A program made the translations under genes and the position numbers. From Fragilariopsis cylindrus CCMP1102 (lineage: Eukaryota; Bacillariophyta; Bacillariophyceae; Bacillariales; Bacillariaceae): DNA of 64,000 nt. The notes below the pieces were generated by a model. That model searched no databases. It was not told the DNA's origin and saw only the letters and a list, made by a program, of their open reading frames with translations. Location: assembly GCA_900095095.1 (NCBI GenBank), contig FMBT01000418.1:1-64000 (forward strand), in the 5' to 3' direction. Positions 1-64,000 of this stretch are shown here, in pieces (position 1 is the stretch's first letter; each line of letters starts with the position of its first letter).

Positions 1-1227
1 AGTGGGAAGACTGTTACGTTTTTACTGAAGATATCAATACATTTTGTGGCAGTACCGGTGCTGACTTCAATCGTCAAGACAAGTCAACTAGTTAACAAAT
101 TTTGATAGACTGACTCCGAATATCTTCCTAGATGATTGTCTCTTGTGGTGGCACTGGTAATGATGTAGACGTCATTACATATTACATCAGTTTAAACTGC
201 TAGTAATCACCATTTTACTATATCTTTACTCTTTTCTTAATTTTTTAACCCGCAGTCAACTTGTGGAACATGTTGTTGGCTTCTCTCGCTTCTAGATTTT
301 TTCCCTTGCCTACCCTTGAGCGCACATATTTTGTATATTGCATTATCAGTTAGTTAGTGTATTATACCGTTACTGATCATTATTTACACTATAAGACAAC
401 CCTGTGTACAGTTTTATTATATTTTTTTCCAAGAGTGATGAAAGATACTGTTCTCATAATCTGTAAATGCATCTAGCTACTTAAGTTCACTAGACTGAAG
501 ACTTCCTAACTATGTACTACACATATGTAAATAGTGTTTACCTGAAGTGTGCTCTTAGTTGCTCATTAGCGGTGCGTATATCTACTTCACTAGTTACTTG
601 TGTCTTACTCCTACATCTTGTGCAATAAAATACCTGCTAGCAGTAGGAGTATGAAGTAGTAGTGTCCCATGCAAACATACTATACTACAGGACTCTTCTT
701 GAGCTATTATTCCTATTTCGCTGTATCAATCATACTCCAACGTATCATGACTTCAACTCTTCACTTCACTAAGATCCACTAAATTGCTTATAGAATGCTT
801 ACAGCATCAATAGAATACTTTCTGTGTGTCAATAGACTTACCTAAAGCTCATAATTCTTTACGGATTAGGCTTCAGGCAATAATAAATGAATTTCCAATT
901 GCACATGTACAATGACAAAACCAATACAATATGAAACAAGATAAAAGACAGAGGAGTAAAACAATCCCGGTCAATACATGCATATCAATCAGATGAAAGA
1001 TCTGAGATGATCTCATTGAACCAACTATGTATACACCTTCCTCTAGTTGTACTAGTAGTTCTGGAGCATGGCATTAGCAGTAGGAGAGTATGAAGTAGCA
1101 GTAGGTGGTAATTCCAGGAGGGAATTAATTAAAAACGCGCACCAATTTCTTATATCACATAACCACCTAGTACTGAATCTACGTAGAATCTACGTAGGAA
1201 TTTTGTGCCAACCTCTAATCGTAGCTC
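1..1227. other. AT-rich flank and probable retroelement leader
   Basis: No convincing coding sequence is present. The stretch precedes the first ORF of the retrotransposon and probably contains its 5' untranslated region, but I cannot place the element's 5' boundary. Near-copies of a sequence around GCAGTAGGAGTATGAAGTAG occur at about 640-663 and 1077-1105, which suggests internal repetition in the leader. An 11-bp tandem repeat lies at 1175-1196. A 123-codon open frame at 1068-1439 overlaps ORF1 in another frame and shows no recognisable family. Confidence 0.5.
1175..1196 (+). repeat. 11-bp perfect tandem duplication with TACGTA core
   Basis: Two perfect copies of GAATCTACGTA lie end to end about 30 bases before the ORF1 start codon of the retrotransposon. 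Each copy contains the palindrome TACGTA. Confidence 0.8.
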
Positions 1228-3834
1228 ATGACAATGGGATTCGAAGGAGATGGCGACCCGCCCTTAGGGAGCGTGGAAGATGCAGCGGATGCTACAGAGG
1301 TCGGGATGGACCTAGAAGAAACACCAAATGCAGTAGAAGGAAAATCCGTGGAACATTCAGGAAGATCTTCTCTCCAGACCGAGGCAGCAAAAACAGCAGG
1401 CACAACACCTACTGTTATGCAGAAGATAGACGAGACTGACGACGATGGAAAGTTCGATGATTACAAGTACAGGAAATGGAGGAAGATCAACATAGCAATC
1501 AAAGTAGATCTTATTGGAGAGGAAATCAGCAGCCCAAACAGTATGAACACCCTAGATGACGGAAGTGACGAGCCAATGAAGCACCACCCAATCATGTCAA
1601 AACTGGCAAAATTCGTTGCAGCAGCACAAAAGAAATGTAAGACGGTAAAGATTATGAGCTCAAAGAACAGACTTGTATTAGATACAAAGGTATGTATCGA
1701 TAGTTGGTCTATCAACCGATTTAAAGAACACTTTGCTTACTCGGTTATCAAGAATAGACAAAGAAATGTGCAAGTAACATTACACATTGATTACGGTGAA
1801 ACACAAAGCTTATGGAAATTAAAACAAAAGTTATTTGATACAATTAAAGCAGAAGGATTATGGATTATCAATCATAATGGCCCAATTGATGTCGTTGAAA
1901 CAACACAAACCGGATTCGTAGCAAAACTCCATCCCAACTTACACCGAGTAGGATTTCAGAACAAACTGAATACCAGTATCAAAGAATTCTTAGTAGAAAG
2001 AAAGACAGATCTTATGTTGAGAGCACAGTTAATTCCGGGAATAAAGGATTGGGCAGGAGAGGAACTACCGGAAGTACAGATCATACCGTTAACACTACAA
2101 GGATCATACAACAAAGGAAACAATTCGAAAATTCAAGCCGTCGGTATCTCAGTTCAAAGTAAATACAAATCATTATTTCGATACATTCTGACGACAATTT
2201 GTTATGACATGGGCTATGACTATGTCGATTTCACGATGAAATACGACACACAACTGAAGCCAACATACAACAAACTGGTTAGGACACACGAAGAGTTTAT
2301 GTTTAACCACAAGATTATTAACATCCATCAAATGGAAAGATCCGAAATGCAAACCTGTCTAAAAGATTTACAAACTATCACAACAGTAATGTCAGTCGAT
2401 GAAACAGTTATAACAGAAAAGAACGGAACATGGGTACTTGTTATGCAGAACCCTCTAGTACAGAAGGATCTTGAAAAGATTGACAGCATTATCTCGAACA
2501 ATCCAGTAATGACAAACAGGAAATTTAATCATTTACCTTTCCGAAAACGGCAACCTAGCGAAAGTATGAATACTGATGCCATATCATCTCAGAAGGACAG
2601 ACTCAAAGATTTTACTGCAACACCACTTGGTTCCAATGACACTTGGAGTAGCAAACTGTTTCCACCAAGAAATATCACGACCAGGAAAGGAGGAGCATCT
2701 AACAAAACAACGATTTCAATTGACGACGAGACAGTAACGACCTTAGCAGACACAGTAGCCACATTACAAAGACAAGTGCATCAAATGGAAGAAAAAATGA
2801 GATCTACAGCAACAACAATTACATCAATCAAAGAAAGAGTGACGATTGGAGAATCAAAAGGAAAGAAACAGGCAGCTGCCATAGGAGTATTGGAGAGCAA
2901 CCAAGAGAGGCTTGCGACAACCGTAACAGGACAAATGAAACTGATCAATGACAATATGGAAGAAGCGAAAGCAGAAAAGGCAGAGAGTGACAGAGTACTG
3001 CATTCTATGCTTCAACGACTACTGAATAGCAACAGCAATAGCAATGACGACTACGGGGATAGTAATAATAATTTGATCACGCCACCACCAGTACAGACGA
3101 ATATAACAAATAATAATAATGCCCAACAGGTACAGATATACAGTGGTGCAACGTCCACCCAGAATACACTATCAAACACTGGAAGCATCGCTCCATCGTC
3201 ATCAGGAACAGTGAAACGGAATATTACCTCTATGTCTGATAACAATGAACGAGTAACTAACTCACCGGAAAAAAGTAAACAAAAACAGAATGAAGCTATA
3301 CCAATCGAGATTGATTTCAATAAATTCACCACCGATGGTACAAATGCAACAGAAGATACTGAAATGGAAACCCAAACCCATATCGAAGCAGCACCACCTG
3401 AGATACAACGGATAACTAACGATACAGATATGGACTATGGCGAGGGTAATCAGGACAGCAACAACATAGGATACTTAGGGTCAGAGGCATCCTTAGGAAC
3501 TAGAGATTCGCACGAAACACTAACAGTAGTTGAAGAAGAACAGTCAATCACAAGCCACAATTTCAACAATGGAACAGAAGGAATGGACTACACAACAGGC
3601 TTCCTTACAGTGATGAACGGTTCACCGATTAGACAAGCAGTAAGACAACGAATGATTAACCATCTCTCACCAAATCCATATTCTGCATTAAACGCAGAAA
3701 CCAATAGAAATAATAATGACAATAATAACAATAGTAATATTAATGATATTGACAACAACAATAATAATAACAATATCGAATCCATTCAAACAAATACATC
3801 TGCAAAGACAGATATGCATCCGCACAATGAATAG
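1228..3834 (+). CDS. Retrotransposon ORF1 protein, coiled coil (868 aa)
   Basis: This is the first ORF of the LINE. By position it is the nucleic-acid-binding structural protein that packages element RNA. No CCHC zinc knuckle is visible, so it is not a gag-like knuckle ORF1p. Residues about 130-450 form a globular, charged region with a GLW...GPIDVVETTQTGF stretch. Residues about 500-600 are a long predicted coiled coil (ATLQRQVHQMEEKM, later IGVLESNQERLATTV), a plausible oligomerisation segment. The last 250 residues are Asn/Ser/Thr-rich and disordered. The start is the first ATG of the frame; a second Met lies two codons later. The stop codon overlaps the start of ORF2 in AATGAATAG. Function is inferred from position and the coiled coil. 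Confidence 0.8.
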   Translation: MTMGFEGDGDPPLGSVEDAADATEVGMDLEETPNAVEGKSVEHSGRSSLQTEAAKTAGTTPTVMQKIDETDDDGKFDDYKYRKWRKINIAIKVDLIGEEISSPNSMNTLDDGSDEPMKHHPIMSKLAKFVAAAQKKCKTVKIMSSKNRLVLDTKVCIDSWSINRFKEHFAYSVIKNRQRNVQVTLHIDYGETQSLWKLKQKLFDTIKAEGLWIINHNGPIDVVETTQTGFVAKLHPNLHRVGFQNKLNTSIKEFLVERKTDLMLRAQLIPGIKDWAGEELPEVQIIPLTLQGSYNKGNNSKIQAVGISVQSKYKSLFRYILTTICYDMGYDYVDFTMKYDTQLKPTYNKLVRTHEEFMFNHKIINIHQMERSEMQTCLKDLQTITTVMSVDETVITEKNGTWVLVMQNPLVQKDLEKIDSIISNNPVMTNRKFNHLPFRKRQPSESMNTDAISSQKDRLKDFTATPLGSNDTWSSKLFPPRNITTRKGGASNKTTISIDDETVTTLADTVATLQRQVHQMEEKMRSTATTITSIKERVTIGESKGKKQAAAIGVLESNQERLATTVTGQMKLINDNMEEAKAEKAESDRVLHSMLQRLLNSNSNSNDDYGDSNNNLITPPPVQTNITNNNNAQQVQIYSGATSTQNTLSNTGSIAPSSSGTVKRNITSMSDNNERVTNSPEKSKQKQNEAIPIEIDFNKFTTDGTNATEDTEMETQTHIEAAPPEIQRITNDTDMDYGEGNQDSNNIGYLGSEASLGTRDSHETLTVVEEEQSITSHNFNNGTEGMDYTTGFLTVMNGSPIRQAVRQRMINHLSPNPYSALNAETNRNNNDNNNNSNINDIDNNNNNNNIESIQTNTSAKTDMHPHNE

Positions 3835-4587
3835 AGGTGATGATGATAATGAGAACAATGAGGAGAAGAAATTATTAGCATCAAGAAAACAATTTAAAGA
3901 ACAACAAAATAATGAAACAAATATACCAGAGTTAATTAGTAGATATGATGCTGCTGAATCATCAGATGATGATAGTGAAGAAGACACTCCACGACGACGA
4001 GAGCAGCTACCGATTGAAACAAGACTGGAAAAACTAAAAGAAGCAATAGAAAGAATAAGTAGTGTACAGAGAGAAAACAGAATGCCGGGACTGCAGGAAA
4101 GGAATAGAGAAGACAGTGATAGTGAGAGTGATAACGAAGAGGATGATGAGAACAACGACATACCAAGACTACAAGAAAGAGACAGAGAGGACAGCGATAG
4201 TGAAGACGACAAAGAAGATGAAAATAGTGGAATAAACACTAAATCAGTGCGAAATAATGAAGACCCAAGCCAATTAAGGACTAAATTATCGCGAATTGCA
4301 GAAATAAAAACTAATTCAGTGCGAAACAGTGTACAAAATAGTGAATTAAGGACTAAATTATCGCGAATTGAAAAATCTAGGACTATAATCAACGATGAGG
4401 TTGAAACCACAGCATCAATGGAAACAACAACCACGAGAGCTATCGGAAATGGAAACAACAGTGAAGAAGATCTATTCTTTGAGTCAAGTGAAGACGAAGG
4501 TGAAGAAGAAGATAGTGTACAGAATAATAATAATTATAACAAAGAATATGAAGCAGCAACAACAGAAACAGAAACAGAAACAGCACC

Positions 4588-4619
<32 letters not shown>

Positions 4620-7600
4620 CGAATAAAATGAAGATCACACAAGCAAACCTACCTTTTGGGCATATCTGCGATGATATAGCAATAGGCAATAATACACCAT
4701 ACGTACGAGTATACTGCCAAAATGTATGTGGAATATATGATAGAGAAGGTATAGGATTAGACTCGGCATTCAATGAAATGAAAAAGGCAGGAGCCGATAT
4801 ATTTACATTCAATGAGACTCATGGTGATGAATCAAATGCATTGGCACGACGGGCTACAAAAATGTCAAAACAAAGAATGTGGAGAGATAACAATGAAGAT
4901 TGCAAAATATTACACTCATCGTCAACAGCACCAGTACTAAACTTCACCAAGCCCGGAGGAAATATGGTAGGAATAACTGGATCATTAGTGGGCAGAATAA
5001 GAGAAACAATTACAGATCCGTATGGCAGATGGTGTGGCTACACACTGATAGGAAAAGATAACAAAGAGATCATGGTGCTAACAGCTTACAACGTATCACA
5101 ACACAAAAATGCAAAGGTAGGAGATGATACACTGTACAATCAACAAACAGCATTATATAAATTGAAAGGCATTAGAGATCCAGACCCAAAGAAATTATTT
5201 ATCGAAGACTTAACAGCACTAGTAAAGAAGGCAAGGAAGGAAGACAAAGATATCATTTTAACAGGCGACTTTAATGAATTAGTAGGAGACGATCCGACCG
5301 GTATGGTGAGAGTTATCTCAGCAGGAGGACTTACAGATGCCCACAGTTATCAACATGGTATAGTAGACATACCTACATATACACGAGGAACAAAAAGATT
5401 AGATTACGTATTTGTAACGCCAAGAATGGTGGACCATATACTAAGGAGTGGGTATGAACCATTCCATGCTAGAATAGCATCAGACCACAGAGGATACTTT
5501 GTCGACTTTGCGCTAGCAGGCTTCCTAGACCGACAGCTACCATCTATTTTCTCAGCATCATCACGAGCAATCAGAGGAACCCATCCAAAGAACATTACAA
5601 AATATATGGAACACTTACATAAAGTTTTTAAGATGAGAGATATATATAGGAGAGTAAAATTACAAAAGAATTGGTACGACAAGAAGAAATTAGAAGCATT
5701 AGACAGAGAAATAACAGCAGTGATGCTAGAAGCAGAAGAACAGTGCAGAATACATCACCGCGAACCATGGTCGGAGGAAGTGAATGAAGTGATGACGACA
5801 GCAAACATACTTCGTATTCACTTGTCTAGTCTTAGAAATAATCTTGATTGCAGTACCCAAATACAGCAAAAGCAGCTCTTGCTAAAGAACCAAATAGAAC
5901 TCCCTGAAGATATCGAAGATGCATCCAAAGCGCTGAGTATGGCACAAAAGAAAAGACGAAAACTAATACGAGATAACAGAACAAAGACAACTAATATCGG
6001 TGAGGAACAGGAAGCAGCATATGTAGCAATGAATCCGGAAATGGATGCAAAAAGAGCAGCACAAATATTTCAGAGAGCAAGAGATACCAAACAGATGATG
6101 TCGGAACTACCGTCAAAGATGAACTGCCCTGGAGGACTATCAGCTGTACGGGTACCACTACCAAAAGAAGGAATTGAACTTGAGTACTTAGCAATAACGG
6201 ATGGACCAACTATTGAACGAGTAATACTGGAGAAGAATATTAGACACTTCAGGCAGGCAGAATTCACACCACTGGCATCACCAGAGGTAATAAGAAAGAT
6301 AGGATTTGGAGCAGATACGGAGACAGCAGAACGCCTCCTTGATGGAACTGGGGATCCAACTGATATAACGGATGATGAATGGGCAAGATTTCTACTAACG
6401 TCAATGAAAAGGCATTCAAATGAACTAAAAATAGAAATAACAGCTGAGAAAATGATGGAGAAGTATCGAAGATGGAAAGAAAGAACAAGCACATCACCAT
6501 CAGGTAGGCACTTAGGCCACTACCATGCGCTGTTTCGACCACTGAAGGCAAAGAACAAGAAAGATCGTGACCGATTGGATGATATTAGACAAGACATAAT
6601 TGATTTACATGCAACAATGCTGCAGACAGCGTATGATAATGAGCATGTATACAAGAGATGGGAATATATCCTCACCTGCATGCTGGCGAAGGAAACTGGA
6701 ATACCACGAATACACAGACTACGAGTGATACACTTATATGAATGTGACTTGAATCTACTATTCTCATTAGTCTTCAGAGAACTGGACCAACACTGTGAAG
6801 ATAACTTCCTACTCAACAAGGGAGTGTATGGATGCCGACCGAATAGACGAGCAATGGATCCAGTCTTTGTAGATGTAACTCAAAATGAAATGGCAATGGT
6901 AACACGGAAGGCACTGGTGAAATTCAACAACGACGCAACAGCATGCTTTGACAGAATATTAGTACATTTACTCAGTCTGTGCTTACAATCATTTGGATGC
7001 CCCAAGAAACTAACAAAAATATTAGGAGAACTGCTACGAGTAGCAAAATATGCAATAAAAACCGGAATAGGAATATCAAAAGAAACATACCAACACTCAG
7101 ATGAATCACCTGCATTTGGATCTGGACAAGGTAGTGCAGCATCAGCACAAGGATGGACCAAACTAGTTTCAATGCTATTTGATATTCATCACAAGTATGG
7201 ACACGGATGTAAATATGAAGACCCGTGGAGACTTTATAGCGAAATAATTGGTATACTAGGATTTGTGGATGATAATAATATTACAAATAATGGTGAAGAC
7301 TGGGAAACAGTACATGATATCATTATACGAACACAACATGATGCACAACTATGGAATGATTTATTGCGAGCAACGGGAGGAGCTCTAAATCTTGACAAGT
7401 GCTTTGCACAAGTATTAGCATTTCAATTTGGTCTGAATGGCGCACCAGTTATAGCACCAGCAGATCCAACCAATATAATAATAATAAAAGATAGACAAAA
7501 CAACAAAGACGTAATCATCAAACCAATATCACCATATACGACGTATCGGTTCCTAGGTACAGAACAAGGAACAAGCAAGAACCAGAAGTCACAACAAGGA

Positions 7601-10600
7601 AAATTAGTGAAAACATCATCAACACACAACAGAAAGTTAGCTTGCTCAGCAATGTCCCCAAGATGCGCTTGGGTACACTATACAGCAGTATTTCTTAGCA
7701 GCGTAGGATATCCGCTTAGCATGTGTCATCTCAGTCAACATCAATTGCATGATCTACAGAAGAAATATATCCCAACACTACTAAATAAAATCAGTATAGC
7801 CAGAACACATGCACATGCATTAGTCTTTGGACCAAGATCGTACGGAGGAGTAGGTTGTAAAGATCTCAGAATCGAACAAGGATTAGATGCAGTACAAAAC
7901 CTAATCAGACAATTACGAACTCCAGGCTATGGAAAACAATTAGCTACAATCTTCCTGAGAACTTTCCAGCATGCATCAGGATTATCGAAACCACTCTTAG
8001 AGTACCCAGGAATACGAGCACCACACCTTGAAGGACACTATTATGTACACATACGACGATTCCTCGCAAAGCACAGAGCTAGTCTAGAAATAGAATGCAT
8101 ACCAATATCAATCGACGAAAGAATAGGAGATACATACATCATGGATGTAGTATGTGCACCGGAATCGGCACAGACACTGGATAGAACACAACTGAAACAC
8201 TACACTGATGCAGAAATCAACCAAATTCACTACTGCAAGAGCTACCTACAGGTAAAAAGAATATCAGATTTATGCACGGCGGATGGAGCTTTCATCATAC
8301 CATCCATAGCAAAAGGTGAAAGAAGCATAAGACAATGTACATCCAAACTGAATGAAATAATACAAGAAAGACCTGGAGATCAATCGTGGACAGTGTGGAG
8401 AAAATTCCTGAAGACAATATGCAAACCCAGTTCGAACCAAGGTTCAAACCTGGAATCAACTGAATCTAGCTTATTAGCGCCAAGAATTGAACCACGACCA
8501 ACTGAACCAGGATCCGAACCCGGACCCAGCCCACGACTCAACCTATCCACCGAGCCAAGAACCGAACCAACCCCAATGGAAAATAGGGATGCCCTCATAG
8601 AAAATGAGGGACTGCAGCAGAGAAAAGAAGTGATAGACAAGGTTAGCATTGGAACGTTCCTACTCAAATACTGGGTCGGAGTACCTTTCAGGGGCATTGT
8701 AATGAACAATACAGGCAAATACTACAAGATACTATATGAGGACGGCGATGAAGAGGAACTTAATCATACAGAAGTAGTAAAGTATGAGAAGAAGTACAGA
8801 GAAGAGGGAAGAATGACAGGTGAGATAGGACAACGGATGAGACTGACGAAGCCACTAGGTGACTGGCTAGTACAAGCCAACGATTCAGAACGGCTGTGGC
8901 CATTCTATTATTCAGAAGAAACCGACACTCTCTACAGGAGCTTTAGAAAGGAATGGCACACCAATGGAGAATACTACTATGACTGCCACATGATAGCAGA
9001 CAATGATACATACAACTATGTATCAGAAGGCAATGTGGAACGACTACCGAATGATGCATCACCAACAGATGTAATGGACACTGAAGATGGATGGAGAATA
9101 TCAGAACACCACCCAATAAGAAAACAAGACGAAGAACACGAGGAGAGCAAAACAATAATGCAATATCTACAATCACAAGAAGAACATGTATCACAGTACT
9201 ATGCAGAAATAAATTTCTTCACCACACCGTATGAAGTTTATGAACTAATAAAATCACCAAGGAAATACAACATAGCGACCGATGGGGGGGCAATACCACT
9301 CAAAGGATCGCTTGGATTTGTTGTGGCAGATGAAGATGGAACCATACTATTATCTTGCTATGGACAACCATCAGGAAATGATCCACTTTCATTCAGATCT
9401 GAAATATGTGCACTACTAGCAGCAGCAAAGCTTTTACAATTGATAACAGAATACTACGACAATCAAATACAATGTGAAGAACCGGCAAGAGGCAAAATAC
9501 AGGTATACACAGACAGCTTAAGTATGATAAAGAAATTAGAAGCATATGATGAATATCCAACAGCTCACCTGAAGACAGTACTCAACTCAGAGTGGGATGT
9601 ACTTTCAGCATTAAGCAGGACTTTGAAGAAATTCAGAACGTATCCAAAACTAAGCTGGGTAAAGAGTCACCAAGATGATATGGTTTTTGATGAGAAAACA
9701 ATGCCACTGGATGCCTATCTGAACTCAGAAGCAGATGAATTGGCAACGATAGGACTGAAGCGACTACAAGAAAAACCTATTGTACCACTGGATCCACACA
9801 CATGTGTACAGTTCCACATCGAAGGAAGAACAATAACAAGAAACTTCAAAAACACTGTAAGTGAAATAATACAACTGAAACCACTCCGAAAATTCTACTG
9901 CAAACGATTCAAGTGGAGTGATAACATATTTGATCTGATTGATTGGGACATCTTTCGACCAGTATATAAGAAACATTTAGCTACCAAAGGAATACAGTGG
10001 ATACACAAATTTTGCATCAAGAAGCTGCCAACAGGAGAACGAGTCCACCAACGAGACCATTTCCATGACAAAAGATGTGCATCATGTCTGAAGGATGAAG
10101 ATGATGATCATATACTCCGATGTACTAAAAGAAGAAGTGTAAGAAAGAAAGTTGTCAATCGAATAAATGTACTGCACAAAACAGTGGACGAGAACTTGTG
10201 TGACATACTACAGGAAGGACTAATGGCTTACTTCAACGGAGACAGCATGTCCAACACCATGTTTAGAATAAGAGGAGGGAAAGGCATGGAAAGATACAAA
10301 AATTTAATAGATGAACAAACAGTAATAGGATGGGATAACCTGCTAAGAGGAAAATTTTCAAAGGAATGGAGAATACAACAGAAAGCTTACAAGACAAGAC
10401 TACGACTGGTAGATCCAATAGAGTATGATAAAATGAAAAGAGCGCAGAAGCGAAAACAGGAACAACAGAATTATACAAACAACAACAACAACAACAACAC
10501 AACCAAATGCAAAAACAAAACAGAAGAATTTCATGGTTTCTTTCAGTCAATAGTACCTATAATATCAGAAATGTGGACCGATAGGTGCATCGATAGGAAC

Positions 10601-11152
10601 ACACCAGTATTGGGAGGACGAATAGTGGCAGAATATGATTCACTAACAAAGAAAATTACACACCTGTATACACTGAGAGAAATGGTATTGCCGGAAGATG
10701 AAATTATGATATACGATGAAAGCCTAAAATCAAAACTTGCAGACACAAACCAAACATTGAAAAAGTGGATCAACAGATGGAGACCAGTAATCGATTATAG
10801 CATGAAACGAGTGAAGGAATTAGCACAAGAAAATAGCAAACCGATATGGCAACACTTCACTGCAAACAAACCAGCAAAGACAAAGGTATCACGGAAACTA
10901 TCGCATCAATCGAAATCGAAAACAAAGAAATATTCCAACAATCCGCTGACAAATGTGTACACAAGGTTAAAGAAGAAAAGATCATCAAGCAGAGTAATAC
11001 CAGTAATACAGAAAATCAAACATACTGCCAATCACTTGATAACAAAAATGTACAATAAGATGGGAAAGAAGCGATCAACCAGCAGAGAACAAACAGTAAC
11101 GGAAGTAGAAACGCAAATGATTGATGACAGATATGGAGATGATCCTGGATAA
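3827..11152 (+). CDS. Retrotransposon ORF2: APE endonuclease, RT, RNase H (2441 aa)
   Basis: This polyprotein nicks target DNA and reverse-transcribes element RNA. The frame is open from 3716, but the ATG at 3827 sits inside ATGAATAG, which also holds the ORF1 stop, so I take it as the start. Order by residue: acidic low-complexity leader 1-290; exonuclease-endonuclease-phosphatase domain about 292-560 (YCQNVCGI, FNETHGD, ILTGDFNEL, SDHRGYF); reverse transcriptase about 830-1200 (NNDATACFDR, FGSGQGSAA, GFVDDNN in place of the usual YADD); a Tudor-like patch about 1612-1660 (ILYEDGDEEEL); RNase H about 1815-1975 with the D-E-D-D set (ATDGG, SEICALLAA, VYTDSL, SEADELA); a CxxC...HxxxC finger near 2084; and a basic C-terminal extension. 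It is unusually long for a LINE ORF2. No frameshift or stop is seen. Confidence 0.9.
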
Positions 11153-11890
11153 TAACTAGTAATGTAGAATAAATTTGGCGGGTAGATCGTTGACTTTCTG
11201 TCTTTCTAAGACCTTAAGGAGCGAAGCTGCAGCTATTAAATAATAAATTATATATGAATTTGGATCTGTCTTTGCCATTGTCTTTGTCTTTGTGTGTGTT
11301 TGTGTGTGTGTGTGTGTGTGTATCAAGCCAGGTGGAATTGTAATTATATGAAGGGGTGGTGGTTCCCTTCTTCTAGCCTGCTGCATAGCCATAGAACATG
11401 TCAACTAACATACATGGAATTTAAATGATGAGGTGGTTCAGCTTATTACTCTACTTATTTAGCAATATTTGGTATGTTGGAGTAAAACATGTTCTTCTTT
11501 CACAAAAAAGTCATCTTCAGTAATTTGTACCATGGAATGGAGACTTACCATAATAGTCCTATCAAATGCAAAAGGGCGTCAAATTTTGAACACATTCTTA
11601 GAAAGAAAAGGATTCAAATGAAAAGTAGAAATGTGTTTCTTTTGAAATTTAATTTAAATACTACTACATTGTATACACTGGAACTATAATCCTTCGTTTA
11701 ATTTCTTCAAAGATCGACTTGGCTCGAAGTTCAGATATTAGGGTAGATCACTCGATTCGAATTCTTTCGTGAGTACTGATAGGTCATGGATTGCAGATGT
11801 TGTTTAAAATGATAGAAGATGGGCGCATTTCGTTCGACTATTGCCAAAAAATCCTTCGATGTTTTCTTGTACTCACATCACACAGCCTTC
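11153..11890. other. Retroelement 3' flank and PGK 3' side
   Basis: No supported gene lies here. The first part probably holds the retrotransposon 3' untranslated region, with the boundary unknown. A GT microsatellite follows at 11291-11322. The remainder is AT-rich sequence downstream of the PGK gene on the minus strand. The short open frame at 11489-11689 has no recognisable features. Confidence 0.5.
11291..11322. repeat. GT microsatellite
   Basis: A run of about 15 GT units, interrupted once by TT, lies between the retrotransposon and the PGK gene. Confidence 0.9.
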
Positions 11891-13454
11891 TTATTTGTCA
11901 TCAAGTGCGGCAAGGCCTGGTAGCACTTTTCCCTCCAGTAGTTCCAATGAAGCACCTCCCCCAGTGGACACGAAAGTAACTTTATCTTCCATATTCCATT
12001 TAGCAGCAGCCGTTGCCGAGTCTCCACCGCCGATGATTCCAACATTACCAGCTGCAGTAGTTTCCGCAACCGCCTCCAGCAATGCCTTCGTTCCCTTCGA
12101 GAAGTTGTCGAACTCGAAGACACCTGCAGGTCCATTCCAGATCACGGTCGCGGAATTTAACACAACCTTTTTGAATTTCTCCATAGACAATGGACCACAA
12201 TCCATGCCCTCCCAACCATCAGGAATGCCTTCTTCCTGTGTTACCATCTTGATCGGTTGGTCGTTCTTGTATGTACCGTATATTAGGAAGTAGCAAAGTA
12301 GTAATATGTATTTAGAAATAAGATAAGGAGCGGGTGCAATGTAGAATTAAAAAGATTAGAAAGAAGAAAAAAAGGTCTCACGGAAAAATCGTATAAAAAA
12401 TATAACACCATCTCATTTATAATGTGATATAGCTTTTCATGTGTGGTCGATCTGTCGTCGAATACAATACAATACAATACAATACAATACAATACGGTAC
12501 GCACGCACTTACAACAAAATCTTGTCCGCATGCCCAATCGCACGGAAGGACGATCTCGCATCCCTTTTCCTTGGCCTTTTCAAGGAGGCCTGGAGCGAGT
12601 TTGGCGCCATTCTCGTCGTATAGAGACTTGCCGATGTCCATACCAAAACACGTCTTGAGAAAGGTATAGGCCATACCTCCGCAGATAATGATCGTATCCG
12701 ATTTCTCAATTAGATTGCCAATTACCAAGACCTTATCAGAAATCTTCGCTCCGCCCACAATGGCCGTCAATGGTGTCTTTTTGAGCTCTGGATCCAGTAC
12801 CTTGGAAAATGCCTGTAACTCCTTGGCCACAAGTAGACCTGACACGCATGGCATTTTCCCGGACATACCCACCATCGAACTATGGGCTCTATGCGCTGTT
12901 CCGAAGGCATCACATACATACACATCACCAAGTTTCGCTAAAGAGGATCGGAATGATTCGACTTCTTCCGATGTTGGTGTAATCTTGGTACATTTTTCTC
13001 CCTTCGATGGAGCCTTTTTGGCACATTTCGATCCAGGACAACCCTCCTCATGCAGACAACCTTTTCCCTCCTCTTCCGCATAGAATCTCATATTCTCGAG
13101 GACGAAGATCGATCCTGGTAGAGGATCAGCACAGGCTGCCTCTACTTCCTCTCCGACACAATCCGAAAGGAATAACACCGGCTTGGCAAGTAGTTCCGCA
13201 AGTTTCTCTGCTATTGGCTTTAATGAAAATTTTAGATTTTTTTGCCCATCCGGACGACCGAGATGGGACATCAGGACGACGGACTTAGCACCATTTTTTA
13301 GGGCCAAATTAATGGTCGGCAACGCTGCCACGATCCGTTGAGTATTAGTAATAGCACCCGTATCGTCTTGTGGTACATTGAAGTCCACACGCATTAAGAC
13401 ACGTTGCCCGGTCAAATCGACATCTTTGATTGTTTTTTTGTTTAGAGAGCTCAT
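11891..13454 (-). CDS. PGK: Phosphoglycerate kinase, probably cytosolic (438 aa)
   Basis: The enzyme interconverts 1,3-bisphosphoglycerate with ADP and 3-phosphoglycerate with ATP. Two exons are seen, 13454-12513 and 12265-11891, joined in phase 0 across a 247-bp intron with a GTAAGT donor and AAG acceptor. Family signatures are present: [10 protein letters not shown] near the start, [46 protein letters not shown] and the C-terminal [14 protein letters not shown]. No presequence precedes the conserved N-terminus ([14 protein letters not shown]), so a cytosolic glycolytic form is likely. The oddity is an insertion of roughly 25 residues around residues 130-155 holding five cysteines, at a loop that is short in most PGKs. 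The 438-residue length exceeds the usual about 415 for this reason. The intron carries an AATAC microsatellite. It is divergent from the ATG1 gene. Confidence 0.95.
12461..12495. repeat. AATAC pentanucleotide repeat, 7 units, in PGK intron
   Basis: Seven perfect AATAC units lie inside the PGK intron, close to its donor site. The same pentamer, five units, recurs in an intron of the permease gene at 47811-47835. Confidence 0.9.
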
Positions 13455-14372
13455 ATTAGTTCAGTTGATTTTGTTTGTTATCTGGAAACGACGGATCGAG
13501 AAAGATCAGCTGCTAGTTAGTATTACAAGTACAAGTACCTCGTTCGTATGATTGTACAAATTTAAAATAATATTTAAGTCTATAATTTTGTGAAGATACC
13601 GTAGAATGAATGCGACGATCGGAATCGAGTAGGTACAGTTTTTCGTATCTATGACATATAGATCTTCTGTGGAATGAATGAATCTGTGCGTTCTTGAAGC
13701 TTTTTGGTAAGTTTGAAGCTTGCTATTGGCTGCTAACTGTAAATTGACCAGTAGTACACCACGATTGAAGTTTGAAAGAGTGACAACTGAATAATCTTTG
13801 AAGAACAGTAAGAACAATTACATTACGGGACTTAATTTGATTTGACTTGATTTGATTTGATCACAAGTTTACGTGTGAGAATTCCATTTCTACTGTTGAC
13901 TGTACACAAACGTGTCACACATCATGTGGGCTAAATTCCAAGTTCTCGTTGAAGGGAGGAACGGAGAAACTTGAGCAACGCGTCAAAAAAGCTCTAGTAC
14001 TGTACAGTGTAGCTTGCTTTTGTTCTTTTTCTATCGACGCATCAACGAATCATAAAATACTGCTACTACAGTACATACGCAAAATTCTTTGTGTTGTCAT
14101 CTCTTATCGTCACCTCTTCATCATATAGAACATCAATACTACTAATTTCCAAGATAGAATATCGAATCAAGTTGGAACTCACAACAACAGCAACAACAAC
14201 AACAAAGCTTTTGTTCAACGAAACCAACGAAAACACTCCATGCTGGAAGCAATCTAGACTAGCTTGTGACGGTATTTGTGCCTGCTTCCAACCTCTCTTC
14301 ACACTTTAAAATCTGTCACTCACAACCACTGCTAATATATTATACTGTAGATACTATTGCTCAGTAAAAAAG
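13455..14372. promoter_or_regulatory. Shared divergent promoter region, PGK / ATG1-like kinase
   Basis: The 918 bases between two head-to-head start codons have no supported gene. A perfect 10-bp palindrome ACTGTACAGT lies at 13999-14008, with TACAGTAC at 14067-14074 and TACTGTA at 14343-14349 (24 bases before the kinase ATG). These belong to a motif family that recurs upstream of most genes here. A short TTTGA pentamer run lies at about 13836-13860. Promoter activity is inferred from position. Confidence 0.5.
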
Positions 14373-14542
14373 ATGAGTTTCCATCACCACCCCCATGAAA
14401 TATACGATGCGAATATGCAGCAGCAGCAGCAGCAGCAACGAGTAAAAGTGGTAGCTGGATACGCGCTACAACAACGATTAGGGTCTGGTTCGTTTGCGAC
14501 TGTCTACAAGGGAATCAAAATTTCAGCAGCCGCACCGACAGA

Positions 14543-14573
<31 letters not shown>

Positions 14574-17500
14574 CAGCGAGAATCATCATCATCTTCTATG
14601 TGCGATGATGACGAAAATGATACTACTACTACTGCTACTACTGATGTCGCTGAAGATAATCATCAACAACAACAACAACAACAAGATGATGATGAAAAAC
14701 CAGCAGAGGTCGCTATAAAAGCAATTTCACGTACATCAGAAAAATTAACGAAGAAGGTATTACAAAATTTAGAAATTGAAATATCAATATTACGTACCTA
14801 CCGACATCCAAATATTGTTTGTATGCATGATGTCACAAAGACACAACAACATTTTTATCTCATATTAGAATATTGTGATGGTGGTGATGTCCAGCACCTG
14901 ATCCGATCACGAAAATCGGGACGATTATCTGAAAAATTAGCTCGACGATTAATGCGTGATTTATCCTCTGGCTTACGATTCTTATGGAGACAACAATTAA
15001 TCCATCGCGATATTAAGCCACAAAATTTATTATTAACCGGTCGATTACCGATGGAAGAAATTATCGATAATCCACCCTCCGCCGCCACCATCCAAAAGGA
15101 TCAGAATAATCCTCCCAATAATAATAATAATAATTATGGTTTTTCACTGAAAATTGCTGATTTTGGATTTGCTCGACATCTTCAAACAGCATCGTTAGCG
15201 GAAACTTTATGTGGTTCGCCATTGTATATGGCACCGGAAATTTTACAACATCATCGGTAAGTCAAAAAAAAAAATACTATATATATATATCAGTCAATCA
15301 CTAATTTACTCACTCACTCATTCACCACATTCGCATTTTTTTCATACATTCGAACGAACATGCACATGCACACACAAACAAACAAACAATCCCTATCAGA
15401 TATGATGCGAAAGCAGATTTATGGAGTGTTGGTACAGTTTTATTTGAAATGATTGCAGGATGTCCACCGTTCAATGGAGAGAATCATATTGATCTATTAC
15501 GGAATATACAACGGAAGGCTGTACGGTTACCACCGGATGTTCGTATCAGTAAAGCGTGTGTGAATCTATTGCGTATCTTATTAAATCGTAATCCATTAAG
15601 CCGTGCAGGGTTTAAAGAATTCTTTGCAGCATGTGATACATTAGTTGCACTAGGATGTAATGGTACACCCACAGGTGGTGAAGATCCAGATAATGAAGGT
15701 GGTGGTACTGTTGGTGGATTCAATAATAATAATGCTACTACTAACAATAATCGCATGGCGACGAAAGATCTTGGTACGATACATGAAAATGATCATCAGT
15801 TTCATCACGGTAGTGGTGGTGGGGGAACAACAACAACAACAGCGTCGGCTAATAATAATATGAATCCTTCGTCGGAAAGTCTTCTGACGGTCGCTACCAC
15901 TATGGAGCAGCATCAACAGCAGCAGCAGCAGCAGCAGCATACAAACACGTCAATAAATGCCGCTATTTGCACAAATCAACAACAACAACAACAACAACAG
16001 GGAAATATTTATAATAAGCAACATCAGTTACAGCCTACAACCACGAGTAGTATCGTATCACCGAATCTGACACCTTCGACAGCACCAATTGCTGCTGCTT
16101 TGATTCCAAATTCAATCAACCTTTACAGTCCTCATCATTCTTCGACGTCTCCACAACAACAACAGCAGCAGCAGCAGCCGTCGTATCAGCAGCAACACTC
16201 TACGATGATGATCCGTAATCGATTAAGTCCTCTTACATCTAGCCCTCCATCGTTAGGTCCTATTTTTCATCCTCCTCCTTCACATCATCACGATAGTAGA
16301 GGAGTACTCCCGCCTCAGTTTCCTTCTTCATCACATAATATGGGTACTGCCACTACTACTACTACTAATGCTGGTGGTACAACGCAGTATCCAAATGTAC
16401 AACAAACTTGGCAACAGCAGCAGCAGCAACAACAGCCATCTAGCGTAGGCTACTACAACTCTGTCGGTAGTGCGACACCGACAGGAATGGTACACGCCAA
16501 TAGCGTAGTATCTCAATCACAGGCATCTGTTAATGATGATAGTGGATTCGTTATGGTCGAACATACGGGTGGAGCGTCTCCCCATTCGTCCGAACATTAT
16601 TATAATGTCACGGCTTCGTCACAGCAGCAGCAGCAACATCATCTTCAGTCCATTGAACAACAACAACAACAACAACAACGTCGGGTTTCGAAAGGTATGC
16701 TCGGCACGAGTCCTGGAACCGGAAAGATGCTATTGGGTATGGTCGGCCGGGCGGCTACTATTGGATTTGGTGTCGGTGGTGGCAATAATAATAATAATAA
16801 TAATAGTAACAGTAATAACACCGCCATTGCATCATCGTTATCGTCGGCCAATCAACAGCATCAGTTCGAGCAACAACGTTTCGTCCAACTTGCTGATGCG
16901 ATTGCTGCAACGAATAAAATGATAGCAACAGCTGAAGATGTTGGTCGCCGAGCTGTCAGTGTAGCACATTTGGGGGACGGTCGAGCTTATTTGGGGATGC
17001 GTCTTACATTCAAAACGAATGAAGAAGGGTCATCTCTGTTGTCGACATCGCCGATGGAAGGCGTGGAAGAAGAAGATGAAGCAGGAGAGTCTGGTGGTGG
17101 TACAACCGATGGTGGAAGTTGTTCTTCTACTAGTGCCGATATCCGTGACTTTTCCACTCACAATTCAAGTTCTACCGAGATCATGGCTCCATCAACACGC
17201 CGTCGACGATCATCATCAATAGTATCTGACAGTAACAACAGCAGCAATAACAAGCAAATGTTGGTGACCGAAGAACCTGTCGAAGATGAGATGCCTTTCG
17301 CAATTAGTCCTGATGCACCATCTGTATCTTTACCATCTAGGTCTAACCCATCTGTATACAATCGTGGTTCAAGCATGTCAAGAAGTATGAAAAAGACGTC
17401 ATCTATGAAGGCAAATCCACAAACAATTCATTCTCGTTTCAAAGAAGCCTTGTCGTGTTACTTGAAGTCATTGAAAATGCTGAAGGGTGCTGTCGGGGCT

Positions 17501-18106
17501 GCACAACGTGTAACGAAAGATCTTACGGAGATAGAGACACAAAATATGCTACTAGGGCAAAATAACCAGACAACAATCGAGTACGACATCCCGAAGATGA
17601 AGTACCGGTGCGAAGTTACTTCTAATTGGTTATGCTCGCAGTTCCGTGGTGTGCTTGAACGTGCAGATGCGGCCAATGTAGAGATTTCAAAGTTGGACAA
17701 GCAGCAAGAGCCGGGTCAGGAACAGGAAGAAACCGCCAACCTTGTGACGACGAGTGTAGAAGAACTCATTTATAATCACGCTCTTGCTTCTGGACGTGAC
17801 GGTGCTGTTAAGCATTTACTTGGACAATACGAAGCAGCAAGATCTTGCTATCGATCCGCTGGCTTACTCGCAGAAACATTACTTATGGAGGTGAATATTG
17901 GTCCTGAAGATCGCAAAATTTTGGAGGGTTATGTGGATGGGTTTGCTGCACGAATCACAGAATTAGATCAATTGATGTTCCAACAAAGTAGGATGACGCT
18001 TAGCTCCAACACGGCACCCTCGTCACGCCGTGGATCTGGTATTGTAGGTCTTATCGGACCTCCTCCAGTAGCTCCCACTGCATTCATTACTGGATCCCCT
18101 CGATAG
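14373..18106 (+). CDS. ATG1: ATG1/ULK-family autophagy Ser/Thr kinase (1196 aa)
   Basis: This is the likely initiating kinase of autophagy. Exons 14373-15256 and 15400-18106 join through a 143-bp intron (GTAAGT donor, CAG acceptor) inside the kinase domain, restoring HHRYDAKADLWSVG. The kinase domain starts near residue 25 (glycine loop LGSGSFATVYKG), is split by a Gln/Asp/Thr-rich insert of about 60 residues before the catalytic Lys of VAIKAI (about residue 115), and continues with HRDIKPQNLLL (about 211), a second Asn-rich insert, ADFGFA (about 263) and MAPEIL (about 287). The middle 600 residues are disordered, rich in poly-Gln, poly-Asn and Ser. Residues about 970-1160 form a helical domain (RFKEALSCYLKSLKML...) resembling the ATG13-binding MIT-type region of ATG1 proteins. 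The glycine loop plus EYCDGGDVQHLIR strongly favour ATG1 over other kinases. Confidence 0.9.
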
Positions 18107-18930
18107 AGGTGTGCATACATTATTATTTATTACGGTGCTTCCTTCATATTTTATAATATTATTTTAGAAAATAATACTAATAGATACCGATTTATATATA
18201 GGACTATACACATTAATCGCATCCCATAGAGTTACAACCATAGTTATGGCGCTGAGTATAACACGAGAATGTGCTTTGATCAGTCTTCTTTAAAGATCAG
18301 CATTATTTTATATAGAGCTTAAGAATATGATACACTCTGCATCTTATCTTCTAATCATGCCAAGAACAATCTAGTTTGTAATTATTGAGCATATATTCAG
18401 GAAAAACAGAAATCTGCCATCATACAATTAATTGTAGAGCAAATCATATTTGAATACTTATGTAGAATTTGAAGATTCTAACCAGCCAGTCACTACAATC
18501 TCAAATCGATGAGGAACAACAAACATCAGATACCACATTCCTGCCATCAAAGAGTATAATTAGCTAATGAGTAGCAAGCACTTGTTTCATCATTTAATTG
18601 AAAATAGAGACAAAAAGTTACTTTGGATGATGGTACAGTACTGTTATTCCGTGACTTATTACTCGTGACTAAAGTTTTCAAAACAAACTGTACTAAACAA
18701 AATACAGGAAGGAAACAGAACACAACAATAACATATCATACACTTCATATACTGTACATTCAATTGTGTGTAAGTCCAAACAAATCATAGTAACCCATGT
18801 ACCGACGCCACAGACAGGACGAACGATCGCACAAACGAAGCTGATAATAGTGAAGCCCGGAGTAGCAATTTAGTGTATTTATTTATTATCTAAAAGGATT
18901 GCAAATCCGCATATCGCGCCTTTTTAAATA
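18107..18930. other. Intergenic, 3' of kinase and promoter of bromodomain gene
   Basis: No gene is seen in 824 AT-rich bases. Upstream of the bromodomain gene lie a perfect palindrome ACAGTACTGT at 18635-18644 and TACTGTAC at 18750-18757. Both are instances of the motif repeated before other genes in the window. Confidence 0.5.
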
Positions 18931-21900
18931 ATGTCGATGACACAGCAAGATCTCGAGCTCTGTCGGGGACTCGTGAAGGTATTGAAATCTGGAAAGAATT
19001 CAAAGTTCAATCAAATGTTTCTGAACCCGTTCGATGTTAGTCACACACCGGGATATTTAGATATTTGCGGAAGAGTAATGGACCTATCGACCCTATCGCA
19101 CAACCTCGAGAACGGTCGTTATTCGAAACGGATAGAAGTCTACGATGATTGTAACATAATTTTTGAGAACGCTATCAAGTACCATTCTGACAAGGACTTA
19201 ACAAAATGGATTGTTTCACCGGCAAAGAATATGCTGAAGGTCGCAAAACGAGAGCAACAAAAGATAGAGAAAAAGGCTGCGAATGGAATGGAAACAGAAA
19301 AGCCTAAAAGCATAAAACTCTTATTGGGAGGATCTGGAGGCGACTCTAAACCCAAAATTAAAATAAAACAACCCGCTGCTCGAGCGACGGGTGCAACTAT
19401 CTCCCGGGGAAAAATAGCTCCCTCTGGACAGGTAGGAGCGTCGAGGGGAAAGACACCTCCTCCTAGTAGTGGATCATTATCGGTGTCGCCCTCCAGTAAG
19501 CCTCCTCCTAACAAAAAGCCACGATTGAAGTTGAAACTTGGACTTGGAAAAAGTAGTGAAAGTACATCAAGTACCAAGAAAGGCATCGCCAGTGGTTCTG
19601 GTGCTACTTCTTCGTCTTCATCTGGTACGAAAAAAAATTCAACCAAAACTGGAACCAGTGGAGGAATTGTTGGAAGCGTCGGAGGACCCTCCCGTGGGAA
19701 GGAATTGCCCAAGGGTGTCGTCGCGCCTGCGGCTGTCGGATCGACGAAATCAAAGACAGATACCAAAAAAGCTGCAAAGCTTAGTAAGGTCACTACGTCC
19801 AACAAAAAGAACACAGCTACGACTACATCAAAATCAACGGCATCAAAAGTGACGACGCCCAAAGGTATCACGTTCAAAGGCGCAACGCCAAAAGCGGCAA
19901 CGGCCAAAACAACTACAAAGTCGACGACACCTAAATCAACAACACCTACATCGCCTTCGTCAAAGACCACCAAAACGGCAACTAAGAGCTCGGGAACAAA
20001 GAAAGAAAAAAGCATCTCCAAAGCCAAAATTACACTCAAAACCTCCTCCGCCTACAAGAGTAACACTGCTAACACTGCTGGGGGGCTACCTATGACACCA
20101 GCTCGTAAGGCACAATGCTCAAAAATTCTGAATGGAATTAAACGGCGAAAAGCAAAGAGTGTTGTATGGTTTGAAAAACCGGTGTCTGACAAGAAAATGA
20201 TTCAAGACTACAGGGCTAAAATCAAATATCCGATGGATTTGTCAACGATGCAAACCAAATTAGAACACACCACCTTTGGTGTAGGTAGCAACAACAAAGG
20301 ATACACGACTGTTACAGCGTTTATCTTAGATTTACGTCGGATCTTTGGCAATTGTCTTCGATATAATACCTCTAACGGCATGGATAGTCTTCGTCCAATT
20401 GCCGTGGAGACATTGGAAATGACCGATCAACTCTTAACATTTTTCCTAGCCAAACCTGAATTCACCAACAACCCGACCGCCAACGCAACTCCGTTATACC
20501 CCCCGCTCCTCTTTTGCTGGAAACTTTGTGTGAATGTTATAGATACTCTGTACAATTTGACCAACCGAGAGGACAAACATCCCACAGCTTTTTACTTTAT
20601 GCATCCTGTTCAGTATTTTTTTGGTGGTACTCTTCCATCCGATTACCTCCAAATGGCACCTAAGCCTATGGATTTTGGTACCGTCACCTCTCAGTTGATG
20701 GAAGGCCAATACACCAGTTTGGATCAATTTGAAAGCGATTGTAAGTTAGTCCTTTCAAATTGTATTGCATATTATGGCGGGAAAGTGGAAAATAAAGTTT
20801 TCTGCGATCAGGCAACGCGACTGAACCAAGTGTTACAACAGCAGCTTGACGCCTTGAATCGGTATGTTAAATCATCTGCAGGACTCGCCGCTCAGAAGTC
20901 TACAAGAATGGGAATTTCCACGTCAACTTTGCTGCCCAAACCACCCATTCCGCTCTTGTTGAGCATTTTGGCTGAACTACGAGATCAAAAGTACACCGAC
21001 AAAATGACCAAAATCACTGAGCCGGCAATGGCGAACTTCGAAAAACCCGTATCGGTTGCCGTTATTCCTGATTACATGCAATATGTTCAGACTCCCATGG
21101 ACTTGCAAACGGTTGAACGAAAAATTAAGAACGTTCAGTATGCAACACCCGAAGACTTCGAATACGACATGATACTTATGTTTCAGAATTGCATAACATA
21201 TAACGGAGCACGAAAGGTAGATCACCTAGTAGCTTTGGGTAGATTTGGCTTGAAAGCCTTCCGTCGTATTTTTAGTGCCAGAATGAAAGTCTTCGACGAC
21301 CCATTGTCAGGTTCTAATCATACTATACCTTTAGGTATGTCTTCCACAGGTATATCAAGCATCCGTAAGGACCCCCGATGGGTGCCTCCGAGCAAGGTCC
21401 TAGTAAGAAAATAAAGATTGATACGAGTGTTATTTCGCGTGGCAAGAATGCACCAAGAATTTCTTTGAGCGCTGCAACTATGTCCGAAGCACAGGCGGCG
21501 GCGACAGCGGCAGCACAGATTCAAGGAAGAAAAGCGAATAAACTACCCACAGCTCCAAAGTGAAATCGAACCAACCAGTACCTCTCCATATAGCTATTGC
21601 TCAAGTGAAAGAACGCTTCCCCTTACGACGTGATATTAAGAGCTTGCAAAGTTGGGAAGCAGCTTGTGCACGTTTTTTTAAGGAATTGAAGCGTCATCCA
21701 TGGATATCAGCTGCTAGGCCCAAATTTATCTTTCATGTTCCCGTCCCGGTACTATTTCCGGTAAGTAGTAGTTTTTTTTTCCCTTTCAAATTCCCATATA
21801 TATCTTATACCGAATATATGAGAAACCCGGTACACTGACCAATCTTTCTTGTTGCCATTTCATGTAGGAACTGAGAGAGGCGTATGGTGCGATAGTAAAG

Positions 21901-23369
21901 AAACCGATGGACTTGACCACGGCAGAATGCACTTTATTGGCCGGAAACCGATACACTATGCCCGATGATTTTGTAAATGATGTTGCTCTTGTATTTGCTA
22001 ATGCAATAAGCTTTAATAAAGATGGGAAAGACGTCGGTGATCCATTATCGTGTGCGTACTACGATGCATCTATTCATTTGCTGAAGTACACAAGGTGGCT
22101 TTCTCTTGAGTTGCTATCGGATTACGTCATCTCAGATAGTGATCAAGTTGACGAACCGGAAGAAGAAGGAATTCCAGTGAAATCATGGAAACTCACCGAA
22201 GGAAATGCAAAAAAGGCTCGAAGTGAGATGGAGGCAATCGTTCTGAATGAGCCCATAGAAAAAAGTTTGGAAGGAGATAGATATTCGTGGATGGAAGCAG
22301 AGTGTGAGAAGTTGCTGAAGTCGTTAAGACACCAGTCGGATCTTCGGTATATGACATTCTTTTTGACCCCCAATTACCCAGCCGACTACTCTGCATTTAT
22401 CACTAGGTAAGTCTTGCTTTGTTCATAACACAATTTGATTCTTTCCTTCTTTCTATTATGTTGGACTCACCACGATTTCTAATATATATATATATATATC
22501 ACAGACCGATGGACTGGGAAAAGGTACAAAAAACTCTGAAGAAAAGAAATTATGATACAAGTGGCGCTGTTATTGACGACCTGCGACTTATTTTCACGAA
22601 CGCATTTAAATACAACTCTCGACTTGCCGGAACTGAGACTGTTTCGGGGCGAGCCTACGATTCTGCAAAAATAATGTCTGTAAAGCTAGAAATCGCGATT
22701 AATAAGATAATGGTCACTGTGAGTGATAGAGTCGAGCGCGAACGTATTGATCACAACAATGCAGAGCGAGAGATCGCAGCAGCGGAAAGAGTAGAGGAGG
22801 CACGCATACGAGCTCAATGGAAATCAGAGGTTGCTGACGGGGGTACTGGCGATGGATCAGCTCCGTCGAAGGTAGAAGGAAACATTCGGGCTCGTTCAAG
22901 CATCCGACTTTCTGTCAGCAGACGAAAGTCGGACACTGATTTTGAGGTTCCTTTTTTTGAAGAAGAATACGATGGGCAGCACGAGCAGTCACACGTTGAG
23001 GTTATGAAACAGCAAAAGGCTACATTCGAGAGACAACGAACAGAGTTGGTGATAATGCGACGTTCGACTGTGGGCATCGGCCATGCTGTGTTTAATCGAA
23101 TGATGCAAGAAGAACTCGCATTAAAATGGGTAGAAGATGAACAAAAGAAACTCGGCATAACAGTAGTTAATGATGGGGGCGATTCAAAACCACCCAAGAA
23201 AGACCCTGCCGCGGAGACAGAAATTCCTTCGGCATCATCAGTTTCAGCCAAACTTGCTGCGAAGGGTAGAAACCCGCTCAAAATGAACTTTTCCAAAAGT
23301 AGAAGAAAGAAAAAAGTTCAAAAACGAACTCAAGCTGCTATGGATTGGGACGACGAATCTGATGATTGA
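18931..23369 (+). CDS. Hexa-bromodomain (polybromo-like) chromatin protein
   Basis: This is a predicted reader of acetylated histones; six bromodomains in a row is the arrangement of the PBAF subunit polybromo. Exons: 18931 to about 21760 (with two frame breaks), 21868-22406 and 22505-23369; introns 21761-21867 and 22407-22504 are GTAAGT...AG. Bromodomains: 1 at residues about 10-95, then a Lys/Ser/Thr-rich basic linker of about 270 residues; 2 near 390-500; 3 near 525-640; 4 near 670-790; 5 across the 21761 intron; 6 across the 22407 intron. Each keeps a PMDL/PMDF/PMDW-type loop (VMDL in the first) and the N-terminal part of helix C. No BAH or HMG domain, found in animal polybromo, is seen. 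The frame shifts by -1 near 21372-21376 (five C) and again at 21557-21560 (AAAG). The intervening 60 codons look coding, so I read these as missing bases. Total length is about 1400 residues. Confidence 0.85.
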
Positions 23370-23457
23370 TTTTAAGTACAGGGGTCTGCCAAATCAATAT
23401 TAACACATTATATATATCCGACAATCATTTTATAGAGTTGCAAAAGTAACTAGGTCT

Positions 23458-23465
<8 letters not shown>

Positions 23466-23490
<25 letters not shown>
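23466..23490. repeat. TA dinucleotide repeat
   Basis: About twelve TA units lie about 100 bases downstream of the bromodomain gene stop codon. Confidence 0.9.
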
Positions 23491-24154
23491 TCAATATGAT
23501 AGCCATCTTAAAGTTGCAAAGGGAACTCAACGTCCGATTCCTATTTTATTTGTTTTGCCCGCTTCTCCTTGATCTATTGTCTCATATTCAATGAGCCAGC
23601 ATTTCTTGTCACAGACACAAAATAATTAAGGTACCAATGCAACGCTTGTCTAGATGAATAATGTTAACTATTGACAAGTTTCAGATTGGTCTATGATTTC
23701 CGTTCCACTGTTGAGCATTCTGACTGGAGATATCCATGGTAGAGATACAGATACTAGAACAGCAAGGAAAGTATGGGGGGGGACAGGGTATCAACTACAT
23801 CCAGCAATCTGGGCCTTTAACTGACTTGTTTCTTCTCTGTTTGTCTTCTTTTCCTTCTGTGTTGGGATGGTGGCCCTATTATTGCTGTTGAAATTTTACC
23901 CAAAGGCTTGGTGCTACTCTTTTGCCTCCCTCCACTGTGTTATATTGTCTCTGGATAATGTGCTTTTGTCTACTCTCTCTTTCTGTTTTATTGTGTACTG
24001 ATACTGATGAAATTGCACTGATGCCATGCCAGTAGCATCCCTTATTCCAGAACCTTGAGAAACATAAAGCTTGTTGCCTGTTAAGGCCACTTGACTGAGG
24101 CAACTATAGTATTTTATGGGAACTTATTCTATCTACATGGATTGATTGAGATAT

Positions 24155-24180
24155 GCTGCTGCTGCTGCTGCTGCTGCTGT
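24155..24180. repeat. CTG trinucleotide repeat
   Basis: About eight CTG units lie in noncoding sequence, so this is not a poly-amino-acid tract like those inside the genes. Confidence 0.9.
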
Positions 24181-24340
24181 TGTGTGGCTCAGTTTGTGTT
24201 TTTATTAGTTGCTCTTCTTATTGGTTTTTAGTTGCTATGCTTATTGGTGCACTTGAATGACATTTGTAATCTGTTATTGAATTGGTCTTCAATTTTTTAA
24301 TTGTGACATATGCTAGGCTGGATGATTAGCTCAATAATAA

Positions 24341-24414
24341 GCGCTACCACTGCTGGGGAATTCTTCCAAATCACTCAGCGCTACCACTGCTGGGGAATTC
24401 TTCCAAATCACTCA
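24341..24414. repeat. 37-bp perfect tandem duplication
   Basis: Two identical copies, 24341-24377 and 24378-24414, begin GCGCTACCACTGCTGGGG. The sequence just before (TAGCTCAATAATAAGCGC) faintly resembles a tRNA D-arm, but no T-arm is seen, so I do not call a tRNA. Confidence 0.85.
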
Positions 24415-25001
24415 GGGGGTGGTGATGTCATATCATGAAGAAAACATATTATTATGGTTTGGGAAGTATCAAAATCATGATGCAATAATGTAATGTAAGT
24501 AAGGAATGGTGTGTAATATTTTTGTAGCTTTATGGGCAGCAACCACCCTCTATAACACATAGTATAAATTTCTTGCAATTGAGATGAGGATACATGAGAA
24601 AAAAAAGAGAACCATGTTGTTTTCACACAAGTTTTTGTAACCGTGTTCCACCCGTTTCTTATTTTCGGAGTTGCTTTATCCCTAACCCTATAATCGATAA
24701 AACACGATTACTGATTCGTGACACGAACGGCGGATTCAAGTTGTTTCCATGGGAAAGCAATAGTCATAACACGACACGACCCTTCAAGAGTTTTTGCTCG
24801 TGCTTCATTTTTACAAGCTGCCCATGATTCATTCCTCCATTCAATCTCTCTTTTCCCTATCTCAAAAAGTGTAAAAGCATCACATGTCGTAAATGAACAA
24901 CAGCAACAATAAACACAAATAATATTAAAAAAGCGACAAACATAAACAACACGAAAAATACAGTATTGTCTTATTACAACATAATAAATAGTAGCTAGAC
25001 G

Positions 25002-27088
25002 ATGGATAAATCAGATAGAAGCGAGGATCAAAATCCGAAGACGACAACAAACAATACCTCACAAGATGATGAAATAAATAATAGAAAACCGGCTGCAAGG
25101 TCGTCCCCGGCCTCATCTGGCCCTGAATGGCGGTAAGTCTCATTATTGCTAGGCTTAGCACTTCGACATTACAATGTTTATTCTGCATGTTGGTTCATTT
25201 CGTTGTGTTTCTATTAGCCATATATATCGGTCAGTTCTTGACCATGGCGCCATCCATGGTTGGTTGGTCGATAAAAGAACCCGTTCATAAATCGTAAAAA
25301 CTTCACGTAATTTTACGTGTAAATTGTACTGTACATTTTATTTTTTTGGTAAAACGTGCTGCTGCTGGCATTATTCGCTACAATTATTCGCTTACAATTC
25401 AATTCAACACGACTTAGATTTGTATGTGTGAAATGCATTTCATGCGCGTTTTACTTCACGAATTAGTATGCAAAAAAAATCGACACGATACGTGCGTGTA
25501 ACGCGTGGTGTCACATGTACCGTATGTTATATATTATGACATTCTTACGCACAAGAGATAACGACATGCTGTACTGATGTCATGTCTGTCTGTTGACCAT
25601 GGGAAAAATTCAATATCTCACCAGTTTTTTTTGTTTTGTTCTGTTCTGTTCAATCCCTTTACCAAAAATACTCTTATATACAGATCCGTTTCTATGGTAC
25701 CACGACCAAGAAGTCTTGCTGGATCTACGGGACTTCGAAGTGGTGCTCCATCTGATGTGATTGACAAGGAGTCGTATTTTACTGCTGCTACCATACCTAA
25801 ATCAGATTTCATGAAACGAAGAACATCTGCTACCTCTATTGACAGTGAAAGTTCTTCAAAAAGTAACTGGTCACCTACTCAATTACGACCGGTTCCTGCT
25901 TTCTATCCTTTAGAGCGATCTAGTCGATTTGTGGAAGATGAATTACATACAGTCGTCGGTCGTGTTTCGGAGGCGAATCGACTTCTTTCGGTCCATGCTG
26001 TGTATTGCAACGAAACCGCTACCGCATCCCTATTGACATCTGAGAACGTCGAGATGCACTTATCTTTATGGAAAACCAGTGGCAAGCAAGAGGGAATTGT
26101 GATTGAAATTCAACGTCGGAAGGGAGATTCCATCGCCTTCCATAGATATTCAAGATGTATTCTAGATGCTGCAGTCGGTGAGTTGGACCTCGGTAGTCAC
26201 ATCGAAAAGAATGGAGATGATATTGATGTTGTTTATTCGAAAAAGGTAAATCGACTATTAAGTCTCGAATCACCGAAGGATGCCGGAACAGAAACAGAGA
26301 ATGCTATTATTGCTGTGGAAATTGCTCATGGACTTTTAATGAAGGACCGTATGGATGCAAGACAACTCGGTCTTGAAAGTCTTTGTTTGTTGACCGACCC
26401 AAAGAAGACAGGAGTTACAACCGCTCTGATAGCGAGTCGTGTTGTGTTACTCGGAACGACACAAGATATTGATCCATCAGGCAACGGTGCTCCAGAAGAA
26501 GCAGGAATGATGTACGATGAGGCTCCCTTCCAAGAGATCAGACAAGCTCTGTTATCATTGATTCAATTTCGTCGTATCGGTGACGCCGAAGAGTTTGACG
26601 AAAATGAAGACGAATCAGAAGAAGAAGAACACATTACTGTATTGCATAATTTGGCGCTTGCAGTTCTCGCCAATGCGTTAGATGTCATCGAGAACGAAGA
26701 TCTTTTGATAGAAGGCGAGTCATCGTTTTCGGATGTTCCAGAAGAAGTACCTTCTGGTAACCGACGTCGTATCGATACATCTGAAAGTATTTCGGAACGA
26801 TTTTTAGATGATGCTCAAGAGTGCTCTGGTGAAAACCGTGAGATTATGAAGACTCTAATAAGTGAGCTTGGTAAGGCAGGGTCCAAGCCACACAACGCAT
26901 GTTTATCTGCAAAATGTATCGGTTCATTATGTCGTGCATCTGATAAGGCTCGAAGTCGTGCGAAAGAATTAGGAGCGAAGACTGTGGTTCAAACCGCCCT
27001 GGATGTTGGAACAAGAACTCATTTGAAACTAGAACGTGAGTGTGACAAGGTCTTGACGACTTTGACGCTACAGAATAACGAAGATTAA
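25002..27088 (+). CDS. ARM-like repeat protein of unknown function (511 aa)
   Basis: Exon 1 (25002-25132) codes for 43 polar residues and ends GAATGGCG before a GTAAGT donor. Exon 2 starts at 25684 after ATACAG and restores an Arg codon, giving a 551-bp intron. Residues 1-130 are Ser/Thr-rich. Residues about 140-260 form a compact domain containing FVEDELHTVVGRVSEANRLL and LSLWKTSGKQEGIVIEIQRR. The C-terminal half is mainly helical, with ARM/HEAT-like segments (MDARQLGLESLCLLTD, VLHNLALAVLANALDV, NACLSAKCIGSLCR), a layout compatible with a scaffold. An acidic linker separates two helical blocks. I do not recognise the family and propose no activity. TACAGTA lies 37 bases before the start, and GTACTGTAC lies inside the intron. 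An AATAAA follows the stop by about 80 bases. Confidence 0.8.
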
Positions 27089-28385
27089 GAAAGAGTGACT
27101 CAAACCATCATTATCATCATCATCATCACCATCATCACCACTATCGCATTTGGGTAATTGAATGAATGAATAAAGATTCTATGTATGATATAATACAAAT
27201 GTATATATACATATTATATCATCACTTTAAACCTACCAGAGAAGGATGTAGGGGATTTAGCGCAACTGCAAGATTATAATAACAGCAAATAAGAATAAGA
27301 ATAGACTGTATAATATCATTATTACTTCAAATACATTACTACTTATTATTACTCAAATCAGAGCATTTTGATAGTGGGGTTAGACTTAAAACTAGTCATT
27401 ATTAGTTACGTACGGCACACACAATATGCCTTCTTCTTTCTGGTTCATGAATTGAGGAGGGTATTTTTTTTAATTTTGATTGAGAGAAGAGGTCTACCTA
27501 CCTAGATGTTTAATTAATTTACAACACTAAGTTTGTTTACTGTTTAGCTCATGATTATTTATGATTGTTGGCATCTACGTTAGTTATCCTCATTTGAACC
27601 ATACTAGTACCAATCACCGACATAGTATAGGAGGGCCCCTCCTACTGTATTATAATATATACTAGTACTGTCCGTATTGAAATAATTACCTATCATCTAA
27701 TTTAAAGGCCTAAAAAAAAAACATCTAAGTTCCCGTCTCCCTCCAAATAACTCCGTCCGTGCTAGTAACAAAGGGTAGCTAATCACCAATGCGCGGAACT
27801 TAACGTTTTAAAAGCTATGATTTAATACGGTATGTAACTGTAGCATGTGCATGCGCTAAAGGAAGCCGATGATATTATACCCTGATTATGAGGTGATTGC
27901 CACGAATGCTCCGCACAAAGCAATCTCTTAAACGTACGGGTCGAGTAATTGAAACGAAGAGATTTCTCTGTTGTTTCATCACTACTACGTACTCGCTCTG
28001 GGTGCTTTATTATAACAGCGTTTGTCAAGAAAGTGCTCCTGTATTGATACACGGCACATAAGTGAATAGTAGAATAGCCAGCTACAGGCAATTGACATCA
28101 ATACCATCATCAAAATACTGCATCTATTCTGTCGATAGTTACTTATCCGAGCTGGGTAATGCAAGTGAAAGGAAGCAGGTTGATATTTTCTTTTCGATTC
28201 GAATCGAGGAGACCACACTTGATATAATATATCGTCGAGTCAAGGCCAATTGAGTAGACGCATTTTTTTTCATTCAACGCCACAAAACAAAAGATAAATC
28301 CATATAATTCAGTCGATTGATAGAACTTTTTAGAAGAAAGAAAAAAAATTCAACAAAATCAATATAATAATAATCATAATTTAAT
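27089..28385. other. Intergenic, no gene seen
   Basis: In 1.3 kb of AT-rich sequence I see only a short CAT/ATC run just after the preceding gene and an inverted repeat TAGGAGG-GCC-CCTCCTA at 27628-27644, followed at once by TACTGTA. Small open frames at 27822-28253 on both strands have no supporting features. Confidence 0.5.
27628..27644. repeat. 7-bp stem inverted repeat, GC-rich in AT-rich context
   Basis: TAGGAGG and CCTCCTA flank GCC, giving a near-perfect palindrome in an otherwise AT-rich spacer. TACTGTA overlaps its right end at 27643-27649. Confidence 0.6.
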
Positions 28386-28827
28386 ATGGGATTTCTTAAG
28401 AAAATATTCCGAGGAGGTAGAAAGAAGAACAAAAACAGCGACAATAATGGAGAAGCTTTATCCGTTAATACTGGGGTACAAAATAAAAAAAGAGGAAAAG
28501 GAGGTATAGCTGGAGCAGTAGCAGTATCGAGTACTACTACATCGGGGTCGGATGTAAACGGCGGACGGAATAATAATTATATCAATAATAATAGTATAAA
28601 TAATAATCAGACGACGAATCAACAAAATAATCAAATAAATAACGATTTTCGATCTCCTCGGAGTTCCAGTGGACCGATAGACACTGATGATGATGGAGTT
28701 ATTGTAGTACCAAATACCCCCACATACTCGGAAGTAACTCAGAGGCAGAAAATACTGCAGCCTTTTACAATGAAGTTCGAAATCAAACACAGGAACAATT
28801 ACGGATAGCTTACGAAAATTCGAGAAA

Positions 28828-28860
<33 letters not shown>

Positions 28861-29302
28861 TCAAAATGTTCATTCGGGTGATGATAAGTCAGCTAATAAT
28901 GACGATGGAATATCGCCACGGTTGACATCAAATCAATTACAACAGTGGGACCATCACCACCACCATCAGCAGCAGACAACGCCAACGAATGGTGGGGTGT
29001 TGTCATCTTCGTCTCCGTCTTCTCAACCAAGTTATAGTATGCCGTCGGACTTGCCAGTTCAACAAATCGTAGCAATGGATGATATGGATAGATCTGATGG
29101 TGGGTCGTCATTCAATCTTTCTACTGATGCAGAAGATTCGGAATACGAATCAATGAAACGCACCAGTGGTTCGATGTATTATCCTACGAATGGATTGTCT
29201 GCTTTAGATACGTCCGCCATTGATACGGTGACATCCGTGACGTCGTATACGACGATGAAGATCGGAAGATCTTTCCGAACCTCCCTACCGACGACGAAAT
29301 GA
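28386..29302 (+). CDS. Low-complexity protein with N-myristoylation-like start, frame-broken
   Basis: The protein begins MGFLKKIFRGGRKKNK, a Gly-2 start followed by a basic stretch, as in proteins held to membranes by myristate plus charge. No catalytic domain is seen. The first frame runs to 28808. After a -1 shift at the T run 28763-28766 it continues cleanly (YNEVRNQTQEQLRIAYENS, then a poly-Ala tract from a GCA run, poly-His/Gln and acidic segments), stopping at 29302. A second -1 shift at 29272-29274 would instead read FPNLPTDDEMTLGTEASS. The reading into the PDZ gene at 29414 is in a compatible frame and similar in composition, so both may be one gene broken by missing bases. I could not join them confidently. 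Confidence 0.55.
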
Positions 29303-29413
29303 CATTGGGAACAGAAGCCTCTTCCAAAAAGAGTCACAACCACCCAGTTTGCTTCTGCCTTTACACAGGAGTCAGCCTGACACGAACCTGGTAGTATTGA
29401 AATTTCTTATCCT

Positions 29414-31576
29414 ATGTCCAATATTGACACGACTGGTGGCAATCTAGTAGGTGCATCATGGACGGACTTTAATCCATCGTCGAAAAATAATTCGAACAAT
29501 GGCACTACTAATAATGATAAATTGCAACAACCTACGAGTACAAAGAGCAACGGGAGCAGTTCCACATCTAGAGATCGGCGTTTCTTTCCCGCCTCCACAA
29601 CTTCTCCTCTAAACAACAACAACAACAGCCAAACCCAAGGCAGTAATAATAATGCTGTCTCTAGTACTTCCAAGACCTCGACCACTATTAGTCGTAATAA
29701 ACCGGGCGTAGCGCTACGTGACTTTACAAGTCCGAAGTCATTAGCATCTTCGAATACTGAATTTTCTACTAACAGTACAGGCAACATCGACGATGGGTTT
29801 CGTACAAGTAGTGGTTTCGGTACGATGATCAAAAATAGCAGCAACAACAATAATAACAACAACAACAACAACAAGAATACCGACGACACTGGCTTTGGGG
29901 ACTTTGGTAACTTTGCAGATTTTTCTAACTTTCCTAGTATTGACGATGACGGAAACCAGATATGGACGACGATGAAAGAGGAAAAGAAAGACCAACCAGT
30001 TTGGGAGGATGCAAGTAAATTTCACAAGGAAAAAGAATCATCTAATTTTACTCGTAACAGCAACGCCAATAGTAATAATGCGTGGATTGTACCGGCAGAA
30101 CCCACTGCATCAGCAGCCATCAACAATAGCAGTGGCGGCGGCGACAAAATGATCGATACTTCTCCTCGTGACGGCGAACGCTTTGACGATCCCTTCGCCA
30201 ACGCTTCATCCACAGTCGGAAGCAGTCATATATCGGGATCTTCTTCTGCTTTCCAACAAGATACTTCTCTATCAGAACTCCTGGAGGCTGCTAAAAGTAA
30301 GCGGAAGGATCGTCGTCATATACGTCATTCCAGTCGCGCATCTAGTAGCTCAGTCAATTCGGCACCTGCAATTACTGCCTCCTTTCTCCGACAGCATCAC
30401 AATTTGGGTAATAGGGGCAGTGATGATAATGGACGGTTCAGTACGGGTACATATAATAATAACGGTGAACGCACAGACCCTCGAGACAAAGCATCAGCAG
30501 ATGGAACATCTGTTTCGGATATCATTGAAAGTCTAGAAGCCACCGATAGGATGAAAAAAGTTTCACAGTCTCATCAATCTATGGGAGATACGGGTGTAGT
30601 TGCCACAGCTCGTGCAGCCAAGGAGCGTCTTCGAGAGAGAAGGCGTCGTGAAAGAGATGGTAGTTATGGAGGACGAGTTCGTAATTCACTTTCTAGAGAA
30701 TCCGATTCGGATGAGTCAGAAGGTCACGAGGCGTCGGAATCATGGCTGTTTGATCAAGTGACGGGTGCGATAGGCCCAGTAGGCATTGCTGCAGACTTAG
30801 AATCTCTTAGTGGACGGTCAAATCGATCCAAAACTTCCGCTGGGAATAAATCACATAAGTCCTCCAGACGTAGATCAAGAAAATCAAGTTCAAGGCGGCA
30901 CCGTTCCGATCAGAGTGTGGATAGTCACGGCAGTCGAACAAGCCGCAATAGTCGTTATTCTCACCGCTCAACGAAGTCCTTTTTGTCTCAAATGTCGGAA
31001 CAGAGCAGAAGTGTCGCTAATGACTTGTTAAGACTAGAAATGCAACTCGCAATGGTTGGGTCTAAAGATAAGGAGGGTGTGCAACCTCGTGCCGGTTCCA
31101 GCAGCGCCAGCTTAGGCGGCGCATCGAGAGGAACAACCCGGTCTTCTAGTCGAAAAGCGAGTAGTCGGGGTACTTCTTCGTCGGTCACAAGCTCTTCTTC
31201 AATCGTCCGACGATCAAAAACCACCATCGTTGCACCTCCTGGTAAGCTTGGTATAATTCTGGCCAATAAGGCTGATTCTAAGGGAACAGTAGTATCAGGA
31301 GTACGAACATCAAGTGTTCTAGTCGATCGTATTTCTCCTGGTGATCGTATCGTTGCAATTGATGGGGAAGATGTCAGTCGTATGACGGTTAGTGAAATTA
31401 CTACTATCATGTCGCGAAAGGCTGAATACGAACGGCGCCTGACGGTACTTACCATTCCAAAGTCTGGTATCTCTAGCAACTCCGAAGGAGGTGGAGGTTT
31501 GCGTTCTCCAACCAGCGGCAGAGCATCACCTAGGGGTGAATTTGAGAACAGTTTTTCCTCCAGTTATCGACGGTAG
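29414..31576 (+). CDS. PDZ-domain protein with disordered N-terminus (up to 720 aa)
   Basis: A single PDZ domain lies near residues 605-682: PGKLGIILANK forms the carboxylate-binding loop region, followed by VSGVRTSSVLVDRISPGDRI and AIDGEDVSRMT. The rest is disordered: Asn/Ser-rich 1-220, a helical stretch ending AKERLRERRRRERDG near 415, and a Ser/Arg/Lys-rich block (SRRRSRKSSSRRHRS). SFLSQMSEQSRSVANDLLRLEMQLAMV just before the PDZ is a likely helix. PDZ domains bind C-terminal tails of partners and scaffold them at membranes. The ATG at 29414 may be internal, because the same frame is open back to 29381 and the upstream piece at 28386-29302 has matching style. Confidence 0.75.
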   Translation: MSNIDTTGGNLVGASWTDFNPSSKNNSNNGTTNNDKLQQPTSTKSNGSSSTSRDRRFFPASTTSPLNNNNNSQTQGSNNNAVSSTSKTSTTISRNKPGVALRDFTSPKSLASSNTEFSTNSTGNIDDGFRTSSGFGTMIKNSSNNNNNNNNNNKNTDDTGFGDFGNFADFSNFPSIDDDGNQIWTTMKEEKKDQPVWEDASKFHKEKESSNFTRNSNANSNNAWIVPAEPTASAAINNSSGGGDKMIDTSPRDGERFDDPFANASSTVGSSHISGSSSAFQQDTSLSELLEAAKSKRKDRRHIRHSSRASSSSVNSAPAITASFLRQHHNLGNRGSDDNGRFSTGTYNNNGERTDPRDKASADGTSVSDIIESLEATDRMKKVSQSHQSMGDTGVVATARAAKERLRERRRRERDGSYGGRVRNSLSRESDSDESEGHEASESWLFDQVTGAIGPVGIAADLESLSGRSNRSKTSAGNKSHKSSRRRSRKSSSRRHRSDQSVDSHGSRTSRNSRYSHRSTKSFLSQMSEQSRSVANDLLRLEMQLAMVGSKDKEGVQPRAGSSSASLGGASRGTTRSSSRKASSRGTSSSVTSSSSIVRRSKTTIVAPPGKLGIILANKADSKGTVVSGVRTSSVLVDRISPGDRIVAIDGEDVSRMTVSEITTIMSRKAEYERRLTVLTIPKSGISSNSEGGGGLRSPTSGRASPRGEFENSFSSSYRR

Positions 31577-32303
31577 TACTAGTAGCTAAAAGTGATTAAT
31601 TTGTCAAGTCGACGAGTTGGAGATCCATACCTTTCCCATACTAACGAGGCATACTAACGAGGCATCACTAATCTATGAGAGTCATACTATACGTATGTAG
31701 TAATACCATCAGTTCAATAGACCATTTTTATATCACTTGAAGTATTTGTATCATATTTATTTCTGAATGCGCCATTAATTAATATCGCACTAGCAATTAT
31801 AACGTATTCTTGAACGTAGCCTGAAATTCGTATTCCGATACAATATTAATAACAAGTATGCCGATTCCATTTCACATTCTGAAAGTTACCCCAAGATACA
31901 GCGTAACACTTGTACATATTTCAGATTTCACCAGGAATGAACTGTGACAAATGAAATAAAGATATATTTTAGCTTCCTTTCCAGATTGTATTACAGTAGG
32001 TAACTAAAGAAAAAAACTAGAAATGCTATTATCTTAGCCCCTTACTATTTTAGTATTATATTCGTTTTCATTTTAGGAATTCAACATTTTACGAATGAAC
32101 ATTAGAGAGACTATTGATGATTATTCACCACGAAATGCGTCCAAGTAGTGTGTTGAAAGTACGCTTTTTGTTAGCGGCAGCTACTTTATTTTTATACATA
32201 TGCATTTACTCCCTGTTTTCAACGCACAGAGCTTTGACTATACAGACGAACGTCTCGGGGCAAGAAATTATAGTGGTGGTAATGATACTGTTATATTCTT
32301 ATT
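31577..32303. other. Convergent intergenic region, no gene seen
   Basis: AT-rich sequence lies between the 3' ends of the PDZ gene and the glutaredoxin gene. A short direct duplication (CATACTAACGAGG twice) occurs at about 31637-31662, and TACAGTA at about 31990. The 79-codon frame at 32114-32353 overlaps the antisense end of the glutaredoxin gene and is not supported. Confidence 0.5.
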
Positions 32304-33739
32304 TTAAGCCTTTAGCATGTCTGCTAATTCATCCGTTTCCTTCAATTCTATAATTATGTCTAATCCACCTAATAATTCACCTTTTACATATAATTGTGGA
32401 AACGTTGGCCAATCTGAAAATTCTTTTAATCCCTGTCGAACTTCATCATCTTCTAATATATTAAATGCATCATACGGTTCACCCGTTTCATCTAATATAC
32501 CAACAATTGTACGAGAAAATCCGCATTCAGGTCCACTGGGTAATCCTTTCATAAATAACATAATGTTCGAACGATTTACTAGTTTGGTCAAACGATCATG
32601 AAGTGATTCAGAAGTGGTGTTAATTACTGTTGCTGTGGAGGTGATGTCCTTAATATCCCATTCTTCCTTTAATGATCCATCTGCGGCAGTCTCTTTAAGA
32701 ATATCTAAACCACCCATTAATTCACCTTTGACATACTGTATTAGATAATATTAGATTTTGTAGATTGATTGTCAAAAAGAAAACGAGAAATAAATAACAG
32801 AACAAAAATAGATTTCAAATTAGGGAATTGCAATCACCAAAGCATCATAACGATTGAAATTCGCCGTCGTCAACAATGACAAAATATGTTAATAACACAC
32901 CAAAAATCCTGGTTTTTTTTAACTTTTCTCTCTATGAAAGATAATATTCCTCTATTCTTTCACCAACAACAACTACTATTAGCACATACGCTATTAGTTA
33001 CATCATATTATATACGTACAATTTGTGGATACGTTGGCCAATCAGAGTAGACTTTTAGTTCTTGTCGAACATCTTCATCGGATAAGATATCAAAACTTCC
33101 AAATGGGACTTCATTTTCATTTAATAGTTCAATTGCTTGTCGAGAAAAACCACATTGAGGTTTGTTTGGGTTACCCTTCATGAACAACATCACAGTATCA
33201 CCACGAATTAATCGTTCTAATCGGTCATTCAATGCCTGTTTTGGATCATGATCATTATTATTATTATTATTCTTTGATGATGCTGATGCTGCGGATGCTG
33301 ATGCTGATGCAGATGATGATGTCGTCCCACCACCATTGTCATCTTCCTCATTATTAGTCCGTGCCTGAATCAGTCGTTGGACGGCGAGTGTAACATGAGA
33401 TGGATCACTCAACACTTCACCCTCCAGTCTTTCCCAAACGGTATCAGTAGTAGTATTTAATAACAAAATGACGGTGGGGACCATCGTGACATTATATTTT
33501 TCGGAAAGGTCTGAAACATTTTCGGCATCGATATTTCCAAATAAAACGTCGTTACCACCACTACTGTTGTTGTTGCTTTGTGCCAAAGCATTTAATACCA
33601 TTTTCAACATCGGACAGGCTTCATGCCAGTCCGCACCAAATAAAAGGACCGCCTTCTTTGATTTATTGTTACTACTATTGCCAAGACCATTAGTCAAGGC
33701 ATCGAATGAATCGATCTCAATCAAAGCGTTAGTGCTCAT
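32304..33739 (-). CDS. GLRX3: PICOT/Grx3-type multidomain monothiol glutaredoxin (383 aa)
   Basis: This is the predicted cytosolic [2Fe-2S] cluster carrier and iron-homeostasis factor of the PICOT/Grx3-Grx4 family. Exons 33739-33020 and 32735-32304 join in phase 0 across a GTACGT...CAG intron of 284 bp. Domain order: thioredoxin-like residues about 1-110 ([12 protein letters not shown] in the active-site position, with a single Cys), an Asn/Ser/Ala-rich linker, glutaredoxin 1 at about 155-250 ([31 protein letters not shown]) and glutaredoxin 2 at about 285-383 ([31 protein letters not shown]). Both glutaredoxins keep the CGFS motif that binds the bridging cluster with glutathione. The intron lies inside the first WPTYPQ|YVKG motif. 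An ATG nine codons upstream (33766) is the alternative start. Assignment is firm. Confidence 0.92.
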
Positions 33740-34163
33740 GATTAAAAAATTGCTGTGTTGCTGCAAAGAAAGATGGGAAGTAGAAATGAGGATACGGGAA
33801 GACGATCGAGAACTATTTCTTCAATGCAAGTAGTAATTGAATGGGTTTCAATTCATTCGATTAATACTGTTTTCAAAAAGAATGACATGTATTGTTTGTG
33901 GTGGTCTTCAAGTCTACTGTACGCAAAAATCAGAGCAAAAATACGAATGAATTTGCTTTCCTCGAATGTTTCGTGCCTAACGCGCGCAGTAAATATGCTA
34001 CTACAGTATTAACGTTACAAAGAAATCCCTATCCAAATACTGTACTAAATCCTACAGTACATTAAAATTATATTTTGAATTCTTGCTAAAGTAATAATGA
34101 ATACCATCATACTAAATGTCGCTCTAGTTTGCTCGGTAATTATAACAGTATCTTTTTTACTAG
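33740..34163. promoter_or_regulatory. Promoter side of the glutaredoxin gene with repeated TACTGTA motifs
   Basis: Four copies of the recurrent motif lie 175-320 bases upstream of the glutaredoxin start: TACTGTAC at 33915-33922, TACAGTA at 34002-34008, TACTGTAC at 34038-34045 and TACAGTAC at 34053-34060. This is the densest cluster beside that at 48934-48973. The region is also downstream of the UNC93-like gene. Confidence 0.5.
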
Positions 34164-36149
34164 CTAGGTGGATATCCCATAATCATTGCGTTCTAGTAGT
34201 ATTATGTTATCCTCCGACTCTTCTTCGGTTTGATTCTGCAAATCATTCTGTGGTTGTTGGATCATTCCATATTCTAGTAGTTGTTCTTGTTTCTGCAGGA
34301 AGGATGCACGGAGGTATCCAACAATAGCCACGACAGCAGACACGATCACGATCAGTTCAAAGGTCCAAACATCGTGGAGAGTACCATCGTTGTATTCGAT
34401 ACAATATCGACTGGGTGTCTCACAAAGTAAAGCGAAGGTCACTGTCCCCCCAAAGATGAAAAAGAGAGGACAAAAGAAAAAAAGCAGGAACAGAAGGAAT
34501 TTTGAAATAATGGCGAGTACAGTAAGTAAAGATTCAACGACGAGAACATCAACAGAAACAGAGAAAATAGAATTATAAAATAAAAAACAACGAATAGCAA
34601 TATTCTACAAATAAACTAATCTAGGCGACTTACGTATGTAACCAACACCACTCGCAATTCCGTTTTGAAGAATGATGTTCGCGAAGGCACCTTCATTTTC
34701 GTATGCGAAGTAATCGGCAAAGGTCGCCCGGAGTGTACCCTCAAACGTCGCTCGTCCCGTACCATGGAAGGCATACACTGCAATCAACGCGGCCCAGCCA
34801 TATTCGCTAGCATCCGGTTGTACTATGAAGGGCAGGACGACACCTCCAAAACACAGTGCACCAAAAATTAAGATTGGACCTTTTCCTATGATTGGAGAAA
34901 TACGACCAAAAAATAGACTCATACCTGCTGCTACCATGGGTACCACTGATGACAATAAACCAATATACTTGGAATCGGGATCGTGTAAGGCGACTGGGAC
35001 CACTTGTCCGTTGATATAGGAATTTAAAAATGCTGCGGTAAAGCCAAATACAGCATTTAAACCGATCATCTTTTCGACGATATAATGGAGGCAAAGAAGA
35101 AAAGCGTTAGTCACACATACATGCACAAGCACATGCATGTAGAATGAAAGATTTGTCCTATTTTCTGGCCTTACATATTTCATTTTCGGATCCCGAACGA
35201 GGAGGCGTAACGCTGCCGTCACCTTGTAAAGTGCGCCTTTGTGATCATCATCGTCGTCGTTGCCTACATTATTATCGTTATTATTGTTCATGTCATTATC
35301 GTTATCGTTATTGCTATCGCTATCGCTATTATTATCGTTATCGTTATTGTTATCATTATTCGTATCATTATCGTTATCGTTATCGTCCGTTTCTCGATAT
35401 TCGTAAATAATTGGCAATGCCAATGTCGATAGGAACGCAATGATTGTATAGATCTTAAAGATTGCTGCCCACGAGCATATTTCAAATTCCAATAACACTG
35501 AAGATAACAACTTGAGAGCGACTTCTTCCGACAGGTACAGAAACGCAAAGTATCCTGCTAAACTGGCTGTGGATTCTTCGACCGGTCGTTGTAATTTCTG
35601 TGCATGATCCTGGCTGGCAAATAAAAAGTAGGCTCCCTGTGAGACCCATAAAAATCCTGCACCGATCCCCCCAATCACCGCACCGGAATAGGCTGCTAAT
35701 TCTTTATTTCGAAAGGTAATATTATCGTGTGTCGCCACAAAAAAACAACCCACGTACGCGCAATAACAGAGCATACCCAAACACATGGAGTTACGAGGAC
35801 CGAAGCGTTTTACAATGTATGTCGAACCCAATAATGCCGATGCGGCGTACGTAATCATTAAGATTGCCGACTGCCAGGCACCCACCGATCCCAAACGAGC
35901 GGAGGCAATTCCTAAACAGGACACGACACAACCATGATTGGCACCAAACAGGACACTCATGACAATAAAATTTCCTAAAGTTCTTCGTGCCCCGATATGA
36001 TCGGGCCGACGAAATCCTTCTTCTTCTCGTCTATCATTATTATCGTCGGTATCCATCCTCTGATAGGATGTAATGGCAGCGGCGGCAATTCGAGAGGGAT
36101 CGTCGTCGTCGTCTTTGCTGTTGTTGGATGCTGATGGACCTGACACCAT
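34164..36149 (-). CDS. UNC93-like major facilitator family membrane protein (about 562 aa)
   Basis: This is a multi-pass membrane protein of the UNC93-like group of the major facilitator superfamily; in animals some members regulate ion channels, and the substrate here is unknown. Three exons: 36149-35175, 35069-34634 and 34441-34164. Intron 2 (34633-34442) has GTAAGT...CAG. Intron 1 (35174-35070, 105 bp, GTAAGG...AAAG) is a multiple of three without a stop; removing it joins DPKMKY to MIGLNAVFGFTAAFLN, the expected helix-loop-helix of the family. About eleven membrane helices follow a 55-residue polar N-tail. A long Asn/Asp repeat loop sits mid-protein. The C-terminus after the last helix is Gln/Glu-rich and cytosolic in style. 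If intron 1 is retained the protein is 597 residues. Confidence 0.8.
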
Positions 36150-37998
36150 AATTACGTTACGATTTCTGGTTGTGGTTAGTTAACACTAGATACGATACGA
36201 TGCTCTCTTGTTATTAGTTTTTTCTATTATACAGTATTGTTCCAATTCTTTACCACTAGACTAGATATTTACCACTGCATGGTAGATACGATGTTCTCTC
36301 GTTTAGTTTTTATATTTATTTTATTGTTTGTTTGTTGTTTGTTGTTTTGTGTTGTGTCAATCAATCGTGAATTCCAGACGTGCTTGTATGACTCACTCGA
36401 TCACTCTTAAGAAAAAGTTTTATCACAATAACTTTTATATTTAGGGGACAGGACTCTCCCTAGAACTGTGTTTTTAAGTACAGTAACTATTTTTAAATTC
36501 TAATAAGTTGTACTGGTCCCACCCCCCATTAATGTTATTCCCAAAATTTTAAGCAAAATCACACTACTAGTCTACGAAAATCTATGATAAAAACTAGGTT
36601 TGAATTATAAGTTAGTCCTAATTTCTAACCTAGTTAAAAGATGCAGTGTGTTTAATTAAAACTAAAATGGCTGTAAAAGTTCAGGTGTGTTCAAAAACGC
36701 GTAAGGTTGAAGTGTTTTGCCTGTAGTAGTAGTACTTGTATAGAAGTATAAGTAAGTGTAATATAATATAGAAATACATCAAATCTATTTATTTGTTCTA
36801 TGTACCAAGATAATACTATAATTTTTATGTTCAATGTGTACCATCAAAATTGTTCGAATAAATTTCTTTTATCCACAAACACTCATTTTATCCACAAACA
36901 CGCTGGGGGAGGAGGGGGGTAATAAACTGTGGCAACAAAAGTAGAGACAACATCTTTTCATTTCAGAAATTGAACCACACACTTTCCTTTGCTAGCTCCT
37001 CTTTGAATACTACACATTTATGTGGGTGCGGTGCAGTGGAGGTATATTTTAAGGAAAACACCAGTTTATTTATGTGGACAGCAAGCAAAATGCTCAATAT
37101 GTCGAGAATTTTCTAGAATTTTCTCCAAAAGCACAGAATAAGTTGCCCATGCTTTGAGAAGGGTTTTACATATCTTCTTTGTCCACAAAATATTAGCGTT
37201 GTTTGTTCTTTTCATATCAATTTTCCTTTATTTACCCTCATTGTCTGCCATTTTGATCAATTTGATCACTGTTTGCACTGTTGTTGCTGCTTGTTTGCAG
37301 CGTAGTTTTTGTGGTTGCGGACAAACTTTTGTCTATAGAACTGTTCAGTTAGACTAGTGATAATAGGTCATACAATTAGAGTAGTCAAAAGTGTGTTGTT
37401 AAGAGTATTATAGACAAGATATATGCAATTAGATTCTATTGCATTTGGCTAGTGTTATGGTGGTAACTGATGTGCCAATGTGCCAATTAGCGATGCCGGT
37501 TGTAACAGCACAAGGAGGCTATATATAGAAGGAGGATGCTAGTGCACAGGGTGTCATGGTGGTCTCAACAGTGAGAAGATAATGCATGTTATATATAATA
37601 TGTGAGAGCATCCATGGCCAGCTGTCCCAATCTTTGCTCTATCAGCATTATTTCTGTCTTCAATGTGACCATACCTTTTCTTTGCATTGGTTTTGTACAG
37701 TAATGAGCAGTTACTTTCCTGAAAAATGCTTTGGTGAACCAATAAAAGTTAAACTGTATTAAACATTGTTGACGATTAAAATGCACTCAATATCATGACA
37801 TGTTCATGAATAATAAAAGTACTACTAGGCTGTAAACTATAAAAGTTCTTAATGCATAATATGTATATAGTAGAATAGTATAAATCACTGGAACAAAATA
37901 CTCTCTATATATTAATTTATAGTATTGCTACAACAGTGGTTGTGAAAAAAAAGTAGCTGTCAATCGATGGAAGGATGGATGGGTTGGCATGAAATAAT
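36150..37998. other. Long intergenic region, no gene seen
   Basis: In 1.85 kb upstream of the UNC93-like gene and downstream of the antenna gene I find no supported gene. It includes an imperfect direct repeat around GATACGATGYTCTCTYGTT (about 36191-36212 and 36284-36305), a tandem pair of TTTTATCCACAAACAC at 36867-36882 and 36886-36901, TACAGTA at 36230-36236 and 36479-36485, and a purine-rich G tract near 36903. The frame at 37154-37357 encodes one hydrophobic stretch without family signal. Confidence 0.5.
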
Positions 37999-38783
37999 TT
38001 ATGGTAAGATGTTTCCAGGAAGGATTGAAACACCCAAACCTTCGTGTACAACAAGACCCCAGATACCCATCATAGCAGCACGTCCGTTGTTTAATTCGAT
38101 TTTGCGCTTCTTCAGTTTGGTTTCAGCATCAAATTTATCCCAACCGAAGTCAAGGGATCCATTACGGTAATCACCAACGAATTCCGCTTCGTTGTCTAAC
38201 CATTCCGCGTCACGGTTCACAATTGTGGCAACAGCCATAAAGGCGAGCATTTGAAGAAGGACGTTTTGTCCATCCTTGGAGGCAAGAAGATAATCGAATG
38301 CCTTAAGTCCAGCAGGGACATCTCCGGCACCAGGGAATCTGATTCCTGCGGCGGTGACCAAGTATCCTGTCACAGCCAACATAGAAACACGTCCGTGTGT
38401 GAGTTCGTATTCTCTGAGCATATCGAATTTTTTTTGGCTTCCATCTTCGATCAGGCCTAAAGGATCGAAAAGACCAAGCTGTTTTATTGAAAATTAGAAA
38501 GAGAAGGAACGGAAAGAAATAAGAAATTTGATTGGGGAAACATAAATGGTCTTAAAAGAACGAACCACTCGACTAGACTAGGTAGTTTCGTTAACATTAT
38601 TATCAAATAAAGCTTAACAACACCCAACAACGACAACGATAAACTTACGGGAGCCATGGCACCGAAATCATCGGAGAATGCCTTTGCCTCGACGGCAGAA
38701 GAAGCACGTCCTTGTTGGGAAGGTGCGAAAGCAGCGGCAGAACCGGCGGCGGCAGCGATAAGAGTAAGTGTGAATGTGTTCAT
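37999..38783 (-). CDS. FCP: Fucoxanthin-chlorophyll a/c binding antenna protein (204 aa)
   Basis: This is a thylakoid light-harvesting protein binding chlorophyll a/c and fucoxanthin. Exons 38783-38649 and 38478-37999 join in phase 0 over a 170-bp GTAAGT...CAG intron. The N-terminus (MNTFTLTLIAAAAGSAAAFAPS) is a signal peptide ending in AFAP, the diatom plastid import motif, followed by a short Ser/Arg-rich transit part. The mature protein keeps the two LHC helices with chlorophyll-ligand motifs, EYELTHGRVSMLAV in helix 1 and KIELNNGRAAMMGIWG in helix 3, and a middle helix containing LLQMLAFMAV. The length is typical of an FCP of the Lhcf or Lhcr type; I do not choose between them. It is divergent from the oxidoreductase gene across a repeat-bearing promoter region. 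Confidence 0.95.
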
Positions 38784-39319
38784 TGTGAATGTTTTTATTG
38801 TTATTTTATGACGTCTGTATTTGATACTTGAGATTGGCAATGAGCCTCTTTACGTATATTATCTCGCAAATTTAGCTAGTGAGAAAAAGAACAACAACGA
38901 TCTTGCTGTTCAACATTCAAAAGATCGGCAATGAGAAATATGGGTCGTTAGGGTACGTGTTCTATTTCCTCCGACATACTTACGGTACTTAGTAGTATTT
39001 TCCAAGAAAAACACTAAATAATGCCTTGACGATACGGCACGCGAATTTCGTGACAAAGTCGGCAGACAGTACGTGTTCTATTTCAATTGAACATACTACG
39101 GTATCATATATATAGTAGATATTAAACTAGCATATGATACTTACCTACTGTATGCGCTATTGATAGTCGGATAGTCTGTAACCAAACACCACCAGATCTA
39201 GATTTTCTTTCAAATTCGAGATGCCGACAATGAACAATGCGGTACCGTATATGCCACAACAATCGAAACCAGAATTAAAATTTCTCATCTCAAAGTAAAC
39301 TTAGATATATTAGTCAACG
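38784..39319. promoter_or_regulatory. Divergent promoter region of antenna gene with 36-bp direct repeat
   Basis: Two imperfect copies of a block starting GTACGTGTTCTATTTC and ending CATACTTACGGTAC or CATACTACGGTA lie at 38953-38988 and 39069-39103, 116 bases apart, 170-320 bases upstream of the antenna start codon. TACTGTA occurs at 39146-39152. The repeats may be light- or stress-responsive elements; that is inference from position. Confidence 0.5.
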
Positions 39320-40448
39320 ATGGCTACTGCTGCTACTACCGGATCACCAAATCAATGTGAAGTACTCTTAATCGGATGTGGAAACCCACTTAAATCGATG
39401 GGCGGGTATCATGCACTCCAAATTCTTGATAATCGTGTACCGGATGCAAAACTCAAGTACGTTGTTGAACCGTGGTATTTTTCGGAGGCAGCAAGCAGTG
39501 CACCAGGTCATGATGAATTTCATTTGTGGAGGAAAGATCAAGAATCAAAAAATGGGATTGTGTTTCTCTCAAAAGTATCCGATGTTCCTCTCCTGAGGAT
39601 GGGGTACTTCGATTGGCTATTATTAGTGCCCGAACAGCAGACAATCCAGCTTTATTAGAAGCATCTGTCGATATTGGTTGTAAAGCAATCTATTTAGAAA
39701 AACCTGGAGCTACATCCGTTGACGAATTATTGAGAATGCGTAACAAAGCTAACGAAGCAAATGTCAAAGTTTATATGGGATTTAACAAAAATGTATCAAG
39801 TTACTTGGATTTGTCGAGAGACTTTGCTAAAAATCATAACGGTAAATGCGATGTAACATTTTTACACAATAATAATTACAAAAATACAAAAGAAGAACTA
39901 TCCGAATGCTTTGAACGGAATTCCGAAGGAATGTTAAAAAATATGGCTATCCATGAACTTGCGATTGCTGTTACATATTATGGTATTACTGTCGAAACTA
40001 TTGCAGAAGTTATTGCTGATAAAGAATATTCCAGTCTTCAAACACTAACAGGACCATCGTCGGGAAACAAATAACCGATTTTGATAAATTAAGATTCAAG
40101 TTAGTAACTAAGGATGGTGTAGAAATTAATATCGCTGCCGATCGTTGTGGTGGTGATGATTCTGTTGGGATCATTACGGATGCACAAACAGGTCATGAAT
40201 TAGCAAGATTTAGTATGCCCGATGAGGCAACGATCGCAAACATCCCAACCCTAAAAGAAAAATACGGTGATGCAATGCCATATTTCTTTACACAAGATCC
40301 GGATTATCTCAAATTAAAAACTTTAGTTGTTAGTAATTTCGTTCATGGTACACCAGCGACTGGGGTTGCTGATATTGATATTGCAATTGAAACCTTAAAA
40401 GTTGCTGAATATCTTACTCCAATTCTTCAAGAGCAACTAAAACAATGA
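39320..40448 (+). CDS. Gfo/Idh/MocA-type NAD(P) oxidoreductase, two apparent frame breaks
   Basis: The N-terminus is a Rossmann fold (CEVLLIGCGNPLKSMGGYH), followed by the family's catalytic-lysine motif in YLEKPGATS and an Ile/Asn-rich second domain. Members oxidise or reduce sugars and cyclitols with NAD(P); the substrate is unknown. The natural protein needs about 376 codons, but the reading frame shifts by -1 near 39586-39592 (CCTCTCC) and again at the A run 40065-40067. On each side the protein stays coding-like up to the last base, and the C-terminus TLKVAEYLTPILQ is intact. I read these as missing bases in the sequence rather than a decayed gene, but a pseudogene is possible. No organelle presequence is seen. 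Confidence 0.75.
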
Positions 40449-40734
40449 TAACAACAACAACAACAACGAAAATGAATACTACGAAAATACTCTTCTGGTA
40501 ATTTAATGAACTAAAAAACAAGCTACACAGCTATGACATAATGCTATAGAAATTGATACATTTTATAATAAGTTATGAAAAAGAGTTTCGCTCACTCTTG
40601 TATATTGAATTAGGCTACTGGGTTATCGATACATTCGACACCGGTAGTAGCAGTAGTAACGAGCATTAGATCCAGACCTTATGACCTAGTTTTATGTTTT
40701 TGAAAGTACAACGTGCTTACATCTACAAGTATTC

Positions 40735-41430
40735 TCAATCGTTCTCCGACTCACTCTCGCCCATCAACTGAAGTTCTCGAGTTATCAGGAGGATGGCAAG
40801 AGAACTTTTAACTTCGCTACCATCATCATTCGTTATCAAGGGATTAGTATTGATCTCGTCGCTTTCATTATTATTGTTGTAACTGTTACTGTTACTGTTA
40901 CTGTCATCGTTGTTGTTGTAATTACTTTTATCATCATCATTTTTATTGTTCCTGTAGCTTCCTTTGCCCGTAGACTTCGTCAAGAGTCTCCTTATTGATC
41001 GGAACGGTTTAAATAATGGCCTTGTTTCCTTCATGGATGTCTCTTTTTCCAATTTCGTTGAACCCATTACTTGGGTATCGTCCTCCATTTTATCGTCACC
41101 CGCAACATCCCTCTTAGAACGCCGAAAAGGGTTGTGTAATCGATTCGCCAATGAGCGAGATGATAATGCCGACTTACCGGTAACAAACTCAATGTCACTG
41201 GCATCAATCTCATCCATATTATCTATGTTGCTGCTATCATCATCGAGTCCAAATGCTGAGCTCGACAATCTTCTCATCGAGCTAGAGCGTTCTGGCAAAG
41301 GAATTCGATCTAAATTGAATTCTCTAGAGCATAGTTCCGTCCTATGCGATCTGCTCATATACAGCCTCCGAGTACCAATTTCACCCCTCCTCGGTCGTAA
41401 GAAACGCGATGGCTCTCTTCGAGAATTCAT
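40735..41430 (-). CDS. Hypothetical disordered protein (231 aa)
   Basis: An uninterrupted frame begins MNSRREPSRFLRPRRGEIG. It contains a basic N-terminus, a Ser-rich acidic segment (GLDDDSSNIDNMDEIDASD), a second basic patch (RPLFKPFRSIRRLLTKS), an Asn/Asp/Ser repeat of about 40 residues and a short C-terminal helix (LAILLITRELQLMGESESEND). There is no known domain and no membrane segment. TACTGTA lies about 200 bases upstream at 41628-41634. Length, codon pattern and charge structure support a real gene, but the function is unknown. Confidence 0.6.
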   Translation of the reverse strand: MNSRREPSRFLRPRRGEIGTRRLYMSRSHRTELCSREFNLDRIPLPERSSSMRRLSSSAFGLDDDSSNIDNMDEIDASDIEFVTGKSALSSRSLANRLHNPFRRSKRDVAGDDKMEDDTQVMGSTKLEKETSMKETRPLFKPFRSIRRLLTKSTGKGSYRNNKNDDDKSNYNNNDDSNSNSNSYNNNNESDEINTNPLITNDDGSEVKSSLAILLITRELQLMGESESEND

Positions 41431-41564
41431 GGTTTTTGATTATTATACATGTATAGAGAGATGATACTTCTGTAGTCTGTAGAGGCAGAGAGATACTTTT
41501 TATTATTTATATACTATTGAGCAGGAATAAAAACTTATGTCTCTACATGAACATCTACCGCTCT

Positions 41565-41589
41565 GCATGCGGTGTGAGCTACCGCATGC
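41565..41589. repeat. Hairpin, 9-bp stem and 7-base loop
   Basis: GCATGCGGT and ACCGCATGC flank GTGAGCT. The stem is GC-rich in AT-rich surroundings and holds the palindrome GCATGC in each arm. It sits about 135 bases upstream of the hypothetical minus-strand gene and 115 bases from the MITE. Confidence 0.75.
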
Positions 41590-41703
41590 GGTATCAATAA
41601 AGAGGCAGGAAGGGTGAAGAAAGTACCTACTGTAGTACTCTAAGGAGAGATCTAAGCAAGAAGAGCGAAGAATGAGGTTTTTCATGAAACCGAACCCACC
41701 CTA

Positions 41704-41924
41704 CTTCCTCCGGGCAACGCATAATTCGTACGCGCTATCGCTTGGAATTATTACACCATTAAAAAGTACGTTGAATCCTTACAAATCTTCGTAAAATCTT
41801 CGCTTATTTTTATTTTTTTTCGTACATTTCGCATTTTGTGAGTAGAATCAAGGATTTAGTGTGCTTTAGCCCATCTTAATTTTCGAACAATAGCGCGTAC
41901 GAATCGGGCGTTGCCCGGAGGAAG
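41704..41924. mobile_element. MITE with about 36-bp terminal inverted repeats, TA target site
   Basis: The left end (CTTCCTCCGGGCAACGC...) and the right end are inverted copies: 17 identical bases, three mismatches, then ATTCGTACGCGCTAT again identical, with weaker similarity further in. The element is 221 bp, has no coding capacity and is flanked by TA on both sides (41702-41703, 41925-41926), the target duplication of Tc1/mariner elements. The CTYCCTCCG-type terminus resembles plant Stowaway MITEs. It is a non-autonomous element presumably moved by a mariner transposase encoded elsewhere. Confidence 0.8.
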
Positions 41925-42678
41925 TACTTATTAACACACGTAAAAAACAAAACCGGTATGTTGTGAATGGAAAAATTGCGTACAGTGCGAACTTTAGTGG
42001 CATATGTTGGTAAAATGACTTTTGTCTTTTCTTCTGTTCTGCAACACATATCTGCAATATCTATGATTGGTGTCGGCATGCTCTTCGCATTGATTGGTGC
42101 GAATTCAGAACTAGAGTTGAGTGATATGATGTGCCTAAAGATGTAAGTTATTATTCTACCTATTTTTCTTGGGGAGATTTGATAGTCAGCACCATGTAAA
42201 CGGCTATTTAGAGAGGTACAATGATGGGTGGACAATGCATGTATTGAGCTACTACTGATTACTCCCCATGCTGAATGCATGGTATGTGATGGTTTTATGA
42301 TCTTTGTGTAGTTACTTAAATATGAGTCCTAATCTATCAAAGTAGTGTTGGGTATTCTTATAGCATGTACTTGTACTGCTCACTGTGTGCTTGCATACTA
42401 TCAATATTAACACACAGTAGATATGCTTACTATATTTGTTGAAATTAATCAATTTTAGTCACGAGGGAGTCAAGTCCCGTTTTTAAATTTTTAAATTGAT
42501 ACAGGCAGCAAAAGGCAAGAAAGAAGGATCGAATATCAAATATTGAGGCAGAGTTCAGAGTTGCCCTCAAAAAAATGATCAGCACTATTAGTACTCATAA
42601 TTCTTGTTTTACGATCAATCCAACAATGGTATGACGACTCGACTCTCATCGCTGTAAACATAGAAAAGAATACATTAC

Positions 42679-44098
42679 ATGTTTGGGGGTTTATATGGCA
42701 CTGCTGCCCACCGTCATCGGTCGTTGATGCATTTAATACGGCGTAGTTGTTGCTTGACGTTGCAACTTCATCGAAACCATCATCAAATTCGAATAAATCA
42801 AAAAAGAAGATTTTCATCGCTTCATGATGATCGAAAAGCAGTGACAACTACTAGTATAAAAAATACTTCCACCCAAAAAGATGAAATAATTAAGATCTCA
42901 AGGACGACAATGGCAACGACGTCCGTAAACGCTAATACTAACAACACTGCAACAACAAATATTGTGTCGTTAGAAAAAGAAGAAGTTACCGTTTTAGTTG
43001 ACGATTTGTTACGTCGCACTCGATCCCTGATGGACAACAACAACGACGACGACGACAACAACGACGGTGGTGATAATCCCGAAATTGATGGTCCCGATGA
43101 TGGTCGTAAGAAGAATGCTCATCATGTGATCGCTTTTTCCGGTGGTATTGATTCTTCTGTTACAACTGCCTTAATTCAACGAATTGTTTCATCGTCGTCG
43201 TCGTCGTCGTCGTCGTCATCGTCATCATGGCAACTAGCATCAACTGTGTACGATACTGAAAATGTAACTGCTGTTCTTGGGTTGTCACCCGCAGTTCCTG
43301 TTGACCAACGACAATTGGCCGAACGTGTAGCAGAACAGATAGGGGTACGATTTGAACAAATTGCTACGAGCGAGGGAGACGATGAAGTTTATGTTGCTAA
43401 TGATGGTCGAGCATGCTTTGCATGTAAAACACATTTATATACATGTTTAAAAAGTATCTCCGATCGATATTCATTTTCCTCTAATAATAACAACAACAAC
43501 AACAACAGCATCAACAGCATCAACGACGTCATATTATATAATGGCACGAACGCAGATGATCTGATGGATCCGACACGATTGGGATTGATTGCAGCAGATG
43601 AATTTCATGTCCGGTCACCACTTCGTTATCTAACAAAAATGAAGTACGATTAGTAGGAAGGCATCTTGGTTTACTAAATTGGGATCATGCAGCCTCACCA
43701 TGTTTACGATCACGATTAGCAGTAGGTGTAACAGCAACATCCGATCGACTTCAAAATGTTGAATTTGCGGAACGGTTCGTACAAAATCATTACCACAACT
43801 TATAGATGATCCAACTCGGAATTTACGTGTCCGAATTTTAAGTGGTAATCGTGCAATGATTGAGGTGGATAATGATGATATTTTAAATGAAATTCAGAAT
43901 CATATTATTCGTTTTCCTAGTGAAGATTCAGAATCGTTATCATCATCATCATCATCATCATCTTCGTGGAGACAATACTTTGAACGAGACTTGGGATTTT
44001 CTTCAGTAGATGTACGACTATTCAAAACAGGATCGGTAGCAACTATGCCAACAACAATACGACAGCAACCCAATACAAAAATAAAGAACTTATTATGA
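42679..44098 (+). CDS. LarE-like PP-loop ATP-dependent sulfur transferase, two frame breaks
   Basis: This belongs to the adenine nucleotide alpha-hydrolase (PP-loop) family and is closest to LarE, which adenylates a pyridinium dicarboxylate nucleotide and donates sulfur from its own cysteine in making the nickel-pincer cofactor. Visible motifs: PP-loop AFSGGIDSSVTTAL, CFACKTHLYTCL, NGTNADDLMDPTRLG...VRSPL, and DWDHAASPCLRSRLA-like sequence, where the PCL Cys fits the LarE sacrificial position. The N-terminus (HLIRRSCCLTLQLHRNHHQIR) is basic and may be mitochondrial targeting. Poly-Asn, Asp and Ser inserts break the domain. The frame shifts by -1 at the A run 43635-43639, which hits the region before PCLRSR, and again at 43783-43786. 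Both are restored by one extra A. Substrate is inferred; other PP-loop sulfur enzymes are possible. Confidence 0.72.
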
Positions 44099-44278
44099 CT
44101 AAACACTGTAAATGGCATATAATTAACAACTATTATTACTACATTTATTAAATAATTGTATAGCATAATAAGTCGGGATAAATCCTGGTAATAACATAGA
44201 ATTTCTAGTCTCCAATCTCCACAAATAACGCATGTTGCATTATAGTTTATTAACTATGGATCTGATGTAATTTAGCAA

Positions 44279-45013
44279 CTATTGCTTTAAAAGTTGCATC
44301 GCTTCATTGACTACTTCAATAGTTTCGATTATTTCAGGAGATGGTGATGGAGAATTAGTATACCATTAATTTCATTATTATTACTATCATCGACGGTAAT
44401 ATGATTCATACGAATAAGATTGCCATCTTTGTCTATTGGATACGAGGATGTTACATGTAATATACCAAATAAGAATCCAATAACGATTGCAGATCCAACC
44501 AATAATCCAACACTTAATGCTAAAATAAAATCTTGGCAATCATTTATTTCACGTTCTAAAAATGATCGCCGTGCGTATTTAATGAAGATGATGATGATAA
44601 TTTCTTTCTATTAGTGTTGCTTCCGTTATTATTATGATGATCATCATCGTCGTCGTTATTGTTATTATTGTCATCGTCCCCATCATGACTTTTATTATTG
44701 GTAACAATAACGGATGCCGTTGCAGTCATTAAGTTGCTATTATCGATTTGAGTAGCAGAAACAACCGGAACGTTGTCCCCTCCCCAACTGGTATCGTCGT
44801 CGTCGTCGTCGTCGTCGATCTATTGCTGTAAGATGAGGTATATAACTTTTGTGGATTTTGCAGTTGATGTGTTGGTAAATCAAATATAAATGAATCACCT
44901 GTTTGGAATAATCCATTTGGTATTTTTACATTTGCTTCTGTACCATCTTGTAGATGTATCCGTACTACTTGACCCGCCTCACATTCATCGGGAATAAGAA
45001 CTCGAAATTGCAT
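44279..45013 (-). CDS. Small tail-anchored membrane protein with frame breaks (about 244 aa)
   Basis: The N-terminus (MQFRVLIPDECEAGQVVRI, then ANVKIPNGLFQTGDSFIFDLP) is a beta-rich module I know only as a recurrent, uncharacterised start of diatom proteins. A long Asp/Asn/Ser linker follows. Then come a basic helix (KYARRSFLEREINDCQD), one membrane helix (FILALSVGLLVGSAIVIGFL) and a short polar tail ending EVVNEAMQLLKQ. To read this through, three -1 shifts are needed: in the CGT repeat 44793-44817, at 44578-44580, and near 44352-44360. The uninterrupted frame alone ends at 44729. Coding-like sequence on both sides of each break supports missing bases. Function unknown. Confidence 0.6.
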
Positions 45014-45596
45014 TTTGCTTTCTATTTTTTTTTTTGTTTTATTATATCAGTTTTTCGTTGTTGTTGTCGTCGTCGTCGTCGTCTTGTCACTTCTTCTGTG
45101 TACTACTCGTAACAGATACCTTCTGATTTCCTCTTCAATATTATTGTTGTCTTTGTCGATGATTGTTGTCTACGTCAATATTCAGTATTTGTTGCTGTCA
45201 ATGATGTATTATTGTGTCTTTGTCAACGATGATGTTGGTGTGATCTTTTTAAAGGTTCTAATTGTTGAGACTAAGATTTCATTCATTAGTCCTTTAGCGG
45301 TACAGCTGCGGGGATATCAGTTAATGACCAAAGATATGATTTTTTGACGAACATGAGTGACTCAAAATTTAAAAAACGAAATGGGATTGAATTGATGGGG
45401 TGACAAAGGAGGGGAGACAAAAATCTAATTTTATTATTAATTTATTTAAAGAGAGGAAAAGTAAGATTCCATTTGGAAATAAAGCTATTAACATAGCACC
45501 TATTATTCTATTTAAAAAAAAAATTCTGTGCGTGTACTGTATTACGTAGGATTGTTGTGTGTATTCGGGAATCATCCACTGATTCGATTCCTCGCT
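45014..45596. other. Spacer between two minus-strand genes
   Basis: This spacer includes the 5' region of the tail-anchored protein gene, with a CGT/TTG repeat, and the 3' flank of the permease gene. The 110-codon plus-strand frame at 45015-45347 is a hydrophobic artefact of the antisense CGT repeat. TACTGTA lies at about 45535. Confidence 0.5.
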
Positions 45597-48387
45597 TTAT
45601 GCATCTTCGATCATTGGCATTTCTTTTGCATCGCATTCACCCGAGGATTTCTTATCAAAATCATTATCGCCTTTGCTTTCTACTTTGTCTGATTCATCCT
45701 TCTCGTTGTTTTCGGTAAGAACCAAATCATCCTTCTGATTATCATCGTCTTCAGCGTAAGCGAGTTCAACATCGCTGGGTAAGATACCATGCAACATCAT
45801 AGCGGCAACGCTACCCACACAATATCCAGTCGACAAAAAGATAGATAATCCGTTTCGAAGTCCCTTCATTGCATCAGAGCAGTCTCCACATTCCCAGAAA
45901 GGTGCAGTATAAGGAGATGCACGACGGTCGAGAAAAGCATATGGCCAGACCGTGACACCAACACCAAGTGCCATACTAAAAGCCATGATGAATCTATTAC
46001 GGCGGCTATCTAAATCAACATTTTTGGTAAGAGCAATACCGCTTACTAAGACGTTGGCGAACAAAAAGATTATCATTCCTCCCAAAACACAATCGGGGAT
46101 ACTTGTAATTACACCAGCAATTTTACCAAAAATACCAAGTAGGATTAACCAGATACCACATGCGTACCCAGCACGTCTCGATGCACACTTGGTCAATGCG
46201 ACAACTCCATTGTTTTCAGAATATGTAGTGTTGGGCATCGATGTGAATAAACCTGCAAGAATCGAATTTATTCCATCGGCTGTAAGGCCTCCTTGTATCG
46301 ACTCATCGAATTCCTCGGACAATGTATCCAATTCGGAAGCTTCATAGACAGCTTTTATGTAATGAAAATAATGTTTATGATCGCGCAAAATAAGTAGTAA
46401 ATCAAGATAAGATATATTATGACAAAAACGACGGTCAATTGCATACTGTACTATTTAGAATAAATATGAAAATCTACCAGTCGACTTACCAGAAATATCA
46501 CCGATGGTTTCAATGGTCACCACAATAGACGCGATTAAGAGAGGAATTACGGCCGGCCCATAAAAACCAAGCGGGAAAGTTTCCACCCATAAGAATGTGA
46601 TAGGATCAGCATCTTTGATAGAACTAGTATCGACGTATGATTCTCCTTCAAAGTCGGTAAGACTAGCAATCATATAACCAAATAGTAGGGCAAAAATAAC
46701 GTTACAATTCTTCATAAAAACACTTCCAAATAGTTCAATAAATACCAAGAAAACGAGAACTAATGATTATGATCGCGTATAACAAGTAATAAATCAAGAT
46801 AAGATGACGGTCGATTGGGCGGGGGTGGTGGTAAGAAGAAAAAGTGATGAAGACCAAGAAATAGTATGAATTATTCGCATATATTTAGAATTTTTTTTAT
46901 ACCAAGTCAACTTACCAGAAAAACCAAGTCCGATGTATGGTGCCGATCCGTAAGTTAAGGAAGTTTCACCGTTGGTACAGGTAGGGAAAGGTGGGGGGAA
47001 TGTAATGTCTTGTGACACAATTTGAGAATGAGTTTTCCATCCCATATCAGCGCAAACAACACCCCCACCCCAATATTTCATTCCTGCTCCTGTCAAAGCA
47101 ATACCAATTAACATAACGGTGATTGATGTAACGATCGGGGGGAACAAGCGTCTCAAACGAGCAGGTGGGATCAATGAAAGGAATAATTCAAGGAGGCAAC
47201 AAACCATACTTGTTCCAAGCATTTTGCCATATGCTACCCGTCCATCAATTCCATCAATTTTCATTTGTGCAATTGCTATCTCAAATATAGGTAGGACTAT
47301 ATGATATAGTATAGTATAGTTTAGTATAGCATCATATAATACAAAATAATATATATCATACAAATAAGGGAAAGCAAAAAGGTTAGGTTCAATTATATAC
47401 CATTCAATAAAGTCCGAATATAATGTTCCATCATTGTAGTGCATTGTTTACTAACGTGTATAACTTGAACGAATGAGCGAAATAATGATGAACGAACTTA
47501 CATGTGAATGAGGTACCCATCACACTGAGAACTCCACTACCGATATAAAGTTTTCTTCCGAAGAATTTCTCAGAGAATGGAATGGTTACCTTAACAATAT
47601 TGATAATAGTACAAACTCCAGAAGTAATCAATGAGGCGCTGACAGCATACTTTAATAATCATATAGTATAAAAAAGAACGACAAATGATACAGTAAATGT
47701 ATGAGAACAGTATGATAAACAATAATAAATACCGCAACAGATCAAAGAACGACGATATTGTATCTCTTCATGTAAAAAGAATAAGAAAGCGTCCGGACAA
47801 ACAAACAAACAATACAATACAATACAATACAATACACTAAAACAAGCAAATAAACAACAAAATATAACTCACTTGAACTAACTCTGGACAAAACCCTTCA
47901 GCAAAACCACAAACGGAAAACTTGAAAACAACAAGAGGTGGAGTAATCAATCCTCCGACCATACAGAAACAATGTTGTAAGCCCATAATTAAGGACATTA
48001 AAATTGGGAGCTTCTCATCTGTACAAATAAATGACAATGTTGTGTGTTTCGATTTTGTATCATTTATCGTTTTTTAATGGATATTGCAAAAGCAGAAATA
48101 TAAAAATAAGAAACAACAGCACGAAGAAAGTAAGATTTTTTTTCTGGTATAGATACATATCAGAATAACATACCCATAGTATATCATCGAGATGATATTG
48201 AAGATGACGATGAGGATTATATAAAATATGATGCTAACACTGACACTGATACTACCTACATACCTTTGGAATAAAAATTTAACTTCGTCTTAGATTTCTT
48301 CCACGGAGCTGTTGGCATACACATGGACCCGTATTGATACCGTGAGCCTTCTCCTAAAAACTGGCGAATGATACTTTGACGATCCAT
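45597..48387 (-). CDS. NCS2/NAT-family xanthine-uric acid type permease (607 aa)
   Basis: This is a plasma-membrane symporter for oxidised purines or related nucleobases. Six exons are seen: 48387-48264, 48018-47873, 47649-47502, 47296-46916, 46759-46490 and 46351-45597. All junctions keep frame (donors GTATGT, GTGAGT, GTAAGT; acceptors CAG, AAG, TAG). Family marks: the QH motif of helix 1 (MGLQHCFCMVGG), SASLITSG, FTFLPIFEIAI, and the NAT signature as ENNGVVALTK near residue 403, matching the consensus N-x-G-x4-T-K/R/G. About 12-14 helices are present, then an acidic C-tail of 60 residues. The Lys after Thr and the preceding residues resemble uric acid-xanthine permeases more than uracil carriers. 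It is head-to-head with the CbiZ-CbiB gene. Specificity is inference. Confidence 0.88.
47811..47835. repeat. AATAC pentanucleotide repeat, 5 units, in permease intron
   Basis: Five AATAC units follow an ACAA tetramer run inside the second intron-side spacer of the permease gene. This is the same pentamer as in the PGK intron. Confidence 0.9.
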
Positions 48388-49115
48388 CTTGATATGCAAT
48401 GTACGTAAACTGCTCTTGTTGCTACTGTTGCTGTTGTTGTAAAAGTTTTTTGTGAGTAAGCAGTTATGGAAGGTATAGAAGCTAGCAATAATATTAAGGC
48501 AAATGGAGCTACGATACCAAATGTTGTGGATATTATTATTATTTGGAACTTCGAAAAGAAAGATGGAGGTAAAAATCACTCATGCCAGGGAAATCGTGGT
48601 TGTAAAGAATACATTGATGCTTACTTTCACACAAGAAGAAGAACGATTGCTAGACACATTGTCTATCTATTATCTTTATCCCAACTTGAAGCAGAAATCA
48701 TCCGAATTCCTTTCTGGGTTCCCATCTTTTACTAGGATCTTTTGAAAACAAGAACAAACAAGAACACAATCTTCTGTGGCTTATTTTTATTCCAAACGCA
48801 AGATGGATCATTATCTTTGTTTTAGCTACATATTTTTTCCCGCGTTAAGCGCGTGTATTTGTTGCGCGGGGGAGAGGGGAATAGACGCTTTCACGAAAGT
48901 ATTTTTTGAGCGCGCCATAATCAATAATACTGAGTACTGTACAGCACCTATCATCACTGTACTGTACTGTACCCGATATCTTCTGATGACGAAGAACGTG
49001 CTCGAGCCATCATAAGCGAAACTTGATAATATAACAATGTAATAGAAATTTAAGAAAAACAATACTTTGTGTAAGTTAGCCTCTGTTTATTACTACCTCA
49101 AGTGAAGGAAACATC
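48388..49115. promoter_or_regulatory. Shared divergent promoter region, permease / CbiZ-CbiB
   Basis: 728 bases separate the two start codons. GTACTGTACAG at 48934-48944 and three overlapping TGTAC units at 48957-48973 form a strong cluster of the recurrent motif about 150-180 bases before the CbiZ-CbiB ATG. A GC-rich patch at 48840-48915 (GCGCG repeats) is unusual for this AT-rich window. Short plus-strand frames at 48466-48745 are not supported. Confidence 0.5.
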
Positions 49116-51842
49116 ATGGCTGACGACGAGTACAAGCGGTACATTATCCTACCAACTGGATGTAAGGTAAATGTTGATGAACATCGGTCTTTGATCGAGC
49201 TTCCCTCTGTTGTTCACTTTGATGATGGTAGTAAAAGAAATGACAACAATCGAAGTATTGTCTCTTGGAATGCGCTTTCATCTGCAATTTGGAATGGTGG
49301 ACCTCGTTCTTTCTGTTGCAGTAGCAATCATACCATCCCTGCTTCTTCTAATGAGCAGAATATCGACAATTATGGTAGCGATAAGCTGCAAAATCAAAAA
49401 AATCAAAAGGTATGCGTTCTTAATTACAAAATGCCATCAACGTATGATGGTTTAAACCCGGAACCAAAATGCTTTCTCCGAACTGCGATCGGTAAAGAAC
49501 AACTATGCAATAATGGCAGTAGTAGCAACAATAACGATGATAACCACGACGATAATGATAATCATGTATCTTCTTCTCCGCCTCCCTCCGCCTCCGCCTC
49601 CACCTCCTTATACTGTGACGAAGAAAAAACTGTTGGTCTGATGACGGCAGCATCAATGCAATCTCTACGGACAGCAAGTCGGTCGGCCGGTGGTGTTATT
49701 GTAGACGTGATCGTGACGGCAGGTATATCGAACGCAAGATCTGCGGGGGCTGATGCCGATTGCTTTTATATGTTCCCTCCAGTACCATCATCACGATCTC
49801 AAAATGATAAAGGTTGTGATGATAACGATGATGATGACAATGATAGTGGTGGTGCAGGTGAAGGTGAAAGTAGTGGCAAAGAAGGTGATAAGTCTCAAGA
49901 TAATCTTCGACGTCGTCGTGGTCCACAGAAACAACAACAAAAACAGCACGAGGAACCAAAAAATCCACCATATACACCAGGCACTATTAATACCGTCGTT
50001 ATTATTAATGCACCATTATCTGCGGGGGCTATGGTAGAAGCCTATGCAATTGTGATTGAGGCGAAATGTGCAGCTTGTGCCGATCTACGAGTACAATGTG
50101 CTAAATCATTGCAATCGTTGTACGGGAGTAACTTAGCTCAGGGAACTGGTACGGATTGTGCTGTTTTATTTACTCCTGGTAGTAAGATGGAGACTACTAC
50201 AACAAAGAATGATGATGATGATAATGTTAATGATGTCGTTATTGAATTTGCGGGAAAGCATATCCTCCTTGCAGAGATGATAGGACAGGCAGTTCGTGAA
50301 GCGACTCATGAGGCGATCCTAGCAAATATATATCACATCCACGGTGGATCACTTATTCGGTATAATATATATCAATGGTATCGATCATTTATCGGTATCC
50401 TACAAGGTGCTAGACCGTGTGTTCCACCCCTTCCAATGATGCCAGTACCCCGAGCACCCATATCGGTAATACTTTTTGGATGGATATGTGTACTCGCTTC
50501 GTATTGTATCACACCATTTATTGGTCAATCGGCAACAATATTGATAGCTGCAACTATCTGGGACCGGTAAGTAATACATCGTAAACAACTATCAATACTC
50601 TTCCTACGAGAGAGATGTTCTCGATTTTCTTTCCTTCTCGAGGAATTAGAATATATCGTAGTTCGACTCACATTTTTTTTCTCAAAACTACTTGTGCAAA
50701 TTAATCAACTTGTTGACTGATTGAATGAACCACAGCTGCCTTCCGGAGCCACCCCTTATTGTACATCCTGTTTGTCTAGCCGGATCGACGATCAGTGTCA
50801 TAACCAAAAAATGGATACCCGAGCGAGTGTATCAAAGCCCTATCCTAGGGTTTAGTTCGGGAGTATTGTTTCTCGTGGGGATGCTCTCGCTATTTCTAAG
50901 TGGAGCGTGGTTATTCCTCTACATTATCCAATTTACCACCGATGGTGTCGGAAACATTTCTTGCAGTGCATCATCTTCATTCTGTGACAAATACACTCTC
51001 CAAAATATCACGGCCTTCGCTTCCTGGATCCTAAAGGTGGTTCTTTTCAAAACGACATTTTCTCTCCAACTCTTGTGTACAATTGCACTTCAAATGGCCC
51101 GATTCTTAGAGCGCTCTCAACTCCAAGAAGCTCGAAGTCAGCTGTCGTGGTTATGCAGTCGTGATCCAACACATCTAAATTCGGAGGAACTAGCAGGTGG
51201 GACGCTTGAGAGTTTAACGGTAAGCAGGACTACAAGATAGACGATTTTTGGAAACGTCCCTTGTTTATGAGAATCAATCGCACACGGCTATGACTTGAAA
51301 ATTAAATTAAAAAAATCTCACACACGATCTGTCCTTTTTTGTTTTGACAACAGGAAAATCTTTCCGACGGTACAGTCGCCCCCTGGTTCTGGTATATCCT
51401 CTTTGGGCCTCTTGGTGCTCTGGGATACCGCATAGCGAACACACTAGACTCTCGTGTGGGCTATCATGGAAAGTTTGAATGGTTTGGGAAAGCGTCCGCT
51501 AGATTCGACGATCTGATCAATCTTATCCCTGCAAGACTAACGGCTGTGTCACTTTGTATTGCTGCAGCATTTGTACCCGATTGCAATGCAGGGAGAGGTT
51601 TGAAAACAGCCTGGGAAGACTGCGGTCAATGCGATTCACCCAATGCTGGTTGGCCGATGGGAGCTATGGCGGGAGTATTAGGGGTCAGATTGGAGAAGAG
51701 AGGACAATATTGCTTAGGAAGGAATCTGAATGGCGTCCGAGGTCCAAGTCCAAGAGATATACGAAACGGTCACCGTGTTGCGCAGCTAGCCGGAGGAATA
51801 GTATTTGTGGTTGCTGTCATTGCTTGTATTATAAAGGGATAG
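49116..51842 (+). CDS. CbiZ-CbiB fusion: cobinamide amidohydrolase plus cobinamide synthase (807 aa)
   Basis: Exons 49116-50566, 50736-51219 and 51354-51842 join cleanly (GTAAGT/CAG, GTAAGC/CAG). Residues 1 to about 430 are CbiZ: SWNALSSAIWNGG, VGLMTAASMQSL, VIVTAGISNARSAGADAD, GTINTVVIINAPLSAGAMVE, EAKCAACADL and GTGTDCAVLF. An Asn/Asp/Ser insert lies within it. CbiZ cuts the amide joining the nucleotide loop arm to the corrin ring. Residues about 440-807 are CbiB/CobD: an N-terminal membrane block, HPVCLAGSTI, then ESLTENLSDGTVAPWFW, YRIANTLDSRVGYHGKF, FGKASARFDDLINLIPARLTA and a last membrane helix. CbiB re-attaches aminopropanol(-phosphate) to cobyric acid. Both halves keep their conserved motifs, so a bifunctional membrane enzyme remodelling corrinoids is likely. 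Bacterial or archaeal ancestry is inferred; introns show it is nuclear-encoded and adapted. Confidence 0.92.
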
Positions 51843-52003
51843 TTAAAATATTAGATCAGATCGTAGCTACTACAATATTACAATAAGCGTAGGATCTTCC
51901 TGTATTATACCATTGTTGCTACTGCTGTTACTACAATTATGTTTCTGTAATTATTACACAATTATTACTAGTTCTAGTCTAGCAAGATCTAGTTCTATAA
52001 ATC

Positions 52004-54145
52004 TCAATCCATTCGTTCTGTAACAAGCCGTGGTGACATCAATGTCACAAAGCGTATCGGCGGTGGAAGCGATGAAAACGATGATGATGATGATGATGAT
52101 AAGCGCTTATTATTTGATGATGCAGTAACAAATTCGATGCGTGTACATCGTCCAACAGATTCACCTGAATGTTGAACAGGAAATCCTTCCTCTATTTGTT
52201 GCACATTGCTGCCGTTACTTGTACTTGTACTTGTACTTGTACTTGTACTGTAACTTTCATTGATTTCAATCTTAAATGTTGTACCCACAAAATCTAAACA
52301 TTTAAAGGTATTCGAAGATGAATCACGATACGATCCATTAAAAATGGACAGGACTTTCGATAAACCTTCCAGTGGATGCAATTGACGAACGATCCGTAAT
52401 TGCATACTTGTGGTATCGAATAGTCTTGCAAATGGAAATAATTTTAATTTACCACCATAATACGGTACAGTCGAACCAGCTATGATCCCAGCAGAACCAC
52501 GATATAGTACTATTTCTTCCTCATTATTGTTTTCATCTGCATTTTCTTCTTCTTCTTCATCATCATCATTGTTGTTGTTGAAGAGGATTGATCTTTCTGA
52601 TGAATCTGATTCTTCAATTGGTCTTATTATATCTCCACGACGATGATCGATCCATGCGGTTGATTTTATATTTGATTTGGTGGTGGTTATTCGGACATCA
52701 CGTAATAATTTCGATGGATCTTGTAATTGAATCAGTTTTGGTATACTACGTGTTAACATAGCAACGGTATATCCTAATACACCTGTAGTTAGGAAACGTG
52801 GTCGACGAGGCAGCAAGTTCTGATTACTGTATTTTTCATCTTTTTTTCTTTTGGTCCACTCTTGTAAATCCTTATAATCTTGTAATAGTAAAGAATCGTA
52901 ACCAACACCAGCGAAAAATGCATACTGATCATCACAATTATCATTATTATTATTATCATTATCCCCATCGATGATGTTGTCGTCGTTTCGACCGTTAACA
53001 AAAACTCCTGTTTTTTTTGCTTTCGTAGTCCGAACACGAATCAAAGGCAAATCAATTATATCAGTCTCCAACGACAACGACGATATTGTTGTCGTTGTGG
53101 TTGCTTCTATTAATTGTTGCAACACAATTTTAAAATTATCTTGTTTCCTTTTTTGTGGAGTACGAAATAAACTTTTGAGAAATTTTCGTTTCCGACCACT
53201 TCTTTTTGTTGTGGTTGTTGTCATGTTGACGTGCTGCTGCTTTTGCTGCTGCTGTTGCTGTGGACTACAACCAACCACAGTCCCTAATGCATTTCCTGTT
53301 CCCATCGCAATATAACCAAAAATAAAAGGAAAAAAATCCTCATTATTATTATAATTATTCTTGTTCTTGTTCTGTTGTTCCTTCCATAACAAATTTATAA
53401 TAGACGTCAACGTCCCATCACCTCCTATCGGAATAATTAAAGTAGGTTTACTCCTATTTTTCTTCTTCTTCGGTGACGACGACGACGAAGCGAGGTCATC
53501 ATTAATAATACCTTTGGCAGCAATTTGCGCATCCTCCCAGGTGGATGTCACTAACAGTCGAACATCAATATTACTACTATCCATAGTTGTTGTTGTTGCT
53601 GTTGTACTTTTTGTTGTTATTTCTTGTATCAGATCAGTTGCGGTATTGACTAAATCATAAGTAACACCACCTGAATTCGTATTTAAAACAACTACAATCT
53701 TATCCACTAATGATGATGTACTACCCGCTGTTTCTTGAGTGAATCCTGTTGTTGCTGTTGCTGTTGTTGCTGTTGCTGATATTGTATCAATAGTATTACT
53801 ATCGACGATTCTTACATTCACACTTCCTTCATTGTAGGAATATTCTTCTTGATCTTTAAAGGACTGAACAGAATTAGAATACGTCGTTGTATTGTTGTTA
53901 CTACTACTGCCACTACTACTGCCACTACTACTGCTACTAGATCGCAAGGATGACAATGCTCTAACAGGAGAAGGGACAACAGCACTTCTACTACTACTAC
54001 TACTACCGATTCCACAATGATGATGATGATGACGTGAAGAGGTCCAAGCATATATTGTTGTCGTCGTCGTAAATAGGAGTAGAATCAGTAGTACTGATTT
54101 CTGCATTGTCGTCGTCGACGTCGTCGTCGTCGTCGTCGATTGCAT
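52004..54145 (-). CDS. Diacylglycerol/sphingosine-type lipid kinase, secretory or plastid N-terminus (713 aa)
   Basis: This single-exon gene encodes a DAGK-catalytic-family lipid kinase that phosphorylates a lipid hydroxyl with ATP. After a hydrophobic signal segment (VLLILLLF...TIYAW, residues about 17-34) and a Ser-rich linker, the catalytic domain begins at KIVVVLNTNSGG near residue 150, with the ATP-binding IIPIGGDGTL near 240 and YIAMGTGNALGTVVG near 285. The second lobe has FFAGVGYDSLLLQDYK, RFLTTGVLGYTVAML and GSAGIIAGSTVPYYGGKLKLFP, ending FPVQHSGESVG-like sequence, where the usual family motif is DGE. Asn, Thr, Asp and Ser runs interrupt the loops. The signal peptide suggests entry into the ER or a complex plastid. 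The precise lipid (diacylglycerol, ceramide or sphingoid base) cannot be told. Confidence 0.82.
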   Translation of the reverse strand: MQSTTTTTTSTTTMQKSVLLILLLFTTTTTIYAWTSSRHHHHHCGIGSSSSSRSAVVPSPVRALSSLRSSSSSSGSSSGSSSNNNTTTYSNSVQSFKDQEEYSYNEGSVNVRIVDSNTIDTISATATTATATTGFTQETAGSTSSLVDKIVVVLNTNSGGVTYDLVNTATDLIQEITTKSTTATTTTMDSSNIDVRLLVTSTWEDAQIAAKGIINDDLASSSSSPKKKKNRSKPTLIIPIGGDGTLTSIINLLWKEQQNKNKNNYNNNEDFFPFIFGYIAMGTGNALGTVVGCSPQQQQQQKQQHVNMTTTTTKRSGRKRKFLKSLFRTPQKRKQDNFKIVLQQLIEATTTTTISSLSLETDIIDLPLIRVRTTKAKKTGVFVNGRNDDNIIDGDNDNNNNDNCDDQYAFFAGVGYDSLLLQDYKDLQEWTKRKKDEKYSNQNLLPRRPRFLTTGVLGYTVAMLTRSIPKLIQLQDPSKLLRDVRITTTKSNIKSTAWIDHRRGDIIRPIEESDSSERSILFNNNNDDDEEEEENADENNNEEEIVLYRGSAGIIAGSTVPYYGGKLKLFPFARLFDTTSMQLRIVRQLHPLEGLSKVLSIFNGSYRDSSSNTFKCLDFVGTTFKIEINESYSTSTSTSTSTSNGSNVQQIEEGFPVQHSGESVGRCTRIEFVTASSNNKRLSSSSSSSFSSLPPPIRFVTLMSPRLVTERMD

Positions 54146-54831
54146 GGTGAAGAATTAGAAAGAAGGAAAAGAATCAATGGTATCTTTACTGCTTACTGTT
54201 GATATGAAATGATAATACTACGGTAGGACTATGCTGCCCACGATGTTTCAACAGGTTTTTGAACTTACTATCCACTCATCCCTTGGAAAGCCCCTGGAAA
54301 AGTGCTTCCGATCGCATGTTTGTTTTCTGTTTTGCTTCGTGTTTTGCAGTTGCGATTGAATGAGTCGGACACGAAAAATGAGAAGCACAGCACGAACAAC
54401 AACAGGAGTGACGCGCAAATTATTTATTTGTATCAATCAAGATTAAATAATTTGAATCTTGGCAAGATTCAAATAATGAAAGCACGGAAAGTGTACAGTG
54501 TACCCCCGTTGTAGTTTCGGAACTGGTTTCGGATGGTATTTAAAAGGGGTTGTAAAGCAAGCAATTACTTCCCCCGAAATAGCCCTCCAGAAATTGTTCT
54601 TTAGGGTTCTTACCACTGCTGTCTGCTACGGTATGCGTATCACAAGAAGTACGCATCGTGTGCGACAAGATGTGGTAGATAAAGCAACGATGTCAACATC
54701 ACACATAATCGATTAAATCACGCCAATACAGTACAATACAAAATTAATTATTAACTAAAACTGTTCTTCCTCTTGCTGTTTGTTGTGACACACCTTCAAT
54801 CTGGAAGATACATGATATACAGTAATAATAA
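54146..54831. promoter_or_regulatory. Divergent intergenic region, lipid kinase / DHH protein
   Basis: 686 bases have no supported gene. TACAGTAC at 54727-54734 and TACAGTA at 54818-54824, the latter 8 bases before the DHH start codon, continue the motif series. The 54302-54716 plus-strand frames are short and lack family signals. Confidence 0.5.
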
Positions 54832-57800
54832 ATGATGGCGACAACAAAAGTAGAAAGGATACGAATAAATAACACTGATAGAATAACAACGGATAACAAG
54901 ATCAGCTGCAACAACAACAACAACAGCTACAATTCGCCCTTAATAGAATTATCATCGCTGCAGAAGATGCGGCGGCTTAAACTGTTGATAGGAGGAATCG
55001 TTCTCCTGGTGATATCATCTATCACTGTGACAACACATGCATTTCAACATCCATTATCAATAACAACATTACCATCGTTACCATCACGAAAGAAATATGA
55101 ATATCCACAACAGCATCGGAATCAACAACAACAGCATTATAACTTTAATACGAACGAACAAAATCGAAAACAACAGGCATTTTTACGACGCCCTCTATTA
55201 ATGAGAGAATTTATTACTTCTCTATCGGCGGCTGAGGAGTCAACGTCATCATCAGCTGGTGATCCCTGGTCGTCGTCTGCGTCTTCTTCCTTTGCAGCTT
55301 CTTCTCCTTCGGTAGATTCTGGTATCGCTGCCGTGGATCAGGAGTTTCAGTTAGATAACGACGATCTTGATTTTGATTTTGATCACATCGATAATGATGA
55401 CGAAGAAGATGATGAGGATGATATTTTTAAAGATTTTGAAAACTTTGATTATACACCCTTTTTAGAAAAAGAGTTATCCCTCGATTCAATAGACGACGAC
55501 GACAATAATGATGATATTACTTCTGCTTCTTCTTCTGACGTTTCAACGTCCTCATCTCCGACCACGACTACAACAACAGTAGAAGAAGACAGCGTCGTAG
55601 AAATATCCATAGAAGATAAAACCACACGCAAAGAAGAACAGCAACAACAGCAACAAGATCGTCCCGCGGTGGCTGAACAATCAGTGCATGTGGTACCAAT
55701 TACGGGCTTCAATGTTGTACTTACCCATTGTACGGCGGACTTCGATTCTTTAGCGAGTGCTGTGGGGTTGGCGAAGTTGTGGTCTTCCCAAACATCCGTT
55801 GGTAACGAAGACGACGACATTACTGATAATGATGGTGATGGTGATGGTGACTATGATAGCTCTAGTAGCAACTTTCCGACATTTGTTGTACTACCTCGTG
55901 GATGCCATCCCGATGTACAACGTTTCCTCGGGCTACATAAACATCTTTTTCCTATCCGTTCTCTTAAATCTCTTCCGAAAGATCTTTCTCAGTTACATCG
56001 GTTGGCATTAGTCGATGCACAGCGAAAGGATCGGATCGGACCCGCAGAGGTATTGTTGCAGCATGCTGATCGGATCACCGTGGTCGATCATCATGTCGAT
56101 ATGGAATCGGATATTGCAAATATTACAGATTACGTAGTAGATGGAGTTGGATCCGTGTCGACGCTCATCATTGAACGACTTATGAAACAGCAAGAAAAAC
56201 AACAGGCAGCCGCATCAATGTCATTATCACCATTGCCGGTATCGACGCTAACAGCAGCTGAAGCGACGTTGTTGGCTCTGGGTATCCATGCTGATACGGG
56301 AAGCTTATGTTACGATTCAACAACTCCCCGCGATGCCTTTGCTTTGGCTTGGGTTATGGCGCAGGGGGCAAGTCAAGTCGCAATTGCGGAACATGCTAAA
56401 ACATCGCTCAGTCCCGAACAACAAAAGGTCTTGACTCAAGCTCTCGTCAACGCCAACGCCACCGTCGCACATGGGGTAACACTAACTACAGTATTGCTAA
56501 CAGCAGATGGATTTATTAACGGATTGGCAGCGGTAACTAAAGATGCTATGGAACTTAGTTCTGCTGACGTATTCCTGTTGGGAGTAGTTTACGAACCAAA
56601 ATCAGGTCGTGGGGGACGGAATAAGAAAACCCGACCACCAGGCGAAAATGTGAAATCAAAACTCCTTAAAGGAAAAGAAAAAACTATAGATCAAACAACA
56701 TCTACCGGTATTGTTCATAATCCTAGTCCGGAATATATGAATACATTGCAAAAATTGAGGTCCTCCTTCGATAAGAAGGATTTAGACGGGAATGGTTACA
56801 TAGATCGAAAAGAATTATCGGCCGCTTTGGTCAGTTCGGGAATTATTGCCACAGAAGACACAATCCTTGGTCTAATGGATACCATTGATACCAACAAAGA
56901 TGATATAATTTGTTTCGAAGAATTCGTTGAGTTTTCGAATGATGTCCAAACAAAGTCGAGGGGGCAAAATTATATGCTGCCCAGCGAAACCTCCCCTGAA
57001 ATATCTACTTCACCACCCAGTACTCTAATCATAATTGGTCGCGTCAAACCTGGTGTCAAGACGAAGTCGGTCAATCTAGGAAAACTGCTGGGAAAGCATG
57101 GTGGTGGTGGTCATCCGAAGGCAGCTTCTGCTACTGTCCGTTTGAATGACGAATCCGAAGCGGCTGGGATTATGTCCGACCTTGTTGACGAACTAATTGA
57201 AACCAGTTTACAGGAACAAGCAACGGTCGGTGATTTTATGACCTCACCCGTCTTGAGCGTGAAACCTGATATGACGGAATTCCAAGTAGAAGACTTATTT
57301 ACACGGTACGATGTCCGGGCATTACCTGTTGTGAACGAAGAAAATGAAGTGATTGGTCTGGTAACCTACAAAGAAGTAGCAGCAGCCAAGCAACGTATGT
57401 GGAATAAGGAACAGAAGCGACTGCGGCAAGAGGCAAACAAGAAGAAGCAAGACGACAATGACGACGATGATGATGATGATTCCTTATCACCGGAGGAGAA
57501 GAAAAAGATAATTGAACAACGGAAGATCGCCGATGAACAACGCCGCAGAGGACCTCCTGTGAAGGCCTGGATGAAACAGCATATCAAAACTGTAGAGGCA
57601 AGTCTTACGATGGCGGAAGTGGAAGCTATATTATTGGAGAATGATGTTGGTTGTATCCCCGTCGTTCAGGATGGTAGTCGTTATTTAGTGGGGATGGTTA
57701 CAAGGACTGATGTGTTACGACAGCATCGTTATTATCCATCCCTACATTATAACAACAAGGGGATGAGTGATTCTATAGCAGCGCGTGCACCTATCATCGC

Positions 57801-57840
57801 CTTACGAAAAAAGCTAAAGCAATTCGACCTCGATGAGTAA
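54832..57840 (+). CDS. DHH-DHHA1 phosphoesterase with EF-hand pair and two CBS domains (1002 aa)
   Basis: This is a manganese-type DHH phosphoesterase, the superfamily of nanoRNases, cyclic-dinucleotide hydrolases and pyrophosphatases. N-terminal region: a hydrophobic signal (LKLLIGGIVLLVISSITV) followed by THAFQHP, an AF-type plastid cue, then a Ser/Asp-rich linker. DHH motifs: THCTADFDSLAS near 297, ALVDAQ, VVDHHVD near 418 and GIHADTGSLCYD. Residues about 646-703 hold two EF-hand loops (DLDGNGYIDRKE, DTNKDDIICFEE) inserted before DHHA1, whose GKHGGGGHPKAAS motif lies near 760. CBS 1 is at about 798-855 and CBS 2 at about 910-965, separated by a charged coil. Related DHH-CBS proteins usually end in a tRNA nucleotidyltransferase, absent here. 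Calcium plus nucleotide control is a reasonable inference; the substrate is unknown. Confidence 0.88.
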   Translation: MMATTKVERIRINNTDRITTDNKISCNNNNNSYNSPLIELSSLQKMRRLKLLIGGIVLLVISSITVTTHAFQHPLSITTLPSLPSRKKYEYPQQHRNQQQQHYNFNTNEQNRKQQAFLRRPLLMREFITSLSAAEESTSSSAGDPWSSSASSSFAASSPSVDSGIAAVDQEFQLDNDDLDFDFDHIDNDDEEDDEDDIFKDFENFDYTPFLEKELSLDSIDDDDNNDDITSASSSDVSTSSSPTTTTTTVEEDSVVEISIEDKTTRKEEQQQQQQDRPAVAEQSVHVVPITGFNVVLTHCTADFDSLASAVGLAKLWSSQTSVGNEDDDITDNDGDGDGDYDSSSSNFPTFVVLPRGCHPDVQRFLGLHKHLFPIRSLKSLPKDLSQLHRLALVDAQRKDRIGPAEVLLQHADRITVVDHHVDMESDIANITDYVVDGVGSVSTLIIERLMKQQEKQQAAASMSLSPLPVSTLTAAEATLLALGIHADTGSLCYDSTTPRDAFALAWVMAQGASQVAIAEHAKTSLSPEQQKVLTQALVNANATVAHGVTLTTVLLTADGFINGLAAVTKDAMELSSADVFLLGVVYEPKSGRGGRNKKTRPPGENVKSKLLKGKEKTIDQTTSTGIVHNPSPEYMNTLQKLRSSFDKKDLDGNGYIDRKELSAALVSSGIIATEDTILGLMDTIDTNKDDIICFEEFVEFSNDVQTKSRGQNYMLPSETSPEISTSPPSTLIIIGRVKPGVKTKSVNLGKLLGKHGGGGHPKAASATVRLNDESEAAGIMSDLVDELIETSLQEQATVGDFMTSPVLSVKPDMTEFQVEDLFTRYDVRALPVVNEENEVIGLVTYKEVAAAKQRMWNKEQKRLRQEANKKKQDDNDDDDDDDSLSPEEKKKIIEQRKIADEQRRRGPPVKAWMKQHIKTVEASLTMAEVEAILLENDVGCIPVVQDGSRYLVGMVTRTDVLRQHRYYPSLHYNNKGMSDSIAARAPIIALRKKLKQFDLDE

Positions 57841-58761
57841 TAATAGATACAATACAGCTAATAATAATATAATGATACAAATCAAGTCATTACTATTTGT
57901 TTCTTGATCTATGTGTTTATCTATCTTTCATATCAGCGAAGAAGCACACACATTCTCCTCGATTGAATAGCGTACATAAGTGCATACTGTAGTTAATATA
58001 TACATATATATACATATATACATATAGGTCCTAACGGTAACAAGAACATGCATCTGCATGGATGTTATGAAGAAGAATGAGTATGATATCGTATGGCATA
58101 GCGAACAGGTTATACATGACGATTGCCTGCTGGAAGGAATAGGAGATAAAGGAAGTCAAGTAAGTACGAATCCGATCTTATTCGCCAGTGAGCTTGAGAA
58201 ATAATATACGATAACACAAACACAAACGCAAACGTAAACGCATATCCTTTTCTATGGTAAGAAACTAGTACACCAACACATATAAGAAGATGAAAACTAT
58301 GATATATATATTTCATAACTAAATAGATTGCAGTAGTAGAAGAAAAACTGCCATTACCACCTCCTACGAAACACTGATGATTAATGAATATCATAGCCAA
58401 ATACAAGTATAATATATAATTTCTAGCTAGGATACACATCTTTCAATTACTATACTATATAACAATTGTGTATGAAATTAATTGTATCTATCATAATATA
58501 CGGTCTTTTGTGGTTGGGCTGTGCTGTGCAGGAGAGGGGCAGAGGATGAAAAATCCTCGCATTCATTCTCTCTTTCTCCTGTATGTTTATTATTATTTCC
58601 AATGGTTTGATTCCATTCCATTCCTTCGCTTTTGTTCTTTTTAAAACAAGCAACTGCTGCTTATTCTTGAATGAAAAGGTAATGGGTTTATATTATAGTA
58701 CTTCTATTCTTTACTTTTTCTTCTTGTCTTTGATAAAATTGAAAATTAATTTAATTAATCC
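57841..58761. other. Convergent intergenic region, no gene seen
   Basis: 920 AT-rich bases lie between two gene 3' ends. A TATACA repeat occurs at about 57998-58025, and a hexamer-like series ACAAAC/GCAAAC/GTAAAC at about 58214-58240. TACTGTA is at about 57983-57989. Frames on both strands (58110-58765) have no family signal. Confidence 0.5.
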
Positions 58762-59659
58762 TTAATTGTATTCACAAGTATAATCTTGCTGTGATAGAAT
58801 CAGCGATGTAATAAGTCCATATAGACCAATATTGGAGGCAAAGACTTGAATTAAAATCGTGGCCACAAAGAGATTATCATTACCCGAATTGGCTTGCCCA
58901 CCCGCATCACCGGAAAAGCCCATTTTTTTCCAAGATTCCGTCATTTGTGATTGTGCCCCCACCGCTCGTGTACCAGCATCGGCGGATATACCAATGGCGA
59001 TACCCGAAATTAAGGAGGTTAAGCCACAACAAAGACCGGCGGCTAAATGACAAAAGGCATTAAATTGGGAATAGGTCGCATACCGTGTGCCGGCTCCCGG
59101 TGGAGTAATCTTTCCATTCAAAATCACCGCTACAATCATCCCGTAAATACCTAAGACACCTGCCATCACCACTGGAATAATATTCTTCATTAATAATTCT
59201 GGTGATCGGATCCCCATGGCCATAATCCCTTGTCCTGCTCGGGCTGTTCCGTACGCACCACCAATGTCTACACAACACAAAAACATCAATCAATCAATAC
59301 ATTATTATTATTCATCGATCATTCGATTCAAATCAAATCAATTCGAGTTTTATTGAGGGAAATAAAGAGAAAAGTAAGTAATCATCAACCAGACTTGTTA
59401 GAATAGAACTAGATATAGACTAGAGAAACAACAAGTTTCAACGAGCGAGAGAACGGAAATCTCCTTCCTCCCCATCAGTAACAGTCAGTACATAATATAA
59501 AATAAATAGGAACTACACAACACTACCAAGGTACTTACTAGCAAAGCAGACCGCACAGGCAATTCCTATGAATCCCACCGTCGGTGCCCATGATGGACAC
59601 GCATAACTTTCATTGGAATCATTATAATATTCTTCCAGAACTCTCCGACTTTGATCCAT
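58762..59659 (-). CDS. V-ATPase proteolipid-like protein lacking the TM4 glutamate (208 aa)
   Basis: This is a four-helix member of the vacuolar H+-ATPase c-ring family. Exons 59659-59539 and 59267-58762 join (GTAAGT...TAG) to give FANIGGAYGTARAG at the end of helix 1. Helix 2 contains IIPVVMAGVLGIYGMIVAVIL, as in subunit c, and helix 3 contains GLTSLISGIAIGIS. The loop before helix 4 is about 20 residues longer than usual (AQSQMTESWKKMGFSGDAGG). In helix 4 the canonical F-A-E-A-L segment is F-A-S-N-I: Ser185 replaces the Glu that carries protons. No acidic residue stands nearby in helix 4. Either this is a structural, non-translocating ring subunit or a specialised paralog. The Val/Ile replacements elsewhere are conservative. 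The family call is firm; the functional consequence is inferred. Confidence 0.85.
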
Positions 59660-60538
59660 GATTATTTATTGTTATTGTTATTGTTATTGTTATTTCTAGT
59701 ATATTTGTATTTGTATTTGTATTTGTATTCGATATATAATATATATCTATCTATAATATATTGAAGATATTTCCAGTGCCTACAGTATGGCCGAGTTCGA
59801 TTGATGATGTTGATGTTGATTGTTGGTAGGTTTATAACTACGTTCAACAGTACTATCAGGAGAGATGATGAATACGGTACTGAACAATGTTGAGGCAAGA
59901 AGAGATGATGATAGTAGAACGAATGTTGAGCGACAAATTTAATTTTCTTTGGTCTACTGCGAAAGAAGGCCTTCCACCAATGCAAAACTATAAAATGGAC
60001 ACGTACTAGTATCTCCACATTCACTATCATCACGACTTTTTTTAGCGAGATAATTATTTGTGGTGCCGTGAAATGTTAATTTATATCCATACTCGTATAT
60101 ATTCATTGACAATGCACGCGTGAAATAAGTGGATTTTAAATAAAACATTTTTGAACGGCTATAAAATAAATTATTTGGGGGAGGATTGTCCGATTTATTT
60201 GATATTTATTTGCTGGAGGAAACACAGAATTTGTGTATCCATGTCTGAAATGGAAGGCAGATGGTCCTTCAGCAATATCCGGGTTACAATACTATACGGA
60301 AGATCTATGATTTTTCCTTTTCATGAAGAAAAACGCTAACAAATTTACAGTAAGTTACTGGCATCAATAATAATTTCTTTGTTTCTTCATTCTTCATCAT
60401 CAATCAATGATGATGCAGTGATTCATTCATTCTTTCACTCTCACTTCAATTTTAGCATCTGGATCGGACAACAGCATATACAAATAGCTTAAATCGTCGT
60501 CGTTGGACTTATTCTTCACGAGTACATATCGTTGATCG
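59660..60538. promoter_or_regulatory. Divergent intergenic region, proteolipid / ABC1 kinase
   Basis: Two hexamer repeats, TTATTG (59666-59694) and TTTGTA (59704-59732), lie just upstream of the proteolipid start. TACAGTA is at 59781-59787 and 60346-60352. The minus-strand frame 59662-60033 only reads through these repeats and is not supported. Confidence 0.5.
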
Positions 60539-63500
60539 TTGAACAGAGTATCGACGTTACGCAGAACGATAACAGAAGTGATGCATCATATTAATAGGAA
60601 ACGCACAAGAATAGTAATGGTTTCGAGTACAGCACCACCAACAACTTCGACAATGGTAACTTTGGTTCCATTATCATCATCGTCGTCGTCGTCGTCGTCG
60701 GCGCGTATGATACTATTAGTATCAATGATTTTCGTCTGTAGCATCCTTTCTTCTTGTACATACCAAACAACGATGATGGTATCAGCATTTTTGCCACACA
60801 ATAGTTGTAGTAGAAGAAATAATAATGTTATATCATCATCAACAACAACATCAACAACAACAACTCAACGCTTTGTTACATCGGCATCAAAACCGAGAAC
60901 TAGTTCAAGTAAGAGTAAGATTGATATCACGCAATCAAAGAATATGAATAAGAAGAAGAAGAAACAAATATTGCAAAAACAACAACAAGTGAATAGGAAT
61001 AATTCCGAGAATGAGAACGGCGATAACGACCACAATAACAACAATATGGAGGAGAAGAAGAAGATTATATCATCTGTTTCTCCTAGACTACAAAAGGCAA
61101 AACTACTTTTGGGTCAATTAACTATAGATGAAGAGGAAGAAGAAAGTCTGAATATGGGTAGTAGTGTTAGTAGTAGTACGAGTACCAGTAGCAGTAGCAG
61201 TAGCAAAAACGCCAACAAAAACAAAAACAGGGGCAAGAAGCAAAAGGACAAAAAGGTCATCAAAGATAATGATGATACTGATACGGTAGTGGTTCCGGAT
61301 AATCAATGGTCGAATGGATTATTAGATGGATCAGATGTGGTGACACGGTATGCGTTTCGTCAGGGGATTAAAATTGCGGAACCACTCGTGAAGTATGATC
61401 CCATTAAGGCAGAAAAAATGTTATTCAAACAACCCGATCGATGGTTGATACGTAATATAGAAATAGCGGTACCGCTCGGTTGGTGGGCGGTGGGTGTCGT
61501 ACAAGATTATTTTTTATTTGACGGTGGTGGTAATAATAATAATGGAGATGATACTACTATTGATACGAAACAACTGGTAGCCTCCGCCAAACGACGGAAG
61601 AAACGTGCTATACAATTACGGAAGGCCATCTCTAATTTAGGACCTGCCATCATCAAGGCCGGACAGGCCTTATCCAGTCGACCCGACTTACTACCATTAG
61701 AGTATTTAGACGAATTACAAAAATTACAAGATGATGTACCAAGATTTTCGAATAAATTAGCCTTTGCCACGGTCGAAGAAGAATTAGGTGTACAAAGTTT
61801 TGACGATGGTAAGTAACTACACTACGATGTTGTTTGTTTTGTTATCTGGTCCCGATCTGATCTGATCTGATCTGGCTTGATATGGTTGTTATATTATATT
61901 ATATTATATATTATATTATTGGCAAATGATATTTCAAAACATAAAACAGAAACTTGAATTCTTAATATAACTTGAAGAGAAATTATGAAAACTTTCTGAT
62001 GTCAAAATAATAATAATTATAATCATATTACTATATTATTATATGTAATAATATTTCTTTCCTTTGTTGTGTATTACGAACATTATTTTCTCATATTCTT
62101 TTTCTTCTTATTCTAATTCCTATTCCATTTTTCAATACAATACACACTCTCTAAAGTTTTTGAATTGGAATTTGAAGAACCAATTGCAGCAGCATCCATC
62201 GGACAAGTCTATAAGGGCCGACTCAAAGCGAATGGTGATATGGTGGCTATTAAAATCCAACGTCCAAATTGTGAAGAAATTATTGCCTTAGATTTGTATA
62301 TATTACGGTGGTGGTCTGGTATATACAATAAAATATTTCAATTTCTAAATCGTGATATTAATGTCCAGTCTATCATTGATGATTTTGGTGAATTAATATA
62401 TCGTGAAATTGATTATGTTGCGGAAGGTATGTACTGTATTTGATACAATAATGTTAAAACCGTGTGTGTGTGTGTGTAAATGCATACTTTTATTGCATGC
62501 ATGGATCTATCATTATTGTTCGTATGTAAACTAAACTCGTATACATTTGTATTTTAAAATTTTCTTTTCTCATCGTGAAAACAAAACACAACAACCACAT
62601 ACAGCCGCCAATGCACAACGTTTCAACGAATTATATGCAAGTGTAGCCGAAGAAGTTTTTGTTCCTAAAGTTTACTCGGATCTGACCACAAGGAAAGTAT
62701 TAGTTATGGAATGGGTTGATGGTTCTCGATTAACTGACAGTGCTTATTTGGATAAATACGATTTAGATCGAAGTAAATTAATTGATACATTAGTCCAATC
62801 ATCAATACGACAAATTCTAGAAAATGGTACGTAATACTACGAAGAAACAACATACAAATATTATGTACAGACTATGCTCGCAAACAACACCGCAAATAAA
62901 AAAATATGTTTGTCGCCGCTTGCATGGATCATTCACAAATCTAAAACTCATTTTTCCTCAATAATTATTCTTTGTTGTTATTAGGATTTTTTCATGCCGA
63001 TCCGCATGGCGGAAATCTGTTAGCATGTCCGGATGGTAGACTTTGTTATCTCGATTTTGGTATGATGTCCTATGTAGATCGTACACAACGGAATGGATTT
63101 TTGTTGGCCGTTGTACACATCGTCAATCGTGATTGGGCCGAGCTAATTAAAGTATATCAACGATTAGGATTCATTCCAGTAGAAGAAGATTCCAAACCGA
63201 TTGAAATTGCCCTAGAGAAGGCATTACCTGATGTATTAAATGCGGATATTTCAGAACTCAACTTTAAGAATGTTGTTAATAAGCTTGGTGATATCTTCTA
63301 CACCTTCCCATTCAGCCTACCACCCTTCTACATTGCAATTATTCGTTGTTTGGGTGTATTGGAGGGATTGGCAATTCAAGTGGATCCCACCTCAAGAATT
63401 ATCAGTGAGGCATACCCCTATGTTGCAAGCCGAGTCTTAACTGACCCTCAACAAGATCTTCAAGAGGCATTGAAACGTCTAGCCTTAACAAGTGATGGTA

Positions 63501-64000
63501 GAGTACGATGGAATAGATTAGAAGGACTTCTAGACGAAGCTCAGGGATCTTCAGGCTATGACGTTTCTGCGGCATTGAATCTATTGACTGACTACCTCAT
63601 TTCTGATGAAGGAGATGCAGTATTGAGTGATTTGGCAGACGAAATCGTGCACGAAGCAGATAGTCTTGGAACTGATGGTCTGTCGTATCTTGTGAAGGCT
63701 ATTCAAGCGATTGCGATCAACGACGACATATCCACAGTCAATGCCTTTCGGTCACTGCAATCAGTGATCAGTCAGGAAAAAGGACTCAGTGATGAAGTCA
63801 AAGGTGTTCTTCCAAAACCGACTGAATCTATGATGAGATTTTCAAAGATCCTTTCTTTACTTAACGTGGGAGCAGATACAGATTATTCGAAAATTGTACC
63901 AATCATTCGTAAGCTTGCGGTGGAACCAAAAATTCAACGCAAATCCAACGAGATAACAGCAAGGTTGGGAGAGAGAGCTCTCAGTAGGTCATTACGATCT
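60539..64000 (+). CDS. ABC1/UbiB-family atypical kinase, plastid-targeted, 3' incomplete
   Basis: The kinase-like ABC1K/UbiB/ADCK family controls prenylquinone and isoprenoid-lipid metabolism. Exons 60539-61808, 62157-62426, 62605-62826 and 62985 to beyond the window end all join in phase 1 (GTAAGT, GTATGT, GTACGT donors). Motifs: the family KxGQ signature in IIKAGQALSSRPDLLP, the Ala-rich loop PIAAASIGQVYKG, VAIKIQRP with the catalytic Lys, LVMEWVDGSRL, the catalytic GFFHADPHGGNLL and YLDFGMM. A signal segment (MILLVSMIFVCSILSS) followed by VSAFLP indicates plastid import; its Met at 60707 is a likelier start than 60539. A Ser/Asn/Lys-rich linker of about 150 residues precedes the kinase core. 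The open frame continues to 64000, so the C-terminus is outside the window. Confidence 0.9.
61853..61921. repeat. GATCT and ATATT pentanucleotide runs in ABC1 kinase intron
   Basis: Four GATCT units (about 61853-61874) are followed by an ATATT-type run (about 61888-61921) in the first intron. Pentamer repeats also lie in the PGK and permease introns. Confidence 0.7.

Follow-up and report, generated by a model that had tools for sequence, protein, structure and literature searches.

The window, a stretch of 64,000 nucleotides, carries on its forward strand, at 49116-51842 (+), a spliced gene that begins with an ATG at 49116 and whose stop codon ends at 51842 (contig C288; Table 1). The coordinates and motifs given in the preliminary description were exact; the three introns that it had counted became two on splicing, both with GT..AG borders. 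Joining the three exons by script yielded 2424 nt and a protein of 807 residues with zero internal stops. The N-terminal part of this protein matches the CbiZ family PF01955 (E 4e-37, 128.4 bits against a Pfam cut-off of 27), and residues from about 48 onward, upstream of the Pfam match, can also be aligned to other CbiZ sequences. The C-terminal part, residues 476-769, matches the CbiB family PF03186 (CobD_Cbib; E 3e-71, 240.3 bits, cut-off 34.4) and scores narrowly above the cut-off of the NCBIfam model TIGR00380 (cobal_cbiB; 171 bits, cut-off 165.9), with two further NCBIfam CbiB models falling below theirs (225 vs 273 and 154 vs 381). Profile position 1 of the Pfam CbiB match coincides with residue 476, and exon 1 runs on for another eight residues; the CbiB half therefore needs splicing, and the locus holds one gene and not two neighbours. 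This single eukaryotic gene is a true CbiZ-CbiB fusion, in agreement with the earlier proposal of both activities in one protein, each domain being above its Pfam cut-off. A simple hydropathy scan revealed four hydrophobic stretches, one of them at residues 444-462, and a search of solved structures with the 807-residue protein returned no match at E up to 1.

Table 1. Features of the CbiZ-CbiB gene, with positions in the window
Feature	Position	Strand	Description
Exon 1	49116..50566	+	Residues 1-483 and two bases of codon 484; entire CbiZ domain, linker and first CbiB residues (script splicing, Pfam)
CbiZ amidohydrolase domain	49593..50306	+	Residues 160-397 by PF01955
Low-complexity insert within CbiZ	49782..49970	+	Residues 223-285, fast-evolving
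CbiB start in exon 1	50463..50566	+	From residue 450 by the boundary used here; Pfam match begins at 476
Intron 1	50567..50735	+	169 nt, phase 2, inside the CbiB half
Exon 2	50736..51219	+	CbiB profile positions 10-143
Intron 2	51220..51353	+	134 nt, phase 0
Exon 3	51354..51842	+	CbiB profile positions 144-276 (most conserved part) and stop codon

Searches of the whole assembly (67,884,144 bases on 818 contigs) revealed several further genes of the cobamide pathway. CobU, CobS and CobT, all above their Pfam cut-offs, were found at one locus (G000:C679:600921-607273) within about 6.4 kb, CobS and CobT lying together and CobU about 3.5 kb off, and a partial second copy of CobS occurs on contig C127. 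CobT reaches 310 bits by Pfam, far above the cut-off, and 300.9 by NCBIfam, below the cut-off of 319.3. A single open frame of 553 residues (C679:605094-607519) spans the C-terminal stretch of CobS together with CobT and resembles a CobS-CobT fusion, although the frame of CobS changes near residue 160, where no clean or convincing intron was seen. At the same locus, the second CobU exon (C679:601453-602097, or L035:4454-5098) runs into a PterinBD-DUF4346 match (61 bits, cut-off 29.6), and the neighbours include an MFS transporter ORF (608063-610078) and an ORF free of Pfam matches (603002-604378). A BluB homologue was detected on contig C91 (1033109-1033720) with 184 bits in the genome search and 188.5 bits as an ORF, against a cut-off of 150 that this model also exceeds in 3 of 14 control genomes. 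It is part of a 523-aa ORF with long low-complexity ends (L021:982-2550), next to an ORF that resembles, by eye, a reverse transcriptase.

The two methionine synthase models were both matched, METE at nine places, one holding two in-frame stops, and METH at two places with one in-frame stop in each; these stops are perhaps introns. By the presence of METE, this diatom would count as a facultative B12 user and not as an obligate auxotroph. The enzyme that makes the aminopropanol phosphate attached by CbiB is the threonine-phosphate decarboxylase CobD. An exon-by-exon profile search of the genome for CobD returned 20 weak places and none above the cut-off, in a setting where an intron-split gene could score low. 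The best of them is an exon that fits histidinol-phosphate aminotransferase (HisC) better (224 vs 143 bits), and for six further places general aminotransferases gave the best fit (seven of the 20 were inspected); the same model exceeds its cut-off in 3 of the 14 control genomes. CbiZ, CbiB, CobU, CobS and CobT, which together mark a CbiZ-dependent cobamide remodelling pathway, hence occur in one genome, CobD being the expected member that the search did not find. The downstream loop-assembly genes CobU, CobS, CobT and BluB fit the corrinoid salvage route first suggested, or remodelling.

It is strongly suggested, and in our judgement probable, that this diatom nuclear gene encodes a protein with two activities, probably bound to a membrane, that remodels corrinoids. 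Its N-terminal CbiZ domain would cut the amide between the aminopropanol-nucleotide loop and the corrin ring, releasing adenosylcobyric acid, and the C-terminal CbiB domain would add a new aminopropanol phosphate to give adenosylcobinamide phosphate. CobU, CobS and CobT would then add the new lower base, dimethylbenzimidazole (DMB), which the BluB homologue could supply. The net outcome would be the conversion of an unusable corrinoid, most likely cyanobacterial pseudocobalamin, into cobalamin for METH. We infer the reactions from the named families, and with them a substrate, a direction of the cycle and a membrane location. The fusion could also hand cobyric acid straight to CbiB. Pseudocobalamin is the likely substrate; according to the available part of Mok 2020 (PMC7733943), the Rhodobacter sphaeroides CbiZ cleaves pseudocobalamin in vitro and not cobalamin, and the same selectivity in the diatom protein would give the cycle a direction. 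The diatom CobU belongs to the cobinamide kinase/guanylyltransferase family, and PMC3541065 describes bacterial CobU as phosphorylating cobinamide directly, with archaea taking a route via CbiZ and CbiB. With CobU present, cobinamide would hardly need the CbiZ-CbiB detour, which favours complete cobamides as the substrate.

The main competitor, which we regard as unlikely but still worth weighing, is an archaeal type of salvage in which CbiZ would act only on cobinamide to give cobyric acid, CbiB would turn the latter into cobinamide phosphate, and complete cobamides would stay unopened. The CbiZ tree (21 rows) does not decide between the types of CbiZ, as the diatom sequence groups weakly with six alphaproteobacterial rows (85/84) among long branches. 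Six other placements are unrejected at 0.05, namely with three Chloroflexota-like rows (p-AU 0.051), with those plus L068 (0.25), with Bacilli (0.056), with Actinomycetota (0.23), with haloarchaea (0.21), and with L138 and Dehalococcoides (0.084). Yet a cobinamide bypass would be redundant beside CobU, and the letters GTGTDC of the diatom CbiZ are common to five of the six alphaproteobacterial sequences and to none of the 14 others compared. Within the remodelling reading, a bolder version can be put forward tentatively, as somewhat short of an even prospect: a self-sufficient eukaryote in which the loop of pseudocobalamin would be stripped by CbiZ-CbiB, with cobyric acid passed between the sites, and cobalamin would be rebuilt using DMB from its own BluB, without added DMB. 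As no CobD was found, CbiB may use ethanolamine phosphate, abundant in eukaryotes, in which case the product would be norcobalamin.

Prokaryotic, viral and plasmid collections were searched for relatives of the two halves. Among the best 80 of at least 588 confirmed prokaryotic CbiB loci, CbiZ is encoded beside cbiB in five, as judged from the fetched flanks, and is always directly adjoining. The order is cbiZ-cbiB in four of these (L061 and L080 from Anaerolineae, L073 and L079 from Bacillaceae) and reversed in the archaeon L068. CbiZ was present in 10 of the 50 genomes searched, and no prokaryotic ORF was common to the CbiB and CbiZ lists in this small sample. Because cbiZ adjoins cbiB in prokaryotic loci and the lists hold no fused ORF, an operon pair joined after transfer is a plausible origin; a prokaryotic donor that was already fused is compatible with a sample of this size. 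The top eight CbiB matches among the best 80 of at least 588 loci were all titled Chloroflexi, Chloroflexota or Anaerolineae, yet in an 87-row CbiB tree the diatom sits on a long branch apart from the Chloroflexota groups and is not enclosed in any starred set. Separate trees for CbiZ and CbiB, as the preliminary description had advised, assign a named donor to neither half, and no donor is claimed. Viral contigs contained 25 stretches that fitted the CbiB pattern, but no relative was encoded in any of them. Plasmids yielded 153 records with CbiB relatives; the diatom CbiZ query found no plasmid match, and bacterial and archaeal CbiZ queries returned 46, 35 and 31 records. Twelve plasmid CbiZ loci were fetched and 11 used, a partial Methylorubrum gene being left out; the partial sequence L147 was used only in a smaller CbiZ set comprising 10 other sequences.

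Residue conservation was scored in both halves. In CbiB, the diatom protein keeps all 20 columns that are conserved in at least 98% of 86 other (prokaryotic) CbiB sequences; at the 95% level it keeps 29 of 31, and at the 90% level 37 of 41. In a leave-one-out count it ranks with the lower rows, on a par with several bacterial sequences. In CbiZ, 20 columns reach at least 90% conservation across 20 other CbiZ sequences, and the diatom keeps 18 of them, including G289, T290, N292, E315, G343, T344, T346 and D347, with deviations at the conserved positions 352 and 386; the smaller set gave 20 of 23 conserved columns. Conserved positions are thus kept in both halves.

The fusion is present on three contigs of the assembly, C288, C451 and C126, whose surroundings resemble one another as haplotypes do (identity of 94.6-97.6% in main alignments of 6.6-7.3 kb, and of 88-90% in shorter pieces). 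When C288 is compared with C451, the differences amount to 1.0-1.9% in exons, as against 4.6-7.1% in introns and flanks. Divergence is 1.4% in the CbiZ core, defined as CbiZ minus its two low-complexity inserts, and 0.9% in CbiB, against 6.0% in flanks plus introns (Fisher p 6e-9 for the CbiZ core and 7e-14 for CbiB), and both halves therefore look constrained. The two inserts themselves diverge by 5.5% (residues 223-285) and 12.8%. Over the 834 bases of the CbiZ core, 9 changes are synonymous and 3 nonsynonymous (dN/dS about 0.10), and CbiB has 4 synonymous and 6 nonsynonymous changes in 1074 bases, a dN/dS of about 0.48 that is loose with only ten changes.

These data also bear on a decaying gene, in which the CbiZ part would be in the course of being lost and only CbiB, or neither half, would be in use. 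The CbiZ part carries frame breaks in two of the three genomic copies and contains low-complexity inserts, and no CobD was found; such a decay is nevertheless improbable, since of the two halves it is the CbiZ core that shows the lower dN/dS. In the C451 copy, exon 1 is broken at two places by a single base. The C126 copy is a mosaic, with no substitutions relative to the window in the upstream kilobase, the introns and exons 2-3. Its exon 1, in contrast, carries 27 substitutions along with several indels that break the frame, and the downstream sequence differs by 3.7%, a pattern that points to assembly trouble. The frame breaks in both copies are taken here as probable assembly errors.

A marginally weaker alternative is a pair of neighbouring genes, with CbiZ ending at an in-frame stop at 50568-50570, in the donor region of intron 1, and CbiB starting from an ATG at 50725 within that intron. 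Unspliced exon 1 does meet a stop directly at the donor, and the ORF at 50725-51240 does open with an ATG. This model was rejected because exon 1 already contains the beginning of the Pfam CbiB match, in the same frame as CbiZ. Exon 1 also continues for about 85 residues past CbiZ, including the hydrophobic stretch at 444-462, and residues 410-484 show zero amino-acid changes between C288 and C451. In an alignment of the diatom protein with five bacterial and archaeal CbiB sequences, A479 and D483 (exon 1) are invariant, as are P489, H494 and P495 (exon 2), and two separate genes would drop the first two; across 86 other CbiB sequences, A479 and D483 fall short of 90% conservation. The three genomic copies agree in the start word and in the words at both ends of intron 1. 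At intron 2, they agree in the acceptor word, and the 12-base donor word is absent from the C451 copy, which can be aligned across the intron despite this.

The host genome itself carries genes of the Silic_transp family at 27 places (best E 1e-226), and the same model gave one weak match, and none above the cut-off, in 14 control prokaryotes; we take this family to be a diatom marker, said to occur in some other eukaryotes too, and the host is therefore most likely a diatom. The GC3 of the fusion gene is 0.36, and six other ORFs of the window span 0.27-0.45. No match to nifH, sought as a sign of a nitrogen-fixing endosymbiont, was found within the assembly. Bacterial contamination or a chimaeric contig, which the prokaryotic kind of both domains might bring to mind, can be dismissed as very improbable given the two GT-AG introns, the same neighbourhood on three contigs of one genome, a GC3 inside the range of the other ORFs and the silicon transporter genes in the same assembly, and the preliminary description was right to set it aside.

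With the remodelling reading preferred, the diatom protein can be compared with known systems. It resembles the CbiZ of the R. sphaeroides type in its above-cut-off family match, in the 18 of 20 columns kept and in the co-occurrence of CbiB, CobU, CobS and CobT in the genome; it differs in being a eukaryotic gene, known from sequence, that has introns, two low-complexity inserts and a fused CbiB. Compared with CbiB (PF03186, TIGR00380), it exceeds both cut-offs and keeps all 20 of the most conserved columns, but has an extra hydrophobic segment and CbiZ in front, and sits on a long branch with no close kin among the 86 rows. Archaeal CbiS is a fusion of CbiZ with an alpha-ribazole phosphatase, in agreement with its NCBIfam description. 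Here too CbiZ is one half of a bifunctional salvage protein, but its partner is CbiB and not a phosphatase, and the CbiS model (NF038002) scores 51.9 bits against a cut-off of 250, with the CbiZ part only. Two Bacillaceae loci (L073 and L079) contain another CbiZ fusion of the salvage pathway, located directly upstream of cbiB, in which the partner, as read by eye, is a transporter ABC-ATPase and not CbiB.

Remodelling by algae has been described before. The available part of Helliwell 2016 (PMC4850488) reports that added DMB restored growth on pseudocobalamin in two of eight algae, and that neither cbiZ nor cbiB was found among the algal genomes it examined. The task proposed for the diatom is physiologically that of Chlamydomonas reinhardtii and Pavlova lutheri, with CobT and CobS present in each case; as far as that text goes, those algae needed added DMB and were without cbiZ and cbiB, whereas the diatom has CbiZ, CbiB, CobU and BluB. 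The accessible portion of Mok 2020 (PMC7733943) calls the algal remodelling enzyme yet undiscovered, and states that CbiR and CbiZ are absent from the P. lutheri transcriptome and the C. reinhardtii genome. In the section available of Elhai 2026 (PMC12903740), BluB and CobT transcripts are reported from the haptophyte Braarudosphaera bigelowii and also proposed to serve remodelling, so that algal BluB is not new. The diatom thus shares eukaryotic BluB and CobT with B. bigelowii, for which the same section reports no other cobamide enzymes and does not name CbiZ or CbiB. Its authors muse that Rhopalodiacean diatoms might remodel too, and cbiZ is not named in that context. A literature search of openly available full texts, covering the titles and the starts of abstracts of the papers listed, found no report of a eukaryotic or algal CbiZ-CbiB gene.

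The CbiZ and CbiB families are known, and it is their joining and the eukaryotic host that are new, as far as could be tested. On this sequence evidence, the fusion is a good candidate for the means by which some algae turn unusable forms of B12 into usable ones. A concrete diatom gene accompanied by most of its partner set makes the remodelling question directly testable. If true, the proposal changes which phytoplankton can live on the form of B12 released by cyanobacteria, and the fusion would offer a natural example of a scarce intermediate being passed directly from one step to the next.

Three more ORFs in the window deserve a brief mention. A LarE sulfur transferase-like ORF at 42679-43653 (+), read as one exon only, scores 80 bits, under the cut-off of 150. 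At 54832-57840 (+), an ORF of 1002 aa combines DHH, a pair of EF-hands and two CBS stretches, together with a weak DHHA1 match under its cut-off, in what would be an unusual layout for a calcium-linked phosphoesterase. Finally, an ORF of 2478 aa at 3716-11152 (+) resembles, by eye, the polyprotein of a non-LTR retroelement.
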